In this document: piece after piece, positions 1 to 64,000 of the stretch
Layout: each line of letters opens with the position of its first letter
How positions within the stretch are numbered: the stretch's first letter is position 1
NCBI RefSeq assembly: GCF_024519725.1
Contig: NZ_JALJRK010000008.1
Coordinates: 69,040 to 133,039, forward strand
DNA from: Microvirga sp. Mcv34
Lineage (GTDB): Bacteria > Pseudomonadota > Alphaproteobacteria > Rhizobiales > Beijerinckiaceae
DNA length: 64,000 bases
Direction: 5' to 3'
Translations under genes and position numbers: made by a program
The notes under the pieces: model-generated
What the model was told of the DNA's origin: nothing
Databases searched by the model: none
The model's input: the letters and a program-made list of their open reading frames with translations, nothing else

Positions 1-175
1 AACCGCCATGGGCGCCGATCACGTTGCGGTCGGCCGGATTGGTGACGGTGCCGATGATCGGGCCACGCTCCTGGGGATCCTGCGCCCCCCATTTGATCGG
101 ATGCTTGATGGTGCCTGCGTTCGGCTCGGGATGGGAGGTGAGCCGGATATGGGTCGAGCGGTTAGGCGAGCTCAT
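1..175 (-). CDS. GTP cyclohydrolase II-like protein, URC1 family (5' part only)
   Basis: The reverse strand reads open from an ATG at 175 to the window edge, giving 58 residues of the N-terminus. The start MSSPNRSTHIRLTSHP and the later block GTVTNPADRNVIGAHG resemble the amino end of the GTP-cyclohydrolase-II-like proteins of the URC1 family, which belong to a uracil catabolic route. This is a memory-based family match; the catalytic zinc site lies outside the window. GGAAG 8 bases before the ATG supports the start. The next gene inward, deoB, is also in nucleoside salvage, so a loose functional grouping is possible but not proven. Confidence 0.55.
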   Translation of the reverse strand, partial: MSSPNRSTHIRLTSHPEPNAGTIKHPIKWGAQDPQERGPIIGTVTNPADRNVIGAHGG

Positions 176-434
176 GAACGATCTTCCACACGAAAACGGG
201 AAGACTCCCTCAACAGATCGTCGGAGAGCCTCCATACGATCCTTGGAAGACTGATCCAAAGTTTCGGGGCCGTCAATGCCACCCGCCGAGAGTGCGGCAG
301 CTTGGTCTAAAGGAGCGAATGGTTCAGCTGTCATTCCGGACAGAGCGTAGCGATAATCGGGGATCGCTTTCACAATAACGTACTATTCTCCTCCAACGAT
401 CCCGGCTCGGCTCTGCCGTCCGAAACGACGGTCA

Positions 435-1655
435 TTAAAACCACGACATTCCCTTGCCGCCATGGGCGACACCCAGATGCCGCAGCACACTTGCTCCTAT
501 ATCGGCAAAGCTCTCCCGACGCCCAATGGCTTCCTGTGCAACACCCTGACCGAAGCTCAGGATTGGCACGTGTTCGCGGGTATGGTCGGAGCCGCGCCAG
601 GAGGGGTCGTTGCCGTGATCTGCGGTGATGATGACGAGGTCGCCATCCTGGAGCGCCGCTTCGATTTCCGGGATGCGGCGGTCGAATGACTCCAGGGCGG
701 CGGCATAGCCGGGGATATCGCGGCGATGGCCGAACTCGCTGTCGAAATCGACCAGATTGGCGAAGACGAAGCCGCCGTCAGGCAGGCCCTTCAACGCCTC
801 GATGGCGGCGGACAGGCAGGCATCGTTGCCGTTCGGCTTGATCTCCCGGCCCGTCGCGCGATGGGCGAAGATGTCGGCGATCTTGCCGACGGTGACCACG
901 GAGCGGCCCGCCTTCGCCAGCGTGTCGAGGATCGTGTCGGCGGGCGGCGGCGTGGCGAAATCCTTGCGGTTGCCGGTGCGCTTGAAGCCCGTCTCCGGCG
1001 AGCCCAGGAAGGGACGGGCGATCACACGGCCGATCTTGTACTCGTCGCAGAGTTTGCGCCCGATCCGACACAGGTCGTAGAGCCGTTCCAGCCCGAAGGT
1101 TTCCTCGTGGGCGGCGATCTGCAGCACACTGTCCACCGAGGTGTAGACGATGGGTTTGCCGCTCAGCATGTGCTCGGCGCCGAATTCGTCGATGACGACG
1201 GTGCCCGAGGCATGCTTGTTGCCGAGAATGCCGGGAAGGTTGCCGCGCTCGATGAGCGCCGCCGTGAGTTTCTCCGGAAAGGACGGAATCGTATCGGGGA
1301 AATAGCCCCAGTCGAACGTGACGGGAACGCCCGCGATCTCCCAATGGCCCGAGGGCGTGTCCTTGCCCTTGGAGGTCTCGACCCCATAGCCCCAGGCGCC
1401 TTTCAGCGCACCCCTTGGGGCAAGGTTCGGCGGCATGCGTCCCGTCGAGGCCTCGCAGGCGAGCCCGAGGCCGAGCGCCGTCATGTGCGGCAGGTCGAGC
1501 GGCCCCTGGCGCAGACCCGGCTGGTCGCCTCCCCCCGTCGCGCAGGCCTCCGCGATATGCCCGACCGTATCAGCTCCGGCATCCCCATAGGCCGGCGCAT
1601 CCTCCGCCCCGCCGATACCGACGGAATCGAGCACGATGATGAGAGCGCGAGGCAT
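435..1655 (-). CDS. deoB: phosphopentomutase
   Basis: Interconverts ribose-1-phosphate and ribose-5-phosphate (and the deoxy forms) in nucleoside salvage; cytoplasmic, dimanganese enzyme of the alkaline phosphatase superfamily. At 406 aa it has the family's usual length. Metal-site motifs are visible: [12 protein letters not shown] near residues 10-21, ADHGNDP near 345 and [10 protein letters not shown] near 357. The phosphoacceptor threonine block [11 protein letters not shown] follows the first motif. It is transcribed alone; the next reverse-strand gene upstream ends at 1809 with its own terminator between. About 260 bases without a gene separate it from the partial URC1-like gene, and I see no clear element there. 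Confidence 0.95.
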
Positions 1656-1759
1656 GAATTCTCTCCGGGCATGATACCAGGGCAGTGTTTATAGGCGATC
1701 AATGCGGCGGAGGCGACAGATCCTTTGACGGGCCACACGTGGATTGTCCCTGAACGGAA

Positions 1760-1787
1760 AAGCCCCGGCGGGTTCCCGCCGGGGCTT
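1760..1787 (-). terminator. rho-independent terminator of the RTX gene
   Basis: A perfect 13-bp GC-rich inverted repeat with a two-base loop (AAGCCCCGGCGGG / CCCGCCGGGGCTT). It is followed on the reverse strand by a short T run and lies 22 bases after the stop of the RTX gene. Confidence 0.85.
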
Positions 1788-1808
1788 GGATTGGGGCCTT
1801 CTTCGGGC

Positions 1809-3614
1809 TTAGACGATGAAGAAATGATCGACCGTCATCTTCAGCTTCTTGGAGAGCGTCGCGATCGTCTCCTGGCCGCCGGTTGCCGAACCGTTGGAGT
1901 CGTACCAGAGCACGCCCTTCTTCGAATCGTAGCCCACGTAGTCGTCCTTGTCCTTGGCCTTGTCGCCAAGGACGAAGTTCGCCTTCTTGAGCTTTACCGG
2001 GCTGGCCAAGGACCCGGCTTTGCCGAGCTTCTTGAAGATGGCGTTGTCGAGGTAGATCATGTCCTCGCCGACCTTGAAGTCGGTGATCTTATCGACATTC
2101 GACTTGCCGAGCTTCGTGCTGAACACGAACGCGTCCTTGCCGAAGCCGCCGGTCAGCGTATCCTTGCCGAGCTTGCCGTCCAGGATGTCGGCCCCAACGC
2201 CGCCGACGAGCTTGTCGTTCTTCTTGGCACCGTCCACGTTCTCCGCGACATCGGTAACGCCGACGACAAGCTCCTTCTCGAACGAGAGCCCACCGGCATC
2301 CGTGACCTTCACCTTGATCTTGTGCGAGGTGGCCGTCTCGTAATCGAGCTTCGAGGCATCTGCGACGACAAGCTTGCCGTTCTCGATCTTGAACGCGCCA
2401 CCGGCATTGTCGGCGAGCGAGAAGGTGAAGCTGTCGACGAAGTCCTGATCCATAGTAGCCAGGATACCCACCTCGGTGCCGGCAACGGAGTTCTCCGCAA
2501 TCGCGGCCTTCGACAGGGTGATGTCCGTCGGTGCTTCGTTGACGTTGCCGACACTCACGGTGAACGCCTGCGTGAAGCTGGCGCCGGCGCCATCGGTCAC
2601 CTTGATGTGCAGGGTGAAGGTGCCGTTCGCGTAGGCTTCGCGGTCCAGAACCGTGTTCGCCTTCAGCTTCAGGCTGGTGATCCCGTCCTCATTGGTAAAA
2701 ACTTCGAAGGGCGAGTTCTGATCGACGATCTCGAAGGTGGAGGAGTCATCGTCATCCCAATCGATGGGGGACAGTCTACCGATGAAGCGGCCTGCTTCGC
2801 CGAGCTCTTCCAGGGCGAAGGCGGTTGTCGGATTGTCCTCGTTGATAAGGATCTCTACGCCTGTCGGCGCATGGTTCTCGTGGGATGGCACAGCGACGTT
2901 GACCGTGACCTGGGTCCAGACCGATAGATGGCCGACGCCCGAATCCGTCGACTGGATCCAGAGGGTTTGAGGGCCGCTGAGCGCGGCCAGGAGACCGGCA
3001 TGGCGAACCACGAGCTTGCCCGCATCGTCTCCGGTGCCGATCGCAAAGGCGCTGTTCAGGATGGGGGTGCTGCTGTTGTTGCCAATGACGATCGCATAGG
3101 TGTGGGTGTCGCCCGTATCCTGATCGATCGTGCGCAGGGACTGGAAAGCGGTGCCCGTGGGGGCGTTCCGCGAGACCGTGGTGGTGACATTCCCCGCCGT
3201 GCCGAAGTCGATGGCCGTTGGAGCTTCGTTGATGTTATGAACATCCACTCCGATGTTTAAGCTGGCAGTGTTATTATCCGTCTGATCGTTGTCGGTGATC
3301 TTGAGGGTGAAACTCAAACTCTCGTTTGTCTCATAATCGAGGCTTTGGTTCGCTTTAAGCTTGAAGAAGAATTTGCCGTCGTCGTCGCCTGTCCCAGGCA
3401 CGATTTCGAACGGCACTTCAATTGTTTGGGTGGGATGCAGCCAGTCTAGGAACTCGAAGGTGAAGTTGTGCCCGGAATTATGTCCTGCGAAGACGAGTTC
3501 GCCAATCACTCGGCCCGGGGCGCCGTTTTCGGCAATCTGGACATCCGGGCTCGGAGCGGCCGTGCCGATCTGGATGCCTGCAATGGTTGGTGCCGCAAGG
3601 TTGGAGTAGGTCAT
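1809..3614 (-). CDS. cadherin-like/RTX calcium-binding secreted protein
   Basis: 601 aa with no Sec signal peptide. From about residue 25 to 460 there are repeated cadherin-like modules, each with a LDYET or LDRE element and a following KVTD or KITD strand (for example LKITDNDQTD and KVTDAGG). Near residues 468-500 come glycine-aspartate nonapeptide repeats of the RTX calcium-binding type (GGVGADILDG, GGFGKDAFVF). The tail of about 100 residues ends in hydrophobic DHFFIV, as type I secretion substrates often do. I infer export by a type I system, but none is encoded in the window. The start follows GAGAGG at good spacing. Base composition of the N-terminal 400 bases is less GC-rich than its neighbours. 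Role unknown: surface adhesion or matrix are possibilities. Confidence 0.8.
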   Translation of the reverse strand: MTYSNLAAPTIAGIQIGTAAPSPDVQIAENGAPGRVIGELVFAGHNSGHNFTFEFLDWLHPTQTIEVPFEIVPGTGDDDGKFFFKLKANQSLDYETNESLSFTLKITDNDQTDNNTASLNIGVDVHNINEAPTAIDFGTAGNVTTTVSRNAPTGTAFQSLRTIDQDTGDTHTYAIVIGNNSSTPILNSAFAIGTGDDAGKLVVRHAGLLAALSGPQTLWIQSTDSGVGHLSVWTQVTVNVAVPSHENHAPTGVEILINEDNPTTAFALEELGEAGRFIGRLSPIDWDDDDSSTFEIVDQNSPFEVFTNEDGITSLKLKANTVLDREAYANGTFTLHIKVTDGAGASFTQAFTVSVGNVNEAPTDITLSKAAIAENSVAGTEVGILATMDQDFVDSFTFSLADNAGGAFKIENGKLVVADASKLDYETATSHKIKVKVTDAGGLSFEKELVVGVTDVAENVDGAKKNDKLVGGVGADILDGKLGKDTLTGGFGKDAFVFSTKLGKSNVDKITDFKVGEDMIYLDNAIFKKLGKAGSLASPVKLKKANFVLGDKAKDKDDYVGYDSKKGVLWYDSNGSATGGQETIATLSKKLKMTVDHFFIV

Positions 3615-4021
3615 AGCGTGCCTCTCTGGATCGGTCAGAATTTCCGGGGAATCTTAACGATATATTGTTATAGTAAATCCAGGTCAAGCCGCCTCTGCAC
3701 AGCTCTCGTGAGCTGTGTCTTCCCTTGGGTAATACGAAGGGCAGCTACGCTCGGCGCGTTAGGAGCGCTGGCCTCCTGCGCAGAGCTGAACGGGGCGGTT
3801 GCAGGCCTTGAACCCAGCTGTGCGCGCACCTTGAGATATGGCTTCTGCAATTCGGGATTAGAGCCATATTCGGTGAAGTGGATCCGGTTCACCGTCAAAA
3901 TGCGGCAAAGCAATCAAGAGAGCTTGGCTGTGGTGGCCTGTCATGTGTTTCTCAAGGCGTGCCCAGAACACAGGTTTACCTTACGTCACCAATAGGATGA
4001 GGCGGATGTCTGATCGCAGCG
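3615..4021. other. gene-free interval upstream of the RTX gene
   Basis: Most of the roughly 500 bases between the RTX gene and yejF hold no convincing gene. An AT-rich patch at about 3652-3678 is the likely RTX promoter. An 8-bp hairpin (CACAGCTC TCGT GAGCTGTG, 3698-3717) sits just beyond it. The rest is featureless until the dispersed repeat that begins near 4022. Confidence 0.5.
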
Positions 4022-4128
4022 TCTAGAGCATCGGACGTGAACTCGAACTCACGTGCAATGCTCTAACTTTATGGTTTGACGCATCTTTCAACGCAAAACC
4101 GGTTCCCACTTTTGCGTTCGATGCTTTA
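4022..4128. repeat. dispersed palindromic repeat, AGCATCGGAC family
   Basis: A composite copy: GAGCATCGGACGTGAACTC with a partly inverted partner, then ACGCAAAACCGGTTCCCACTTTTGCG, the same core found reversed at about 23175. It lies directly after the yejF stop and may act as a weak terminator or processing signal. It belongs to the family described at 29048. Confidence 0.7.
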
Positions 4129-4130
4129 GC

Positions 4131-5759
4131 CTATTCCCGAACCGCGTGCGATGCCGCCGTTTCGAGGTTGAAGGCGGCGGCGAAGAGTGCCTTGGTGTAG
4201 TCGGTCCGGGGCGCGGCGAAGATGCTCTCGGCGGAGCCTTCCTCGACGATTTTGCCGTTCTGCATCACCACCACGTGGTTCGCAAGTGCCCGCACCACCT
4301 TGAGATCATGGCTGATGAACATGTAGGCGAGGTTGCGCCGCTTCTGGAGGTCGCGGAGCAATTCGACGATCTGCGCCTGCACGGACATGTCGAGCGCCGA
4401 GGTCGGCTCGTCGAGCATGATGAATTGCGGCTCGAGCGCCATGGCGCGGGCGATGGCGATGCGCTGGCGCTGCCCGCCGGAGAACTCGTGCGGGTAGCGG
4501 TCCATGGTGGAGGGATCGAGGCCTACATCCTGCAGGGCTCGCGCGACGATGTCGCGACGCTGCGCGTAGGTCAGCCCCTTGTCCTGCACGAGCAACCCTT
4601 CCTCGACGATCTCGGCGATGGACATGCGCGGCGAGAGGGAGCCGTAGGGATCCTGGAACACTACCTGAAGATCCTTCCGCAACGGGCGGATCTCCTTCCC
4701 GCGCATGCCGTCGATGCGGTTGCCGAGAAACATCACGGGGCCTTCCGACTGCACGAGGCGCAGGATCGCGAGGCCGAGCGTGGTCTTGCCGGAACCGGAT
4801 TCACCCACCACGCCGACGGTCTCGCCCCGGCGCACGCGCACCGACACACCGTCGACCGCCTTCACGTAGCCGACAGTCTTCTGGAAGAAGCCGCGCTTGA
4901 TCGGGAACCACACCTTGATCGGTCCGGCATCGACGATCACGGGCGCGTCCTTCGCCACCGGGTTGGCGCGGCCCTTCGGTTCGGCGGCGAGGAGACGTTG
5001 CGTATAAGGGTGCTGCGGATTGCCGAACACCTCCGCGACCGTTCCCTGCTCGACGATCTTGCCCTTCAGCATCACGCAGACGCGGTCGGCGATCTTGCGC
5101 ACTATGCCGAGATCGTGCGTGATGAAGAGCATCGACATGTTGAGCCTGCTCTTCAATTCGGCGAGCAGCTTCAGGATCTGCGCCTGCACGGTCACGTCGA
5201 GCGCGGTGGTGGGCTCGTCGGCGATGAAGAGATCGGGCTCGTTGGCGAGCGCCATGGCGATCATCACGCGCTGGCGCTGGCCGCCGGAGAGCTGGTGCGG
5301 GTAGGCGTCGAGCCGTGTCTCCGCATCCCGGATGCCCACGAGGGTAAGAAGCTCGATCGTGCGGGCGCGCGCCTGGCGGTCGGACAGGCCGCGATGCAGC
5401 TTCAGGATCTCGCCGACCTGCCGCTCGATGGTGTGGAGCGGATTGAGCGAGGTCATCGGCTCCTGGAACACCATGGTGATGTCGTCGCCGCGCACCTTGC
5501 GCATCTCGTCCTCGTCGGCGGCGATCAGGTCCTTGCCCTTGAACAGGATGCGGCCCGAGGGATGATGCGCGGACGGGTAGGGTAGGAGCTTGAGCGCCGA
5601 CAGGGCGGTGACGGACTTGCCCGATCCGGATTCGCCCACCAGCGCCACCGTCTCGCCCGGCATGATGTCGAAGGACACGCGGTCGACCGCCAGCATGTCG
5701 CCGCCGCCCTGGCGGAAGGCGACGGAGAGGTCTTGGACGGAGAGGAGGGGCTCGGTCAT
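4131..5759 (-). CDS. yejF: peptide ABC transporter, fused two-domain ATPase YejF
   Basis: Energises the YejABEF importer for oligopeptides and peptide-like antibiotics (family knowledge). 542 aa with two complete ABC ATPase domains in tandem: first Walker A GESGSGKS at residues 42-49 with signature LSGGQRQRV, second Walker A GESGSGKT in the C-terminal half with signature FSGGQRQRI. Both Walker B segments ([17 protein letters not shown]) and the oligopeptide C-terminal extension after each domain are present. I chose the ATG at 5759 because it overlaps the yejE stop (ATGA) and starts the first ABC domain. The reading frame stays open upstream, but that part is a shadow of yejE. Last gene of the operon. 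Confidence 0.95.
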
Positions 5760-6919
5760 CGGAACGTCTTCCGCGGATCGAAGGCGTCGCGCACGGCTTC
5801 GCCGACGAAGACAAGGAGGCTGAGCATGATGGCGATCACGAAGAAGCCCGCGAGGCCGAGCCATGGCGCCTGAAGGTTGGCCTTGCCCTGCGCCAGCAAT
5901 TCGCCCAGCGACGGCGAGCCCGGCGGCAGGCCGAAGCCGAGGAAGTCGAGGGAGGTGAGCGTCGTGATCGAGCCGTTGATGATGAACGGCATGAAGGTCA
6001 GCGTCGCCACCATGGCGTTCGGCAGAAGATGCTTGAACATGATGGTGCCGTTCGACAGCCCGAGCGCCCGCGCGGCGCGCACATACTCGAAGTTTCGCGC
6101 GCGCAGGAACTCGGCGCGCACCACGCCCACGAGCGACACCCAGGAGAAGAGCAGCAGGATGCCGAGCAGCACGAAGAAGCTCGGCGTGATCACGGCCGAG
6201 ATGATGATGAGGAGATAGAGCGAGGGGATCGCCGTCCAGACCTCGATGAAGCGCTGGAACAGGAGATCGGTCCAGCCTCCGTAATAACCCTGCACCGCGC
6301 CGGCGAGGATGCCGACCAGGGAGGAGATGCCGGCGAGCGTCAGGCCGAACAGCACCGAGATGCGGAAGCCGTAGATGAGGCGCGCCACCACGTCCCGGCC
6401 CTGGTCGTCGGTGCCGAGCCAGTTCCACTCGATGTCCTTGCAGCCGGTGCCGCCGGTGCGCTCCGCGATGGGGCGGCACTGCTCGTCGGTGAGCATCCAG
6501 GTGGGCGGCGCGGGCGCCGGGACGGGCAGGTCGAGGTTATGGGTGTTGTAGGAGAAGCGGACCGGTGCCCAGAGCAGCCAGCCGTTGTCCTGGATCTCCT
6601 TCGCGATGACCGGGTCGCGGTAATCGGTCTGCGCCAGGAAGCCGCCGAACTTCTCCTCCGGATAATCCACGAAGGCGGGATAGAGCAGCTCGCCCTTGTA
6701 GGAGGCGAGGATCGGCTTGTCGTTGGCGATGAGCTCGGCGAACAGGCTCAGGACGAACAGGACCATGAAGATCCAGAACGACCAGTAGCCGCGACGGTTG
6801 GCCTTGAAGTTCTGCAGGCGCCGCCGGTTGAGCGGCGAGAGCCTGATGAAGCCTTCCTTCGGCAGGGGAGGCGCCACGGGCGAGGAGGCCGGCGAGACGA
6901 CGGGCACGTTCTCGTTCAT
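5756..6919 (-). CDS. yejE: peptide ABC transporter permease YejE
   Basis: One of two inner-membrane permeases of the YejABEF peptide importer. 387 aa: a cytoplasmic, proline-rich N-terminus, a first membrane helix (FWIFMVLFVLSLFAELI), a periplasmic loop of about 120 residues, then a six-helix-type permease domain. The EAA-type loop that docks on the ATPase reads EYVRAARALGLSNGTIMFKHL. The fold matches the DppC/OppC class. The gene ends in a four-base overlap with yejF and begins 1 base after the yejB stop, so translation is probably coupled. Confidence 0.93.
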   Translation of the reverse strand: MNENVPVVSPASSPVAPPLPKEGFIRLSPLNRRRLQNFKANRRGYWSFWIFMVLFVLSLFAELIANDKPILASYKGELLYPAFVDYPEEKFGGFLAQTDYRDPVIAKEIQDNGWLLWAPVRFSYNTHNLDLPVPAPAPPTWMLTDEQCRPIAERTGGTGCKDIEWNWLGTDDQGRDVVARLIYGFRISVLFGLTLAGISSLVGILAGAVQGYYGGWTDLLFQRFIEVWTAIPSLYLLIIISAVITPSFFVLLGILLLFSWVSLVGVVRAEFLRARNFEYVRAARALGLSNGTIMFKHLLPNAMVATLTFMPFIINGSITTLTSLDFLGFGLPPGSPSLGELLAQGKANLQAPWLGLAGFFVIAIMLSLLVFVGEAVRDAFDPRKTFR

Positions 6920-6920
6920 C

Positions 6921-8030
6921 TCACGCCTCCCTGGTCTCGAAATCGATCCGCGGATCGATCCAGGTATAGGTGAGGTCGGACACCAGGTTCACCGCCAGCC
7001 CCACCAGCGAGAAGATGTAGAGATTGGCGAAGACCACCGGATAGTCGCGGTTCACGATGGACTCGAAGGACAGAAGCCCGAGCCCGTCGAGGGAGAAGAT
7101 GGTTTCGATGAGAAGCGCTCCGGCGAAGAAGGCACCGATGAAGGCCCCCGGAAAGCCCGCGATGACGATGAGCATGGCATTGCGGAACACGTGGCCGTAG
7201 AGAACCTGCCGCTCGGACAATCCCTTCATGCGCGCCGTGAGCACGTATTGCTTGCGGATCTCGTCGAGGAACGAGTTCTTCGTCAGCAGGGTCGAGGTGG
7301 CGAAGGCGCCCAGTGCCATGGCGGTGATCGGCAGGACGAGATGCCAGAAGTAATCGGCGATCTGCCAGTACCAGGGCATCTGCGACCAGTTTTCCGACGT
7401 CAGGCCGCGCAACGGGAAGATCTGCCAGAACGATCCGCCGGCGAAGAGCACGATCAGGAGGATCGCGAAGAGAAAGCCCGGAATGGCATAGCCGATGATC
7501 ACGATGGCGGAGGTCCAGATGTCGAAGGAGGAGCCGTCCTGCACGGCCTTCTTGATGCCGAGCGGGATCGAGATCGCATAGGACAGGAGCGTCATCCAGA
7601 GACCGAGACTGATGGAGACGGGCAGCTTCTCCTTGATCAGTTCGAGAACCGAGATGTCGCGAAAATAGCTCTTGCCGAAATCGAAGCGCGCATAATCCCA
7701 CAGCATCTTCAGGAAGCGCTCGTAGGCCGGCTTGTCGAAGCCGAACTGCGCCTCGAGCTGTTTGATGAATTGCGGGTCGAGGCCCTGAGCGCCACGATAG
7801 CGGGAGGTGTCGCCCCCGCCTGCGCCCGCGCCGCCGGGGCTCTGGACCCCGAAATCGCCCCCGCCGCCGGAGATGCGGGAGGAGGCGCCGGAATCCTGCC
7901 CCTGCAACTGCGCGATGATGCGCTCGACGGGGCCGCCGGGAGCGAACTGCACCAGGGCGAAGGAGATGAGCATGATCCCGAGGATGGTGGGGATCATGAG
8001 GAGAATGCGGCGTGCGATATAGGCGAGCAT
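6921..8030 (-). CDS. yejB: peptide ABC transporter permease YejB
   Basis: DppB/OppB-class permease of the Yej importer, 369 aa. The first helix [20 protein letters not shown] is followed by a glycine-rich insertion (about residues 45-75, with GGGG and GGAGAGGGD) before the permease domain, typical of YejB. The ATPase-docking loop contains [16 protein letters not shown]. The ATG at 8030 fits the family N-terminus and shares one base with the stop of the preceding DUF4260 gene (TGATG). An open frame continues far upstream of this start but is only a shadow of yejA1. Confidence 0.92.
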
Positions 8031-8398
8031 CAAGCGCCTGCGGATTTGGGGCCGATGCGGCCGAGGTGAGTGTCGTTGAAGCCCGATGGATATTTCAAGC
8101 CGTAGCCCAGCATGCGGTCGAACCCGATATGCGCCGCCCAGATGGCCGCGAGACCAAGGCAGAGCGCGCTCTCCGACAGCCATCCGGATCCTGCCAGGAT
8201 CGCCGGTCCGAGGGTGGAGTGGAGGGCGTTGTAGAAAACGGCTCCGGTTCTCGGTCCCGCCGTATAGGCCGCGAAGCTCAGGTCGGGCACGAAGAAGAGA
8301 ACCGCATAGAGCCACCAGGAGAGACCCAGATGGGCGAAGGCGGCCGTGGCCAGGACGAAGAGGGCCAGCCCCTCGAGGCGCAGGAGCAGGCGGGGCAT
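8030..8398 (-). CDS. DUF4260 membrane protein inside the yej operon
   Basis: 122 aa with about four hydrophobic helices ([63 protein letters not shown]). The ending [18 protein letters not shown] followed by DTHLG is typical of the DUF4260 family, whose function is unknown. I chose the ATG at 8398 because GGGAGG stands six bases before it; an upstream ATG at 8434 would add twelve residues without a good ribosome site. It lies between yejA1 and yejB with 39 bases upstream and a one-base overlap downstream, so it is transcribed with the transporter. Confidence 0.8.
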
Positions 8399-8437
8399 GT
8401 CCGCCTCCCTGCGGGTCGTCAGCGTCGTGTCCAAGCC

Positions 8438-10300
8438 TTATCCTCTTCCGATCCGCTTCGCCTTCTCGGCATCGTACCACCAGGTTCCCGGTGCGCCCGA
8501 GGTGAGACGGGGCTTGGTCTCGGGGCGCGAGAACTGGTCCCAATAGGCGAGCCATTCGCTGGCCCGGTACCACATGGGGACCCAATAATGGCCCGAACGG
8601 AGAACCCGGTCCAGGGCGCGGCAGGCGACGTTGAGCTCCTGGCGTGACTTGGCGTTGCCGATGGTCTCGATGAGGGCATCCACCGCCGGAATATCGATCC
8701 CGGCGATGTTCTGCGAGCCCGGCCTCTTGCCGGCGGCGGACCCATAGACGATGCGCAGGCTGTCGCCCGGCGTGGAGGAGCCGACGAGGTTTCGGCTCGC
8801 CATGTCGAAATCGTACTCCTCCATCCGGCGCTGGTACTGCGCCGCATCGACGATGCGCGACACGGCGTCGATGCCGAGCCGCTTCAGGTTCGCCTGAAAG
8901 GGCTGCGTGTGCGGCTGGAGCGAGGGTTGGAAATCGAGGAACTCGATCCGGAAGGGCTGTCCGTTGGGAAGCCTCAGCGCGCCGCCCTCGCGCTTGCACC
9001 CCGCTTCGCGCAGAAGCTCGTCGGCGCGGCGCAGAAGGCGCCTGTCCTGTCCGGACCCGTCGGAGACGGGCGGAAGGATGGCATCGCCGAAGACGCTGGC
9101 CGGCAGCTTGTCGCGGAACGGTTCGAGCAGCGCCAGCTCGTCCGGCGCAGGTTGGCCCTTCGCCTTCATGTCGCTGTTCTCGAAGAACGAGGTCGTGCGC
9201 CGATAGAGGCCGAACATGATGTTAGCGTTCGTCCATTCGAAGTCGAAGGCGAGGCCGATGGCTTCGCGGATGCGTGGATCCTTGAAGGCGTCCCGGCGCA
9301 TGTTGAAGTACCAGCCCTGGATCGTCGAGGGCGCGTCGTTCGAAATCTCTTCCTTCTTCACCTTGCCTTCGCGCACGGCCGGGAAGTCGTAGCCCGTCGA
9401 CCAGATGCGGGAGGTGAATTCCTCGTTGTAGTTGAGCGTGCCGTTCTTGAAGGCTTCAAAGGCCACGGTGCGGTCGCGGAAATATTCGTAGCGGACATGC
9501 TCGAAATTGTTCTGCCCCACATTCACGGGCAAGTCCTTGGCCCAGTAATCGGGAACGCGGTTGAACTCGATGAAGCGCCCGACCTCGAAGCGGCCGACCT
9601 TGTAGGGGCCGGAACCGAGCGGCGCTTCCAGGGTGGAGGCCTCGAAGTCCTTTCCCTGCCAATAGCGCTCGGAAAAGATCGGCATGCCGGCGACAATGAG
9701 GTGGAGGTCGCGGCTGCGCTGCGGCGTGAACCGGACGAGCAGGACATCGTCCGCTTCCGCCTCCGCGGAGGCCATCTGGGTCAGGAGCTGGTTGAAGACC
9801 GGATGGCCCTTGGTCTTCAGGGTGTTGAGCGAGAACGCCGCATCCTTCGCGGTCAGCTTCGAGCCGTCGTGAAAGCGCGCCTCGGGGCGCAGAATGAAGC
9901 GGTAGGTGAGCTTGTCGTTGGAGATGCGCACGTTCTTCGCCACGAGCCCATACATCGCATCGGGCTCATCGCCCGAGCCGGCCATCAGGCTGTCGAAGGT
10001 GCTCGTCATCCCGGCCGCGCCGTCGCCTCGCAGTACGAAGACGTTGAGCGTGTTGAAGGTATCGAAGTTCTGGTTGCCCGTGGTCTGCTTGATCTGGATC
10101 GCCAGCGTGCCGCCCTTTGGCGCTGCGGGATTCACATAGGCGAAATGCTTGAAGTCGGGCGCGTATTTCAACTCGCCGAAGCTCGACAGGCCGTGCGCCT
10201 CCGTTTCACCCGCCTGCGCGAGAACGCTGCGCGGCAGCAAGGAAAGAGCGGCCCCTGCCGCTCCCGTCATGAGGATGGTGCGGCGGCTGATGTCTCTCAT
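8438..10300 (-). CDS. yejA: peptide-binding protein YejA, copy 1, twin-arginine type signal
   Basis: Periplasmic solute-binding protein (SBP family 5) of the Yej importer, 620 aa. The N-terminus [18 protein letters not shown] followed by SVLAQA looks like a twin-arginine signal, meaning export of the folded protein. Family marks are [14 protein letters not shown], the strand GSGPYKV and the loop [20 protein letters not shown]. The start overlaps the stop of yejA copy 2 by four bases. It is clearly paralogous to the next gene along their whole length (compare [15 protein letters not shown] with GQNNFDEIRYEYYRD). Two binding proteins for one membrane complex suggest a widened peptide range, by inference. 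Confidence 0.92.
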
Positions 10301-12141
10301 CGCGGCGCTCCTGTCTTGGCCGCCTTGGCCTCATCGTACCACCAGATGGTGGGGAAGGCGGCTCCGCCGTAGCGCGGCATCGTGTCGGGATGGGAATAGC
10401 GGTTCCAGCGCGCCGTGCGCTGCTTCAGCGACGTCCATTGCGGAACGACATAGTCGTGGGCGAGCAGAACACGATCGAGCGCCTTCGTGGCGGCTACGAG
10501 ATCCTCGCGGTCCTTGGCGAAGATCACCTTGTCGATCAGCGCATCGATGCCGGGATCGGCGATGCCGGCGAGGTTGCGCGAGCCTTCCCTGGCGGCTGCC
10601 TGCGATCCCCAGAATTCGCGCTGCTCATTGCCCGGCGACAGGGATTGCGGCCAGAGACCGGTGGCGATGTCGAAATCGAACGAGCGGGTGCGGTTGGTGT
10701 ATTGCACGTCGTCGATGGTGCGCACGCTCGCGACGATGCCCAGACGGTCGAGCGATGCCTTGTAAGGCAGGAAAACGCGCTCCTCGTTGGGGCTGCTGCT
10801 GAGCAGCTCCACGCTCAGGACCTCGCCCTTGGCATTGACGCGGCGGCCGTTCTTCACCTCCCAGCCCGCTTCCTTGAGCAGGCGGTCCGCCTCGCGCAGG
10901 TTGTTGCGGATCGTTTCGGCTGAGTCGTTGACCGGGTTCTTGTAGGGCGTCGTGAAGACGGTCGCCGGGACCTTGTCGCGGACGCTTTCCAGGATCTCCA
11001 GCTCCTTGCCCTCGGGCAGGCCCGAGGAGGCGAGGTCGAGCCCGTAGAAATAGCTCGATGGGCGCTCGTAGAGGCCGTAGAAGATCGTCTTGTTCAGCTC
11101 CTCGAACGGAAAGGCCAGGTTGAAGGCCCGGCGGACGCGCTGGTCCTTGAACTTGTCGCGCCGCATGTTGAGCACGAAGGCCTGCATGACGCCCGTGGCG
11201 CGGAACGGAAATTCCTCGAGGACGACGCGGCCCTCCTGCCTGGCCGGGAAATCATAGCCCGTGGCCCAGTTGCGGGCGCTGTTCTCGGTGCGGAAATCGA
11301 GGCGGTCCGCCTTGAAGGCTTCGAGCAGCACCGTCGCGTCTCGGTAATACTCGTAGCGGATCTCGTCGAAGTTGTTCTGCCCGACATTCACGTTGGTCTT
11401 TTCGCCCCAGTAATCCTTCACGCGCTCGTAGGTGGCGTTGCGGCCCGCGTCGAAATTCTTGAGGCGGTAGGGACCGGAACCGAGCGGCGGTTCGAGCGTG
11501 GTCTGCGTCACGTCGCGCTTGCGCCCGTCCGGCGCGGTACCCTCCCACCAATGCTTGGGGAGGACCAGGAGTTGGCCCATGATCTGCGGCAGCTCGCGAT
11601 TGCCCTTCTGGTTGAACGTGAACTTGACCTCGCGGTCGCCGGTCTTCTCGGCCTTCGTGACGTTGGCGTAATAGAACGCATAGGTGGGGCTGTTCGCCTT
11701 CAGGCTCTCGAACGAGAAGATCACGTCGTCCGCCGTCACCGGCTGGCCATCGTGCCACTTGGCTTCAGGACGCAGGCGAAAGCTCACGGAAGAATAATCC
11801 TCCGGATAGGAGAACGATTCCGCCAGCAGGCCGTAGGCGGCGTTCGCCTCGTCGAGGGCCGAGGTGGTCAGGGTTTCGTAGATCAGGCCGAGCCCCTGCT
11901 CGGGCGATCCCTTCACGCCGGCGACCACGATGTTGAAGCTGTCGAATGTGCCGAGCGCGCCCAGACGCACCATCCCGCCCTTGGGGGCGTTCGGGTTGAC
12001 GTAGTCGAAATGCGGGAATCCTTCAGGATATTTCGGCTCGTCGAGGAGAGCCGCACCGTGCCGCCATGAGGCTTCCTGGGCTGCGAGGGGGGTGAAGGCG
12101 AGGCAGGCCGCGAGGAAGCTCGGCAGAAGGGTACGGATCAC
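10297..12141 (-). CDS. yejA: peptide-binding protein YejA, copy 2, Sec-type signal
   Basis: Second family-5 solute-binding protein and first gene of the operon, 614 aa. The signal peptide MIRTLLPSFLAACLAFTPLA, cut before or after AQEA, lacks a twin arginine, so Sec export is expected, unlike its paralogue. Family marks include FDYVNPNAPKGGMVRLG, WHDGQPVTADDVIFSFESL and GSGPYRLKNFDAGR. The operon continues with a four-base overlap into the other yejA. About 150 bases lie upstream before the cycM terminator, and they must contain the operon promoter, which I could not define. Confidence 0.92.
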   Translation of the reverse strand: MIRTLLPSFLAACLAFTPLAAQEASWRHGAALLDEPKYPEGFPHFDYVNPNAPKGGMVRLGALGTFDSFNIVVAGVKGSPEQGLGLIYETLTTSALDEANAAYGLLAESFSYPEDYSSVSFRLRPEAKWHDGQPVTADDVIFSFESLKANSPTYAFYYANVTKAEKTGDREVKFTFNQKGNRELPQIMGQLLVLPKHWWEGTAPDGRKRDVTQTTLEPPLGSGPYRLKNFDAGRNATYERVKDYWGEKTNVNVGQNNFDEIRYEYYRDATVLLEAFKADRLDFRTENSARNWATGYDFPARQEGRVVLEEFPFRATGVMQAFVLNMRRDKFKDQRVRRAFNLAFPFEELNKTIFYGLYERPSSYFYGLDLASSGLPEGKELEILESVRDKVPATVFTTPYKNPVNDSAETIRNNLREADRLLKEAGWEVKNGRRVNAKGEVLSVELLSSSPNEERVFLPYKASLDRLGIVASVRTIDDVQYTNRTRSFDFDIATGLWPQSLSPGNEQREFWGSQAAAREGSRNLAGIADPGIDALIDKVIFAKDREDLVAATKALDRVLLAHDYVVPQWTSLKQRTARWNRYSHPDTMPRYGGAAFPTIWWYDEAKAAKTGAPR

Positions 12142-12245
12142 AAGGCGTCTCCTGAAAGGGCGAGGCGTCTGTCGTCAGCTTACATTTTGTGCGCGCTGAG
12201 GCGAGTGCAAGAGATAACGCGTCAGACGGACGGGAGCCCAAAAGA

Positions 12246-12270
12246 AAAGCCGGGCGTCGGGCCCGGCTTT
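12246..12270 (-). terminator. rho-independent terminator of cycM
   Basis: A ten-base-pair stem (AAAGCCGGGC/GCCCGGCTTT) with a five-base loop. It is followed on the reverse strand by TTTTCTTT and lies 25 bases past the cycM stop. Confidence 0.9.
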
Positions 12271-12295
12271 CCGAAATGTGATCGATGTGAACGAC

Positions 12296-12838
12296 TTACT
12301 GGGCCGCCGGCAGCGGAACCGGGTTGTCGGAGAGCGTCCGCAGGTAGACCAGCAGGTCCGCCCGGTCCTTGGCTCCGGCCAGGCCCGCGAAGGCCATGAT
12401 GGTGCCGGGCGTCGCCTGCTTCGGGTTGTGGACGAAGGCGTCCAGGGCCTCGTAGGTCCAGTCGCCGCCATGGGCCTTCATGCCGGCCGAGTAGTTGAAG
12501 CCCTCATGCGAGGCGACCGGACGTCCGACGACGCCGTAGAGGTTCGGGCCGACCTTGTTCGGGCCACCCTTTTCGAGGGTGTGGCAGGCGGCGCACTTCT
12601 TGGACTGAGCCTGGCCCTTGGCCGGATCGGCGCTGGCCAGGAGGACCGGGAGCGGCTGGGCGGGCTCGGCCGGAGCGGCGGCAGCGCCGGCAGCGGCCGC
12701 TTCGGGGGCCGGGAGGTCGTATCCGGGAACAGCGGGCTTATGGGGAGCAAACAGGCCGCCGGCGATAACGTTCACGCCGACCACGAAGAGAAGCGAACCG
12801 AAAACGGCGCCCGCGATCTTATTGGTCTCGATATTCAT
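12296..12838 (-). CDS. cycM: membrane-anchored cytochrome c, CycM/c552 type
   Basis: 180 aa. An uncleaved N-terminal helix ([20 protein letters not shown]) anchors the protein in the inner membrane. An alanine/proline linker (about residues 40-65) carries a class I cytochrome c domain into the periplasm, with the haem motif CAACH near residue 83 and an axial methionine in PGTIMAFAG. In rhizobia CycM passes electrons from the bc1 complex to aa3 oxidase. It stands alone, with its own terminator after it and a 257-base spacer before kdsB on the other strand. Confidence 0.93.
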
Positions 12839-13095
12839 CAGTTAGGCTCTCCTCGCCTTCGTACACCGGCGAAATCAGCGCAGCAGAACGGATCCGCGGG
12901 CGGACGCCCACGACAGGGCCGTTGCTTAGCCGTAGTGATGGGGTTTTGACAATGGGGTTTCCAGGAGTTTTCGCCGTTCTCGTGGTCGCAGCACCGGTCC
13001 CGAACGCGGTGAGCCGGCCGAAGATCCCGGTCGAGCCCATGACAAACGACCTCCGCCTTGCTAAGGACCGCGCACTTTTCTGAACAAGCAGCCCC

Positions 13096-13839
13096 ATGTC
13101 CGACCCGATCGTCCTCATCCCCGCCCGCCTTGCCGCGACCCGGCTTCCGAACAAGCCTCTGGCCGAGATCGCCGGCGAACCCATGATCGTCCATGTGTGG
13201 CGCCGGGCCGTGGAGGCGGGAATCGGCCCCGTGGCCGTGGCGACCGACGCCCCCGAGATCGCCGAGGCGGTGACCCGGGCCGGCGGGCAGGCGGTCATGA
13301 CCCGGGCGGACCATGCCTCCGGGTCCGACCGCATCTTCGAGGCTGTGGAAAAGCTCGACCCGGACGGGCGGCATGACGTGATCGTGAACGTCCAGGGCGA
13401 CCTGCCGACCATCGATCCGGCGGCGATCGCCGCCTCCATCGTCCCGCTCTCGGACCCGGCGGTCGATATCGCCACCCTGGTGGCCGTGATCGCCCGGGAG
13501 GAGGAGAGGACCAATCCCAACGTGGTGAAGATGGTGGGCAGCCCGCTCTCGGCCGGGCATTTCCGCGCCCTCTACTTCACCCGCGCGACTGCGCCCTACG
13601 GCGAAGGTCCGCTCTATCATCACATCGGCCTCTATGCCTATCGCCGCAGGGCGTTGCAGCGTTTCGTCGGCCTCAAGCCGTCTCCCCTGGAGATGCGCGA
13701 GAGGCTGGAGCAGCTGCGGGCGCTCGAGGCCGGCATGCGGATCGACGCCGTCGTGGTCGACGACGTGCCGCTCGGCGTCGATACGCCCCACGATCTGGAC
13801 AGGGCGCGCGAGATCCTCGCAGCGCGGAGGACATCATGA
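13096..13839 (+). CDS. kdsB: 3-deoxy-manno-octulosonate cytidylyltransferase
   Basis: Activates Kdo with CTP for lipopolysaccharide inner-core synthesis; cytoplasmic. 247 aa, normal length. The nucleotide-binding start [15 protein letters not shown], the ATDAPEI strand, the [13 protein letters not shown] loop and [10 protein letters not shown] are all in place, and the C-terminal [13 protein letters not shown] is the usual family ending. The ribosome site is weak. The stop overlaps the pheA start by four bases, so the two are translationally coupled although their pathways differ. Transcription probably starts in the spacer shared with divergent cycM. Confidence 0.95.
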
Positions 13840-14690
13840 GCAAGCTTATTTCCTTTCAAGGCGAGCTGGGCGCCAATTCCCACACCGCCTGCTCGGAGGC
13901 GCGTCCCGATTGGGAGCCGCTGCCCTGTCCGACCTTCGAGGACGCCCTGGCGGCCGTGAACGAGGGAACGGCGGGCCTCGCCATGATTCCCATCGAGAAC
14001 TCCATCGCCGGGCGCGTGGCCGACATCCACCACATGCTGCCGACCTCCGGCCTGCACATCCTCGGCGAGCATTTCCTGCCGATCCACTTCCACCTCATGG
14101 CGATCCCGGGTGCGGATCTCGGCACCGTCAAGGACGTCTACAGCCACGTCCATGCCCTGGGCCAATGCCGCAAGATCATCCGCAAGCTCGGGCTCAAGGC
14201 CCATGTGGCCGGTGACACGGCGGGTTCCGCCCGCGAGGTGTCCGAGTGGAAGGACCCGACCCGGGCCTCGCTGTCGCCCCGCATGGCGGCCGATATCTAC
14301 GGCCTGAACATCCTGGCCGAGAACGTGGAGGACGAGACGCACAACACCACCCGTTTCGTGATCCTGTCCAAGACGCCGTACTGGGCGCCCGCCGGGCAGG
14401 GGCCGACTGTCACCTCCTTCGTGTTCCGCGTCCGCAACCTGCCGGCCGCGCTCTACAAGGCGCTGGGCGGGTTCGCGACCAACGGCATCAATATGACCAA
14501 GCTCGAGAGCTACATGCTCGAGGGCGAGTTCCTGGCGACGCAGTTCTACGCCGAGGTGGACGGCCACCCGGAGGACGCGAACCTCAAGCGGGCCCTGGAG
14601 GAGCTGGAATTCTTCTCCCGGGAACTGCGCATCCTCGGCGTCTATCCGGCCGACCCGTTCCGCGAGAAGATCAAGGACGCGGCTGCGTGA
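13836..14690 (+). CDS. pheA: prephenate dehydratase
   Basis: Converts prephenate to phenylpyruvate in phenylalanine synthesis. 284 aa, monofunctional: there is no chorismate mutase domain. The two-lobed catalytic part has [10 protein letters not shown] at the start, the [15 protein letters not shown] block, and the catalytic threonine/arginine-phenylalanine region [11 protein letters not shown]-terminal ACT regulatory domain follows from about residue 190 ([20 protein letters not shown], then LESYMLEG), which in the family binds phenylalanine for feedback control. It starts inside the kdsB stop and ends inside the next gene's GTG start. Confidence 0.95.
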
Positions 14691-15226
14691 GCATCCTCGT
14701 CCGCGACGCGGCCGAGGCCGATGTCGGCGGGATCGCGCGCGTTCACGTCCAGGGCTGGCGCGAATCCTACAAGGATTTCCTCCGCCCGGAGGCGCTCGAA
14801 GGCCTCTCCGTCGAGGAGCGGCAACGGCTATGGCAGGACGTCTTCACGCAGCTCGACCCAAGGGCCAGACTCCTCGTCGCGGAAACGGAGGACGGCGAGA
14901 TCGTCGGCTTCGCCCATGGCGGGCCGATCCGCCGCGAAAATGCCGAGCCCCTCGGCACCGAGACCGAAATCTTCGCCATCTATTTGCTCGACAGGGTCAA
15001 GCGCCAGGGCATCGGCCTGAGGCTGATGCGCGGCGTGTTCGATCATCTGGCCCGGCACGGCTTCCGCTCCGTGGGCCTCTGGGTGCTCAAGGACAACCTG
15101 TCCGCCCGCCGCTTCTACGAGATCCTCGGCGGGCAGCCGGGCGCCGAACAATCCTTCGACCTGCGCGGCCAGATCGTTGTCGAGGTCGCCTACCAGTTCG
15201 AGGTGGGGTTTTCTAAGGATCCTTAA
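14687..15226 (+). CDS. GNAT family N-acetyltransferase
   Basis: 179 aa beginning at a GTG that overlaps the pheA stop (GTGA). The open frame extends far upstream, but only inside pheA. The acetyl-CoA fold is seen as IRDAA-type first strand (LVRDAAEADVGGIARVHVQG), the EIFAIYLLDRVKRQGIGLRL pyrophosphate loop (Q/R-x-x-G-x-G/A type, residues near 105-115) and the C-terminal NLSARRFYEILGG. Substrate unknown. It is the third gene of a coupled kdsB-pheA-GNAT unit and meets nudC tail to tail with a four-base overlap. Confidence 0.85.
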   Translation: MSILVRDAAEADVGGIARVHVQGWRESYKDFLRPEALEGLSVEERQRLWQDVFTQLDPRARLLVAETEDGEIVGFAHGGPIRRENAEPLGTETEIFAIYLLDRVKRQGIGLRLMRGVFDHLARHGFRSVGLWVLKDNLSARRFYEILGGQPGAEQSFDLRGQIVVEVAYQFEVGFSKDP

Positions 15227-16125
15227 TTCTTCACCCACTCCCGGACCAGATGGTGGGCGATCGCGATAGGCGAGGGGGCGTTGAACTGTTCGTGGGTGCC
15301 CTCTAGCATCCGCCGGACATCGTCCTTGGTGAACCAGCGGGCGTCCTCCAGCTCCTCGCCGTCGAAGGCGATCTCGTCGGTGAGCGCCTCGCCGATGCAG
15401 CCGATCATGACGTTGGATGGGAAGGGCCAGGGCTGGGAGGTCATGTAGCGTACCGCGCCGACCCTGATGCCGGCCTCCTCGAAGGTCTCCCGGCGCACTG
15501 CATCCTCGATGGTCTCGCCCGGCTCCAGGAAGCCGGCGAGGCAGGAATACATCTTCTCGGCGAAGCGCGGCTGGCGGCCCATGAGGCATTTTTCGCCCTG
15601 CGTGATCAGCATGATCACCACCGGGTCGGTGCGGGGGAAGTGCTGGGCCCCGCAGGAGGCGCAGTCGCGCCGGAAACCGGCCTGCGCCAATCGCGTCGGC
15701 GCGCCGCAATTGGCGCAGAAGCGATGCCGCCGGTGCCAGTCGAGCAGGGATTTCGCCATGGCGAGCAGCCCGAGCTCCTCCGCCGGAACCAGGCTGCGCA
15801 CCGCGATGGAGCGCAGGTCCACGACCGCGAAGGACGGATCGTCCTGAAACGACTCCGCCGCCTCGGGCACCGCTAGGGTCGCCACCACGGGGCGGTCGCC
15901 GAGCGTGCCGAGAAAGACCTGCTCCTGATGGCCGGGGAGGCGGTCGAGGATCGAGGCGGGCAGGAGGCTCGTCCCCGGTTCGCCCACCTGGAGGACGGGC
16001 AGGTCGCCGGTCAGGACCACCATGGCGGTGCGCGGATCCCGCACTGCGTTGGCAAGGGCCTCCGGGTCCCGCTCGGCACTGTGGCGGACGAGCGGGTTCG
16101 AGATATAGGCGATGGGTCGGGTCAT
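15223..16125 (-). CDS. nudC: NAD(H) pyrophosphatase NudC
   Basis: Hydrolyses NADH/NAD+ to NMN(H) and AMP; the family also removes NAD caps from RNA. 300 aa. It has an N-terminal Nudix-like domain, then a zinc ribbon with four cysteines (CANCG and CASCG), and then the Nudix box (GFLEPGETIEDAVRRETFEE and AG). The NudC-specific SQPWPFPSN motif is present. It lies four bases downstream of the HIT gene on the same strand, so the two are probably co-transcribed. Its end overlaps the GNAT gene convergently. Confidence 0.94.
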   Translation of the reverse strand: MTRPIAYISNPLVRHSAERDPEALANAVRDPRTAMVVLTGDLPVLQVGEPGTSLLPASILDRLPGHQEQVFLGTLGDRPVVATLAVPEAAESFQDDPSFAVVDLRSIAVRSLVPAEELGLLAMAKSLLDWHRRHRFCANCGAPTRLAQAGFRRDCASCGAQHFPRTDPVVIMLITQGEKCLMGRQPRFAEKMYSCLAGFLEPGETIEDAVRRETFEEAGIRVGAVRYMTSQPWPFPSNVMIGCIGEALTDEIAFDGEELEDARWFTKDDVRRMLEGTHEQFNAPSPIAIAHHLVREWVKN

Positions 16126-16129
16126 GGGG

Positions 16130-16540
16130 TCAGGCCGCTGCGAAAAGGGCTGCGGCGCGCTCGATCAGGGCCGTCGCCGCGTGGTCGGGATAGGGGGTGC
16201 GGGTGCCGTGCCCCCAGACGGGGCCGGGCCAGGCCGGATCGGAGCGGAAGCGCCCGATCACATGCACATGAAGCTGCGTCACGATGTTGCCCAGCGCCCC
16301 CACATTCACCTTGTCGGGCTTCGAGAGCTCCAGCATCACCTTGGTGGCGATGCGGATCTCTTGAGCGAGCTGGGCGTAATCGGCCTCCGAGAGGTCAGTA
16401 AACTCGCTCACCCCCTCAATCCGCGGCACCAGCACGAACCAGGGAAAGCGTGCGTCGTTCAGAAGCAGGACGGACGAGAGGGCGAGGTCACCGACCGGGA
16501 TCGTGTCGGCTTCGAGCCGGGAATCGAGCGTGAATGTCAT
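16130..16540 (-). CDS. HIT domain protein (Ap4A hydrolase-like)
   Basis: 136 aa, a single histidine-triad domain. The signature reads QLHVHVIGR, so the first histidine of the usual HxHxH triad is glutamine while the other two remain; I recall this variant in alphaproteobacterial relatives. Other marks are WFVLVPR and KVNVGALGNIV. HIT proteins hydrolyse dinucleoside polyphosphates or nucleotide conjugates; the substrate here is unknown. The ATG at 16540 begins the domain, and the longer upstream frame runs toward the SRP RNA region without homology. It pairs with nudC, a nucleotide-cleanup theme. Confidence 0.85.
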   Translation of the reverse strand: MTFTLDSRLEADTIPVGDLALSSVLLLNDARFPWFVLVPRIEGVSEFTDLSEADYAQLAQEIRIATKVMLELSKPDKVNVGALGNIVTQLHVHVIGRFRSDPAWPGPVWGHGTRTPYPDHAATALIERAAALFAAA

Positions 16541-16680
16541 GGCGCCATGTAAGCGCGCCTTAGGCGTCGTGTCAGCCTGTGTTCCGCTTCGTTCCTCGAA
16601 GAGCCCGGTGGAGAGCGGGGATGACCGCCCGGGCGCTTCGTTTCCAACTTGCGTTTCTCGGGCGATACGCCCATATAGCC

Positions 16681-16780
16681 GGTGGGAGGTTGGCGAGGGA
16701 CGTCTCACTCGCCAACCGGGTCAGGTCCGGAAGGAAGCAGCCCTAACGAGACCGAACGGGTCTTCGTCCAGCCTCCCACC
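16681..16780 (+). ncRNA. ffs: signal recognition particle 4.5S-type RNA
   Basis: The conserved SRP domain IV core GGTCAGGTCCGGAAGGAAGC and the following AGCCCTAAC are present. GGTGGGAGG at the 5' end pairs with CCTCCCACC at the 3' end, giving the small bacterial SRP RNA of about 100 nt. The location immediately upstream of dnaX is the usual alphaproteobacterial arrangement. The exact ends are inferred from the pairing. Confidence 0.95.
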
Positions 16781-16809
16781 TTTCGCGATTCTCCAAAGCC
16801 TTGCAGTCG

Positions 16810-18642
16810 ATGGACGATACCACAGCCGGCACGCCCCCGAACGACGAGCCGGCCCTGCCGGGCTTCCCCGCCGCGCCCGCTCCAGCGGCTGCTTCCGCAG
16901 CGCAGGCCTCCCCCTATCGCGTCCTTGCCCGAAAATACCGCCCTCGAACCTTCGATGACCTGATCGGTCAGGAGGCGATGGTGCGCACCCTCTCGAACGC
17001 CTTCGAGACCGGGCGCATCCCGCAGGCCTGGATGCTCACCGGCGTCCGCGGCGTCGGCAAGACCACCACGGCCCGCATCCTGGCCCGTGGCCTCAATTAT
17101 CAGAAGGCCGATGGCTCGGGTCAGCCGACCATCCACATGCCGGAACTTGGCGTCCATTGCCAGGCGATCATGGAATCGCGGCACGTGGACGTGCTGGAGA
17201 TGGACGCGGCCTCTCACACGGGCATCGACGACGTCCGCCAGATCATCGACGGCATCCGCTATTCGCCGGTCTCAGCCCGATACAAGGTCTACATCATCGA
17301 CGAGGTCCACATGCTCTCGGAGAAGGCGTTCAATGCCTTCCTGAAGACGCTTGAGGAGCCGCCGCCGCACGCGAAGTTCATCTTCGCCACCACCGAAATC
17401 CGGAAAGTCCCCGTCACGATCCTGTCCCGCTGCCAGCGCTTCGACCTGCGCCGCATCGAGGCGGACAAGCTCGTGGCCCATTTGGGCCGCATCTGCAATG
17501 CCGAGGGCGTGCAGGCCGATGCGGAAGCGCTCGCCGCCATTGCCCGCGCGGCGGAAGGCTCAGCGCGCGATTCCCTGTCGCTGATGGACCAGGCCATCGC
17601 CCACGGCGCCGGTGTCGTGACGCCCGACACCGTGCGCGACATGCTGGGGCTTGCCGACCGCACGCAGGTGATCGACCTCTTCGAGGCCGTGATGCGCGGC
17701 GACGTGCCTGCGGCCTTCGCGGGCCTGCGCTCGCAATACGATGCCGGTGCGGACCCGGCCGTGATCCTGTCCGATCTCGCGGCCTTCTCGCATGTGGTCA
17801 CGCGCCTCAAGCTGATTCCGGAGGCCGCCAGGGATCCTGCTCTCTCCGAGATCGAGCGGACGCGCGGCACCGATTACGCCCAGAAGCTCTCGGTCAGGAC
17901 CCTGTCGCGCGCCTGGCAGATCCTCCTCAAGGGCATTCCCGAGGTGCAATCCTCGAACCGCCCCATCGCGGCGGCCGAAATGGTGATCGTGCGCCTCGCC
18001 TATGCGGCCGATCTGCCGACCCCGGACGAGGCCCTGCGCGCCCTGAAGGACGGCGCGCCGGTTCCCGCCGGCGGCGCCTCGGCGCCTTCGCCCCGGCCGT
18101 CCGGTCCCGCCACGTCCGGCAACATGGCGCTCGCGACGTCGCAGCCCTATCCCCAGCCGCGCCCGCAAGCCGCGCAGCCCGAGCCGACCATGCGGCTTCG
18201 CCGCTTCGAGGACGTGGTGGCGCTCGCCGGCGAGAAGCGCGAGATCGTCCTTAAGGCGCAGCTCGAACGGGACGTGCGCCTCGTGCGCTTCGAGGAGGGC
18301 CGCATCGAGCTCAGCCTCACCGACACCGGCAGCCGCACCATCGCCAATGACCTGACCCGCGCCCTGCAGCAATGGACGGGCGAGCGCTGGATGGTGGCCC
18401 TGTCCTCGGAGGAGGGCCAGGCGACCCTGCACGAGAAGGCGGTCGAGGCCGAGCGCGAGCGCAAGGAAGGCGCCGCCAACCATCCGCTCGTGCAGGCGGT
18501 GCTGACCAAGTTTCCCGGCGCGCAGATCGTGAACGTGATCGAGCGGGCGGAGAAGCCCGGCGAGGATGCGGAAACCGAGATCCTCGGCGAGGCCGATGCG
18601 CTGGCCGCGCACGAGGCCGAAGACGACGACGATCTTTTCTGA
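16810..18642 (+). CDS. dnaX: DNA polymerase III subunit gamma/tau
   Basis: Clamp-loader ATPase of the replicative polymerase, 610 aa from the ATG at 16810; a TTG at 16801 would add three residues. Walker A is GVRGVGKTTT, the DEAH-like box reads IIDEVHML, and sensor 1 is FIFATTEIRKVP. The AAA+ core is followed by a proline-rich linker (about residues 415-460) and a tau-like C-terminus. The stretch that carries a four-cysteine zinc site in E. coli holds only one cysteine (GVHCQAIMESRHVD). The ebfC and recR genes follow, the classic order dnaX-ebfC-recR. No obvious slippery A-run for programmed frameshifting was noted. Confidence 0.95.
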   Translation: MDDTTAGTPPNDEPALPGFPAAPAPAAASAAQASPYRVLARKYRPRTFDDLIGQEAMVRTLSNAFETGRIPQAWMLTGVRGVGKTTTARILARGLNYQKADGSGQPTIHMPELGVHCQAIMESRHVDVLEMDAASHTGIDDVRQIIDGIRYSPVSARYKVYIIDEVHMLSEKAFNAFLKTLEEPPPHAKFIFATTEIRKVPVTILSRCQRFDLRRIEADKLVAHLGRICNAEGVQADAEALAAIARAAEGSARDSLSLMDQAIAHGAGVVTPDTVRDMLGLADRTQVIDLFEAVMRGDVPAAFAGLRSQYDAGADPAVILSDLAAFSHVVTRLKLIPEAARDPALSEIERTRGTDYAQKLSVRTLSRAWQILLKGIPEVQSSNRPIAAAEMVIVRLAYAADLPTPDEALRALKDGAPVPAGGASAPSPRPSGPATSGNMALATSQPYPQPRPQAAQPEPTMRLRRFEDVVALAGEKREIVLKAQLERDVRLVRFEEGRIELSLTDTGSRTIANDLTRALQQWTGERWMVALSSEEGQATLHEKAVEAERERKEGAANHPLVQAVLTKFPGAQIVNVIERAEKPGEDAETEILGEADALAAHEAEDDDDLF

Positions 18643-18670
18643 TTTTCTTTTCGAGATTGAGGACACCGTC

Positions 18671-18991
18671 ATGAAGGACATCATGGGATTGATGAAGCAG
18701 GCTCAGGCCATGCAGCAGAAGCTGCAGGACGCCCAGGCCGAGCTCGACACCCTCGAAGTCGACGGCAGTGCCGGCGGCGGCGTCGTGACCGTGAAGGTGA
18801 CCGGCAAGGGCAGCCTGAAATCCATCAACATCGATCCCTCGCTCATGAATCCGGACGAGAAGGAGATCCTTGAGGATCTCATCGTGGCGGCCATGAACGA
18901 TGCCCGCGGCAAAGCCGAGCGCGTCACCCAGGAGCGCATGGAAAGCATCACCAAGGGCCTGCCGCTTCCTCCGGGCCTGAAGCTGTTCTGA
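18671..18991 (+). CDS. ebfC: nucleoid-associated protein, YbaB/EbfC family
   Basis: 106 aa DNA-binding protein thought to act with RecR or in nucleoid organisation. The N-terminal helix MKDIMGLMKQAQAMQQKLQ, the central strand GVVTVKVTGKG and the NPDEKEILEDLI helix fit the family. I chose the ATG at 18671, 28 bases after dnaX, because it gives the standard start; the upstream in-frame part overlaps dnaX. Confidence 0.93.
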   Translation: MKDIMGLMKQAQAMQQKLQDAQAELDTLEVDGSAGGGVVTVKVTGKGSLKSINIDPSLMNPDEKEILEDLIVAAMNDARGKAERVTQERMESITKGLPLPPGLKLF

Positions 18992-19065
18992 GCGAAGCAT
19001 CGCGCGAAGAAGTCGATACGGGTTCTTCGCACCGAGCGATGCGACAAAAGCAAAAGAGAACTTGA

Positions 19066-19671
19066 ATGGCTCAGCACGTTGCCGGCCCTGAGATCGAGCG
19101 CCTGATCCAGCTCCTCGCCCGCCTGCCGGGCCTGGGGCCGCGCTCCGCGCGGCGCGCGGCGCTCCATCTCATCAAGAAGCGCGAGACGCTGCTCAACCCG
19201 TTGAGCGATGCCATGCGCATCGCCAACGAGCGCATCGTCGTGTGCTCGACCTGTGGCAATGTCGATACGTCGGATCCCTGCACGGTCTGCCGGGATGCCA
19301 AGCGCGATCCGTCCATCCTCGTGATCGTGGAGGATGTGTCCGATCTTTGGGCTCTGGAGCGATCCGGCGCCGTCAACGCCAAGTATCACGTGCTCGGCGG
19401 CGTGCTCTCGCCGCTCGACGGCGTGCGGCCCGAGCACCTGAACCTGGAACGCCTCGTCGCCCGCGCGTCGGAGCCCGGCGTGAACGAGGTGATCCTGGCG
19501 CTCAACGCCACGGTCGACGGCCAGACCACGGCCCATTACATCACCGAGCTTCTCGCCCACCTTCCCGTGAAGGTGACCAAGCTCGCTCACGGCGTCCCGG
19601 TCGGCGGCGAGCTCGACTATCTCGACGAGGGCACGCTCTCGGCGGCGATCCGGCAGCGCACGGCGTTCTAA
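19066..19671 (+). CDS. recR: recombination mediator RecR
   Basis: Works with RecO/RecF to load RecA at gaps. 201 aa, normal length. It has an N-terminal helix-hairpin-helix ([19 protein letters not shown]), a zinc finger [16 protein letters not shown] at about residues 58-73, and a Toprim domain starting [15 protein letters not shown]. The C-terminal [12 protein letters not shown] is characteristic. It is the third gene of the dnaX unit; the 74-base gap before it contains an imperfect inverted repeat built on GCATCG. Confidence 0.95.
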
Positions 19672-19686
19672 AACACATCTCTCCGT

Positions 19687-19774
19687 CGTCATCCCCGGGC
19701 TTGTCCCGGGGACCCACGTCTTACTCGGAGCGTGGGTCAAGGCGTGGATGGCCGGGACAAGCCCGGCCATGACG
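19687..19774. repeat. intergenic palindromic repeat, CGTCATCCCCGGGCTTGTCC family
   Basis: Opposed arms CGTCATCCCCGGGCTTGTCC and GGGACAAGCCCGGCCATGACG flank an inner CCCACG...CGTGGG stem. This element type is very common between genes in Rhizobiales. It lies between recR and dapD and may act as a transcript end. Confidence 0.8.
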
Positions 19775-19872
19775 TGGGAGGGTTTCACATCGCATATTGG
19801 GCACATGATGACGTGACAGGCTTGAGCGCCGTTGCTAATCAGGCGGCAACGAAACCCTGACCCGAGTTGCCC

Positions 19873-20715
19873 ATGTCCACCGCCGATCTCGCCCGCACCA
19901 TCGACGCCGCCTGGGACGACCGGGCCAATGTGAGCCCCTCGACGACGGGTGCCATCCGCGAAGCCGTCGAGGAGGCGATGAGCCTTCTCGATTCCGGCAA
20001 GGCGCGCGTGGCCGAGAAGACCGGCGGCGAGTGGCAGGTGCATCAATGGCTGAAGAAGGCCGTGCTGCTGTCCTTCCGGCTCAACGACATGAGCGTCATC
20101 AAGGGCGGTCCGGGCCATGCCGTCTGGTGGGACAAGGTGCCGTCCAAGTTCGACAACTGGTCCGACGCAGAGTTCAAAACCGCAGGCTTCCGCGCCGTCC
20201 CGAACTGCACCGTGCGGCGCGGCGCCTATATCGCGCCCGGCGTGGTGCTGATGCCGTCCTTCGTCAATCTCGGCGCCTATGTGGACGAGAACACCATGGT
20301 CGACACCTGGGCGACGGTGGGTTCCTGCGCCCAGATCGGCAAGAACGTTCACCTCTCCGGCGGCGTCGGCATCGGCGGCGTGCTGGAGCCGCTCCAGGCC
20401 AATCCCACCATCATCGAGGACAATTGCTTCATCGGCGCCCGCTCCGAGGTGGTGGAAGGCGTGGTCGTGGGCGAAGGCTCGGTGCTCTCCATGGGCGTGT
20501 TCATCTCGGCCTCGACCAAGATCATCGACCGCAACACCGGCGAGGTCTTCATCGGTCGCGTGCCGCCCTATTCCGTGGTCGTCCCCGGCTCTCTCCCCGG
20601 CAAGCCGCTTCCGGACGGCACCCCCGGCCCGTCGCTCTACTGCGCCGTCATCGTGAAGCGCGTCGACGCCCAGACCCGCGCGAAGACAGGGATCAACGAG
20701 CTGTTGCGGGATTAG
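19873..20715 (+). CDS. dapD: tetrahydrodipicolinate N-succinyltransferase
   Basis: Succinyl-CoA-dependent step of lysine/diaminopimelate synthesis. 280 aa from the ATG at 19873; a TTG six bases upstream is less likely. The C-terminal left-handed beta helix is seen as hexapeptide repeats ([51 protein letters not shown]) and as the [14 protein letters not shown] block, which carries family substrate-binding residues. dapE, a later step of the same pathway, lies 590 bases downstream with a DUF805 gene between. Confidence 0.95.
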
Positions 20716-20729
20716 AGATCAGGCTTTAT

Positions 20730-20766
20730 ACCCGTCTTAATGATATGACGTATCATTAAGACGGGT
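20730..20766. promoter_or_regulatory. perfect 16-bp inverted repeat between dapD and DUF805
   Basis: ACCCGTCTTAATGATA and TATCATTAAGACGGGT flank the five bases TGACG. The right arm ends six bases before the DUF805 ATG and covers the place where its ribosome site should be. There is no T run after it, so it fits a simple terminator poorly. An operator or a translation-blocking hairpin is possible. Confidence 0.7.
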
Positions 20767-20771
20767 GCTTT

Positions 20772-21236
20772 ATGAACTTCCTGCGACTGTTCTTCAGCTT
20801 CTATGGTCGAATTGGGCGTACTGTTTATTGCGGTGGAATAGTCGTCAATTTGTTTGCTGCAGTAACGGTTTTCTTCATTGCTGACTCAATTTTTTTGAAG
20901 TCTAGCGAAAGTGATGCCGCCCTGCTCGTCAAGCAGGCATTGCTTGCCATGGCTGCATCTGGATTCGTCGTTTCCGTCTCCTCGTTGCACATCAGACGGA
21001 TGCATGACCGTGGGCAGACCGGCTGGCTAGGGTTGGCGGGGTTCGCTGCGATCAGCTTATGTCTCTTTTGGATCCGCCGACTTCTACCCAATATTCTTCT
21101 TGCCGAAGGACCCCGCATCTATAGCATTTTGCTTGCTGCGCCGGGATTGGTGGTACTGATCTCTACGCTATACCTTTTTGGTGTGATGCGCGGACAAAGC
21201 GGCCCCAACCGCTTTGGGCCTGAGCCTCTCGATTAA
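20772..21236 (+). CDS. DUF805 membrane protein
   Basis: 154 aa, four hydrophobic helices. The amino end NFLRLFFSFYGRIGRTVYCGG matches the DUF805 pattern (F-x-GRxxR-x-x-Y/F-W/F), as does IRRMHDRGQTGWLG in the middle. Function of the family is unknown. The coding sequence is visibly less GC-rich than its neighbours and contains T runs, which suggests a different origin. It lies between dapD and dapE, with a perfect hairpin directly before its start and no clear Shine-Dalgarno sequence. Confidence 0.8.
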   Translation: MNFLRLFFSFYGRIGRTVYCGGIVVNLFAAVTVFFIADSIFLKSSESDAALLVKQALLAMAASGFVVSVSSLHIRRMHDRGQTGWLGLAGFAAISLCLFWIRRLLPNILLAEGPRIYSILLAAPGLVVLISTLYLFGVMRGQSGPNRFGPEPLD

Positions 21237-21306
21237 GAGGTAAAAACTCGTTCCTTAGTACTAAGCAAAGGCTTGGATTTTGTTTTGCGTCATGTTTGAT
21301 GAAAGC

Positions 21307-22476
21307 ATGACGCACGACACCTCACCCCTTGCTCTCGCCCAATCCCTCCTGCGCTGCCCATCGGTGACGCCCGATGAGGGCGGGGCGCTTGCCTTCATCG
21401 AGGGAGTGCTGAAGGAGGCGGGGTTCGAGGTACATCGGCCGGTCTTCTCCGAGCCCGGCACGCCCGATGTCGAGAACCTTTATGCCCGCTACGGCTCAGG
21501 CGAGCCTTACCTGCTCTTCGCCGGACATACGGACGTGGTTCCGCCGGGCGATGCGGCTCGATGGACCTACGATCCGTTCGGCGGCGAGATCCATGGCGGC
21601 GAGCTTTATGGGCGCGGCGCGGTCGACATGAAGGGCGGCATCGCCTGCATGATGGCGGCGGCGCTCGCCTTCATCCGCGACAATCCCGACTTCAAGGGCT
21701 CCATCGGCTTCCTGATCACCGGGGACGAGGAGGGGCCGGCCGTCAATGGCACGGTGAAGCTCCTCGAATGGGCCAAGGGGCGCGGCGAGCGGTTCGACCA
21801 TTGCATTCTGGGCGAGCCGACTAACCCGAACCAGCTTGGCGACATGATCAAGATCGGGCGGCGCGGGTCGCTCACCGGTCGGATCGTGGTCGAGGGCAAG
21901 CAGGGGCACGTGGCTTATCCGCATCTCGCGGACAATCCCATTCCGGGCCTGATGCGCCTGCTGGATGGGCTCCTGAAGGAGCCGCTCGACGGGGGAACGG
22001 ATCATTTCGACGCCTCGAACCTGGAGGTGACCACCGTCGACGTGGGCAATCCGGCATCCAACGTGATCCCGGCCGAGGCGAGGGCCACCTTCAACATCCG
22101 CTTCAACGACCTCTGGACGCCCCACAGCCTGGAGGCGAAGATCGAACGCCGCCTGCGGGAGGCTGCCGGCAACAATGTGCGTTATGCCCTGACGACGGAG
22201 CCGACCAACGCGGTCGCCTTCCTCACGCCGCCGAACGAATTCGTGGGCTTCATCGCCGATGCCATCAGGGCCGAGACCGGCTCGCAGCCGAAGCTCTCCA
22301 CCACGGGCGGCACCTCGGATGCTCGCTTCATCGTGAAGGACTGCCCCGTGGTCGAGTTCGGTCTCGTGGGACAGACCATGCACCAGGTCGACGAGCGGGT
22401 GGCCGTCGCCGATTTGGATCGCCTCGCAACGATTTACCGCAAGGTGCTGGAGGCCTATTTCGCCCGGCGAGGCTGA
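21307..22476 (+). CDS. dapE: succinyl-diaminopimelate desuccinylase
   Basis: Zinc M20-family hydrolase releasing L,L-diaminopimelate. 389 aa from the ATG at 21307. Two further in-frame starts (21280 TTG, 21292 ATG) would add 5-9 residues and cannot be excluded. Metal ligands sit in [22 protein letters not shown] and ITGDEEGPA. The substrate/dimer block [20 protein letters not shown] is present, as is [11 protein letters not shown] near the end. It belongs with dapD in lysine and peptidoglycan precursor synthesis. Confidence 0.95.
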
Positions 22477-22577
22477 GCTCCGACCTTGGCTGTTTAAACT
22501 AAAGTCGAAGAAAGGCCGGAACGTTTTGCAGGCGCCATCCATTTTCGAGGGCAATCGTCTTCGAAAAGAGGCCGCCG

Positions 22578-23168
22578 ATGATCGTTACGGCTGATGAGGT
22601 CAACCGCTCGTTCCGGGGAACCCTCGACCTGCTCAACAGCAGGTCCGAGGGCCTGAAATCCTTCGACATGAGTGAGCGGGGCTTCTGGCGCTCCTTCACG
22701 GCGATCTGGCTGACGCTTCCGGCCTATGTGGTCTCCCTCGCCTTCGAGCGCCTCCGCCTCGGCCTCCTCCAGCCGGACCGTCCGCTTCTCGACAGCTTCT
22801 GGATCGACCTCGTCGTGGCGCTCGGCCATGTGGCGGGCTTCATCGCCCTGCCGGTCGCCATGATCGGGATCGCCCGGTGGTTCCGGCTCGAGAAGTCCTA
22901 TGTGCCCTTCGTCATCGTGACGAACTGGATCTCCGTCATCGGCATGCTGGTCCTCTCCGTGCCGGCCATGCTCATGCTGCTCGGATGGGCGCCTCCGGGG
23001 CTCGCCAGCCTGTTCGGCCTCGCCTTCGCGATCATCATCGTGCGGATGCAGTGGTTCGCCACCAAGGAGACGCTAAAGATCGCGAGCCTGCCGGCACTCG
23101 GCATCGTGGTGCTCGGCATCATGCTCAACTCCGTCATCGGAACGGCGATGCGGGGGCTGTTAGGCTGA
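22578..23168 (+). CDS. conserved hypothetical integral membrane protein
   Basis: 196 aa with about five predicted helices, near residues 40-60 (SFTAIWLTLPAYVVSLAF), 80-103, 108-136, 138-155 and 165-188. I do not recognise a named domain. AGAGG seven bases before the ATG supports the start. It lies downstream of dapE on the same strand after a 100-base gap and faces truA, with a dispersed repeat between. Confidence 0.75.
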   Translation: MIVTADEVNRSFRGTLDLLNSRSEGLKSFDMSERGFWRSFTAIWLTLPAYVVSLAFERLRLGLLQPDRPLLDSFWIDLVVALGHVAGFIALPVAMIGIARWFRLEKSYVPFVIVTNWISVIGMLVLSVPAMLMLLGWAPPGLASLFGLAFAIIIVRMQWFATKETLKIASLPALGIVVLGIMLNSVIGTAMRGLLG

Positions 23169-23169
23169 A

Positions 23170-23216
23170 GCATAGAGCGCAAAAGTGGGAACCGGTTTTG
23201 CGTGGAAAGATGCGAC
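23170..23216. repeat. dispersed palindromic repeat (GCGCAAAAGTGGGAACCGG core)
   Basis: GAGCGCAAAAGTGGGAACCGGTTTTGCGTGGAAAGATGCG lies between the convergent membrane-protein gene and truA. It is the reverse complement of the core seen at about 4095-4118. Confidence 0.7.
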
Positions 23217-23226
23217 AGACAAGACT

Positions 23227-23973
23227 TTACAGCTCGGGATAATCGACGCCGATCAGGTAGAGGCCCGTCGAAGGGGCCATCGGACCGCAGCGCCTGCGGT
23301 CTCGGGCATCGAGCGCGGCACGCACATCCTCCACCGACCAGCGCCCGGCGCCGGCCCGCTCCAGGGTTCCCGTCATGGACCGCACCTGATGGTGCAGGAA
23401 GGACCGGGCGGAGGCATAGATGCGGATCTCGTCGCCGATCCGCTCCACGTCGAGCCGGTCGAGGGTCCGCACGGGGCTGTTGGCCTGGCATTCGGCGGCC
23501 CGGAACGTGGTGAAGTCATGCCGCCCGATCAGCGTCTGGGCGGCTTCGTGCATCACGTCGGCATCGAGCTTCCAGGCCACGTGCCAGACCCGGTTCGCCT
23601 CCAGCGCCGGGGGAGCGCGGCGGTTGAGGATGCGATAGACGTAGTGGCGCTTCACGGCGGACAGGCGGGCGTGGAAGGTCTCCGGCACGGCTTCCGCCGA
23701 GAGGATGGCTACGGGGGCTGGCTTCAGATGAGCGTTCGTGGCATCGCGCACCGTGTCCGGCCGCCATTCCTTCTCCAGGTCCACATGAACCACCTGATGG
23801 GTGGCGTGAACGCCTGAATCCGTCCGTCCGGCGCAGTGGATGCGGACCGTCGTACCGGTGAAGCGCGCGATGGCATCCTCCACCGCCTGCTGTACGGAGA
23901 GCCCGTTCGTCTGATGCTGCCAACCGGTGAAGGGCGTGCCGTCGTATTCGACGACAAGCTTGTAGCGAGGCAT
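23227..23973 (-). CDS. truA: tRNA pseudouridine(38-40) synthase
   Basis: Isomerises uridines 38-40 in the tRNA anticodon stem-loop. 248 aa. The catalytic aspartate lies in [11 protein letters not shown] (about residues 48-58). Further family blocks are [20 protein letters not shown] and [11 protein letters not shown]. It is the last gene of a reverse-strand run def-fmt-GNAT-truA, which groups translation functions, and starts one base after the GNAT stop. Confidence 0.95.
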
Positions 23974-23974
23974 G

Positions 23975-24469
23975 TTATTCCAGTTCTGCGAAGGCCTTGG
24001 CGTAGGTTACCGAGCCATGGGCGGCTTTGCCTTTGTCGGAAAGCGCGAGGGCCTGGAGATAAGGCCCGTCATAGGGCGTTTTCACCTGTTCCGCCAGCCG
24101 CGGGGTGAAGCCGAAGCGGCCGTAATACTGCGGTTCGCCGAGCACCAGGACGAGATCGTAGCCGTCGTCCGCGAGGCGCACCAGGCCGTCCCGGACGAGA
24201 GCCGCTCCGATGCCCCGCTTCTGGTAGGCGGGAGCGACGGCGAGCGGGGCCAGGACCGCACCTTTGACGGACGGGCTCTCGTGAAGGATCAGGCGGGAAT
24301 AGGCGACATGGCCGGCCGGCTCATCGGCATGGGCGACCAGGGAGAGGATGAGATCGCCGTCCCGGTGCATGTTCCGCACGAGGTCCGCCTCCGCCAATTG
24401 TCCGAACGAGGCGGAGTAGATGGCATAGAGGATGGACCAGTCGGCAGTTTCCTCCAGGCGAACCTCCAT
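23975..24469 (-). CDS. GNAT family N-acetyltransferase
   Basis: 164 aa. The acetyl-CoA loop is [20 protein letters not shown], followed by [14 protein letters not shown], a pattern common in the YhbS/Eis-like branch of GNAT enzymes. I chose the ATG at 24469 because GAGGT stands six bases before it; a GTG at 24481 overlapping the fmt stop has no ribosome site. Substrate unknown; possible links to translation rest only on the operon context with fmt, def and truA. Confidence 0.85.
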
Positions 24470-24477
24470 GCCGGACC

Positions 24478-25410
24478 TCACGCAAATTGGGCGCCCGGAC
24501 CAAGCCTCACACCCCGCAGGAATTCCTCGAAAGCCACGGGGCCTTTTCCGGCACGCTGAACCTGAATCAGGCGGATCGCACCCTCGCCACAGGATATTGT
24601 ACCATCGTTGTCGAGCAGAGTCGCGGGCGAAGCTGAACCTTTTCCCAGGATAGCCCTAAGAACCTTCACCCGCTCCGGCCCCTTGCCGAAATCGGCCGTA
24701 AAATAAGCACCCGGGAAGGGCGAGAGACCACGAATGTGGTCGTGAACGGCCTGAGCCGGTTTCGACCAGTCGATCCGCGCGTCCTCGTTCTTGAGCTTGT
24801 GGGCATAGGTCACGCCTTCCTCGGGCTGGGGCGTGAAGCCCAGGCCCCCGCGGGAGAGGGCAGCGAGCGCCCGCACCATAAGGTCGGCGCCCAGGACCAT
24901 GAGCCGGTCGTGGAGCTCACCCGCGTTCATGTCGGGCGCGATCGCCACCCGCTCGACCATAGCGACCGGGCCGGTATCCAGGCCTTCCTCCATCTTCATG
25001 ACGGCGACGCCGGTCTCCCGGTCGCCGGCCATGATCGCCCGCTGGATCGGAGCAGCGCCGCGCCAGCGCGGGAGCAGGGAGGCGTGAAGGTTGAGGCAGC
25101 CGAGCTCCGGCGCCTCCAGGATGGCCTTCGGCAGCAACATGCCATAGGCCACCACCACGGCCACGTCGGCGTTGTGGCTGCGGAAGATCTCGGCGGCTTC
25201 GTCCGTCCGCAGGGTTTTCGGCGTCAGCACCGGAAAGCCGAAGCGATCCGCCATCTGGTGGACGGGGGAGGGCCTCAGCTCCATGCCGCGGCCGGCCGCC
25301 GCGGGGGCGCGGGTATAGACGGCCACCACATCGTGGCCCTGGCCGACGATCTCGGACAGGGTCGGCACGGCGAAATCCGGCGTGCCCATGAAGACGACGC
25401 GCAGGCTCAT
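24478..25410 (-). CDS. fmt: methionyl-tRNA formyltransferase
   Basis: Formylates initiator Met-tRNA with 10-formyl-THF. 310 aa. The catalytic block is [20 protein letters not shown] and the start [15 protein letters not shown] is standard. A C-terminal tRNA-binding domain follows from about residue 205. The four-base overlap with the upstream def gene (25407-25410) gives the usual def-fmt coupling, which matches deformylation to formylation. Confidence 0.96.
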
Positions 25411-25925
25411 GCGCCGGCCTCGCGCTTGGCCACCTTCTTGAACTTGGTCATCACCCGGTCGCGCTTGAGCTTCGACAGGTAATCGATGAACAGGACGCCG
25501 TTCAGGTGGTCGATCTCATGCTGCACGCAGGTCGCGAGCAGGCCGTCCGCATCCTGTTCGATGGTCTCACCCTGTAGGTTCATGAAGCGGAACCGCACCC
25601 GGTCGGGACGCTCGACCTCCTCGTAATATTCGGGGATCGACAGGCAGCCCTCCTCGTAGACCCGCTTCTCCTCCGACGCCCAGGTGATCTCCGGATTGAT
25701 GAGCACCATCGGCTGGCGCTCGTCGTCGGACTTGGACACGTCCATGGTCACCATGCGGACCGGCACGCCGATCTGGATGGCAGCCAAGCCGACCCCGGGG
25801 GCGTCGTACATGGTTTCCAGCATGTCGTCGGCCAGCTGGCGGATCTCGCTCGAGATGTCCGTGATGGGTTCGGACACCAGGCGGAGCTTGGAATCGGGGA
25901 TGATGACGAGGGGTCTGATGCTCAT
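25407..25925 (-). CDS. def: peptide deformylase
   Basis: Removes the N-formyl group from nascent proteins; metalloenzyme. 172 aa with all three signature motifs: [10 protein letters not shown] (residues 44-53), EGCLSIP near 92 and QHEIDHLNG near 134. First gene of the def-fmt-GNAT-truA run. A dispersed repeat lies in the spacer shared with divergent rmuC. Confidence 0.96.
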
Positions 25926-25971
25926 GATCGCGGGAGATAAGCGCTCGAGGAAGGATGGTCAAATCGTTCAT

Positions 25972-26021
25972 CTAGAGCATCGGCGCCAAAAGCGGATCCA
26001 CTTCCGGGCCTCGTCCGATGC
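25972..26021. repeat. dispersed palindromic repeat, AGCATCGG family
   Basis: TAGAGCATCGGCGCCAAAAG and the opposing CGTCCGATGCTT flank a degenerate centre, in the def/rmuC spacer. Confidence 0.65.
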
Positions 26022-26121
26022 TTGCCATTCATAAGTGCATCGTTTCCGCGGAAAAGGGGATTCCGCTTTGCCCCACGAGGCACTTGTGTTCGGATGCGCC
26101 GTCCACCGGAACCATAATCCC

Positions 26122-27309
26122 ATGAACGATGTCGTCCTGATCCTCGGCCAGACTCCCTTGACCTGGGGGCAGATCGTCATGGGCATGGCCGGCTTAAGCC
26201 TCGTCCTTCTCCTCATCGTGACGATGCTGCTCCTGCGGACCCGCCGGGAACGGGCCCTGGAGGCCGCCATCGCGGACGAGCGAGCCAGGGAGATGGACGA
26301 CAAGGTGGCCGAGCTCACCCGCATCCAGTCGGAAATGACCGGCCGGATGCGGACCATGGCCGAGGTCTTCGGCTCCCGCCAGAGCGATTTCGTCCGCATG
26401 ATCTCGGAGCGGATCGACGGGTTGCAGCACCGGGTCGGGCAGGGGCTCGAGGCCTCCACGCGCCATCAGACGGAGAACCTCTCGAAGCTCAACGAGCGCC
26501 TCGCCGTGATCGACGCGGCGCAGCAGAACCTGACGAGCCTCACCGGGGAGATCGTGGGGCTGAAGGACATCCTCTCCAACAAGCAGACCCGGGGCGCCTA
26601 CGGGCAGGGGCGGATGGAGGCCATCGTCCGCGATGGGCTGCCCGCCAATGCCTTCGAGTTCCAGGCGACCCTGTCGAACCGCACGCGGCCCGACTGCCTC
26701 GTGCGCCTGCCCGGCGACGGGCGCGGCCTCGTGATCGACGCCAAGTTCCCGCTGGAGGGCTTCACCCTCTTCCGCGAGGCCAAGGGCGACGAGGCGCGCA
26801 GCCGCGCGGCCACGAAGGTGCGCAACGACATGCTCGTGCATGTGAAGGACATCGCCGAGAAATACCTGATCCCCGGCGAGACCCAGGACATCGCCATGCT
26901 CTTCGTCCCGGCGGAATCGATCTATGCCGATCTGGCCGAGCATTTCGACGACGTCGTCCAGAAGGCGCATCGCGCCCGCATCGTCATCGTGTCGCCCTCG
27001 CTCCTGACGCTCGCCATCCAGGTGATGCAGGCCCTGGTCCGCGATGCCCGCATCCGCGAGGAGGCAAGGGTGATCCAGGTCGAGGTGCAGAAGCTCCTGG
27101 AGGACGTGGTGCGCCTGGATGCCCGGGTGGCGAAGCTCGACACTCACTTCCGGCAGGCCCAGGAGGACGTGTCGCAGATCCGGGTCTCGGCCGACAAGAT
27201 CGTCAAGCGCGGTCAGAAGATCGAGACCCTCGAATTCGACGAGAATGAAACCGAGGCTCGGGCCGAGTGGCTGCGCCTCCAGGGCCGGAATCTCCGGGCC
27301 GTGGAATAA
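26122..27309 (+). CDS. rmuC: DNA recombination protein RmuC homologue
   Basis: Restricts inversions between short repeats in E. coli (family knowledge). 395 aa from the ATG at 26122: an N-terminal membrane helix (GMAGLSLVLLLIVTMLLL), a coiled coil over about residues 40-140, then the RmuC nuclease-like domain with KQTRGAYGQGRMEAIVRDGL, VIDAKFPLEGF and IAMLFVPAESIYADL. An in-frame start at 26035 would put 29 residues of repeat-derived sequence before the helix and is unlikely. A short GCACC/GGTGC hairpin follows the stop. Confidence 0.92.
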   Translation: MNDVVLILGQTPLTWGQIVMGMAGLSLVLLLIVTMLLLRTRRERALEAAIADERAREMDDKVAELTRIQSEMTGRMRTMAEVFGSRQSDFVRMISERIDGLQHRVGQGLEASTRHQTENLSKLNERLAVIDAAQQNLTSLTGEIVGLKDILSNKQTRGAYGQGRMEAIVRDGLPANAFEFQATLSNRTRPDCLVRLPGDGRGLVIDAKFPLEGFTLFREAKGDEARSRAATKVRNDMLVHVKDIAEKYLIPGETQDIAMLFVPAESIYADLAEHFDDVVQKAHRARIVIVSPSLLTLAIQVMQALVRDARIREEARVIQVEVQKLLEDVVRLDARVAKLDTHFRQAQEDVSQIRVSADKIVKRGQKIETLEFDENETEARAEWLRLQGRNLRAVE

Positions 27310-27345
27310 AAGCACCCGACGGTGCGTTCATGAAGGTTGGCGCCG

Positions 27346-27370
27346 GGAACCGCCCTTCGCCCGCAACGTT
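27346..27370 (+). promoter_or_regulatory. EcfG-type general-stress promoter
   Basis: GGAAC-N16-CGTT, an exact match to the alphaproteobacterial EcfG/SigT consensus. It lies about 80 bases upstream of the DUF892 gene on the same strand. Confidence 0.7.
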
Positions 27371-27449
27371 CTTCCCACGCTGCACGACACGCCATCGAGA
27401 TGATGGCGTTTGACGATCAGACATCACGGATTTTGGGAAGGATTGCGCT

Positions 27450-27953
27450 ATGGGCCTTTTCTCGAAGGACATCAAGTCGTTGGATGACCTCTTCATCCAC
27501 ACCCTGCAGGACATCTACTACGCCGAGCAGCAGATCACGAAAGCGCTGCCGGAGATGATCGAGAAGGCGAGCGACCCGCAGCTGAAGCAGGCGTTCCAGA
27601 CCCACCTCGGCGAAACCCAGCAGCAGATCCAGATGGTCGAGCAGGTGTTCCGCATGCACGGCCACGACCCGAAGGGCGTGACCTGCCCGGCGATCGACGG
27701 CATCATCGACGAAGCCCAGGAGATCGCAGGCGACATCGACGACCCGCAGGTTCTCGATGCGGCGCTCCTGGCCGCCGCTCAGGCGGTCGAACACTACGAG
27801 ATCACCCGCTACGGCACGCTCGTCGCCTGGGCCAAGCAGCTCGGCCGCGAAGACTGCGCCGGTGTGCTGCACCAGATCCTGGATCAGGAAAAGTCCACCG
27901 ATCAGAAGCTCAACCGGATCGCCGAGAGCAAGATCAACACGAAGGCCGCGTAA
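27450..27953 (+). CDS. DUF892 ferritin-like stress protein (YciF/YciE type), copy 1
   Basis: 167 aa, predicted four-helix ferritin-like bundle: LFIHTLQDIYYAEQQITKAL, AFQTHLGETQQQIQMVEQVF, and the helix AAAQAVEHYEITRYGTLVAW with paired glutamate/histidine residues that could bind metal. YciE/YciF relatives are osmotic or general-stress proteins with unproven activity. It is transcribed alone from a probable EcfG promoter and ends at a good terminator. A second copy lies at 40296; the two share the AAAQAVEHYEITRYG helix and the ending NTKAA. Confidence 0.88.
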   Translation: MGLFSKDIKSLDDLFIHTLQDIYYAEQQITKALPEMIEKASDPQLKQAFQTHLGETQQQIQMVEQVFRMHGHDPKGVTCPAIDGIIDEAQEIAGDIDDPQVLDAALLAAAQAVEHYEITRYGTLVAWAKQLGREDCAGVLHQILDQEKSTDQKLNRIAESKINTKAA

Positions 27954-27974
27954 GGTCTTTGTCAGATGAAACGG

Positions 27975-28006
27975 AAATGGCCTCCGAAAGGGTGCCATTT
28001 TTGTTT
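27975..28006 (+). terminator. rho-independent terminator of DUF892 copy 1
   Basis: AAATGGC and GCCATTT pair around a 12-base loop that can form CC-GAAA-GG, followed by TTGTTTT. Confidence 0.75.
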
Positions 28007-28055
28007 TGGCGTGACGATTTCTCTGAAGCCGTCATGGCCGGATCAACCCGTAGAC

Positions 28056-28157
28056 CCTCATCCTGAGGAGGTCGCGAAGCGACCGTCTCGAAGGAGGATC
28101 CAGTGCACGCTTGAAGCTCCTTCGAGACGCCGCTTTCAGCGGCTCCTCAGGATGAGG
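28056..28157. repeat. nested inverted repeat, CCTCATCCTGAGGAG family
   Basis: Outer arms CCTCATCCTGAGGAG (28056-28070) and CTCCTCAGGATGAGG (28143-28157). Inner arms CGTCTCGAAGGA (28084-28095) and TCCTTCGAGACG (28118-28129). A Rhizobiales-type intergenic repeat filling most of the 275-base gap between convergent genes. Confidence 0.85.
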
Positions 28158-28228
28158 TCGGAGTGTGAGAAGAAGCCAGGATCATCGGCACAAGGCCGGC
28201 CAGGACGTGGCGGATGTCGCTCCCGTCT

Positions 28229-28960
28229 CTACTTCACCGGCAACGCATAGGCGCGCAAAAAATCCGCTAGGTCGTTGGTGATGTAGTCGATCTCCGGCGT
28301 CCGGACGGCTTCCTGCTCGAAGCTCTCGCGGAACGGGTCGAAGGTCTTGGGCACGATGAGAGTGGTCGTCATGCCGAGTTCGTGCGGCACCGTAAGGTTC
28401 TTGGCGATGTCCTCGAACATGGCCGCGCGGGCCGGCTCCACCCCATGCTTGTCGAGGAACGTCTCGTAGGCGCGCCGGTCGGGCTTGGGCACGAAGTTCG
28501 AGGCGGCGATATCGAACACGTCCTCGAAATGGTCGAGGATGCCGATCTTCCGCGCCACGTTCTCCGCGTGCTTGCGCGAGCCGTTGGTGAGGATGAGCTT
28601 GCGGCCGGGCAGCTTCTCGATGGCCTCGCCCAGGCTGTGGTTCAGCTCGATATCCGTGTGGTCGATGTCGTGGGCGAAATCGAGGAAGTCGGTCGGGTCG
28701 ACGTCATGCTCCTCGATGAGCGCCCGCAGGGTCGTGCCGTGCTTGTGATAGAAGTACTTCTGCAGCGCCTTGGCAGACAGGCCGTCGATGCCGAACAGGT
28801 TGGCGACATAAAGCGTGATCCGCTCGTCGACCTGTGGCCAGATCCGGGACGTGTGCGGATAGAGCGTGTTGTCCAGGTCGAAGACCCACGTCTCCACATG
28901 GGCGAAGGGGCGGGAGTCGGGCGAGGACAGGTGATTTTCGATAGACGGCTTAGCGTTCAT
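28229..28960 (-). CDS. HAD-family pyrimidine 5'-nucleotidase
   Basis: 243 aa, HAD hydrolase of the SDT1/PPM1-like pyrimidine nucleotidase branch. Motif I is FDLDNTLYP (about residues 27-35), motif II LTNGSRKHA, motif III lysine in PKPDRRAYE, and motif IV MFEDIAKNL. It is expected to dephosphorylate UMP/CMP or similar small phosphates. The ATG at 28960 is preferred over a TTG nine bases earlier. It is transcribed alone, away from dispersed repeats on both sides. Confidence 0.88.
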   Translation of the reverse strand: MNAKPSIENHLSSPDSRPFAHVETWVFDLDNTLYPHTSRIWPQVDERITLYVANLFGIDGLSAKALQKYFYHKHGTTLRALIEEHDVDPTDFLDFAHDIDHTDIELNHSLGEAIEKLPGRKLILTNGSRKHAENVARKIGILDHFEDVFDIAASNFVPKPDRRAYETFLDKHGVEPARAAMFEDIAKNLTVPHELGMTTTLIVPKTFDPFRESFEQEAVRTPEIDYITNDLADFLRAYALPVK

Positions 28961-29047
28961 GGATCCCAAAGACGACAGTGGGGCCGTGCGGCCCCACTGA
29001 CAGATATATAGGCTCTTTCGGCCGATCCGTGAAGGGTGACGCTCTAC

Positions 29048-29091
29048 AGCATCGGACCCAAAAGTGGACTTGCACTTTTGGGTCCGATGCT
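29048..29091. repeat. dispersed palindromic repeat, perfect copy
   Basis: AGCATCGGACCCAAAAGTG pairs perfectly with CACTTTTGGGTCCGATGCT around a six-base loop: a 19-bp stem and the cleanest member of the family in this window. A diverged second copy follows at about 29104-29174 (GAGCATCG ... CCCACTTTTCCAGACGATGC), right against the argB stop. Confidence 0.9.
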
Positions 29092-29174
29092 TCGTCTATA
29101 GATGAGAGCATCGTTCGGGCCGGACCCGGAGGGCCGCGTCAGCGAAAACCGGGCCCACTTTTCCAGACGATGCC

Positions 29175-30080
29175 CTACCCCCTGCGGATCAGCGTGCCCG
29201 CGCCGTGATCGGTGAACAGCTCCAGCAGCACCGCGTGCGGCACCTTGCCGTCGAGGATGACAACCGCCTCCACGCCCTTTTCCAGGGCATAGATGCAGGT
29301 CTCGATCTTGGGGATCATGCCATCCGTGATGGTGCCGTCGGCGATGAGGCGGCGGCAATCCTCGATGGTCATTTCCGGGATCAGGTTCTTGTTCTTGTCG
29401 AGAACGCCCGGAACGTCCGTGAGCAACAGGAGGCGCTTGGCCGTCATGGCGCCCGCGATGGCGCCCGCGAAGGTGTCGGCATTGACGTTGTAGGTCTGGC
29501 CGTCATGCCCGGTTGCCACCGGGGCGAGGACGGGGATCAGCTCGGCCTGGAGAACCTGGTCCAGGACGGCCCGGTTCACGTGCTCGGGCTCGCCCACGAA
29601 GCCGAGATCCACCACCTTCTCGATGTTGGAATCCGGGTCGACCGCCGTGCGGGTGACCTTTCGGGCCGTGACCATGTTGCCGTCCTTGCCGGACAGGCCG
29701 ACGGCCTTGCCGCCCTCGGCGCCGATCCAGCCGACGATCTGCTTGTTGATGGAGCCCGCGAGCACCATCTCGACGACCTCGACCGTGGCCTCGTCCGTGA
29801 CGCGTAGGCCACCTTTGAACTCGGACTTGATGCCGAGCTTCTCCAGCATCTTGCCGATCTGCGGTCCGCCGCCATGGACGATGATCGGCTTGATTCCCGA
29901 TTGCTCGAGCAGCACCACGTCCTCGGCGAAGTCCTCGGCCGCCGCACGGTCGCCCATGGCATGGCCGCCATACTTGATCACCACCACCTGCTGGTCATAG
30001 CGCTGCATGTGCGGCAGGGCTTGGACAAGCACCTCGGCCTGCACATGAACGTCGGGAAGGGGGATGGACGGATCGGACAT
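29175..30080 (-). CDS. argB: acetylglutamate kinase
   Basis: Second step of arginine synthesis. 301 aa; the ATG at 30080 gives the family start. Amino acid kinase motifs are [10 protein letters not shown] (about residues 32-41), [16 protein letters not shown] and the C-terminal [19 protein letters not shown]. The N-terminal helix before the kinase fold is the segment that in the arginine-sensitive hexameric class mediates feedback inhibition. It stands downstream of engB and DUF423, the usual alphaproteobacterial grouping. Confidence 0.95.
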
Positions 30081-30121
30081 GAACGGCTCCGCTCGGGGAT
30101 CGGTATCAAACGGCCTGCCTT

Positions 30122-30176
30122 CTAGAGCATCGGACCCAAAAGTGGAATGCACTTTCGGGATCCATCCGATGCTTCA
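30122..30176. repeat. dispersed palindromic repeat, AGCATCGGACCC family
   Basis: TAGAGCATCGGACCCAAAAG opposes GGGATCCATCCGATGCTTC in the gap between argB and DUF423. Confidence 0.8.
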
Positions 30177-30243
30177 CCTTAACCAACGGGCGCATTATGC
30201 ATACGATGCGCCCGCTCGAGGGAAGGCGGCTGCAAACAGGACT

Positions 30244-30612
30244 TCAGGCCCTCAGGCGCAGAAGGGCGGAGATTCCGACGAGCAGCCAGCCCAGCATGAG
30301 GAGGACGCCGCCCGTGGGCGCGGCCCTGGGGAAGAGCGCCACACCCGAGAAGGCCCGGCGGGAAAGGTCACCGCAGAACAGGATCAGGCCGAGCACCAGC
30401 ACGTAGCCGGCGATCTGGGCCAGCATGGGGTTCACGGCTCCGGCCGCCATCAGGGCCACGAGGGCCAGCAGGGCAGGGGCATGGAAGAGCAGGAACTGCG
30501 CCGCCGTGGCGAGATTCCCGCCCGCGATGTGGGCCGCAGCCGCCGACAGGCCGACGCCGAGGAGGCCCGAGAGCGAAGCCAGGACGATCAGGACCCGGGC
30601 GGCGAGGTTCAT
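30244..30612 (-). CDS. DUF423 membrane protein
   Basis: 122 aa with four hydrophobic helices. The family's LGAFAAHAL-like segment appears as [13 protein letters not shown], and the C-terminal part has [10 protein letters not shown] and [19 protein letters not shown]423 proteins are small inner-membrane proteins of unknown function. Its ATG overlaps the engB stop by four bases. Confidence 0.85.
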
Positions 30613-31265
30613 CCCGCGCCTCTTTCGCTCAGGAGCCTGGCGATCCCGGCGCGCAGCTCGGGGATGCCGAAGCCCGTGCGGCTCGACGTGGGCAGGATCT
30701 CGGGGAACGCGGCGGCACGCTTCTCGATCTTCTGGAGGGTGTCGGCCATGCGCTTGTCGAGTTCGTCCTTCTTCAGCTCATCGGCTTTCGTCAGGACGAT
30801 CTGGTAGGAGACGGCGGCCGTGCCGAGGGTCTCGAGAACCGCCTCGTCCACCGGCTTGATGCCGTGGCGGGCGTCGATCAGCACGTAGACGCGGGCGAGG
30901 CTCGCGCGGCCACGGAGATAATCATGGATCAGCTGCGTCCAGGCAGCGACCTTCTGCTTGTCGACGGCCGCGTAGCCGTAGCCGGGCATGTCGACCAGGT
31001 GGAAGCGGTCGTTGACGTTGAAGAAGTTGAGCTGCTGGGTGCGGCCTGGCGTATGCGAGGTGCGGGCCAGTGTGTTGCGCCCGGTCAGGGCGTTCACGAG
31101 GCTCGACTTGCCGACGTTGGAGCGCCCTGCGAAGGCGATCTCCACTTTGCTCATGGGCGGCAGGTTCTTCAGGGAGTTCGCGGCCCAGATGAAATCCGCT
31201 TCGCCGGCAAAGAGCTTGCGGCCGATCTCGAGAAAGGGGTCGGTATCAGGTTCCATATCGGTCAT
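30609..31265 (-). CDS. engB: ribosome biogenesis GTPase EngB/YihA
   Basis: Essential GTPase for 50S assembly, 218 aa. G1 is [10 protein letters not shown]2 sits in the [10 protein letters not shown] loop, G3 is DMPGYGYA, G4 is TKADEL and G5 is SSRTGFG. It is coupled to DUF423 by overlap. In many alphaproteobacteria it directly follows yidC; here two unrelated genes lie between. Confidence 0.95.
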
Positions 31266-31327
31266 GAGGCTCTTATCGACGCTTGGTGGCCGGAGTTCAA
31301 GGCATCCCGCTCAAGCTTTTCGGACCG

Positions 31328-32878
31328 TCAGGGAGACGGAGCCCAAAACGGTTCGGCCTTCGCGAGCTTCCTGGAGGCCTTTTTCGCCTGGGTCATGAGC
31401 TTGCGCTCGCGCCTTTTCGTGTCGCCGGCGGCCTTCCGGACCAATTTTCGGAATGGGGGCTCGAGCAAGGTCTTGCCCACCTCCATGTCGTTCAGCTTGC
31501 CCAGCATGTCCTGCAGGCCCTCGAGAAGGTCGAGCATCGCCTTGCGGCTCTTCCTCGCCGGAACGCCCGGGAACAGGGTGGCGAAGAACTCCACGCCGTA
31601 GCGCAGCTTCTTGATGCGGATGCGGAGCTTGTGGCGGTTTTCCGCGTCCAGGTCGGCCATCCGCCGCGCACCCTGCCGGATCCGCTGCCAGCGGCGCGAG
31701 AATTCCTCGACGGCCAGCGCCTGGGCGGGCAGCTCCCGCGCGGCCCTGACGGATGGCTTGCGTCGCGTGAGCCAGCGGCCGGATTCGATCCATGTCGCGG
31801 CCTTCAGGACCGCGCGCATGAAGCGGGGCTTGGACAGGGTCTTCAGAAGGATCTCGAAGGCTTTCGCCCGTAGCCTTTCGGCCTCTTCCAGCACCTGCGG
31901 GCCTTTTTCATGGTCGTCGGCCTTCCGCAGCCGCGCGATCAGGACGTCGAGGTCGCGGACCCGGCCGAGCTTCTTGCCCGCCCATCGGATCTCGGCCCGG
32001 ATGACCTTGCTGTCCCGGTCCCGCAGCATCGGCTCGAACAGCGAGATTGCCGCGTTGAGCCGGCGGAAGCCGACCCGGGTCTGGTGCACCAGCTCGGGAT
32101 CGCTGCTTCGGCGCAGGAGAGCCTCGTTGCGGATGATCTGGGACAGGCAGGACCGGGCGATGGTCTGGAACGCCTCCGCGCATAAGGCCTGGCTCGGGAT
32201 GACGACCCGACCGGCCTTGACCGGCGCGTCGTCGCCTTGGCCGAGAAGCCGGTAGCCTCGCTCGGATTTCGTCACGGGCGAGAGTCGGAACGGGAGGCTG
32301 TCCGCAAGGTCGTCGGCGAGGGAGAACAGGGCAGACGGATGGCCGTCCTTCAACTCCAGCTCGACCTCGCAGAAATGCTCCGCGCCGCTCTCGGTGGAGG
32401 TTCTGGCCTCGTCCAGGGCGAGTTCGATCGTGGCGCCGTCGTGCTTGATCTCGAAGGCCCGGCGGTCCGTGTCGACCGTGAAAACAGGCTTGAGGTCCTG
32501 GCGGATGGCCTCTTTGGCGACGAGCGGAGCCAAGGGGGTGCCGGCGGCAGCCGCGAGATCGGGCCCACCCTCGACCGGGGTTTCCCATTCGCCCCTGTCG
32601 AGAGCCAAGCCTCGCGCCTTGCGTTCCGCCTTGATGGTCTGGATCCCGCGACCGTTCCGCTCCCGGACCCGGAGGGTCAGCCCCGCCCGGTGCAGGGCGC
32701 CGTCCGGGGAATCGTAATAGACGGCGTGGAGGGCTCCGCCCTGGTCGGGAAGCGCCCGGGCCTCTGACATCACCGGATGGCGGAGGAGTTCCCATGCGGC
32801 ATCTGCGGCGAGTTCCAGCTTCAGCTCGATCTCGCTCGCCCTCTCGGGCCTCTGCTTCTCATGCCGCCCGGTATCCAT
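31328..32878 (-). CDS. CYTH-CHAD domain protein (inorganic triphosphatase type)
   Basis: 516 aa. The N-terminal CYTH domain carries the defining ExExK motif as EIELKLEL near residue 16 and acidic/basic tunnel strands (RVRERNG, IKAERKARG, EVELELKDG). From about residue 220 a CHAD helical domain follows, with the conserved histidine in VHQTRVGFRRLNAAI and the basic RHKLRIRIKKLRYGVEFF. CYTH enzymes hydrolyse triphosphate; CHAD domains bind polyphosphate. By inference it acts in polyphosphate or tripolyphosphate metabolism. It lies in the same direction as engB, 62 bases before it. Confidence 0.9.
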   Translation of the reverse strand: MDTGRHEKQRPERASEIELKLELAADAAWELLRHPVMSEARALPDQGGALHAVYYDSPDGALHRAGLTLRVRERNGRGIQTIKAERKARGLALDRGEWETPVEGGPDLAAAAGTPLAPLVAKEAIRQDLKPVFTVDTDRRAFEIKHDGATIELALDEARTSTESGAEHFCEVELELKDGHPSALFSLADDLADSLPFRLSPVTKSERGYRLLGQGDDAPVKAGRVVIPSQALCAEAFQTIARSCLSQIIRNEALLRRSSDPELVHQTRVGFRRLNAAISLFEPMLRDRDSKVIRAEIRWAGKKLGRVRDLDVLIARLRKADDHEKGPQVLEEAERLRAKAFEILLKTLSKPRFMRAVLKAATWIESGRWLTRRKPSVRAARELPAQALAVEEFSRRWQRIRQGARRMADLDAENRHKLRIRIKKLRYGVEFFATLFPGVPARKSRKAMLDLLEGLQDMLGKLNDMEVGKTLLEPPFRKLVRKAAGDTKRRERKLMTQAKKASRKLAKAEPFWAPSP

Positions 32879-33070
32879 GGCCAGCCCGTCTCCGGTTTCC
32901 GATCGGCGATCATGTAGAGCGATTCCCGTTGAAAGCCACGTGATCGATCGCCGACCATCCTGTCTGACAGCTCCTGCCAGAAATCTATCACTCTTGCACT
33001 AAACCGGAGGAGTGCATTCGGCCGGGCAGTCGCCATGCTGTGTCGCCTTGGACATGACGGAAATGCGCAC

Positions 33071-33655
33071 ATGACGGACAACCCCATTCTCATCCGCTCG
33101 GTCGAGGTCCTCTCCGACGATTGGGCCATCCTCAGAAAATTCACCTTCGATTACCGCCGCCGGGACGGCAGCCTGGAGCGGCAGGTTCGGCAGACCTATG
33201 ACCGCGGCCACGGGGCGGTGATCCTGCCCTACGACCCGGAGCGCGGCACGGTCCTGCTCGTCCGGCAGTTTCGGTTGCCGGCCTATGTGAGCGGCCATCC
33301 CGAGCCCCTGATCGAGGCCTGTGCGGGACTTCTCGACAGGGACGACCCGGAGACCTGCATTCGCCGGGAGGCGGAGGAGGAGCTCGGCTACCGGCTCCGC
33401 GACACCGAGCCCGTTTTCCACGTTTTCATGAGCCCAGGCAGCGTGACCGAGCGGCTGATGTTCTTCGTCGCCCGGTATGCTCCGGAGGATCGGATCGGCG
33501 ACGGAGGCGGCGACAGGCATGAGGGAGAGGATATCGAGGTGCTGGAAATGGCCCTCGATCAAGCCCTCGCGATGGTGGAGCAGGGCCGGATCATCGACGG
33601 CAAGACCATCATGCTGCTCCAGCACCTGAAGCTCAAAGGCCTTGTGAGACCCTGA
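33071..33655 (+). CDS. nudK: Nudix hydrolase, NudK (GDP-mannose/ADP-sugar pyrophosphatase) type
   Basis: 194 aa from the ATG at 33071; an upstream ATG at 33035 would add twelve residues. The Nudix box GLLDRDDPETCIRREAEEEL is one residue shorter than the classic form, exactly as in E. coli NudK, and PEPLIEACAGLLD precedes it. The FHVFMSPGSVTERLMFF segment is also NudK-like. It is the only forward gene in a reverse-strand ribosome/membrane biogenesis cluster and is followed by a bidirectional terminator. Confidence 0.85.
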   Translation: MTDNPILIRSVEVLSDDWAILRKFTFDYRRRDGSLERQVRQTYDRGHGAVILPYDPERGTVLLVRQFRLPAYVSGHPEPLIEACAGLLDRDDPETCIRREAEEELGYRLRDTEPVFHVFMSPGSVTERLMFFVARYAPEDRIGDGGGDRHEGEDIEVLEMALDQALAMVEQGRIIDGKTIMLLQHLKLKGLVRP

Positions 33656-33663
33656 CAAAGAAA

Positions 33664-33687
33664 AACCCCGGGTTTGAGCCCGGGGTT
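33664..33687. terminator. bidirectional terminator between nudK and yidC
   Basis: AACCCCGGG and CCCGGGGTT around the loop TTTGAG. TCTTT follows on the forward strand and TTTTT on the reverse strand. It can serve both convergent genes. Confidence 0.9.
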
Positions 33688-33713
33688 CTTTACTGGTCTC
33701 GGCCGGTCGCCGC

Positions 33714-35573
33714 TCAGCCCTTGGCCGGGCTCGCTTTGCGGCTGAAGGTCTTGCGCAGGTTGTCCCAGAGCTCGATCTTCACGCCGTTGCGCTTCATGAT
33801 GAAGGCCTGCTGGCTCACCGAGAGAAGGTTGTTCCAGGCCCAGTAGATCACGAGACCGGCCGGGAACGAGCCGAGCATGAAGGTGAAGATCACCGGCATC
33901 CAAGAGAAGACCTGCTTCTGCACCGGGTCTGGCGGCTCCGGGTTCATCTTCATCTGCAGCCACATGGTGATGCCCATGATGATCGGCCAGACGCCCAGCA
34001 TCAGGAAGTGGCCGATCACCGGCACCGCGCCCGGGTTGTAGGGCAGGAGTCCGAACAGGTTGAAGATCGAGGTCGGATCGGGGGCCGCGAGGTCGCGGAT
34101 CCAGCCGAAGAACGGCGCATGGCGCATTTCGATAGTGACGAAGAGCACCTTGTAGAGCGCGAAGAACACCGGGATCTGGATCAGCACCGGCCAGCAGCCG
34201 GCGACCGGGTTGATCTTCTCCTTGCGGTAGAGCTCCATCAGCGCCTGCTGCTGCTTCATCTTGTCGTCAGCATAGCGCTCGCGGATCGAGGCCATTTCCG
34301 GCTGCACAGCCTTCATCTTCGCCATGGAGCGATAGGACTTGCTGGCGAGCGGGAAGAATAGCCCCTTCAGGATCACGGTCACGAGGAGGATCGCGATGCC
34401 GAAATTGCCGAACAGGCGGAAGAAGAAATCCAGGACCTTAAAGAGCGGCTTGGTGATGAAGTAGAACCAGCCCCAGTCGATCAGGAGATCGAAGTTCTTG
34501 ATGTTCAGGGCGCTGTGATAGGCGTCGACGGTCGCGACTTCCTTGGCGCCGGCGAACAGGCGCTGGGTCACTTCCGTGGTGGCGCCGGGCTGGAGCGTCT
34601 GCGACGCACCGGCCACGGTGGCCTGATAGGTGCGGTCCGCCGTCTGGCCCTGCTGCGACGTGAACGAGCCCTGGAAGGGTTGTGACTGGTCGGGAATGAC
34701 CGCCGCCGCCCAGTACTTGTCGGTGATGCCGAGGAAGCCGCCGGTGACCGAGTTCCAGATCTGGCCGACCGTGCTGCCGCCCGAGATCGGCTCTTTCTTG
34801 TCGAGGTTCGCGTAGGTGACCTCCTGGAGCCCGTTGTCGCCGAGCACGCCGATCATGCCTTCGTGCAGGACGTAATAGCCGAGGGTCACGGGCTTTCCGT
34901 GGCGAGAAACCAGGCTGTAGGATTGCAGCGTCACGGGAGCCGTGCCCCGGTTCTCGACCGCGTCCTTGACCGTGAAAATGTACTTGTCGTCCACCGAAAT
35001 CGTGCGGCGGAAGACCAGGCCCTGGTCATTCTGCCAGGTCAGGGTCACGGGGCTGCCGGGGGTCAGGGAGGTCTTGTCCGCAGTCCAGACCGTATTCTGG
35101 TTCGGCAGGCTGCCAGCTTCGGCGCCGACCCAGCCGAACTCGGCGTAGTACGGGTTCTGGGTGCCGGTGGGCGAGAGGAGCACGATGATCGGGCTCTTGG
35201 GATCCACCGTCTCGCGATAATGCTTGAGGGACACGTCGTCGACGCGGCCGCCGCGCAGATTGATCGAGCCGGAGATCGCGGGCGTGTCGATGGTGACGCG
35301 CGGCGAGGCGGCGAGCGCCGCCTCACGGGATTGGGTGGTCGGAGCCGCCGGCGTGCTCGGGACGGTTCCCGGCACCGTCGGGGACGCGCCACCGGCCTGG
35401 CTCGGGCTCGCCGGAGGATTCGGTGCCGTGGGGTTCACCTGCGTGGACTGCGCCTGCTGGGCGGCCTGCCGCTGCTTTTCGGCCTGGGGAGCCGCATAGA
35501 AGTATTGCCAGCCTAGCAAGATCGCCAGCGATAGCGCGATGGCGACGATGAGGTTCTTGTTGTCTTCACGCAT
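33714..35573 (-). CDS. yidC: membrane protein insertase YidC
   Basis: Inserts and folds inner-membrane proteins with or without SecYEG. 619 aa, gram-negative type: an N-terminal helix ([20 protein letters not shown]), a Q/A/P-rich linker, a large periplasmic domain (about residues 80-340) and a conserved C-terminal five-helix region. That region contains [38 protein letters not shown] and [20 protein letters not shown]. The ATG at 35573 overlaps rnpA by eight bases; the frame upstream of it is a shadow of rnpA. Confidence 0.95.
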
Positions 35574-36000
35574 GGGAATGTCCGCGACGCTCGCCGTTGG
35601 GGGGAGGTGAGGAAGGGGGCCGACGCTCTGCCGACGGCGCGCTCTTCGGCTTGGTGACCGTCCGCAGCGCGCGTCTGAGATCGTCGATGAGCAGATCGAA
35701 ATCGGCGGAGAGGATATCGCGTCGTCCGATGATGACGACGTCCGCATCGATATTCGCGTAATCCTGGCCCGCCGCAGGAAGGGCGGCCCGGAGCCGGCGC
35801 TTGATCCGGTTGCGCTCGGTGGCGTGGCCCACACGCTTCGTCACCGTGAGGCCGAAGCGCAGGCCGAGGCCCGAGCCCTCGCGCAGCCGAGCCTGAACCG
35901 ACATCCGCTCGGTATGAAAGCGGCGGCCAGAGGCCGCCGCGACGAAGTCAGGTCTTTTCGTCAGACGCCCGAGGCTTTGCTCTGCGCGAGGTTCGCGCAT
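35566..36000 (-). CDS. rnpA: ribonuclease P protein component
   Basis: Protein subunit of RNase P, which matures tRNA 5' ends. 144 aa. The RNR motif region reads [12 protein letters not shown], preceded by [11 protein letters not shown], as in all RnpA proteins. The C-terminal tail after about residue 115 is rich in proline, serine and arginine and reads into yidC. The ATG at 36000 starts 20 bases after rpmH. Classic rpmH-rnpA-yidC order. Confidence 0.93.
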
Positions 36001-36019
36001 CGGGCGATCCTTAAGCTGC

Positions 36020-36154
36020 TTACGCCGAAAGGCGCTTGCGGCCATGGGCGCGGCGAGCGGCAATGACCTTACGGCCACCCTTGGTCGCCATGCGCGCACG
36101 GAAGCCGTGGCGGCGCTTGCGAACCAGCTTGCTCGGTTGATACGTCCTCTTCAC
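36020..36154 (-). CDS. rpmH: 50S ribosomal protein L34
   Basis: 44 aa, starting with GTG at 36154: [18 protein letters not shown], then [12 protein letters not shown] and ending HGRKRLSA. This is the complete, highly conserved L34 sequence. It is the first gene of the rpmH-rnpA-yidC run. The 268 bases upstream to the TVP38 gene hold its promoter region and nothing else that I can name. Confidence 0.96.
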
Positions 36155-36422
36155 GGCACATCTCCGGTCGAATGGGGCAGCGGTGCTCGATGGCTCGCGC
36201 CCGTCTGGTTGAGTTGGGGTTGCCCCCGAAACTGTCTCGAAAAAACGATCAGCGCCCCAGAAGAGCGCTGTCAGCTTGCGGGCTTATGAAGGAAGGGAGG
36301 GGCAAAGTCAACGCCGCTCTGGCCTTTATGCGGCAATCGGCCCGGCGGCTTCGCCTGAGGTGCCCGGTCCATAGGCCCGCCGGCGCCAAGCCCTACATTG
36401 GGCCTGAAACCAAGGAGAAGTC

Positions 36423-37217
36423 GTGGTCGATCCGCAGCAAAGCCCTCATAGCCCAAAGGGAACGGTCCGTCTCCTGCGAATCCTGCCTCTCGGGGTTCTC
36501 GTCCTGGCTGTGGGAGCCTTCTTCGCCTCGGGCCTGCATCGCTCTCTGAGCTTCGAAACCTTCATCCAATACGAAGCATGGCTGCAGGAGCACGTGGCCG
36601 CCCATCGCCTGGCCATGCTTGGCCTGTTCGGCGTGGTCTACGTGGCGGGAGTCACCCTGTCCCTGCCGGTTTCCGCTCTCCTGACGACCATCGGCGGCTA
36701 TCTGTTCGGCTGGGTGCTTGGCGGCCTTGCGGCCTCCGTGGCGGCCACCCTCGGGGCGACCGGCCTCTTCCTGATCGCCCGCACGTCGCTGGGGGAATCT
36801 CTGCTGCAGAAGGCGGGTGGAAGGATCCAGGCCTTGGCGGCGGGCTTCCGGAAGCAGGCCTTCTTCTATCTTCTTTCGCTGCGGCTGATTCCCGCCGTTC
36901 CCTTCTGGCTGACGAATCTCGCCGCAGCCTTCTTCGGCATGCCGGCCAGGACCTTCGTTCTCGCGACCCAATTGGGCATCCTGCCGGTATCCTTCGCCTT
37001 CGCCTTCGCCGGTTCGGGCCTGGACGAAGCTCTGTCCCGGCACGAGGCGCTCCTGGCCGCGTGCCGAGCGGCCGGGAGAAGCGATTGTGTGGACGCTTTC
37101 GACCCACGGACCCTGATGACACCTGAACTCCTCATCGCCCTCGCCATCCTGGGCGTGCTGGCGCTGGCGCCGGTTGCGCTGAAGCACTGGCGCAGGCGAG
37201 ACTCCGGCCATGGGTGA
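36423..37217 (+). CDS. TVP38/TMEM64 family (SNARE-associated/DedA-like) membrane protein
   Basis: 264 aa, about six hydrophobic segments. The family core is VAGVTLSLPVSALLTTIGGY followed by LFGWVLGG, the GATGLFLIAR helix and the RLIPAVPFWLTNLAAAFFGM re-entrant loop with its conserved arginine and prolines. Bacterial relatives are linked to lipid scrambling or undecaprenyl-phosphate recycling; function here is unproven. GTG at 36423 with AAGGAG seven bases upstream is the start. It is probably monocistronic. Confidence 0.88.
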   Translation: MVDPQQSPHSPKGTVRLLRILPLGVLVLAVGAFFASGLHRSLSFETFIQYEAWLQEHVAAHRLAMLGLFGVVYVAGVTLSLPVSALLTTIGGYLFGWVLGGLAASVAATLGATGLFLIARTSLGESLLQKAGGRIQALAAGFRKQAFFYLLSLRLIPAVPFWLTNLAAAFFGMPARTFVLATQLGILPVSFAFAFAGSGLDEALSRHEALLAACRAAGRSDCVDAFDPRTLMTPELLIALAILGVLALAPVALKHWRRRDSGHG

Positions 37218-37403
37218 AGGCCAAGTACGGTAGGGTAGGGCATCGGAGCCGGGAGGGAGCTCCGCTTTCGGGATTGATTCCTTCCCAGCTCCCTTTATCC
37301 CAGCCCATGTTGGGCGCGGCGGTGGCGTTTCTCGAATCGCCGGCCCACAATTCATGAACGCGGCGACCGGCCTTTGGGCTCCGCCGCCTGGAATGAAACG
37401 GGA

Positions 37404-38840
37404 ATGAGCCGCGAGTCGACCACTCTCACAGGACGCATCCTGAGCCAGTTCGGGCTTTCAGCCCGTCTGCTCCTTCTGACCGTGCTCTTCGTGATGATCG
37501 CGGAGGTGCTCATCTATGTGCCGTCCGTGGCCAATTTCCGGCTGACGTGGCTGAACGACCGTCTGGCGGCGGCACAGATCGCCGCCATGGTCCTCGATGC
37601 GGCGCCGGAGGAAAGCCTGACCGAGGACCTGGAGCTGCGCCTTCTACACGGAGTCGGCGCCAAAGCCATCGCCCTGAAAGGCGGCGGGCGCCGGAGCCTG
37701 CTGGCCTCGGGCGACATGCCGAATGAGGTGAGCAAGACGGTCGATCTGCGCGACGCCAATTGGGCGATCCTGGTGCAGGACGCCTTCTCGGTGCTGTTCA
37801 CCCCCGCCGACAAGCCTATTCGCGTCATCGGCGCCGGCATGGGGGTAGAGTTCGTCGAGATGATCCTCGATCAGGCGCCGCTCCGGCAAGCGATGATCCG
37901 GTTCTCGCGCAACATCCTGTTCCTGTCCCTGTTCATCTCCGGCATCACGGCGTTTCTCGTCTATCTCACCCTGCAATGGGTGATCGTGCGTCCCGTACGG
38001 CGGTTGACCGGCAACATCGCGGAATTCTCCAGCAATCCGGAGGATGCGTCGCGGGTCATTCAGCCGACGGACCGCGTCGACGAGATCGGCCTCGCCGAGC
38101 AGGCGCTTGCCCGCATGGAGACGACGCTCGCCGACGAGCTGCGCCAGAAGCGCCGCCTTGCGCAGCTGGGGCTCGCTGTCAGCAAGATCAATCACGAGCT
38201 GCGCAACATGCTCACCACGGCCCAGCTCCTGACGGATCGCCTGGACAACGTGAGCGACGAGAGCGTCCAGCGCATTGCCCCCAGGCTCGTCAATACCCTC
38301 GATCGGGCCATTGCCTTCTGCGAGACCACCCTGGCCTATGGCCGGGCCACGGAGCCCCTGCCGCAGCGGCGGCTGATTCCGCTGGCACCCCTGATCGAGG
38401 AACTGTCGAACCTCACGGACCTCGCGCCGGAAGTCGGCATCGCCTTCGAGGCCCGCGTACCCGAGGGCCTGATGGTCGATGCCGATCCTGACCAGCTCTC
38501 CCGGGTTTTGGTCAACGTGGTCCGCAACGCCGTTCAGGCCCTGAGCCAGACCGGGTCGCCCGGGGGGCGCCCTCGAATCGATGTATCGGCTTCTCGGGAG
38601 GGCGGCGCGGTGTGCATCCTGATCAAGGACAATGGCCCTGGCATTCCCGAGCGGGCGAAGGCGACCCTGTTCACGCCCTTCCAGGGCTCGGCCCAGAAGG
38701 GGGGCACCGGCCTGGGCCTTCCGATCGCCGCGGAGCTCGTTCAGCTGCACGGCGGCACGATCGCCCTCGACGAGAGCCATGGCACGACCTGCTTCAAGAT
38801 CTCGATTCCGGACCGGCCCTCCGCGTCGGGATCAAACTGA
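37404..38840 (+). CDS. sensor histidine kinase, orphan
   Basis: 478 aa. First helix LLLLTVLFVMIAEVLIYV, periplasmic sensor of about 120 residues, second helix NILFLSLFISGITAFLVYL, HAMP (VRPVRRLTGNIAEFSSNPED), then a dimerisation helix with the phospho-acceptor histidine in KINHELRNMLTTAQ and an ATPase domain with N box VVRNAVQAL, G1 IKDNGPGIP and G2 GGTGLGLPIA. No response regulator gene adjoins it, so its partner must be elsewhere. I chose the ATG at 37404; a TTG at 37374 is in frame. Confidence 0.9.
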   Translation: MSRESTTLTGRILSQFGLSARLLLLTVLFVMIAEVLIYVPSVANFRLTWLNDRLAAAQIAAMVLDAAPEESLTEDLELRLLHGVGAKAIALKGGGRRSLLASGDMPNEVSKTVDLRDANWAILVQDAFSVLFTPADKPIRVIGAGMGVEFVEMILDQAPLRQAMIRFSRNILFLSLFISGITAFLVYLTLQWVIVRPVRRLTGNIAEFSSNPEDASRVIQPTDRVDEIGLAEQALARMETTLADELRQKRRLAQLGLAVSKINHELRNMLTTAQLLTDRLDNVSDESVQRIAPRLVNTLDRAIAFCETTLAYGRATEPLPQRRLIPLAPLIEELSNLTDLAPEVGIAFEARVPEGLMVDADPDQLSRVLVNVVRNAVQALSQTGSPGGRPRIDVSASREGGAVCILIKDNGPGIPERAKATLFTPFQGSAQKGGTGLGLPIAAELVQLHGGTIALDESHGTTCFKISIPDRPSASGSN

Positions 38841-38945
38841 CGCTTTCCGCATATCTTCTGCACGAAGAGGCTTGCCAAGCGGATCAGATGCCTCTATGTC
38901 AGCGGCCTCGGCGAACGTTGCTCCCCGCAACGACTGGCCGACAAG

Positions 38946-39022
38946 GCGCCCGTAGCTCAGCTGGATAGAGCACCAGACTACGAATCTGGGGGTCAGAGGT
39001 TCGAATCCTTTCGGGCGCGCCA
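38946..39022 (+). tRNA. tRNA-Arg (anticodon ACG)
   Basis: GCGCCCG and CGGGCGC form the acceptor stem, TAGCTCAGCTGGATAGAGC the D arm, CAGACTACGAATCTG the anticodon arm with ACG, and GAGGTTCGAATCC the T arm. CCA is encoded. No integrase or duplicated 3' end is seen nearby. Confidence 0.97.
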
Positions 39023-39242
39023 TTTTCCTTTCGAAAATCGATGAAAATGAGAGTTCGAGGCTCAGTTCCTGAGCGTCCTGGCTCCGAATGTGCTTCGCGC
39101 GCTACGGCTGAGGCTGGGCCCGGCGTACCACGTGCGGGAAGAGTTTCCACGATCAAGCGAGATCACCAGCATGAGGCCGGTGACGACGTCGGGAGGTCGG
39201 TTTTCGGCAGCCCGTTGAACGGGCGTAAGGGTCTTGAGGGTT
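39023..39242. other. gene-free interval after tRNA-Arg
   Basis: About 220 bases with no supported gene, repeat family member or clear terminator. Confidence 0.4.
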
Positions 39243-39410
39243 CTACACCTCGGCCGCCGGGGTGATTCCGAGGTCGGTGAGCTTGGCTCGAACCTCCGTG
39301 ATCGGCCGTTTCAGCTTCAGGCTGATCACCGAGACCGGCGCTCCCTCGCGGGCGAGGGACAGAAGAGCCTGGACTGCCTCGTAACTCCAATGATCTCCGG
39401 CCGGGTTCAT
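39243..39410 (-). CDS. small conserved hypothetical protein (55 aa)
   Basis: 55 aa starting MNPAGDHWSYEAVQALLSLA and ending DLGITPAAEV, with KRPITEVRAKL in between. It looks like one small helical, helix-turn-helix-like domain, but I cannot name a family. AGGGAG 9-10 bases before the ATG supports translation. An EcfG-like promoter (GGAAC-N16-GGTT) stands about 90 bases upstream on the same strand, so stress induction is inferred. It is divergent from the GlsB gene. Confidence 0.6.
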   Translation of the reverse strand: MNPAGDHWSYEAVQALLSLAREGAPVSVISLKLKRPITEVRAKLTDLGITPAAEV

Positions 39411-39499
39411 GGCGTGCTTCTCCCTGTGAACGAAGCGCAAGCGTCCGTCGCAAGTGCGGCGAGATGATGAAATGACGGTTTGGGAAATGGTTCCGCCGC

Positions 39500-39524
39500 A
39501 ACCTTAGCCGAGGATGCGCGTTCC
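39500..39524 (-). promoter_or_regulatory. EcfG-like promoter of the 55-aa gene
   Basis: On the reverse strand GGAAC (39520-39524), 16 bases, GGTT (39500-39503). One base differs from the CGTT consensus. Confidence 0.5.
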
Positions 39525-39556
39525 TTGAGGAGGCAACGCAGACCAAGGACCACAAC

Positions 39557-39823
39557 ATGAGCATTCTCTGGACCATCATCATCGGCTTCGTGGCAGGTGT
39601 GATCGCTAAATGGATCATGCCCGGACGGAACGAACCCTCCGGCTTCATCATGACGACCATCCTGGGCATCGTGGGTGCCGTGGTCGCCACCTATCTCGGT
39701 CAGGCTCTGGGCTGGTACCGGGCCGACGAAGGGGCAGGTTTCATCGGCGCCATCGTCGGCGCTATCGTCGTGCTCTTCATCTATGGCCTGATCGTCGGAC
39801 GCCGCTCGACGTCGTCGTACTGA
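39557..39823 (+). CDS. GlsB/YeaQ/YmgE family membrane protein (transglycosylase-associated)
   Basis: 88 aa with three hydrophobic helices: WTIIIGFVAGVIAKWIMPG, IMTTILGIVGAVVATYLGQ and GFIGAIVGAIVVLFIYGLI. The GFVAGxIAKxxxPG start is diagnostic. Family members are small, often stress- or stationary-phase-induced inner-membrane proteins of unknown activity. It ends at a convergent terminator shared with DUF2892. Confidence 0.9.
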   Translation: MSILWTIIIGFVAGVIAKWIMPGRNEPSGFIMTTILGIVGAVVATYLGQALGWYRADEGAGFIGAIVGAIVVLFIYGLIVGRRSTSSY

Positions 39824-39850
39824 TTGATTCCAGGATCGAGCCGAAACACC

Positions 39851-39877
39851 AAGGGCCACAGCGAGACTGTGGCCCTT
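39851..39877. terminator. convergent terminator between GlsB and DUF2892
   Basis: AAGGGCCACAG and CTGTGGCCCTT form a perfect 11-bp stem with loop CGAGA, followed by CTTGCATTT. Confidence 0.8.
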
Positions 39878-39911
39878 CTTGCATTTGCGTCCGCCTGCTC
39901 TCCGTTGATGC

Positions 39912-40148
39912 TTACCCGTGATGGGCGAGCCGGTCCTGGTCGTGCGAGCCCATGAGGGCCGCCTTCACTGGGCAATTGCCTACATAGCCGCGCCAGGCAA
40001 GATAGGAGCCACCTGCGAGCGCGAGAATGTTCAAGAGGGGGTTGGGACGCGGTTTGGCCGCCGCCGCCGCCAGGCCGAGCCCGGCCAGCATGTAGGCTCC
40101 GCGCTCGACCGTGCTGAGGTTGGGCTCTCCGTCGATCATATTCGTCAA
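39912..40148 (-). CDS. DUF2892 (YgaP-like membrane domain) protein
   Basis: 78 aa. The start NMIDGEPNLSTVERGAYMLA and the GGSYLAWRGYVGNCPVKAAL segment match the DUF2892 family of short two-helix membrane proteins, with the typical CPVK-like cysteine. The role is unknown. A GGAAC-N17-CGTT motif lies 40-65 bases upstream on the reverse strand, back to back with the promoter of the second DUF892 gene. Confidence 0.82.
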   Translation of the reverse strand: MTNMIDGEPNLSTVERGAYMLAGLGLAAAAAKPRPNPLLNILALAGGSYLAWRGYVGNCPVKAALMGSHDQDRLAHHG

Positions 40149-40187
40149 GTCTGCTCTCCTTCATGGACTTTGCATGGACCTTGGCCG

Positions 40188-40213
40188 AACGCGACGCGAA
40201 GCCGTGTTGTTCC
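40188..40213 (-). promoter_or_regulatory. EcfG-type promoter of the DUF2892 gene
   Basis: On the reverse strand GGAAC (40209-40213), 17 bases, CGTT (40188-40191); full consensus with the longer permitted spacer. Confidence 0.6.
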
Positions 40214-40240
40214 TCGTAAACCATGAGCTGCAGAACGGCA

Positions 40241-40265
40241 GGAACCCCGAAGCTTGACCCTCGTT
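40241..40265 (+). promoter_or_regulatory. EcfG-type promoter of DUF892 copy 2
   Basis: GGAAC-N16-CGTT, exact consensus, with the -10 element 31 bases before the ATG at 40296. Confidence 0.75.
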
Positions 40266-40295
40266 GAGTCCACGCCCAACGAAGGAGTTGTTACG

Positions 40296-40790
40296 ATGGC
40301 AGCCAAGGAAAAGACCCTGAACGACCTGTTCCTTCACACGCTGAAGGACGTCTATTACGCCGAGAAGCAGATCCTGAAGGCCCTGCCGCGGATGGCCAAG
40401 AACGCCGACTCCGAGGAGCTGAAGCAGGCCTTCGAGACCCACCGCGAAGAAACGGAAGGCCAGATCGAGCGTCTGGAGAAGGTTTTCGAGATGCTCGGCA
40501 AGCCGGCACGCGGTGTGCAGTGCGAAGCCATCAACGGCATCATCGAGGAAGGCAAGGAAGTCATGGAAGACTTCGCCGACAGCGAGGCTCTTGATGCGGG
40601 CATCCTCGCCGCCGCGCAGGCCGTCGAGCATTACGAGATCACCCGCTACGGCTCCCTGAAGACCTGGGCCGGGGAACTCGGACTGAACGATGCCGTGAAG
40701 CTTCTCGAGCAGACCCTCGAGGAGGAGAAGAAGACCGACAAGCTGCTGACCCAGCTTGCCGAGGCGCGTGTGAATACCAAGGCCGCCTGA
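40296..40790 (+). CDS. DUF892 ferritin-like stress protein (YciF/YciE type), copy 2
   Basis: 164 aa, the same four-helix bundle as the protein at 27450: LFLHTLKDVYYAEKQILKAL, AFETHREETEGQIERLEKVF and AAAQAVEHYEITRYGSLKTW, ending NTKAA. GAAGGAG eight bases before the ATG at 40296 fixes the start; an earlier in-frame GTG-like start would fall inside the promoter. Exact EcfG promoter upstream and a good terminator downstream make it a single-gene stress unit. Confidence 0.9.
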   Translation: MAAKEKTLNDLFLHTLKDVYYAEKQILKALPRMAKNADSEELKQAFETHREETEGQIERLEKVFEMLGKPARGVQCEAINGIIEEGKEVMEDFADSEALDAGILAAAQAVEHYEITRYGSLKTWAGELGLNDAVKLLEQTLEEEKKTDKLLTQLAEARVNTKAA

Positions 40791-40809
40791 ACGACGTCCA
40801 CGAATAAAC

Positions 40810-40836
40810 GGCCTCGCGCTCCCGCAGCGCGGGGCC
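40810..40836 (+). terminator. rho-independent terminator of DUF892 copy 2
   Basis: GGCCTCGCGCT pairs with AGCGCGGGGCC (one G-T pair) around CCCGC, followed by TTCTTGCTTT. Confidence 0.8.
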
Positions 40837-40869
40837 TTCTTGCTTTCACGGCTGCCCGATCAGTCGGGA

Positions 40870-41118
40870 TCAATGCCGATGTGCCTGATCCGGCGCGACC
40901 TTCGTGTCCAGGGTCAGGCGCATGGATCCCGACGGGGTGACCTCAAGAGTGGCCTTCGTGGTGTCGGGGTATTCCACCAGATGCATGAAGGCTAAAAGCC
41001 TCAGCCTCGCAATCGGAGGAAAGTGAGCGAGGCATTGCGCCATGTTCTGGAACGCATGTTCCATCAGCTCTTCCTGGCTGGCATGAAACGGGGGAGAGAT
41101 TTCCTCAGGCAGCGACAT
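40870..41118 (-). CDS. unknown 82-aa protein coupled to luxI
   Basis: 82 aa: MSLPEEISPPFHASQEELME, a helical middle (AFQNMAQCLAHFPPIARLRL, then LAFMHLVEYPDTTK) and a beta-like tail with TLEVTPSGSMRLTLD. No family recognised. The ATG at 41118 lies inside the end of luxI (14-base overlap), so it is translated from the same message. Conservation of such a partner would suggest a modulator of the autoinducer circuit, but nothing in the sequence proves that. Longer in-frame readings upstream only retrace luxI. Confidence 0.65.
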   Translation of the reverse strand: MSLPEEISPPFHASQEELMEHAFQNMAQCLAHFPPIARLRLLAFMHLVEYPDTTKATLEVTPSGSMRLTLDTKVAPDQAHRH

Positions 41119-41746
41119 GGGGCACCCTTTCCAGGACGGGAGACATCTGGTCATCACGGACGAGCATGGAATCGCGCAGTCCGGCAAGGCGGCGAACTTG
41201 ATCCAGGCTTTCTCGGGAAATCGTGATCGCCGCCGCAATGCAGGGCTGACCTTCGATCACGGTCGGTAGGCCCAGAGGCTTCACCTTGAAGCCGGTCTGC
41301 TGCCAGCGGGGTAACCACCACATCTCGACCACAGCCGTGAGTTCCGTGATGCCTTCCTGAAGGCAGAACTCCTGCACGGCGGCGAGAAGGCGACAATCCG
41401 TCCGCCCCATGCGCCTTTCCTTGATTACGAAGTACCGCGTCCATTCGAAGATATGTTCGGCCCGAGGGATGCCCCGTTGTGCCATGTGGCCGAAGACCTC
41501 GCTCAGCATGTGGGGCATAACGGTCGGATAAAGCCGCTGACCTCCCACAACGTGATCTTGGTCGAGGGCCAGCAGGTATACCGCGTTGCCGTTGTCGTAA
41601 GCATCGATCTCCCGTCCGTCGGGGCGATGCAGGTCGCGCCATCCGCGCTCCTTGACGAAGACCTCATGCCGAAGGCGGAAGTATTCTTCCAACGGGTCTT
41701 CGTATAAATGTCGATTGTCCCTGGTGATCACGTGAACTTTCGTCAT
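41105..41746 (-). CDS. acyl-homoserine-lactone synthase, LuxI family
   Basis: Makes the AHL autoinducer from SAM and an acyl-ACP or acyl-CoA. 213 aa. Conserved family residues are seen in YFRLRHEVFVKERGW (Arg, Phe, Trp), EIDAYDNGNAVYLLALD (the acidic pair), GGQRLYPTVMPHML and FEWTRYFV (Glu-x-x-Arg). I cannot tell the acyl chain or donor. It lies 88 bases downstream of luxR on the same strand and overlaps the unknown 82-aa gene. GGGAG nine bases before the ATG is the ribosome site and sits inside an inverted repeat. Confidence 0.93.
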   Translation of the reverse strand: MTKVHVITRDNRHLYEDPLEEYFRLRHEVFVKERGWRDLHRPDGREIDAYDNGNAVYLLALDQDHVVGGQRLYPTVMPHMLSEVFGHMAQRGIPRAEHIFEWTRYFVIKERRMGRTDCRLLAAVQEFCLQEGITELTAVVEMWWLPRWQQTGFKVKPLGLPTVIEGQPCIAAAITISRESLDQVRRLAGLRDSMLVRDDQMSPVLERVPHVAA

Positions 41747-41756
41747 CAGATGCCGC

Positions 41757-41780
41757 TCCCCTATGCGTATTAAGCGGGGA
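41757..41780 (-). promoter_or_regulatory. imperfect dyad over the luxI ribosome site
   Basis: TCCCCTATGCGTATTAAGCG followed by GGGA: a 24-base imperfect inverted repeat with TCCCC/GGGGA outer arms in the luxR-luxI gap. Its inner edge overlaps the luxI Shine-Dalgarno. It could be a LuxR-binding box or an RNA hairpin; this is not certain. Confidence 0.4.
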
Positions 41781-41834
41781 AGTCTTCTCGCGTCCGACGG
41801 AAGAAAGATATTGTAGGAAATTACAGGTGGGGCG

Positions 41835-42578
41835 TCATAACTGGATCAACTTGTATTGCAGCGCCCGTGCAACGGCCTGGGTCTTGTTGACTGCCTCGAG
41901 CTTCTGGCACGCACTGACGATATGGGCCGTGACCGTGCGCTCCGTAATCCCGAGGATTTCGCCCGTATCCGCCGCCGATTTCCCTGCTGCGGCCCAGATC
42001 AGGGCCTCTCGCTCGCGAGGCGTGAGCAAACTGGGAGCAACCGGGGACTGGGTCTCGAGCAGCCTTCGAGCGCGCTCGAAGGCATACATGGCCATCAGGT
42101 GGAGCGCGGGCTTCGTCCGAGGGGAGAGGTCCAGGTCCACACCGCTCATAGAGAAACAGGCCTCGTAACCGTTGACCCCATGAATGGGCAGGCAGAAGCC
42201 GTCCCGCATCCGGAAATCCGTGGCCCGGTCCATGACCTCGGCGGCTTTCCGCTCCGTCATCCGATCATAGGGAGCCTCCGACCACTCGAAGGGCTGGGTG
42301 GTGTTCTTGCATAGGCGGATAATCGGATCGGACCTTACGTAATCATGCTTGGCATAGATGTCGAACCAGCCCATAGGCCACTTTTTGAGAAGGACAACCT
42401 GTTCGAACCGTTCCTTCGGGTTCGGCAGTCCCGTCATGATGAAATTCTCGAAGCCGAACAGGGAAAAGGTGCGTGCGACCGCCTCCACCACGTCGTCCGG
42501 GCTGATCAGGTCATCGAGGCTGTCGATGAAGGCGAAGGCTTCCGTCGCATGGTCGAAGGCGCGATCGCTCAAGGGCAT
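41835..42578 (-). CDS. LuxR family quorum-sensing regulator
   Basis: 247 aa. The N-terminal autoinducer-binding domain shows the conserved W/Y/D/P/W set (WFDIYAKHDYVRSDPIIR and then FEWSEA). The C-terminal LuxR helix-turn-helix is LTPREREALIWAAAGKSAAD followed by TGEILGITERTVTAHI. Adjacent luxI makes it the probable cognate receptor. It is transcribed away from an XRE regulator across a 130-base AT-rich spacer. Confidence 0.93.
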   Translation of the reverse strand: MPLSDRAFDHATEAFAFIDSLDDLISPDDVVEAVARTFSLFGFENFIMTGLPNPKERFEQVVLLKKWPMGWFDIYAKHDYVRSDPIIRLCKNTTQPFEWSEAPYDRMTERKAAEVMDRATDFRMRDGFCLPIHGVNGYEACFSMSGVDLDLSPRTKPALHLMAMYAFERARRLLETQSPVAPSLLTPREREALIWAAAGKSAADTGEILGITERTVTAHIVSACQKLEAVNKTQAVARALQYKLIQL

Positions 42579-42708
42579 CTCCGAAAGATCTACAACCTAT
42601 GTGTTATATTGTTATATTATGCAACTCATAGTTTGCTAATGGCTTTGCGCTACCAAAGGTTATATAATTCACGTAAGTTGCGCAAGAAGCCGGATGCAGG
42701 AGTGCCCT
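42579..42708. promoter_or_regulatory. AT-rich divergent promoter region of luxR and the XRE gene
   Basis: Strikingly AT-rich for this genome (TGTTATATTGTTATATTATG, then GGTTATATAATTCACG). Short repeats TTATAT occur three times, and AACCTATG/CATAGTTT form an imperfect dyad. TTGCGCAA lies near the XRE end. It must hold both divergent promoters. Confidence 0.6.
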
Positions 42709-43095
42709 TTGCAGAAGAAGTCCCCCAACGAGATTGATCGGCATATCGGAAGCCGGGTCAGGGCCAGGCGGATCATGCTCAGGATGAGCCAGGAGAAGCT
42801 CGCGGATGCCCTGGGGCTCACATTTCAGCAGGTCCAGAAATACGAGAAGGGCGCCAACCGCATCGGCGCGAGCCGCCTGCTCCACATCGCGGGCATTCTG
42901 GACGTGAGCTTCGAGTTCTTCTTCGAAGGGCTTCCCGGTCTGCGGGCGGGCGGGTTCTCCGACGACAGCTTGATGGCCGAGTTCCTGACGCGTTCGGACA
43001 GTGATCGCCTCGTGCGAGGCTTCTTGAAGCTGAAGGATGACGAGGCCCGCCGGAAGGTCGCCGATCTCGTCGACTGGCTCGCATCCGCCGGGTAG
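42709..43095 (+). CDS. XRE family transcriptional regulator
   Basis: 128 aa. The helix-turn-helix is VGSR-like SRVRARRIMLRMSQEKLADA followed by LGLTFQQVQKYEKGANRIG, then a variable C-terminal half (FFFEGLPGLRAGG, VRGFLKLKDDEARRKVADLV). This is the widespread Rhizobiales type whose members start M-x-KK-x-PNxIDxHVGSRVR. I prefer the TTG at 42709, which gives that start and has CAGGAG six bases before it; an in-frame ATG at 42694 would add five residues. Target unknown; divergence from luxR suggests possible cross-control. Confidence 0.82.
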   Translation: MQKKSPNEIDRHIGSRVRARRIMLRMSQEKLADALGLTFQQVQKYEKGANRIGASRLLHIAGILDVSFEFFFEGLPGLRAGGFSDDSLMAEFLTRSDSDRLVRGFLKLKDDEARRKVADLVDWLASAG

Positions 43096-43164
43096 GGCAC
43101 CCAGGCGGCGATAGGCCCGCCAAGCATACTTCACCTCCTAAAGCATTGAGCATCGGAGACCTTC

Positions 43165-43189
43165 GGAACCCGCCGCGCTTCTAATGGTT
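43165..43189 (+). promoter_or_regulatory. EcfG-like promoter of the envelope-stress cluster
   Basis: GGAAC-N16-GGTT, 28 bases before the first ATG of the four-gene cluster. Confidence 0.6.
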
Positions 43190-43217
43190 ACTCACTCACG
43201 ATTGAAAGAGGTTGACC

Positions 43218-43739
43218 ATGGGCGTGGGACAGCAGAACACAAACAAGCAGCAGGACGACGGCAACGAGGATTGGGATGCGCTCAAGGGCGATGTCGGCGA
43301 CATCGCAGGCGCTGCCGTGGAGCGCAGCCGCTACTTCATCGATTCCGCGCGGGAACAGGCGACGGACTACGTCGACCGCCGCAAGGACGACATCGCGCAA
43401 TCGGTCGAAGATTTCGCCAACTCCCTGCGCGAATCCACCCATTCATTCGATGAGCGGCCCAATATCCGTGCCGTCGTTGACACCGCAGCGGAAGGCCTGG
43501 AGCAGCTTGCCGGCTCCATCCGCGAGCGCACCTTCGCGGATTTCTTCAACGACTTCGAGGATGTGGTCCGCCGCCGCCCGGCCACCGTCGCGGCCGCGTC
43601 CGTGGCCATCGGCTTCCTGGCCGCGCGCTTCATCAAGAGCACGGCGGAGGATCTTCGCTATGACGACGTGCGCGCAAGCCAGGCTCAGCAGGCACGGTCC
43701 CGTGCGCGGCAGGCCCAGCGCACGCGCTCCGGCGCCTGA
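43218..43739 (+). CDS. YqjD/ElaB-like membrane-anchored stress protein
   Basis: 173 aa. Acidic, helical N-terminal two thirds (DVGDIAGAAVERSRYFIDSA, EQATDYVDRRKDDIAQSVED) and one C-terminal hydrophobic segment (RRPATVAAASVAIGFLAARF) before a basic, Q/R-rich tail (ARSRARQAQRTRSGA). This layout resembles the YqjD/ElaB/DUF883 group, which tethers ribosomes to the inner membrane in E. coli; I infer the likeness from architecture. The ATG at 43218 has AAAGAGG six bases before it. First gene of a four-gene run with an EcfG-like promoter. Confidence 0.7.
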   Translation: MGVGQQNTNKQQDDGNEDWDALKGDVGDIAGAAVERSRYFIDSAREQATDYVDRRKDDIAQSVEDFANSLRESTHSFDERPNIRAVVDTAAEGLEQLAGSIRERTFADFFNDFEDVVRRRPATVAAASVAIGFLAARFIKSTAEDLRYDDVRASQAQQARSRARQAQRTRSGA

Positions 43740-43750
43740 CGGAGGCTGCC

Positions 43751-44143
43751 ATGCAGGGCAACGGAAACCAAACGATCCAGGGTCTCGTGGGTGAGGCTCT
43801 GCGGGAATCCACCGATCTCGCGCAGAAGGAATTCACCCTCTTCAAGACCGAGGTGTCCCAGAACATCCGCACGCTTTTCATGGGTCTCGCCATGGTTGTC
43901 GTAGCGGCGATCTTCGCCATCGCGGCCGTTATGCTGCTGACCGACTCCCTGGTGAAATGGCTGGCGACCGTCGTCCATTCGGAAGCGCTCGCCGCGCTCA
44001 TCGTCGGCGGCGTGCTAGCCGTGATCGCCATCGGCCTCGGGCTGTGGGGACGTAGCGCCATGTCGTCGTCCACGCTCACGCCGAAGCGGACGATGCATTC
44101 GCTCAAGCGCGATGCGGAAGTCCTGTCGGAAAGAGGTGCATGA
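43751..44143 (+). CDS. phage holin family / YqjE-like membrane protein
   Basis: 130 aa. A helical N-terminus LVGEALRESTDLAQKEFTLF is followed by two strong membrane helices (LFMGLAMVVVAAIFAIAAVM and ALAALIVGGVLAVIAIGLGL). This is the actinobacterial/YqjE-type 'phage holin' superfamily, which despite the name is chromosomal and linked with YqjD-like partners. GGAGG precedes the ATG. The stop overlaps the next gene (ATGA). Confidence 0.82.
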   Translation: MQGNGNQTIQGLVGEALRESTDLAQKEFTLFKTEVSQNIRTLFMGLAMVVVAAIFAIAAVMLLTDSLVKWLATVVHSEALAALIVGGVLAVIAIGLGLWGRSAMSSSTLTPKRTMHSLKRDAEVLSERGA

Positions 44144-44559
44144 TGACGTCACAGAGTCTGCAGGAGCTGGAGAGCGACATTGAGCGCAGTCGCGCTCAGC
44201 TCGACCAGACGATCGATCGTCTCCAGAACAAGATGACAGTGTCCGGTGTGGTCGACGATATGCTCGGCACCGCCCGAAGCGGCCAGTACGGGCCGCTCTA
44301 CGACAAGGTTCTGGATACAGTCAGGCGTAACCCCGTGCCGGTTATGCTGATCGCCATGGGCATCGGGCTTCTCGCCTACCGTCTCGGACGGTCAGGTGCA
44401 CCCCGGAGGACACGCCTCATCGCGGCCGACGAGGATCTGATCACGGAGGAACATCTCCTGATGGAAGCGGAGGATCCTCGTCTTTACGGGGCGGAGGCCG
44501 CGCCGCTGAGCACGTCCGATCCGATGTTCGAGCGACCGGGCACACCTTCTCGATTTTAA
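44140..44559 (+). CDS. DUF3618 membrane protein
   Basis: 139 aa. The start SLQELESDIERSRAQLDQTI followed by DRLQNKM is diagnostic of DUF3618 proteins, and one membrane helix follows (PVPVMLIAMGIGLLAYRLG). The rest is an acidic tail. Two adjacent ATGs (44140, 44143) are possible starts. Function unknown; the family is usually found with YqjE-like genes, as here. Confidence 0.85.
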   Translation: MMTSQSLQELESDIERSRAQLDQTIDRLQNKMTVSGVVDDMLGTARSGQYGPLYDKVLDTVRRNPVPVMLIAMGIGLLAYRLGRSGAPRRTRLIAADEDLITEEHLLMEAEDPRLYGAEAAPLSTSDPMFERPGTPSRF

Positions 44560-44580
44560 TCAATGAAACAGGAGTTTTCC

Positions 44581-45276
44581 ATGGCCAACAACAAGAGCGA
44601 ACCCGGCAAGCCGAGCGGTGCTCAATCCGGCACGACAGGGAACGTCTCCGCCGGAACGTCGGTGGGCAATATCGGCGAGCCGCCCATGCCGCATGCCCAT
44701 GAGCAGCGGTCGACGCAGGGCTCCGGCGCGACCGGCAGCCAGCAGGCATCCGGCCAGCAGAAGGGCCAGTCCTCCCAGCAGAACGCGCAGGGCCAGGGAG
44801 GATCGATCTCCGACAAGGCTCAGCAGGCTGCCGAACAGGCCCGCCAGAAGGCGGAAGAGGCCTACGAAGGTGCTTCCGACTGGGCGCGCGACACTTATGA
44901 CCGCGCCTCGCATTGGGCCTCTGACACCTATGAGGGCCAGCGTCGCCGCGTGAATCAAATGGGCGGCCGTTCCGCCCGCGCCTTCGGCAATGCTCGCGGC
45001 GGCGTCCAAAGCTACGTGTCCGAGAACCCGATGGTCGTGGGCCTCGTGGGACTGGCCGCGGGCCTTCTCCTCGGCGCCCTGCTGCCGCGCACCCGTCGCG
45101 AGAACGAGATGTTCGGCGAATGGGCGGACGAGGTCCGCAACCAGGGCCTGCGCTATGCCCGCGATGCTGCCAATCGCGGCCGCGAATATGTCGAGGATAC
45201 CTTCAGCGGCGACGAAGCGCGCTTCAGCCGCCATGAGAGCGAGTTCAATGGCCAGCGCGATTCCAACCGCCACTAA
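44581..45276 (+). CDS. YqjD/DUF883-like protein with Q/S/G-rich N-terminus
   Basis: 231 aa. Residues 1-75 are low-complexity and rich in Gly, Ser and Gln (GSQQASGQQKGQSSQQNAQG). They are followed by an amphipathic 11-residue-repeat-like helix (DKAQQAAEQARQKAEEAYEG, DWARDTYDRASHWASDTYEG) similar to LEA/apolipoprotein repeats. One membrane helix comes next (NPMVVGLVGLAAGLLLGALL), then a charged tail. CAGGAG before the ATG at 44581 fixes the start. It ends the cluster before a strong terminator. An envelope or desiccation role is inference only. Confidence 0.75.
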   Translation: MANNKSEPGKPSGAQSGTTGNVSAGTSVGNIGEPPMPHAHEQRSTQGSGATGSQQASGQQKGQSSQQNAQGQGGSISDKAQQAAEQARQKAEEAYEGASDWARDTYDRASHWASDTYEGQRRRVNQMGGRSARAFGNARGGVQSYVSENPMVVGLVGLAAGLLLGALLPRTRRENEMFGEWADEVRNQGLRYARDAANRGREYVEDTFSGDEARFSRHESEFNGQRDSNRH

Positions 45277-45300
45277 GGCTTGAAGCGCAGCATCGATATG

Positions 45301-45328
45301 AAAAGCGCCGGCGAAAGCTGGCGCTTTT
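45301..45328 (+). terminator. rho-independent terminator of the envelope-stress cluster
   Basis: AAAAGCGCC and GGCGCTTTT extended by an inner GC/GC around a GAAA tetraloop, followed by a T. Confidence 0.92.
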
Positions 45329-45910
45329 TGTTGAGTACGTGAATGCCGTCAAGCTGCGAAGAGCGCGCTCAAGCATCGGACGCAAAAGTGGCTACCCGCA
45401 TTGCATGTAAAGATGTTCTTGCCGAAACGCATGGCGCAAAAAACAACGGCCACGGCGAGACGATGCGCGTACATCCGGCGTCATCATCTCGGCATCGTGA
45501 CCGCTTCTGGCAAGCGTTGATGCCGCCAGGTTGACGATAAGATAGGAATGATGCCTCCGCCTTCAAGGGGCTCGCGGGCCTCATCTCCGCGCAGCATCCA
45601 TTTTTTAACCGTAATGCCGAAAAAATTCAGTCCGGCGAAACTCGCGCTGGAACGAGCCACCTTCGAACTTGTTGCTCCTGCACAAGAAAAGGATTTCCTA
45701 TCCTCCAGCGCATCGTGCGGAGAAATGGGCCGGTTTTCGCTGGCGCAGCCCTCCGGGGCCGTAGCTTGCGATGCGCCACTTAAGGGATCGAGCATCGGAT
45801 GAGGTCTCAAGGTGCAAATGCGCCTTCGGGCATGTCCGCATTCGGGTCCGATGATCGAGACGTTTGGGAGAGTGGCGATCCCGTCGAAGGGTCGGGTGTT
45901 GGAGTTGGGT
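45329..45910. other. gene-free interval with two degenerate dispersed repeats
   Basis: Nearly 600 bases without a supported gene. AGCATCGGACGCAAAAGTGG occurs at about 45372-45391 and GAGCATCGGATG...GGGTCCGATGATC at about 45790-45858, both members of the dispersed palindromic family. An open frame at 45548-45802 has no recognisable protein character. Confidence 0.5.
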
Positions 45911-46264
45911 ATGCGTATTCTGATCCTGGAAGACGATCCGTGGATTGCCACTGACCTGCAGGCGATCCTCGAGTCGGACGGGCATGAGATCGTCGACTCA
46001 TTGAGTTCTCTCGACGAAGCCTACCTGCATCTCGACGATGAGTTTGATTGCGCGCTGCTTGACATCGATGTGATCGGCGGCAAGTCATTCGGTGTGGCGG
46101 AGGCTCTCGCCGCGCGGCGGATTCCCTTCGTCTTCGTGTCGGCATCGCAGCCCTCCGACCTGCCTCGGACCCTCCGGCAGGCGGCTTTCGTGGCGAAGCC
46201 CTTCGAGGAGCAAACGATTCTTCAATCCGTCGATCATCTCTCCCTCGGCCGCTTGCCTTGCTGA
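45911..46264 (+). CDS. single-domain response regulator (REC only)
   Basis: 117 aa, a lone receiver domain: acidic pocket LILEDDPW, phospho-acceptor aspartate in DCALLDIDVIGG, the switch serine in FVFVSASQ, and the conserved lysine in AFVAKPFEE. There is no output domain, so it acts as a phosphate shuttle or protein-binding switch. The ATG at 45911 begins the domain; upstream frame is repeat sequence. The UvdE-type gene follows after 46 bases and may share its transcript. Confidence 0.88.
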   Translation: MRILILEDDPWIATDLQAILESDGHEIVDSLSSLDEAYLHLDDEFDCALLDIDVIGGKSFGVAEALAARRIPFVFVSASQPSDLPRTLRQAAFVAKPFEEQTILQSVDHLSLGRLPC

Positions 46265-46310
46265 CCGCATTGCAGGAACCTGTCGCGACCTGATGGCTTC
46301 ATCTTTCGCA

Positions 46311-47351
46311 ATGCAAAATTCGCGCTTCGGCTTCTGCTGCAAATACATTCCCGAGGACGGCGACGCTCAGACCGCGCGTGCGATGAACACAAGCACGGTC
46401 ACGATGACCTATCTCGGCCGGCTCGATCCGGCGAGCGCCTACGACAAGATAAGCGCGGTCGTGTCCCACAATCTCGAAGCGTTCCGGCTGCAGATCGCCC
46501 ATGTGGCGACGCGGCCGAAGATCGAGCGTCTGCATCGCCTGTCGAGCGATCTTCTCCCCGGCTACACCCATGCCAGCTGCCGGGAGATCTACCGCGATCC
46601 GGACCTGCGCCGCCTGATCGAAACCCGGCTCGCGGCCATGGGGGAATTCGCGCGCGAGAAGGATGTGCGGCTCAGCATGCATCCGGGGCAGTTCTGCGTG
46701 ATCGCCTCCGCCAACCCGTCTGCGGCCGCCAATGGATTGGCGGAGTTCGAATACCATGCCGAGGTCATGGCGCTCATGGGCTACGGGGAAGGGTGGCATC
46801 CCCACGGTGCGCATATCAACATTCACGGCGGCGCGAAGGCACTCGGCGCAGAGGGAATCCGGGGCGGTCTCGCGCATCTGTCGCGCACGGCCCGCAACCT
46901 GATCACCCTCGAGAACGATGAGGTCAGCTTTGGTCTCGACGACCTCCTGCCCCTCGCGGACGATGTGCCGCTCGTCCTCGATCTCCATCATCACTGGATT
47001 ATGAGCCGGGGCGAGTACATCGAGCCGGACGATACCCGAATCGCGCAGATCATCGCTTCCTGGCGCGGCGTACGTCCGGTGAGCCACGTGAGCGTCTCCC
47101 GCGAGGACCTGCTGCCCGATCCGGACATGGATACGCTTCCCGACTTCGAAGCCCTGGTCGCGGCCGGGATCAAGCCGAAGGACCTGCGGGCCCATTCGGA
47201 CCTCATGTGGAACAGGGCCATCAACGATCTCGTGATGCGCCACCTATCGTGGTCAGATTTCGAAATCGAGGCCAAGCTCAAGAACATCGCCTCGGAGGGC
47301 CTGGCCCATCACCTCACGTTGCGGCAGGGCGTAGATCATGACTTTGAATGA
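46311..47351 (+). CDS. uvsE: UV damage endonuclease UvdE/UvsE
   Basis: Nicks DNA 5' to UV photoproducts and some other lesions, an alternative to UvrABC. 346 aa TIM-barrel with metal ligands in RLSMHPGQFCVIAS, AHINIHGGAK, LENDEVSFGLDDLLPL, VLDLHHHW and AHSDLMWNRA. SVVSHNLEA-like KISAVVSHNLEAFRLQIAH fits the family N-terminus. An in-frame ATG at 46293 would add six residues; neither start has a clear ribosome site, which fits coupling to the receiver gene upstream. Confidence 0.92.
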   Translation: MQNSRFGFCCKYIPEDGDAQTARAMNTSTVTMTYLGRLDPASAYDKISAVVSHNLEAFRLQIAHVATRPKIERLHRLSSDLLPGYTHASCREIYRDPDLRRLIETRLAAMGEFAREKDVRLSMHPGQFCVIASANPSAAANGLAEFEYHAEVMALMGYGEGWHPHGAHINIHGGAKALGAEGIRGGLAHLSRTARNLITLENDEVSFGLDDLLPLADDVPLVLDLHHHWIMSRGEYIEPDDTRIAQIIASWRGVRPVSHVSVSREDLLPDPDMDTLPDFEALVAAGIKPKDLRAHSDLMWNRAINDLVMRHLSWSDFEIEAKLKNIASEGLAHHLTLRQGVDHDFE

Positions 47352-47376
47352 TATTTCATTTTTTATGAGGAGCTCT

Positions 47377-47401
47377 GGAACCAAACCGATTTGGTGGCGT
47401 T
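47377..47401 (+). promoter_or_regulatory. EcfG-type promoter of a receiver-domain gene
   Basis: GGAAC-N16-CGTT, exact consensus, 31 bases before the ATG at 47433. Confidence 0.7.
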
Positions 47402-47432
47402 GTTGAGCATTGTGCAGTGAATCAAGAAGTCG

Positions 47433-47885
47433 ATGACCGCCGATCCCTCCACGGTTCTCCTCGTCGAAGACGAACCTCTCATCCGACTGTTCATCTCAGA
47501 TCTGCTTGAAGATGCCGGCTTCAGGGTGGTGGAGGCTGCCAACGCCACGGAGGCGATGGTGCTTCTGGAGGCCGGGCTGCCGGTCAACGTTCTCCTGACG
47601 GATGTGGACATGCCTTTGGGGTGCAGCGGCTTTGAGCTGGCGCACAGGGTCCACCGGGCTTGGCCCGAGACCGAGATCCTCATCATGTCGGGCCGGCAAT
47701 GGCCCTCGGAAGGGGACCTGCCGCCCGGTGCGGCCTTCCTTGCCAAGCCATGCCCCAACGAGGCGATCGTGTCCCATGTGGCCTCCGCTGCAGAGCGGAC
47801 CCGCCGCTTCGGCCATGTTGCCAAAAGTCCACGACCTGCGGTCGATCATGCAGGGAAGATCCTTCCCTTTCCGAAAACCGCCTAA
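47433..47885 (+). CDS. single-domain response regulator (REC only)
   Basis: 150 aa. Receiver domain with LLVEDEPLIRLFI, phospho-acceptor aspartate in VLLTDVDMP, switch serine in ILIMSGRQW and lysine in AFLAKPCPNEAIV. A 30-residue basic tail follows the domain. The exact EcfG promoter suggests that it is induced by, or feeds back on, the general stress response. Its kinase partner is unknown; the orphan kinase at 37404 is one candidate by proximity only. Confidence 0.88.
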   Translation: MTADPSTVLLVEDEPLIRLFISDLLEDAGFRVVEAANATEAMVLLEAGLPVNVLLTDVDMPLGCSGFELAHRVHRAWPETEILIMSGRQWPSEGDLPPGAAFLAKPCPNEAIVSHVASAAERTRRFGHVAKSPRPAVDHAGKILPFPKTA

Positions 47886-48069
47886 ATTCCTGAACTGCGG
47901 CTTGCTGCTTGCGCTGACCGGACATAAGCTCTGCCGGAATTGACCTTCTGTCAGGGGGCCGGGCTCCGGCAATGGAGCCGAGAGGTCCGACCGAAGGCTG
48001 GTCAATGAGCTTTTCGGGCCTGGTTCAGGGCTGTCGACGAGCTTTCCCATCCCATTCCCGGAGGAATAA

Positions 48070-48378
48070 ATGCCGACCAAGACTACAGACGGAAAAGCCG
48101 GTGCGAAGAAGGCTGCCCCGAAGGCCGAAGGCTCGAAGCCCAACGCTCTTCAGAAGCCCCTGCAGCCGTCCAAGGAACTGGCTGCCATCGTAGGCTCTGA
48201 TCCGCTGCCGCGCGGTGAGGTCGTGAGCAAAATCTGGGATTACATCAAGAAGAACAACCTTCAGAATCCCGAGAACAAGCGTGAGATCCTGGCTGACGAC
48301 AAGCTGCAGCCGATCTTCGGCAAGCCGAAGGTGACGATGTTCGAGATGAACAAGCACCTCGCCCAGCACCTGAAATAA
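48070..48378 (+). CDS. SWIB/MDM2 domain protein
   Basis: 102 aa. A lysine/alanine-rich N-terminus (KAGAKKAAPKAEGSKPNALQ) precedes a SWIB domain: LQPSKELAAIVGSDPLPRGE, VVSKIWDYIKKNNLQ, DDKLQPIFGKPKVTMFEMNK. The domain is best known from eukaryotic chromatin remodelling and from chlamydial proteins; stand-alone bacterial versions may bind DNA or topoisomerase. GGAGG before the ATG is a strong ribosome site. Confidence 0.9.
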   Translation: MPTKTTDGKAGAKKAAPKAEGSKPNALQKPLQPSKELAAIVGSDPLPRGEVVSKIWDYIKKNNLQNPENKREILADDKLQPIFGKPKVTMFEMNKHLAQHLK

Positions 48379-48396
48379 GCTTACGGATTGTAAGCT
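48378..48396. terminator. short hairpin between SWIB and a convergent gene
   Basis: AGCTTAC and GTAAGCT around GGATT, starting at the SWIB stop; no T run, so only a possible terminator. Confidence 0.4.
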
Positions 48397-48399
48397 CGC

Positions 48400-49017
48400 C
48401 TATGAATCCTGCCGCCACTGCGTGAGCGGCAGGATATCCGGCCGCTGGCCGGGAGCCTTCTTCCAGGGATCCACGGCCCAAGCCGTACCCGTCCGCCGCT
48501 CAGTGATCACGGCGGTGAAATGCGGGTAGCGCCCGTCGAGGAAGAAGCCGCGCGATTCCGGGTATTGCACCGCATGATGGGCCAGCAGCCCCTGTTCCTG
48601 CAGCACCAGGAGCACGCTCGTGGTGTTCGCGGTCTCGTCCAGACAATCCATCTGTCCGTAGACCCCCGACATCTGAGGCGGCGAACCTGGGGCGTCGGGC
48701 TTTCCCCCGAGTGACGTGGCCAGATAGGCCGTATAGGACCGGATCACCTCGGCGAGAGCCCGGCGTTCCGCGTCGGGCGAGCCCTGGCCGGCCCTGAGAA
48801 TCTCCCGGGCCCTGCTCAGCCATGCCCCATCGACCGAAATCGCCATCCGCCTCACGCAACCATAGCCGTGGCAGGCGATGATCCGGCTTCCCGACGGCCC
48901 CACATAGCCCTGCTGCTTGAACCAGCTCTGGGCGGGCAGGGATGCGGCGGCGGCTGGCGCCGCCATGAACACCAGGAAGGGCAGGGCCTTCAAAATGAGA
49001 AGTGGCGTCGCTCTCAT
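48400..49017 (-). CDS. secreted conserved protein with papain/transglutaminase-like triad
   Basis: 205 aa. Signal peptide [21 protein letters not shown] recognise no named family, but three blocks recall the catalytic triad of transglutaminase-like or papain-like cysteine enzymes in the right order: a cysteine in QMDCLDETANTTSVL (about residue 125), a histidine in GRYPHFTAVI and an aspartate in TAWAVDPWKK. An extra cysteine pair (ACHGYGC near 49-55) could form a disulphide. Periplasmic location is predicted. It is convergent with the SWIB gene and monocistronic. Confidence 0.72.
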   Translation of the reverse strand: MRATPLLILKALPFLVFMAAPAAAASLPAQSWFKQQGYVGPSGSRIIACHGYGCVRRMAISVDGAWLSRAREILRAGQGSPDAERRALAEVIRSYTAYLATSLGGKPDAPGSPPQMSGVYGQMDCLDETANTTSVLLVLQEQGLLAHHAVQYPESRGFFLDGRYPHFTAVITERRTGTAWAVDPWKKAPGQRPDILPLTQWRQDS

Positions 49018-49125
49018 GATGAGTTTACCTATCGGCGAGGTTGCAGCGATCCTTGGCCATATAGATCGGGCCGTTCATCTGCCCATAGGTTAAGCTTGCG
49101 CGCCCGTTACGACTTTGGAGTTCTC

Positions 49126-49989
49126 ATGTCCCGCATCGTCTTCCTGAACGGATCCTTCCTGCCGATCGAAGAGGCCAAGGTGCCCTTCATGGACCGTGGC
49201 TTCATGTTCGGGGACGGCGTCTATGAGGGCATCGGCATGCTCGACGGGCGCCTGATCGACAACGAGGCCCATCTGGAACGCCTGGAGCGTTCGCTCGCCG
49301 AGATCCGCATTCCCAATCCTTATAGCCGGGCCGAGTGGACCCGCCTTCAGGAAGAACTCGCGCACCGCAACGGCATGACCGAGGGCTTCATCTATTTCCA
49401 GGTCACCCGTGGAGTGGCCGAGCGGGACTTCTTCTTCCCCGAGGATCCCAAGCCGACGGTCGCGATGTTCACCCAAGCCAAGGCTATCGCCGATGCTCCG
49501 GCGGCCAGAACCGGCATCGCCGTCGTGACCGTGCCGGACCTGCGCTGGCAGCGGCGGGACATCAAGTCGATCAACCTGCTCGCCCAGGTGCTCGCCAAGC
49601 AGGCGGCCAAGGAGGCGGGCGCCCAGGAGGCTTGGCTGGTCGAGGACGGTTTTGTAACGGAGGGCGGCTCGTCGAGCGCCTTCATCGTGACAAGGCAGGG
49701 CAGCATCGTGGTGCGTCCGCTCTCCAACGCCATCCTGCCCGGCATCACCCGCAAGTCCCTGCTCAGGCTTTCGCAGGAAGACGGAATCGTCCTGGAGGAG
49801 CGCCGTTTCACGGTCGAGGAGGCCTACGATGCGGCGGAGGCCTTCCTGACCAGCGCCTCGAACTTCGTTCTTCCCATCGTGTCCATCGACGGACGCCCAG
49901 TCGGCGACGGCAAGCCCGGCCCGGTCACGAAGCGGCTGCGCGCGCTTTACCTTCAGATGGCAGCCGCGCCGGCCCTGGCAGCCGAATAG
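49126..49989 (+). CDS. D-amino acid aminotransferase (class IV PLP enzyme)
   Basis: 287 aa, fold type IV aminotransferase. MDRGFMFGDGVYEG at the N-terminus, the catalytic lysine in WQRRDIKSINLL (about residue 145), EAWLVEDGFVTEGGSSSAFI and NAILPGITR are family blocks. The pattern fits D-alanine transaminase more than branched-chain enzymes, so a role in D-Ala/D-Glu supply is likely. TTTGGAG before the ATG at 49126 fixes the start. Confidence 0.88.
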   Translation: MSRIVFLNGSFLPIEEAKVPFMDRGFMFGDGVYEGIGMLDGRLIDNEAHLERLERSLAEIRIPNPYSRAEWTRLQEELAHRNGMTEGFIYFQVTRGVAERDFFFPEDPKPTVAMFTQAKAIADAPAARTGIAVVTVPDLRWQRRDIKSINLLAQVLAKQAAKEAGAQEAWLVEDGFVTEGGSSSAFIVTRQGSIVVRPLSNAILPGITRKSLLRLSQEDGIVLEERRFTVEEAYDAAEAFLTSASNFVLPIVSIDGRPVGDGKPGPVTKRLRALYLQMAAAPALAAE

Positions 49990-49996
49990 CGTTGCC

Positions 49997-50021
49997 GGAA
50001 CCCGCTCTCGGGTCGCCCGTT
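49997..50021 (+). promoter_or_regulatory. EcfG-type promoter of a small secreted protein gene
   Basis: GGAAC-N16-CGTT, exact consensus, with the -10 element 21 bases before the ATG at 50043. Confidence 0.7.
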
Positions 50022-50042
50022 GCCTTTTCAAAGGAGCGACCC

Positions 50043-50399
50043 ATGAAGCGTGTGCTGGTCCTATCCACGATCCTGGCCGCCGGCCTCGGCACGGCGGCCC
50101 TGGCTCAAAATCCCGAGGTTCTGAAGCAGCAGGCCCCGAACATGCCTGCGCCGAGCCAGATGCCGGCCGAGAAGGTCGAGCCCGACAGCAACCTCTCCGG
50201 CCCGAACAACGGCCCGGCCGAGACCGGTTCGACCAAGACCCTGAGCGACAAGCTGGAGCAGAGCGACGGGGTGATCCGCCCGCCGGCGAACATCTCTCCC
50301 GACAACACCGTGCGTCCGCCGGTGCCGAATCCCGGCACGATGCCGGTGATCCCTCCGCCGGGTAGCCCCGGCGGCAATCCTCTGGTTGAACCCAAATAA
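50043..50399 (+). CDS. small secreted proline-rich protein
   Basis: 118 aa. Signal peptide KRVLVLSTILAAGLGTAALA with cleavage after ALA. The mature part is disordered and rich in Pro, Asn and Gly (PNMPAPSQMPAEKVEPDSNL, PPVPNPGTMPVIPPPGSPGG), with KTLSDKLEQSDGVIRPP in the middle, a motif I recall from secreted rhizobial proteins of unknown function. AAAGGAG precedes the ATG. An exact EcfG promoter makes stress induction likely. Confidence 0.75.
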   Translation: MKRVLVLSTILAAGLGTAALAQNPEVLKQQAPNMPAPSQMPAEKVEPDSNLSGPNNGPAETGSTKTLSDKLEQSDGVIRPPANISPDNTVRPPVPNPGTMPVIPPPGSPGGNPLVEPK

Positions 50400-50422
50400 T
50401 CCATGAACCTGACGGGGAGGAT

Positions 50423-51442
50423 CTACTTCCCCGCCGAACGGCGGCGCTTGCCCTCGCGAGAGCGATGGTTCTCTCGCGCCTTCTCGTTGCTTGAGTTGCT
50501 GTTGTCGCTCTTCATGATCTGGGCGGCGACTTCCGTGATCTGGCGACGCAATTCGTCGGTCTGAGGCCCGGAGCTTTCCAGTCCCGCGAGACGGGTCTGG
50601 GCCTCGTCCCGCTCGCTCTCTATCTCACGGATACGCTGCTCCAGGATCAGGCCGCGCTCCTGCTCGGCGGCCAGACTCTTGGCCAACTCGGCAAGGCGCA
50701 GGCGCTCGTCGGAGAGCTCGCTGTGGCGCTCGCCCAGCGCCCGCTCGAAGTCGTTGCCCCGCGCCGTCTGGGTCATCAGGCGGGTTTCCAGGTCCGAGAT
50801 GGTGATGCGCTTGGTGTCGAGCTCGCTCAAGGAGGTCGTGAGGCGTCGTTGGGCGTCGGTGAAGTCCGTCTCCAGCTGTGCGAGCTTATCTTCCCGGTGG
50901 AGGAGCTCGTTCTTGAGCTTCGCGCCCTCGCTCCGGGCGATGTCGAGTTCCATGCGGGTGTTGGACAATTCGTCCAGGGTCGACCGATGGGCGTTCTCGA
51001 GAGCTGTGAGCGTCTCTCGGGTGCCCGAGAGATGGGCCTGCGTCTGCGCCTGGTCGGCTTCGGTAGAGGCGAGCCGCGTCAGGGTTTCCGCGAGACGTGT
51101 CTCCAGTTCGGAGACCGTGCGGTCGCGTTCCGCCAGGGTGGCCTCCAGGGCCTCGATCCGGATGGCCCGCCTGCCGAGCTCTTCCATGCTCTCGTGCTTG
51201 ACCGCCAAGGCCTCCTCGGCCTTGCGCTCAATCCGCCGCTGGAGAACCGCGAATTCGGCACGCAGATGGTCCTTCTCGGCTGTCAGTTCCGAGATCGACA
51301 TGGGAAACAGCGCCTCCGCCCTGCGGCGGGCCAGACGCTCCGCGCGGGCATTCACGGCTGGGATGATGAGAAGTGCGATGAGGGATGCTGCGACGAACCC
51401 CAGCGCAAAGATCATGATGCTTTCGATCACGCGGACGCCCAC
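50423..51442 (-). CDS. membrane-anchored long coiled-coil protein
   Basis: 339 aa. One N-terminal helix (MIFALGFVAASLIALLIIPA), then an almost uninterrupted coiled coil from about residue 48 to 305 (AEKDHLRAEFAVLQRRIERK, SELETRLAETLTRLASTEAD), and a basic tail SREGKRRRSAGK. No enzymatic domain. It could be a cytoplasmic scaffold fixed to the membrane. The start is uncertain: GTG at 51442, GTG at 51430 or ATG at 51415 are all in frame, and GGAG lies between the first two. Confidence 0.75.
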   Translation of the reverse strand: MGVRVIESIMIFALGFVAASLIALLIIPAVNARAERLARRRAEALFPMSISELTAEKDHLRAEFAVLQRRIERKAEEALAVKHESMEELGRRAIRIEALEATLAERDRTVSELETRLAETLTRLASTEADQAQTQAHLSGTRETLTALENAHRSTLDELSNTRMELDIARSEGAKLKNELLHREDKLAQLETDFTDAQRRLTTSLSELDTKRITISDLETRLMTQTARGNDFERALGERHSELSDERLRLAELAKSLAAEQERGLILEQRIREIESERDEAQTRLAGLESSGPQTDELRRQITEVAAQIMKSDNSNSSNEKARENHRSREGKRRRSAGK

Positions 51443-51582
51443 TCCAAAATGCTTGACCGTTAACGCTCAAGCACCCTGTCTTGTGCCTGCGCAGCTCTCT
51501 GGAACTGTCATGCTCCAGACCGCCCGTTGTAGCGCATTCGGGGACGGTTTCCACTGGCGGTGCGGCGTTTCACCTGATCGGG

Positions 51583-51605
51583 ATGGCCGGCACAAGGCCG
51601 GCCAT
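51583..51605. repeat. short palindrome ATGGCCGG...CCGGCCAT
   Basis: Perfect 8-bp arms around CACAAGG, in the 213-base gap upstream of the coiled-coil gene and after the eipA stop. It is similar to the arms of the repeat at 19687. Confidence 0.6.
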
Positions 51606-51655
51606 GATATCGGAGCGGCTGTCGAAGGCCGTAAGACCGGTGTTCCTCGAACAGG

Positions 51656-52258
51656 CTAGAACGGATTCCAGGTCGGTTCCGGGGTGAACTTCAGGTAGCC
51701 GACATTGACGCCCAGGCGGGCGCCGACGCCGGCCCGAATCGGGACCACGATCATCTCGTCCGCCGCGACGGCCGTAACGCCGAAGCCACCGATGAAATAG
51801 GCCGAGCCGTCGAGGCCCACGAAGCGCTTATAGAGCGCATCCGTGAATGGCATATTGTAGACCAGCATCATGGTGCGGGCGCCATCGCCGCCCACGTCGA
51901 AACCGAGAGAGGGGCCCTGCCAGAACACCTTGCGGTCGCCAGCATTGCGAGTGAAAAGCTTGCCCTCGCCATAGCGCAACCCACCGAAGAACGCTCCAGA
52001 GGCCTCCTGGCCGAGGATGTAGCCGTTGGGTTCGCCCCAGCGTCGGATCGCTTCCTGCAGGGCGAGCGCAAGGCCGCGCGAGGCGGAGCCGAAGAACTGA
52101 TGGCCCGACTCGACCAACTCGTTGGAATTGAACGAGTTGGGACCTCCGGGATTGCTCGCATAGGCGCGTTGGAGGGTTTGGGCGGACGCCTGCAGGGGCA
52201 GGGCGCCGATGAGGGCGGCGAAAGCCGCTGCCGCAACAATCGTGGATCGGGAGCGCAT
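51656..52258 (-). CDS. eipA: DUF1134 periplasmic envelope-integrity protein EipA
   Basis: 200 aa. Signal peptide STIVAAAAFAALIGALPLQA then SAQ. The mature domain has NSNELVESGHQFFGSASRGL, EPNGYILGQEASGAFFGGLR, YGEGKLFTRNAG and FDVGGDGARTMMLVYNMP, the DUF1134 pattern. Brucella EipA is a periplasmic beta-barrel-like protein needed for envelope integrity. The ATG at 52258 starts the signal peptide; the longer upstream frame is not coding. Monocistronic. Confidence 0.9.
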   Translation of the reverse strand: MRSRSTIVAAAAFAALIGALPLQASAQTLQRAYASNPGGPNSFNSNELVESGHQFFGSASRGLALALQEAIRRWGEPNGYILGQEASGAFFGGLRYGEGKLFTRNAGDRKVFWQGPSLGFDVGGDGARTMMLVYNMPFTDALYKRFVGLDGSAYFIGGFGVTAVAADEMIVVPIRAGVGARLGVNVGYLKFTPEPTWNPF

Positions 52259-52460
52259 GGGCCATCTCCTCGCATGAAGCGTTCGACAATCCGGCAACAG
52301 AGCCGGGCAATCTTCGTGGAGACCTAGTTTTAAGGCCATCAACCCTAACAAAACCTGTACGCCTGCCGTCAGGTGACGGTCCGAGGCCGGATCATAGGGC
52401 ATCGGCGCCCAGTTTTTCGACCCAATGCGCCAGACGTTCCTTAAGGAGGCGGTCCCGAAG

Positions 52461-52727
52461 TTAGGCGCTGCTCTCATCGTCGAGGCGTTCGACCTCTTCC
52501 AGGATGAAGGCGTCCGGGCCGTGCACACGCCATTCGGCCTGAAGCGAGCGGCAGGTATGGCTGCCCTGGCGAAGCGTAAACCAGATCCGGTTCTGAATCT
52601 TGGACAGGTTTGGCGACCGGCCCACCCAGCGCATGCCGGTCGGTCGGCATCGGACGACATAGATGCCCGCCGCCACCTTCACTTCCTTATAGGCTGCAAT
52701 CGCTGCCTTCCTTTCGTTCCCCTGCAT
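52461..52727 (-). CDS. small GIY-YIG domain protein
   Basis: 88 aa. The GIY-YIG fold starts with VKVAAGIYVVRCRPTGMRWVG (GIY...WVG in place of YIG), then SPNLSKIQNRIWFTLRQGSH and LQAEWRVHGPDAFILEEVER. In this small class the nuclease residues are only partly kept, so activity is uncertain. GGAGG six bases before the ATG at 52727 sets the start. Divergent from the DUF2239 gene with a shared 120-base control region. Confidence 0.78.
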   Translation of the reverse strand: MQGNERKAAIAAYKEVKVAAGIYVVRCRPTGMRWVGRSPNLSKIQNRIWFTLRQGSHTCRSLQAEWRVHGPDAFILEEVERLDDESSA

Positions 52728-52797
52728 CGGAGCCTCCATTAAGCCTGCCGGCGACCGGCATGTAGCGATGGATGAATATTGCATGGGTAATAAAAAT

Positions 52798-52829
52798 TTG
52801 ACAGGATAAATTTTACCCAGGTAAAATTT
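52798..52829 (+). promoter_or_regulatory. sigma-70 promoter with a perfect palindromic operator
   Basis: TTGACA (52798-52803), 18 bases, TAAAAT (52822-52827). Between and across them lies AAATTTTACC-CA-GGTAAAATTT (52808-52829), a perfect 10+10 dyad, the usual position for a repressor site. The whole patch is AT-rich against a GC-rich background. Confidence 0.75.
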
Positions 52830-52848
52830 TACTGAAATGGAGACGCAC

Positions 52849-53433
52849 ATGTCGGAATTCCTGTCCAAGCCCTGTACCCTCTTTGCCGGAACGCGGATGA
52901 TGGCCGCAGGGTCGCTCGTCGACGTCGCGCTAGCCGCAAAGGCTCTAGAGGGAGTGCAAGTGGACCCGGCGATCATCTTCGAGGACGCGACCGGCCGTGT
53001 CGTCGATGTGGACCTGCGCGGCAGCTCCGCCGAGATCGTGTCCCGCCTCGTTGCGAGGGACCAGGAGGCGGCCGCATCTTCGAAGGCTTCCGCTCCCGCG
53101 CAAGGGCGCGGCCGTCCCAGGCTGGGCGTCGTCTCGCGCGAGGTCACCCTGCTGCCGCGCCATTGGGAATGGCTGTCGGCACAGCCCGGAGGGGCATCCC
53201 AGGCCCTGCGGCGTCTCGTGGACGAGGCGCGCCAGGCCGATGGGGGCGAGGGTCGGCAAAGGGCCGCCCAGGAGGCGAGCTACCACTTCATGTCCGCGGT
53301 CGCGGGTGACTTTCCGGGCTACGAGGAGACTTTGCGCGCGCTTTTTGCCGGGGATGAAAAACAGTTCACCGATCTGACGGCTCCATGGCCCGCAGACGTG
53401 CGCGCCTACGCTCGCAGGCTCGCCTTCGGGTAA
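52849..53433 (+). CDS. DUF2239 family protein
   Basis: 194 aa. It starts SEFLSKPCTLFAGTRMMAAG, has DPAIIFEDATGRVVDVDLRG and an alanine-rich linker, then GRGRPRLGVVSREVTLLPRH followed by WEWLSAQPGGASQALRRLVD, which is the DUF2239 core. The second half suggests a helix-turn-helix-like or DNA-contact role (GRPRLG resembles an AT-hook-like start), but that is inference. GGAG seven bases before the ATG at 52849 is better than the ATG at 52837. It lies under a repressor-type promoter. Confidence 0.82.
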   Translation: MSEFLSKPCTLFAGTRMMAAGSLVDVALAAKALEGVQVDPAIIFEDATGRVVDVDLRGSSAEIVSRLVARDQEAAASSKASAPAQGRGRPRLGVVSREVTLLPRHWEWLSAQPGGASQALRRLVDEARQADGGEGRQRAAQEASYHFMSAVAGDFPGYEETLRALFAGDEKQFTDLTAPWPADVRAYARRLAFG

Positions 53434-53454
53434 TGGCTTTGCAAGGTGCGTAGC

Positions 53455-54294
53455 CTAGCCGTTGTTTTTCTCCGACGCCACGGACGGCAGGTCGAGACGG
53501 GAGGCCAGGGCATTGTCGCCGAGGGCGGCGAAAGGTCCGTTCCGATAGCCTTTGTCCTCATGGCCATAGGTCAGGGGAACGCCGCCGGGTCCGACGACGC
53601 TGCCGCCGGCGCAGGTCAGGATGTGGTCGCCCGCCGCCGTGTCCCATTCCATGGTCGGGCCGCAGCGCACATAGACGTCTGCCTCGCCGGACGCGATGAG
53701 GCAGAATTTCAGGGCGGACGAGGTCATGCGCCGCGTACCAATCGACAGAGCCGAGAGGCAGACCTCCGTGGCATTGTCGCCATGGCGGCGGCTGACCAGG
53801 GCGACGAGGTCCTTCTCGGGGGCCGGGCGGACCTTCGCCTCGTGCCAGTCGAACTCCGACGTCCCATTGGGCAGGACGCTCGTCCGGGCTGTCGTTCCGG
53901 CGATCCAGATCGCTCCCATGGCCGGAGCGGCCACGACGGCCGCCACGGGCCTCTCGCCCCGGATCAGGGCGATGTTGACGCTGTATTCACCGGTGCCGCG
54001 GATGAAGTCGCCCGTGCCGTCGAGGGGATCGACCAGGAAGAAGGAAGCGTCGGTATGTTCGGCGCTGCAGGTCTCCTCCGCCACGACCGGAACCCCAGGC
54101 CAGGCTTCTTCAAGCCGCTTGAGGATCAGCTGCTCGGCGGCCAAGTCCGCCGCCGTCGTGGGGGTTCCGTCATCCTTGATGCGCTGGTCGAGGAAGGCCG
54201 TCTCCATGCCGCGCAGGACGCGGCCCGCCTCGACGGCGATGTGAGCGAGCTTCAGGGCGATTTCGTCCGGGTTCTGACCATCGAAGCGCATCAT
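53455..54294 (-). CDS. cysQ: 3'(2'),5'-bisphosphate nucleotidase, CysQ/inositol monophosphatase family
   Basis: 279 aa. Lithium-sensitive phosphatase fold: VVAEETCS (metal Glu), DPLDGTGDFIRGTGEYSVNI (metal Asp cluster) and MEWDTAAGDHILTCAGG (C-terminal Asp). CysQ removes phosphate from PAP formed during sulfate assimilation. Neighbouring inositol-phosphatase-like families share these motifs; the spacing favours CysQ. Convergent with DUF2239, 21 bases between stops. Confidence 0.85.
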   Translation of the reverse strand: MMRFDGQNPDEIALKLAHIAVEAGRVLRGMETAFLDQRIKDDGTPTTAADLAAEQLILKRLEEAWPGVPVVAEETCSAEHTDASFFLVDPLDGTGDFIRGTGEYSVNIALIRGERPVAAVVAAPAMGAIWIAGTTARTSVLPNGTSEFDWHEAKVRPAPEKDLVALVSRRHGDNATEVCLSALSIGTRRMTSSALKFCLIASGEADVYVRCGPTMEWDTAAGDHILTCAGGSVVGPGGVPLTYGHEDKGYRNGPFAALGDNALASRLDLPSVASEKNNG

Positions 54295-54466
54295 GGCTTT
54301 GTGCCCGTTCCCTCAAGTTCTGTCGATCTCTTTTTGCCCGCTTCCCAAAGAACTCATAGCCGGGTATCCGGGTTCACGTTCTCTTTCCTGTTTGGCTGTA
54401 TGGATACGCGTCGAAATCTCGATTTCATGAACATATAGCTGACATTACGGTGCCTCCGGAGCCCTC

Positions 54467-55108
54467 ATGGCCACGATCTCGCTCGATTCGCTCGACCTCG
54501 CCGCTCTCCTCTGCTCGCGCGTCTGTCATGACGTGATTTCGCCGGTGGGCGCGATCGTCAACGGTCTCGAGGTCCTCGAGGATGACAGCGATGCCTCCAT
54601 GCGCGATTTCGCGCTCGACCTGATCCAGAAGAGCGCCAAGCAAGCCTCCGCGCGTCTCCAGTTCGCGCGCCTCGCCTTCGGGGCCGCCGGATCGGCTGGT
54701 GCCTCCATCGATCTCGGTGACGCCGAGCAGGTCGCTCGCGGGCTCTTCCTGGACGACAAGATCAGCTTCTCCTGGTCGTCGCCTCGGCTCCTGTTCCCGA
54801 AGAATCGGGTGAAGCTCCTGCTTAATCTGGTCATGATCGCCACTACGGCGATCCCGCGGGGTGGCTCGATCGCCGTGACCGTGACGGGCGACGCGGAAAA
54901 CTGCGCCTTCACGCTGGTGTCGAAGGGCCTCAATGCCCGCATTCCCGCCCATTCCGAAGCGCTGCTCGCCGGGGATTCAGAATCCGGAACGGTCGATGCC
55001 CACGGTATCCAGGTCTATTACGCCGGCATGGTCGCCCGCGCCTCGAACATGAGCATCGCGTTCGGCATCGAGGGCGACGAGGTGACGATCAAGGCCGCGA
55101 CGGTTTGA
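54467..55108 (+). CDS. chpT: histidine phosphotransferase ChpT
   Basis: Passes phosphate from the hybrid kinase CckA to CtrA and CpdR in the alphaproteobacterial cell-cycle relay. 213 aa. The DHp-like helix carries the phospho-histidine in LLCSRVCHDVISPVGAIVNG (about residue 22), followed by a degenerate HATPase-like domain that does not bind ATP in the family (VKLLLNLVMIATTAIPRGG). ctrA lies 500 bases away on the opposite strand, so substrate and phosphodonor are encoded side by side. Confidence 0.92.
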   Translation: MATISLDSLDLAALLCSRVCHDVISPVGAIVNGLEVLEDDSDASMRDFALDLIQKSAKQASARLQFARLAFGAAGSAGASIDLGDAEQVARGLFLDDKISFSWSSPRLLFPKNRVKLLLNLVMIATTAIPRGGSIAVTVTGDAENCAFTLVSKGLNARIPAHSEALLAGDSESGTVDAHGIQVYYAGMVARASNMSIAFGIEGDEVTIKAATV

Positions 55109-55118
55109 TCGCCGGTCC

Positions 55119-55568
55119 TCACGCCTTGTAGGCGACGAGGACCGCGCCCGACGCGATAAGCGCGATGCCGATCCAGTTCGGCATCGCCAGCTTCTCTCCA
55201 AGAAAGAGCACGCCGAAAAGGGCGACGAGCACGACGCTGAGCTTGTCGATCGGAGCGACGCGCGCCGCATCGCCGAGCTTCAAGGCCCGGAAGTAGCAGA
55301 GCCAGGATGCGCCCGTCGCGAGACCCGACAGGACGAGGAAGAGATAGGTCCTGCCGGAGACGGATGTCGGAGCCTGCCATTGGCCGGTCGCAACCAGGAT
55401 TGAACCGAGCACGACCAGGATCACGATGGTCCGAACGAAGGTCGCGAAATCCGAATTGATGTTCTCGATGCCGACCTTGGCGAAGATGGCCGTCAGGGCC
55501 GCAAAGGCGGCGGAGAGCAGGGCCCAGAACTGCCACGACAAAAGAACGGATTTCACGTGAACCTCCAT
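55119..55568 (-). CDS. single-repeat EamA-type drug/metabolite transporter
   Basis: 149 aa with five hydrophobic helices, i.e. one EamA repeat rather than the usual two: FWALLSAAFAALTAIFAKVG, FVRTIVILVVLGSILVATGQ, TYLFLVLSGLATGASWLCYF, LSVVLVALFGVLFLGEKLAM and WIGIALIASGAVLVAYKA. Such half-size proteins probably dimerise. Substrate unknown. The ATG at 55568 is preceded by the ctrA terminator, so it has its own promoter or is fed by read-through. Confidence 0.85.
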   Translation of the reverse strand: MEVHVKSVLLSWQFWALLSAAFAALTAIFAKVGIENINSDFATFVRTIVILVVLGSILVATGQWQAPTSVSGRTYLFLVLSGLATGASWLCYFRALKLGDAARVAPIDKLSVVLVALFGVLFLGEKLAMPNWIGIALIASGAVLVAYKA

Positions 55569-55580
55569 GCCGTTCAAAAC

Positions 55581-55611
55581 AAAAAAGCCCGGACTGCAGC
55601 CGGGCTTTTTT
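55581..55611 (-). terminator. terminator of ctrA
   Basis: AAAAAAGCCCGG and CCGGGCTTTTTT around ACTGCAG: a 12-bp stem with T runs on either strand, 23 bases past the ctrA stop. Confidence 0.92.
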
Positions 55612-55633
55612 GTTTTCCTGCCGATCGCAACGA

Positions 55634-56335
55634 TCAGATTGCGATGCGCTCTTCCGCCTCGTTCGGCTCGCGCAGCACATAGCCGCGGCCCCAGACCGTT
55701 TCGATGTAGTTACGGCCCTGCGAGGCATTGGCAAGCTTCTTGCGCAGCTTGCAGATGAAGACGTCGATGATCTTCAGCTCCGGCTCGTCCATGCCGCCGT
55801 AGAGGTGGTTGAGGAACATCTCCTTCGTCAGGGTCGTGCCCTTGCGAAGAGAGAGGAGCTCCAGCATCTGGTATTCCTTGCCGGTCAGGTGCACGCGGGC
55901 GCCGCCGACTTCGACCGTCTTGGTGTCGAGGTTCACGATCAGGTCGCCGGTGGTGATCACCGACTGGGCGTGGCCCTTCGACCGGCGGACGATGGCATGG
56001 ATGCGGGCCACCATCTCGTCCTTGTGGAACGGCTTGGTGAGATAATCGTCGGCGCCGAAGCCGAGGCCCTTCACCTTGTCCTCGATACCGGCCATGCCGG
56101 AGAGGATCAGGATCGGCGTCTTCACCTTCGCGACGCGGAGCGTCCGCAGGACCTCGTAGCCCGACATGTCGGGGAGGTTCAGGTCGAGAAGGATAATGTC
56201 GTAGTCGTAGAGCTTGCCGAGGTCGATGCCCTCTTCGCCGAGATCCGTCGTATAAATGTTGAAGTTCTCGGACTTCAGCATCAGTTCGATGCTTTGCGCA
56301 GTCGCGCTGTCGTCTTCAATCAGAAGTACGCGCAT
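55634..56335 (-). CDS. ctrA: cell-cycle master response regulator CtrA
   Basis: OmpR-type regulator that controls replication, division and flagellar genes. 233 aa from the ATG at 56335. Receiver: [20 protein letters not shown], phospho-aspartate in [13 protein letters not shown] (residue 51), lysine in [10 protein letters not shown]. The winged-helix output from about residue 125 has [20 protein letters not shown] and [16 protein letters not shown]. The upstream in-frame extension is the 5' region, not coding. The long upstream region carries a TTAACCAT half-site and three GATTC methylation-type sites. Confidence 0.97.
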
Positions 56336-56854
56336 GTTCAATCCCCAGCCCTTGCCCTTGAGCCTTCGAGCAGCAGACAGCCACCCATCCGCCACCGGGC
56401 CTGCGGCGGATGCTCTTCTGAACTGATTCGAAACGCTAATGCAGAATGGTTAACAAACACTGATTCTGGGATGCAAGCGCTTAACGACCTTGAGAGGCAG
56501 ATCATCTGCCGAAGGCGATTATCCTGTGGATTCTGGGTAACCATGGGGAACCGCCTCACATCATCCCAAATTCTTGTAACCTAAGCGTTTCAGGTGAACC
56601 CGGAGGCGGACCCGAAGCGGCCGCACCCGTGATCGAGCCAGTCTTAACGAAATCGGTAAACGAAAGGTTTACGAGGCCCGGCGGCTGTCGGCCCGGCGTA
56701 CGGCACCCCTGAGGTGAGCACAGGGGATAGGAAATTTTTTGTCGCAGCCGGTAAGGAAAGCTCAACTTCCATGGGCGAAGGTGATGCATGTCTGGCGGAT
56801 AACTGAGCGATCCGTGAGATGCCGTGAAACAGCGACGTGTGGAGTTCAATCAAG
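56336..56854. promoter_or_regulatory. ctrA/fliJ intergenic control region
   Basis: 519 bases between divergent genes. On the ctrA side: reverse-strand GTTAACCAT (56446-56454), the CtrA half-motif, and GATTC at 56425, 56462 and 56529, matching the GANTC target of CcrM. On the fliJ side: TTAAC at 56644 and a dyad GTAAAC-N5-GTTTAC (56656-56672). The length exceeds what two simple promoters need. Sites are seen directly; their use is inferred from Caulobacter and rhizobia. Confidence 0.6.
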
Positions 56855-57244
56855 ATGAAGTCGCGGGATACGCTCATCCGCCTCAAGCGTTTTCAGGTCG
56901 ACGAGAAGCGTCGCCGGGTTGCGCAGATCGAGATGATGATTTCTGAGTTCGACCGCATGGCGGCTGACCTGGACCGGGAAATCGCCGCGGAGGAGCAGAA
57001 GGCCGGCATTGCCGACCCCAACCACTTTGCCTATCCGACCTACGCGCGCGCTGCGGCCCAGAGGCGGGACAACCTCCGCCATTCGGCCCAGAACCTGCAC
57101 ATCCAGCTCGACGATGCGAAGGCCGAGCTCGGCGAAGCCTTCGAGGAACTCAAGAAGGCGGAGAGCCTGGAAGACCGCGAGCGGAGTCTCGATGCCGCCA
57201 TCGCCCAGGCCGGGCATGGCCGCGCGGTTCGCGCCTCCGCCTGA
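56855..57244 (+). CDS. fliJ: flagellar export chaperone FliJ
   Basis: 129 aa, almost wholly coiled coil: LIRLKRFQVDEKRRRVAQIE, MMISEFDRMAADLDREIAAE, DAKAELGEAFEELKKAESLE. Start MKSRDTLIRLKRFQVDEK and length fit the Rhizobiales FliJ type, a general chaperone/escort of the flagellar export ATPase FliI. No other structural flagellar gene lies nearby; its place opposite ctrA is consistent with CtrA control. A convergent terminator follows. Confidence 0.82.
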   Translation: MKSRDTLIRLKRFQVDEKRRRVAQIEMMISEFDRMAADLDREIAAEEQKAGIADPNHFAYPTYARAAAQRRDNLRHSAQNLHIQLDDAKAELGEAFEELKKAESLEDRERSLDAAIAQAGHGRAVRASA

Positions 57245-57268
57245 TCATCTGCTCGCACGAAATCGACG

Positions 57269-57299
57269 AAAGGGCGTGTCCGGACAGGACGCGCCCTTT
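57269..57299. terminator. bidirectional terminator between fliJ and GNAT
   Basis: AAAGGGCGTGTCC and GGACGCGCCCTTT form a 13-bp stem (one G-T pair) around GGACA. Confidence 0.82.
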
Positions 57300-57301
57300 C
57301 C

Positions 57302-57925
57302 CTATGCCCGGGAGCCCAAGACCGGAATGTGAGGCGCTGCCTTCAGAGGCAGGAAGCCGAGAAGACGCGGATCGTCGTCCACCTCGATGGCGCGGCGGTA
57401 CGGCGTGAAGCCCGAGCGTATGTAGAAGGGCAGGGCACCCGGCGAGTCGAGGGTGCAGGTATGCACAAAGAAGCGCTCGACCGGGGCGGCGAAAGCGCGG
57501 GCGATGGCTTCGCTCATCAGGAAACGCCCGGCCCCCTGGCCGATGAAGCTCGGAACCAGCCCGAGGAAGGCCAGTTCCACCTCTCCCTCGGTGCGGAAAT
57601 CGAGTTCGAGCAGGCCGACGTCGGCCGTGCCGTCGTACAGGGCATACGCCTCGACCTTGGAATCGTCGAGGATGGCCGCCAGTTCATCGTCCGGCATCAT
57701 CGCCCGACTGAACCACAGCCATGGCTCCCCGACCGTCCTGAACAGCGCCCGATAGCGCGGATGGTCCTGGTCGATCCGCTGCAGGCTCCAGTTCTCCGGC
57801 TTGCGGAACGGCGGCAGTCCGGGGTGCTCGCGCATCTCCAGATAGGTGACGATCGTCGCGATCTTCCCGTCCGGCAGGTCGGTGTACCCATTGAGGTCGA
57901 GTGTCGGTGCAGGTTCCGCCGTCAT
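57302..57925 (-). CDS. GNAT family N-acetyltransferase
   Basis: 207 aa. The acetyl-CoA site reads VELAFLGLVPSFIGQGAGRF followed by LMSEAIARAFA, with HTCTLDSPGALPFYIRSGFT as the C-terminal strand and helix. The N-terminal 60 residues form an extra strand/helix unit (GYTDLPDGKIATIVTYLEMR). Substrate unknown. Monocistronic, convergent with fliJ. Confidence 0.85.
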   Translation of the reverse strand: MTAEPAPTLDLNGYTDLPDGKIATIVTYLEMREHPGLPPFRKPENWSLQRIDQDHPRYRALFRTVGEPWLWFSRAMMPDDELAAILDDSKVEAYALYDGTADVGLLELDFRTEGEVELAFLGLVPSFIGQGAGRFLMSEAIARAFAAPVERFFVHTCTLDSPGALPFYIRSGFTPYRRAIEVDDDPRLLGFLPLKAAPHIPVLGSRA

Positions 57926-58154
57926 GTGTCCATGCCTTCGGGAAGCGGTGAAGAAGAGGAGCTGCCCTGCTTCTTAAGGCGATTGTTGCCGCACGTCACG
58001 CATCGTCAGGCAGCCTCGAGATCGCTGGTGAATCTCTCCCGTGTGGCGGATGCCGGCCTTGGACCTTATGTCATGCCCCGGCAAGGCATAATCCCCTTGC
58101 AGAACCAAGGGATTGTAGGCACAGAAGAAACAACGAGGGAGTTCTGCCGGCTCG

Positions 58155-59168
58155 ATGAAGAATGTGCGTGAGTTCATTTGGCCCATGATCGGGCTGCTTG
58201 CAGTCGTCGTGTCGTGCTGGCTTCTTTATCGTGAATTGCGGGGGATGTCCCTCGACGACGTCTGGGACAGCCTGACGGCCGTTCCGTCGCACCGCTACGC
58301 CCTCGCGGCGCTCTCCACCCTCGTGGCCTATGCGGCCTTGGCCTGGTACGACCGGATCGCCTTGCTGCACCTGGGAGTGCGCCACATCTCGTGGCTGTTC
58401 GTGTCGGTCACGTCGTTCACGACCTATGCCCTGTCTCACAACATCGGCGCGTCGGTCTTCTCCGGCGCCGTCGTGCGGTATAGGGCCTATACGTCGAAAG
58501 GCTTGAGTGCGCCGCAGATCGCCGTGCTGGTGGCCCTGTGCTCCTTCACCTTCGGTCTCGGCACCATTCTGCTCGGCGGTGTCGTGCTGGTGGCGGATCC
58601 GACCCTGCTGCACCGGCTTGAGGATCTCCTGCCCCCGATGCTCACCAACCCGGCGACGGCCCGCGTCGTCGGATTCCTGCTTCTCGGTTTCGTCGCGCTG
58701 TACGTGGTGGGGTCCATCCTGCACCTGCCGCCGATCGTCATCCGCAAGGCGAAGCTGGAATATCCCCGCCCCGCCGTGATGGTGCGCCAGCTGATCGCCG
58801 CACCGCTCGAACTCCTGGGCGCCGCCGGCATCATCTATTTCGTGCTCCCTGCCCATCTGGAGCCGAGCTTCATCATCGTGCTGGCGGTCTTTCTGGCTTC
58901 CTTCTCGGCCGCCCTGGTCAGCCATGCGCCCGGCGGGCTCGGCGTGTTCGAGCTGGTCTTCCTGACGGCCATGCCGGACATTCCCAAGGCCGACGTGCTG
59001 GCGGCCCTCATCATCTTCCGCCTCTTCTACCTGCTCATCCCCTTCGCCCTCTCCCTCGTGGTCGTGCTGATGTTCGAGCGCGCACGCCTGGCCCAGGCCT
59101 GGCGCGGGCGGGCGGGTACTCCCGACGGCGCCGTGCCGCCGCCGCCTCTGTCCTCCTCCGAGAAATGA
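58155..59168 (+). CDS. lysylphosphatidylglycerol synthase-type transmembrane protein (YbhN/UPF0104)
   Basis: 337 aa, eight or more helices. Family blocks are FTTYALSHNIGASVFSGAVV with RYRAYTSKGLS, GTILLGGVVLVADPTL, and SFSAALVSHAPGGLGVFELV near residue 250. This is the flippase domain of MprF without the synthase part; stand-alone versions are thought to move lipids. The stop overlaps the methyltransferase start by four bases, so the pair forms a coupled unit of unknown pathway. Confidence 0.87.
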   Translation: MKNVREFIWPMIGLLAVVVSCWLLYRELRGMSLDDVWDSLTAVPSHRYALAALSTLVAYAALAWYDRIALLHLGVRHISWLFVSVTSFTTYALSHNIGASVFSGAVVRYRAYTSKGLSAPQIAVLVALCSFTFGLGTILLGGVVLVADPTLLHRLEDLLPPMLTNPATARVVGFLLLGFVALYVVGSILHLPPIVIRKAKLEYPRPAVMVRQLIAAPLELLGAAGIIYFVLPAHLEPSFIIVLAVFLASFSAALVSHAPGGLGVFELVFLTAMPDIPKADVLAALIIFRLFYLLIPFALSLVVVLMFERARLAQAWRGRAGTPDGAVPPPPLSSSEK

Positions 59169-59992
59169 GCCCTTTCTGGCGGCGCCTGCGCTTCGGCCTC
59201 TCGACGCTTCTGGGCATCAGGCGGCTCGGCTTCTTCATCCCATACCGCTACGCGGAGAGCGTCGAAGCGCAGGACTACCCGGCCCTGCTCCCGCTGTTCG
59301 AGACCGCGCGGCCTCGCTTCGCCGGGGTGGTCGACGCCATCGAGAGCCAGGCAGATGATCTGCGCTCCATCCTGCGGGGCAGGGGGCCTGCGCGCTTCGA
59401 CCAGAGCTGGTTCCCGCGTCTCGATGCGGCCGCCGCCTATGCTATCGTCCGCCGGGAGAAGCCACGCCGGATCGTGGAGATCGGTTCCGGCCATTCGACC
59501 CGCTTCATGGCCCAGGCGGTCCAGGACGGAGGTCTTGCAACCCGCATCACCTGCATCGATCCTGCGCCGCGGGCGACGTTGCGGAAGCTCGATGTGGAGC
59601 ACCGGCAATTGCTCCTGCGGGATGCGGATCCGGGCGTGTCCGGGGCTCTGGAGGCCGGGGACATCCTCTTCATCGATTCCAGCCACATCGCCATGCCCGG
59701 CACAGATGTGGACCGCCTCTTCCTCGACGTGCTGCCCCGCCTCGCGGGCGGGATCCTGGTCCACATCCACGACATCACGCTCCCGAATGCCTATCCGATG
59801 GTCTGGGACTGGCGGGGGTATAACGAGCAATTGCTCGTCGGGGCACTGCTGCAGGGGGGCGGCTACGACCTCGTCTTCGCGAGCCATTATGTGGCGAGCA
59901 CCGGGGACGACACCCTGTCCCGGGGCATCATGTCCGAACTGCCCCTCGTTCCTGGCGCGCATGAGACCAGCCTGTGGCTGAGGAAGAGGTAG
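59165..59992 (+). CDS. class I SAM-dependent methyltransferase-like protein
   Basis: 275 aa. SAM motif I is RIVEIGSGHSTRFMAQAVQD (about residues 99-118), followed by ITCIDPAPR with the acidic residue that binds the ribose. DILFIDSSHIAMPGTDVDRL and GILVHIHDITLPN fit the methyltransferase-24 type. Substrate unknown. Coupled to the lipid-flippase-like gene upstream, which hints at a lipid or envelope substrate by inference only. Confidence 0.82.
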   Translation: MSPFWRRLRFGLSTLLGIRRLGFFIPYRYAESVEAQDYPALLPLFETARPRFAGVVDAIESQADDLRSILRGRGPARFDQSWFPRLDAAAAYAIVRREKPRRIVEIGSGHSTRFMAQAVQDGGLATRITCIDPAPRATLRKLDVEHRQLLLRDADPGVSGALEAGDILFIDSSHIAMPGTDVDRLFLDVLPRLAGGILVHIHDITLPNAYPMVWDWRGYNEQLLVGALLQGGGYDLVFASHYVASTGDDTLSRGIMSELPLVPGAHETSLWLRKR

Positions 59993-59995
59993 GCC

Positions 59996-60295
59996 TCAGG
60001 CAACCACCGTAGGCCTCTGGCCCGGCTCCGGCACGGTGATGCCGGCTTCCATGTACTCGTTCAGCTTGTTGCGCAGGGTGCGGATCGAGATGCCGAGAAT
60101 CCGCGCGGCATGGGTTCGGTTGCCGAAGCAGGAGGCCAGGGTGTCGAGGATGAGATGACGCTCCACGTCGGCGATGGTGCGCCCAACCAGGATGCGCCGC
60201 AACACATCCATGGCCTGTTCCGGTTCGAGCGTCGTCGCACCTGCATTCGCCTGGGTTGAGCCTTGCTGTTCCAACGAATCCGAGGTGCCGAGCAC
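59996..60295 (-). CDS. FlbD-like regulator reduced to the Fis-type DNA-binding domain
   Basis: 99 aa, starting with GTG at 60295. Residues 30-85 (ILVGRTIADVERHLILDTLA, SCFGNRTHAARILGISIRTL, RNKLNEYMEAG) match the C-terminal helix-turn-helix of the flagellar activator FlbD almost motif for motif. The receiver and the AAA+ sigma-54 activation domains are absent. It can therefore bind DNA but not activate sigma-54 promoters by itself; repression or competition with a full-length regulator is plausible. It lies next to sciP, with a CtrA-like box 54 bases upstream. Confidence 0.82.
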   Translation of the reverse strand: MLGTSDSLEQQGSTQANAGATTLEPEQAMDVLRRILVGRTIADVERHLILDTLASCFGNRTHAARILGISIRTLRNKLNEYMEAGITVPEPGQRPTVVA

Positions 60296-60348
60296 GATGC
60301 GAGCCTGCCTTAAGGGAAGTGATTCAGGGATATATGCTCATTCTATGG

Positions 60349-60364
60349 TTAGGAAGGTCTTAAC
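60349..60364 (-). promoter_or_regulatory. CtrA-box-like site upstream of the FlbD-like gene
   Basis: On the reverse strand GTTAAGACCTTCCTAA: TTAA-N7-CTAA. A GATTC (60321-60325) lies between it and the start. Confidence 0.55.
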
Positions 60365-60384
60365 GGCCGAGCTTCCAGCCACTT

Positions 60385-60415
60385 AAAAAGGCGCCGGTCA
60401 GGTGACGGGCGCCTT
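60385..60415 (-). terminator. terminator of sciP
   Basis: AAGGCGCC/GGCGCCTT stem with an inner GTCA/TGAC pair, followed on the reverse strand by TTTTT, 22 bases past the sciP stop. Confidence 0.85.
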
Positions 60416-60437
60416 CTCGGAAGGGCTGTGAAGAGGC

Positions 60438-60713
60438 TTATTGGCGGTACTGCTGGATGCGCGTGGTGCGCAGGCCGGCCAAGCCATGCTGGTCGATGGA
60501 CATCTGCCAGCTCAGGAATTCCTCGGTGGTCAGCGTGTAGCGCTGGCAGGCCTCCTCGAGGCTGAGCAATCCGCCGCGGACGGCGGCTACGACCTCTGCC
60601 TTGCGACGGATGACCCAGCGGCGGGTGCTGGACGGGGGTAGGTCGGCAATCGTCAGGGGACTGCCGTCGGGCCCAATGACATACTTGACCCTTGGGCGGT
60701 GGGGTTCGGTCAT
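60438..60713 (-). CDS. sciP: CtrA inhibitor SciP (DUF1153)
   Basis: 91 aa from the ATG at 60713. Nearly the whole protein is the conserved DUF1153 block: RPRVKYVIGPDGSPLTIADL, TRRWVIRRKAEVVAAVRGGL, LSLEEACQRYTLTTEEFLSW and HGLAGLRTTRIQQYRQ. Caulobacter SciP binds CtrA and blocks its activation of target promoters. The gene lies 4 kb from ctrA, behind a CtrA-box-like site, and ends at a clear terminator. Confidence 0.95.
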   Translation of the reverse strand: MTEPHRPRVKYVIGPDGSPLTIADLPPSSTRRWVIRRKAEVVAAVRGGLLSLEEACQRYTLTTEEFLSWQMSIDQHGLAGLRTTRIQQYRQ

Positions 60714-61075
60714 GATACGCTCACACAAAAATTCAACGACCTGTGACAGGCTCGAACCTACGTGACGGGACTTAATGTTTCCCTAAGCCGATCAGGCGGT
60801 TACGAGAATGCCTAAGCTTAGCCATAAACGTTAACGTTGCCTTATTGCGGCGCATTTTCCCTTTAAGAATTGTGGCGCGGGAGCTCCGGACCTGGAAAAC
60901 CGGCCCGGCTTTCCGGGTTGCATCCGAAGCTTTTGATTCATGCCGGCGCGTCGTTTGCCGCAGGCCCGAAGATCCCCGTCAGCGAAAACGGGTCCACATT
61001 TGCGCACGATAGGTTATAGAAGGGCTTTGCAACCCCTCCCGTGCGCCGCCTTGAACGGCGCCTCTGGATGGAAAC
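60714..61075. promoter_or_regulatory. sciP/mnmA intergenic region with CtrA-like boxes
   Basis: 362 bases without a gene. TTAATGTTTCCCTAA at 60772-60786 (TTAA-N7-CTAA) stands about 60 bases upstream of sciP. AACGTTAACGTT (60827-60838) is a perfect 12-bp palindrome containing TTAA. The mnmA-side half has a degenerate dispersed-repeat fragment (GCGAAAACGGGTCCACATTT, 60980-60999). Confidence 0.6.
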
Positions 61076-62230
61076 ATGCTCAATTCACTCGATCTTCCCA
61101 CCGATCCCTCGAAGACCCGCGTCGTCGTCGCCATGTCGGGCGGCGTGGACTCCTCCGTCGTAGCGGCCCTGCTCAAGCGCGAGGGCTACGACGTCCTCGG
61201 GATCACGCTCCAACTCTACGACCACGGGGCCGCCGCGCACCGAAAGGGCGCCTGCTGCGCCGGCCAGGACATATACGATGCCCGGCGGGTGGCGGAGGCC
61301 ATCGGCATCCCCCATTACGTGCTCGATTACGAGGCCCGCTTCCGCGAGGCCGTGATCGACCGCTTTACCCAGAGCTATCTGGCGGGCGAGACGCCGATTC
61401 CCTGTGTCGAGTGCAACCGCTCGATCAAGTTCCGCGATCTCCTGGAGACTGCCCGGGAACTTGGCGCCGACGTGCTCGCGACGGGCCATTACGTGGCCAG
61501 TCGCGCCCTGCCGGATGGACGCCGGTCACTCCACCGTGCCGCCGATCCGGACCGGGACCAGAGCTATTTCCTCTATGCCACGACGCCGGAGCAGCTCGAC
61601 CTCCTTCGGTTCCCCCTGGGGGAGCTGCCCAAGGAAAAGACCCGCGAGCTGGCGCGCGAATTCGGTCTCACCGTGGCGGAGAAGGCCGACAGCCAGGATA
61701 TCTGCTTCGTGACGCAGGGGCGCTACAGCGACGTGATCGAACGGCTGAAGCCCGGCGCCGTGCAGGGCGGGGAGATCGTCCATGTGGACGGCCGCGTGCT
61801 CGGCCGGCATGAGGGTATCATCCACTACACCGTCGGGCAGCGTAAGGGGCTTGGCCTGTCCGTGGGCGAGCCGCTCTATGTGGTGCGTCTCGACGCCAAA
61901 GAGGCCAGGGTGGTCGTCGGCCCCCGGGAGGCCCTGGCCACCCGCCTGATCCGCATGACCGACGTGAACTGGCTCGGCGACGTTCCTCTGGGCGCCTTGG
62001 GCGACGAGGGCATGGAGGTGGCCGTGCGCGTCCGCTCCACCCGCGAGCCGCGTCCTGCCCTCCTGCGATCCACAGGAACCCACACTACGGTCGAGCTGTT
62101 ATCGGCGGAAGACGGGGTGTCTCCCGGTCAAGCTTGTGTCATCTATGAGAGCGATGCTCCCCGGGCACGAGTGCTTGGTGGAGGCACCATTGCTCGAACT
62201 CTCGCCGAAGCCGCGCCCGCCGCGGCCTGA
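61076..62230 (+). CDS. mnmA: tRNA 2-thiouridylase
   Basis: Thiolates U34 of Lys, Glu and Gln tRNAs. 384 aa. PP-loop ATP site [18 protein letters not shown] (residues 16-33), catalytic cysteines in [13 protein letters not shown] (about 104-115) and in [10 protein letters not shown] (about 208), and the C-terminal block [13 protein letters not shown]. Start at the ATG 61076. pmtA follows after 22 bases, probably on the same transcript. Confidence 0.95.
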
Positions 62231-62252
62231 GGTGTTTACCTAGGGATAGTTT

Positions 62253-62894
62253 ATGTCGGATGGAGCGACCACCGTCCTGATGCGCAAAGCGTATGCGCGT
62301 TGGGCCCCGATCTACGACCTCGTCTACGACAAGCTGACCGAACCGGCCGCCCGCGCGGCCGTGAACGCCGCTGTCGCCTGCGGTCCCAAAGTGCTGGAGG
62401 CGGGCGTCGGTACGGGCCTATCCCTCGGTTATTATCCCAGACATGCGGAGGTTTACGGGGTCGATCTCTCCGAGGACATGCTGCGCAGGGCACAGGACAA
62501 GGTCGAGAAGAGGGGGCTCAGCCACGTGAAGAGCCTGCAGGTCATGGACGTGACCCGGCTGGGCTTCCCGGACGAGAGCTTCGACGCCGTCACGGCACAG
62601 TTCATCATCACCCTCGTGCCGGAGCCCGAAACGGCCCTCGACGAGTTCATGCGCGTGCTGAAGCCGGGCGGCGAGATCGTGCTCGCCAATCACTGGGGTC
62701 AGCCCTCCGGGCCGATCGCCGCCCTGGAGGAGCTGGCGTCGCCCGTCGCCAAGGCCATCGGCTGGAGCTCGGCCTTCAAGGCCGCCCGGGTCGAGGAATG
62801 GGCTCACAGGACCGGCCGCATGGAGGTCGTGGAGCTGCGAACCCTGTTCCCGGTCGGGTTCTTCAAGCTCATGAGGATCAGGAAGCAGGCGTGA
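62253..62894 (+). CDS. pmtA: phosphatidylethanolamine N-methyltransferase PmtA
   Basis: Methylates PE stepwise toward phosphatidylcholine using SAM. 213 aa. AYARWAPIYDLVYDKLTEPA is the PmtA N-terminus, SAM motif I is VLEAGVGTGLSLGYYP, then YGVDLSEDMLRRAQDKVEKR and EFMRVLKPGGEIVLANHWGQ. Phosphatidylcholine is common in plant- and host-associated alphaproteobacteria. It lies 22 bases behind mnmA; a link between the two jobs is not evident. Confidence 0.88.
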   Translation: MSDGATTVLMRKAYARWAPIYDLVYDKLTEPAARAAVNAAVACGPKVLEAGVGTGLSLGYYPRHAEVYGVDLSEDMLRRAQDKVEKRGLSHVKSLQVMDVTRLGFPDESFDAVTAQFIITLVPEPETALDEFMRVLKPGGEIVLANHWGQPSGPIAALEELASPVAKAIGWSSAFKAARVEEWAHRTGRMEVVELRTLFPVGFFKLMRIRKQA

Positions 62895-62985
62895 GAACGG
62901 GCCTACGACGCCAAAAAGATGACTTTGGTGGCTTGAGCCCTATTTCCATGGGGCAGCCACTTCTTGATCAACGAAAGCCATTCTC

Positions 62986-63204
62986 ATGCGTCTCTTCATG
63001 TTCACCTCCCAGGCCAAGGACGACCTGCACGCGTTTGCCGGTGATGAGGCGGGCAGCAAGCTCCCGTCCAAATACGGACCCTGGGGGCTGACCGGCACGC
63101 TGGGCTCTCGCGAGACGCCGCCGCACAAGTTCTCGCGCAAGGCCATCGAACAGGCGATTTCGAGCGAGGGCTTCCAGCTCTGGCGCATGAAATCGAAGGG
63201 CTGA
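62986..63204 (+). CDS. small conserved hypothetical protein (72 aa)
   Basis: 72 aa: MRLFMFTSQAKDDLHAFAGD, KLPSKYGPWGLTGTLG, PHKFSRKAIEQAISSEGFQL then WRMKSKG. I recall similar short proteins, annotated hypothetical, in many Rhizobiales; no function known. The ribosome site is weak. It lies 91 bases after pmtA and before tRNA-Met. Confidence 0.7.
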   Translation: MRLFMFTSQAKDDLHAFAGDEAGSKLPSKYGPWGLTGTLGSRETPPHKFSRKAIEQAISSEGFQLWRMKSKG

Positions 63205-63346
63205 CCGGGCCGCCGACCCGGCCTGAGGATCTTCACGGGAGGCGTGCTGCATAAATCCGCAGCTTTGCCGCGCGTCTTCCTTGACACTGGGGGGCAACTT
63301 TCCCTATATCGCCCATGCCTGACGCGGGGGCTACCCCGCTTCCTGG

Positions 63347-63423
63347 GGCGGAGTAGCTCAGTTGGTCAGAGCAGAGGAATCATAATCCTTGTGTCGGGGG
63401 TTCAAATCCCTCCTCCGCTACCA
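63347..63423 (+). tRNA. tRNA-Met (anticodon CAT, elongator type)
   Basis: GGCGGAG/CTCCGCT acceptor (first pair G-T), TAGCTCAGTTGGTCAGAGC D arm, anticodon loop ATCATAA closed by GAGGA/TCCTT, T arm GGGGGTTCAAATCCC, CCA encoded. An acceptor stem paired at position 1 points to the elongator. The lysidine-modified Ile-CAU alternative cannot be excluded from sequence alone. Confidence 0.93.
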
Positions 63424-63574
63424 AACTTCACAAAGTCAAATTTGAACAAGCGTCCTTCCGGTCATCCGGTTGGGGCATTGCGCGTGCTTCGCGCAGGCAT
63501 CGTCGCTACACCATTCTCTTCGGCAGGCGCGGCTACAATCCTGAACCCTACGCTGTCCCGTTCATCGACGCCGC

Positions 63575-64000
63575 TCACGCCGCGGCGTGGGGGAGGCGCT
63601 TCTGCTGCGGGTCGACGTCGTCCTCAAGATGGTGAACGCAGTTCCGACCAGCCGCCTTGGCTCCGTAGAGAGCCCTGTCTGCCGCCTCAAGGAGGGTGCC
63701 ACGTTCGCTTCCTCGTGAGGGATGGACGGACGCGATGCCGATGCTGGCCGTTACGACCCGATAGGGACTGCCCTCGTGAACGATGTTCAGGGCGACAATG
63801 CTCTGGCGGATGTTCTCGGCGATCAGTTGGGCGCCTGCGAGATCCGTTTCCGGCAGCACGATGGCGAATTCCTCACCGCCGTAGCGGGCCGCGACGTCGC
63901 GAGGACGGCGGATGTTGCTTTCGAGCGTGCTGGCGATGGCGCTGAGCGTCTCGTCGCCCCGTCCATGGCCATAATGATCGTTGAAGTTCTTGAAGTAGTC
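63575..64000 (-). CDS. diguanylate cyclase GGDEF domain, C-terminal part (cut by window edge)
   Basis: The reverse strand reads open from the window end to a stop at 63575, giving 141 residues. DYFKNFNDHYGHGRGDETLS carries the metal/substrate part, RYGGEEFAIVLPETDL is the GGEEF active site, and VTASIGIASVHPSRGSERGT is the usual closing strand. It makes cyclic di-GMP. An ATG at 63859 lies inside the domain and is not the true start. No RxxD inhibitory site is seen five residues before GGEEF. The sensor part is outside the window. The 150 bases between tRNA-Met and this stop hold nothing I can name. Confidence 0.92.
   Translation of the reverse strand, partial: DYFKNFNDHYGHGRGDETLSAIASTLESNIRRPRDVAARYGGEEFAIVLPETDLAGAQLIAENIRQSIVALNIVHEGSPYRVVTASIGIASVHPSRGSERGTLLEAADRALYGAKAAGRNCVHHLEDDVDPQQKRLPHAAA

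Follow-up and report, generated by a model that had tools for sequence, protein, structure and literature searches.

In M. extorquens, the promoters of the EcfG sigma factor follow the consensus GAAC-N16,17-C/GGTT, and the genome holds several EcfG paralogues, as reported in the consulted part of PMC4814048. Related elements have been described for the EcfG1/EcfG2 regulon of Sphingopyxis granuli TFA, with GGAAC-N16-CGTT, variable -10 boxes and GCAAC as one of the two commonest -35 boxes (PMC7083833, in the portion consulted), and for Sphingomonas melonis Fr1, with GGAAC-N17-20-GTT and both GCAAC and GGTT forms in the table of EcfG-dependent genes, which also lists genes for Ku, PRC-barrel and malto-oligosyltrehalose trehalohydrolase (excerpt of PMC6599016). 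Our literature search found no paper combining "Microvirga" and "EcfG"; "Microvirga" and "PhyR" occur together in one, a Methylobacterium review. Here, we analysed a 64,000-nucleotide stretch of Microvirga sp. Mcv34 DNA (the window). Judged from sequence comparison, it is highly probable that a set of conserved sites in it represents EcfG sigma factor promoters, at the output end of the general stress response of alphaproteobacteria.

Promoter motifs and their genes in the window

In the window, GGAAC-N16/17-SGTT matched 8 times against 1.37 expected, a number reached by 0 of 100 shuffles, and the exact form GGAAC-N16-CGTT occurred 4 times against 0.39 expected, with 1 of 100 shuffles getting to 4. 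All seven motifs that the preliminary description had picked out by eye were recovered in place and on strand (27346+, 39500-, 40188- with N17, 40241+, 43165+ with GGTT, 47377+ and 49997+), as were its count of four exact forms among the seven and its estimate of about 0.5 chance matches per 64 kb; its list had overlooked a conserved TGTT site at 45649-45673 (+). The eighth match, 57554-, falls within the predicted coding gene 57302-57925. By arithmetic on site and gene positions, the distance from -10 element to assigned gene start is 21 to 89 bases (gene calls here and in the promoter placement below come from our own codon-score script); the claim of correct strand needs revision at 39500, as set out below.

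One site stands outside the cluster: GGAAC-N16-CGTT at 27346..27370 (+), ahead of a DUF892 gene (27450..27953, +; PF05974, E 2.6e-64). Within the cluster, GCAAC-N16-CGTT at 39498..39522 (+) precedes a gene for a small Transgly_assoc family protein (39557..39823, +; PF04226, E 7.3e-15), which we take to be of the GlsB/YeaQ/YmgE type. A divergent pair follows, with GGAAC-N17-CGTT at 40188..40213 (-) for a YgaP-like transmembrane protein (39912..40139, -; PF11127, E 1.4e-6; previously labelled DUF2892) and GGAAC-N16-CGTT at 40241..40265 (+) for a second DUF892 protein (40296..40790, +; PF05974, E 4.7e-64). GGAAC-N16-GGTT at 43165..43189 (+) heads a same-strand row of four consecutive genes, 43218, 43751, 44140 and 44563 (43218..45276, +), which is probably one operon; the regions 5' of 43751, 44140 and 44563, each checked in 17 relatives, held no motif. 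Pfam assigns 43751 to PF07332 (E 4.5e-25) and 44140 to DUF3618 (PF12277, E 4e-9), while 43218, formerly described as YqjD-like, has a sub-threshold match only and 44563 has no Pfam match. The overlooked GGAAC-N16-TGTT site at 45649..45673 (+) precedes the gene for a single-domain receiver (45914..46264, +; PF00072, E 7.6e-9), whose alternative start at 45851, which hid the motif, was discarded. Behind it lies a gene for a UvdE-type UV-damage endonuclease (46311..47351, +; PF03851, E 2.3e-38), with a motif of its own in 0 of 15 relatives, which may be transcribed by read-through from the 45649 promoter. Two further GGAAC-N16-CGTT sites, at 47377..47401 (+) and 49997..50021 (+), precede a second single-domain receiver (47433..47885, +; PF00072, E 2.2e-15) and a small protein that, by eye, seems to carry a signal peptide (50043..50399, +); Pfam returned 0 families for it at E 0.01.

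The plus-strand reading of the 39500 site is the better one, and the site then probably serves 39557 and not the minus-strand gene implied before. Plus-strand GCAAC-N16-CGTT occurs in 19 of 19 sequences (window included), 31-34 bases 5' of the 39557 start as in the neighbouring promoters, against 13 of 19 for the overlapping minus-strand GGAAC-N16-GGTT (39500..39524), which would need about 89 bases and a GGTT -10 to serve a 55-aa ORF at 39243-39410. A real minus-strand promoter for this ORF, or one overlapping site serving both strands, would fit the better -35 that GGAAC offers, the presence of the ORF in 16 relatives, 11 of which have the minus motif upstream, and the retention of both readings in 13 of 19 sequences; on balance we regard this as rather unlikely. 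Among PF04226 matches outside this genome, strict plus-strand GGAAC-N16-CGTT occurs in 1 of 19 and a relaxed form in 2 of 19, and at identities of at least 60% no motif was found in 5 of 6.

PhyR, NepR and EcfG in the genome and genus

The genome encodes PhyR (PF22029, PF22233 and receiver), NepR (PF18557) and EcfG, and the same motif stands back to back between nepR and phyR, with nepR-ecfG divergent from phyR and motifs facing both ways. Of 26 genus genomes searched, 25 were compared at the EcfG1 locus (all but G025); the nepR-ward site was present in all 25 and its phyR-ward counterpart in 17. These genes with the same motif, together with the conserved motifs of the window, lend good support to the EcfG-type reading offered by the preliminary description. 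By analogy with the partner switch of other species, phosphorylated PhyR would bind NepR under stress and EcfG would be freed; EcfG-RNA polymerase would then recognize a -35 GGAAC (once GCAAC) and a -10 CGTT (or GGTT, TGTT) set 16-17 apart. Its targets would comprise the two DUF892 genes, the small membrane-protein genes, the four-gene set, the small secreted-protein gene and the genes of the two single-domain receivers, in one case perhaps together with uvdE. We infer that EcfG transcribes the motif-bearing genes and that stress induces them.

Another ECF factor that reads a GGAAC -35 could be imagined in its place, given that AAC-containing -35 elements are common to ECF factors (consulted part of PMC7083833) and that EcfG has 10 matches in the genome, including several low ones; four EcfG-like genes are 100, 74, 65 and 56% identical. 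We consider this very unlikely, as the -10 and the 16-17 spacing match the published EcfG consensus and the motif precedes nepR-ecfG at every locus compared.

Conservation of the promoter elements

Conservation was examined across positions 30000 to 51500 for genes that have 7 or more orthologues, giving 25 families with up to 20 Microvirga loci, which are non-independent samples. GGAAC-N16/17-[CGT]GTT was present in 80% or more of the relatives in 6 of the 25 families, namely 39912 (18/18), 40296 (18/20, with both misses, L056 and L058, at non-syntenic places), 43218 (17/17), 45914 (16/16), 47433 (15/16) and 50043 (16/16), and the other 19 all fell below 80%; relaxing the -35 to G[GC]AAC brought 7 families to this level. 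Single spacers from 10 to 25 yielded families only at 16 (five) and 17 (one). Among 360 arrangements of the letters of GGAAC/CGTT, the real one gave 4 families, three gave 1 and 356 gave 0, and 3000 random 5+4-mers gave at most 1 conserved family each. Motif letters were invariant among the sites found in relatives, and spacers varied, strongly at 45914 and 47433. The promoter elements appear to be under selection.

The DUF892 promoters extend this picture. The 27346 motif was found in 23 of 23 close orthologues of 27450 from other genomes of the genus (L191-L213, identity 76-99%), where it sits 67-88 bases ahead of the start and has a spacer of 16 or 17, and 2 of 25 other genomes had only a more distant paralogue. 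A first set of relatives was discarded, its matches being to the 40296 paralogue (about 55% identical), and a candidate hairpin in the 27450 leader was rejected after folding over 19 sequences gave no consensus pairs. No motif was found within 300 bases of another DUF892 paralogue in the same genome (L216, 81%). Outside Microvirga, the strict motif lay within 200 bases of DUF892 homologues in 22 of 60 cases (reversed control 0 of 60), and 38 of 60 were without it.

Calling the region a stress regulon, as had been proposed, is too broad because the genes for LuxI, LuxR, an XRE regulator, 40870, SWIB, 48400 and 49126 showed no conserved motif in Microvirga relatives; nor did an aminotransferase gene inside the block. 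Not every gene of 39500-50021 lies under the motif, and the region is not one contiguous stress island.

Of 26 genus genomes searched, 24 were examined at the 45649 promoter (G009 and G025, with weak receiver matches only, are not counted), and all 24 keep it; its -10 varies by species: CGTT in 12, TGTT in 10 and GGTT in 2. Considering this variable box beside the fixed GGTT at 43165 (18/18 sequences, window included) and the fixed N17-CGTT at 40188 (19/19, window included), we raise as a doubtful idea that the -10 box is a tuned letter, not noise, and could sort targets among the several Microvirga EcfG paralogues. A link between the 45649 letter and a third EcfG paralogue, present among the matches listed in 12 of 12 TGTT/GGTT genomes, was dropped because 7 of 12 CGTT genomes carry it too and kinship was not separated.

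The strict motif is not rare in the genome, with 105 N16-CGTT sites against 56 of the reversed pattern and 46 N17-CGTT sites against 38. The genome scan suggested earlier as a check revealed enrichment 5' of starts: 49 of 101 N16 sites (of 105 in all) and 31 of 46 N17 sites (the full set) were promoter-placed against 8 of 72 reversed controls (of 94; the remainder were not retrieved or had less than 350 bases downstream), and N16-GGTT gave 7 of 18 within the stretches retrieved. The motif alone is a weak predicter of promoters, since 52 of 101 N16-CGTT sites lack promoter position by our gene calls. Clustering by strict sites alone is likewise weak: 4 lie in 9.8 kb, with about 0.29 such clusters expected genome-wide at the genome's own site density, and the scan statistic, which used 9 sites at the phyR locus where the scans list 10, is no proof. 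That the sites are chance matches in a GC-rich genome, conserved merely through species closeness, would suit these counts (105+46 against 94 reversed), a strict-site cluster that is not rare and a 43165 spacer that varies little and is nearly as conserved as its motif, and is scarcely credible when the spacers at 45914, 47433 and 50043 drift while the motif letters stay and no permuted motif is conserved to a similar degree upstream of the same genes.

Comparison with known stress regulons

Beyond the window, promoter-positioned genes include those for Ku, DJ-1/PfpI, hemerythrin, Pmp3, PRC-barrel, inositol-phosphate synthase and an alpha-amylase-family protein with CBM48 (of 30 such genes chosen by hand for a Pfam search, 28 had a family; receiver L260 fell under the curated cut-off). 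This set resembles the Ku, PRC-barrel, ferritin-like and trehalose-type targets of S. melonis Fr1, where the single-domain receiver SdrG is linked to the stress response (PMC6599016, in part). DUF892 is absent from the accessible main text of that paper, as are DUF892 and YciF from that of the S. granuli TFA study (PMC7083833). The M. extorquens phyR locus is without ecfG, and no ecfG there has an EcfG-type promoter (consulted part of PMC4814048), whereas in strain Mcv34 the nepR-ecfG and phyR genes are divergently arranged, with a motif in each direction. The outcome is a conservation-backed EcfG-type promoter set for Microvirga. It puts forward DUF892 proteins and single-domain receivers as candidate targets within the general stress response and makes promoter conservation a means to tell likely sites from many chance ones. 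Overall, the Microvirga cluster is a real yet ordinary piece of the known alphaproteobacterial stress system.

Motif matches in the window

A program scan of the window reveals eight GGAAC-N16/17-SGTT sites against 1.37 expected, a number reached in none of 100 shuffles, and these include all seven sites that the preliminary description had read by eye. Its four exact GGAAC-N16-CGTT sites were likewise recovered (0.39 expected; four reached in 1 of 100 shuffles). The eighth match, at 57554-57578 on the minus strand, lies within a predicted coding gene (57302-57925) and is presumably due to chance. A tRNA-Arg (acg) gene at 38946-39022 immediately precedes the cluster at 39500-50021. Further inspection revealed GGAAC-N16-TGTT at 45649-45673, upstream of receiver gene 45914 and missing from the preliminary description, whose counterparts in relatives carry CGTT, TGTT or GGTT as the -10 element. 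This site was present in 24/24 genomes examined (26 searched, with possible overlap with the first sample), and it lies 240 bases from the start in the window, compared with 86-107 in 16 relatives and 64-107 in the other 23 of the 24 genomes. The stretch between promoter and start (45649-45914) is about 150 bases longer in the window than in relatives.

Conservation across Microvirga

The closest named relatives of the DUF892 gene 40296 are from Microvirga, which makes this genus the probable source of the window. Conservation was investigated across 20 Microvirga loci (L040-L058 and L071) and 25 gene families. The motif was kept upstream of 39912 (18/18 loci), 40296 (18/20), 43218 (17/17), 45914 (16/16), 47433 (15/16) and 50043 (16/16), while none of the remaining 19 families kept it in at least 80% of these loci, the next best being the 39243 ORF (11/16). 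Across 360 letter permutations, only the real motif was kept in more than one family, and spacers of 10-15 and 18-25 gave no such family in the same test. Motif letters were invariant among the sites found; the spacers drift strongly at 45914 and 47433, and 43218 shows little drift. For the other DUF892 gene, 27450, close orthologues fetched as a separate set kept the motif in 23/23 cases; a paralogue in the same genome (L216, 81%) had none within 300 bases. The sequence of the 27450 leader (27371-27449) would allow a small hairpin, and folding of the alignment gave no consensus pairs.

The order of the seven units is the same in 16 of the 20 loci; of the other four, three (L056, L058, L071) are non-syntenic and L042 ends early. 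Within the cluster, 41105-43095 encodes a LuxI-type synthase (PF00765), a LuxR-type regulator (PF03472, PF00196) and an XRE-type regulator, all without the motif. Of the 17 syntenic Microvirga loci, 14 carry LuxI and LuxR inside the block and L050-L052 lack them, so these two genes look like a separate insert.

Strand of the 39500 site

The site at 39500, assigned by the preliminary description to the minus strand, is indeed present, but the plus strand is probably the better reading. The plus strand reads GCAAC-N16-CGTT, 34 bases upstream of the PF04226 gene 39557, and these elements are intact in 19/19 sequences versus 13/19 for the minus-strand GGAAC-N16-GGTT. GCAAC is one of the two commonest EcfG -35 boxes in S. 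granuli (PMC7083833). Support outside Microvirga for a putative plus-strand promoter is thin: among 19 matches to the 39557 protein, one (L322, 80% identical) carries a strict GGAAC-N16-CGTT on the plus strand and two carry relaxed forms, and the motif is absent in 5 of the 6 matches at least 60% identical. Elsewhere in the genome, exact motifs paired across the two strands with a two-base offset (contig C33, 99946-99972; contig C177, 47367-47393) resemble the overlapping readings at 39500 and may be hairpins.

Genome-wide sites and the phyR locus

Across the genome (6.18 Mb, 333 contigs), N16-CGTT occurs 105 times against 56 for the reversed pattern, and N17-CGTT 46 times against 38. By gene calls from our own script, an intergenic position with a start on the same strand no more than 200 bases downstream was seen for 49/101 (N16) and 31/46 (N17) sites versus 8/72 reversed sites, and this suggests a regulon of several dozen units. 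A Pfam family was found in 28 of 30 hand-picked targets so positioned, including four receiver proteins (one below cut-off), Ku, DJ-1/PfpI, hemerythrin, Pmp3, PRC-barrel, BON, Fur and inositol-phosphate synthase. Among DUF892 homologues outside Microvirga, the strict motif occurs within 200 bases in 22/60, against 0/60 for the reversed pattern.

The PhyR, NepR and EcfG genes share one locus, where 12 kb contain 11 motif matches (0.28 expected). Its ten strict sites in about 5.7 kb far exceed chance expectation, even if only nine enter the calculation. Sites in the nepR-phyR intergenic region point both ways, the nepR-ward site being found in 25/25 loci (own genome included) and the phyR-ward site in 17/25. 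Three further EcfG-like genes are 74, 65 and 56% identical, and the one on contig C122 adjoins a NepR gene that is itself preceded by a motif, forming a second NepR-EcfG pair (L038:4346-5204). As for the window, its strict CGTT sites number four within 9.8 kb, and chance would give about 0.29 such clusters genome-wide; the clustering proposed in the preliminary description is therefore founded on conservation of the sites, not on their density.

A literature search, with most subscription journals outside its reach, returned nothing linking Microvirga with EcfG, EcfG with DUF892, or YciF with the general stress response and alphaproteobacteria. It found Microvirga together with PhyR in one review, and none of the papers listed for Microvirga together with sigma factor, stress response and promoter concerned such promoters. 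We infer that these genes would be transcribed by EcfG and induced by stress. Overall, the sites are well supported as a set of EcfG-type promoters, a kind already known.
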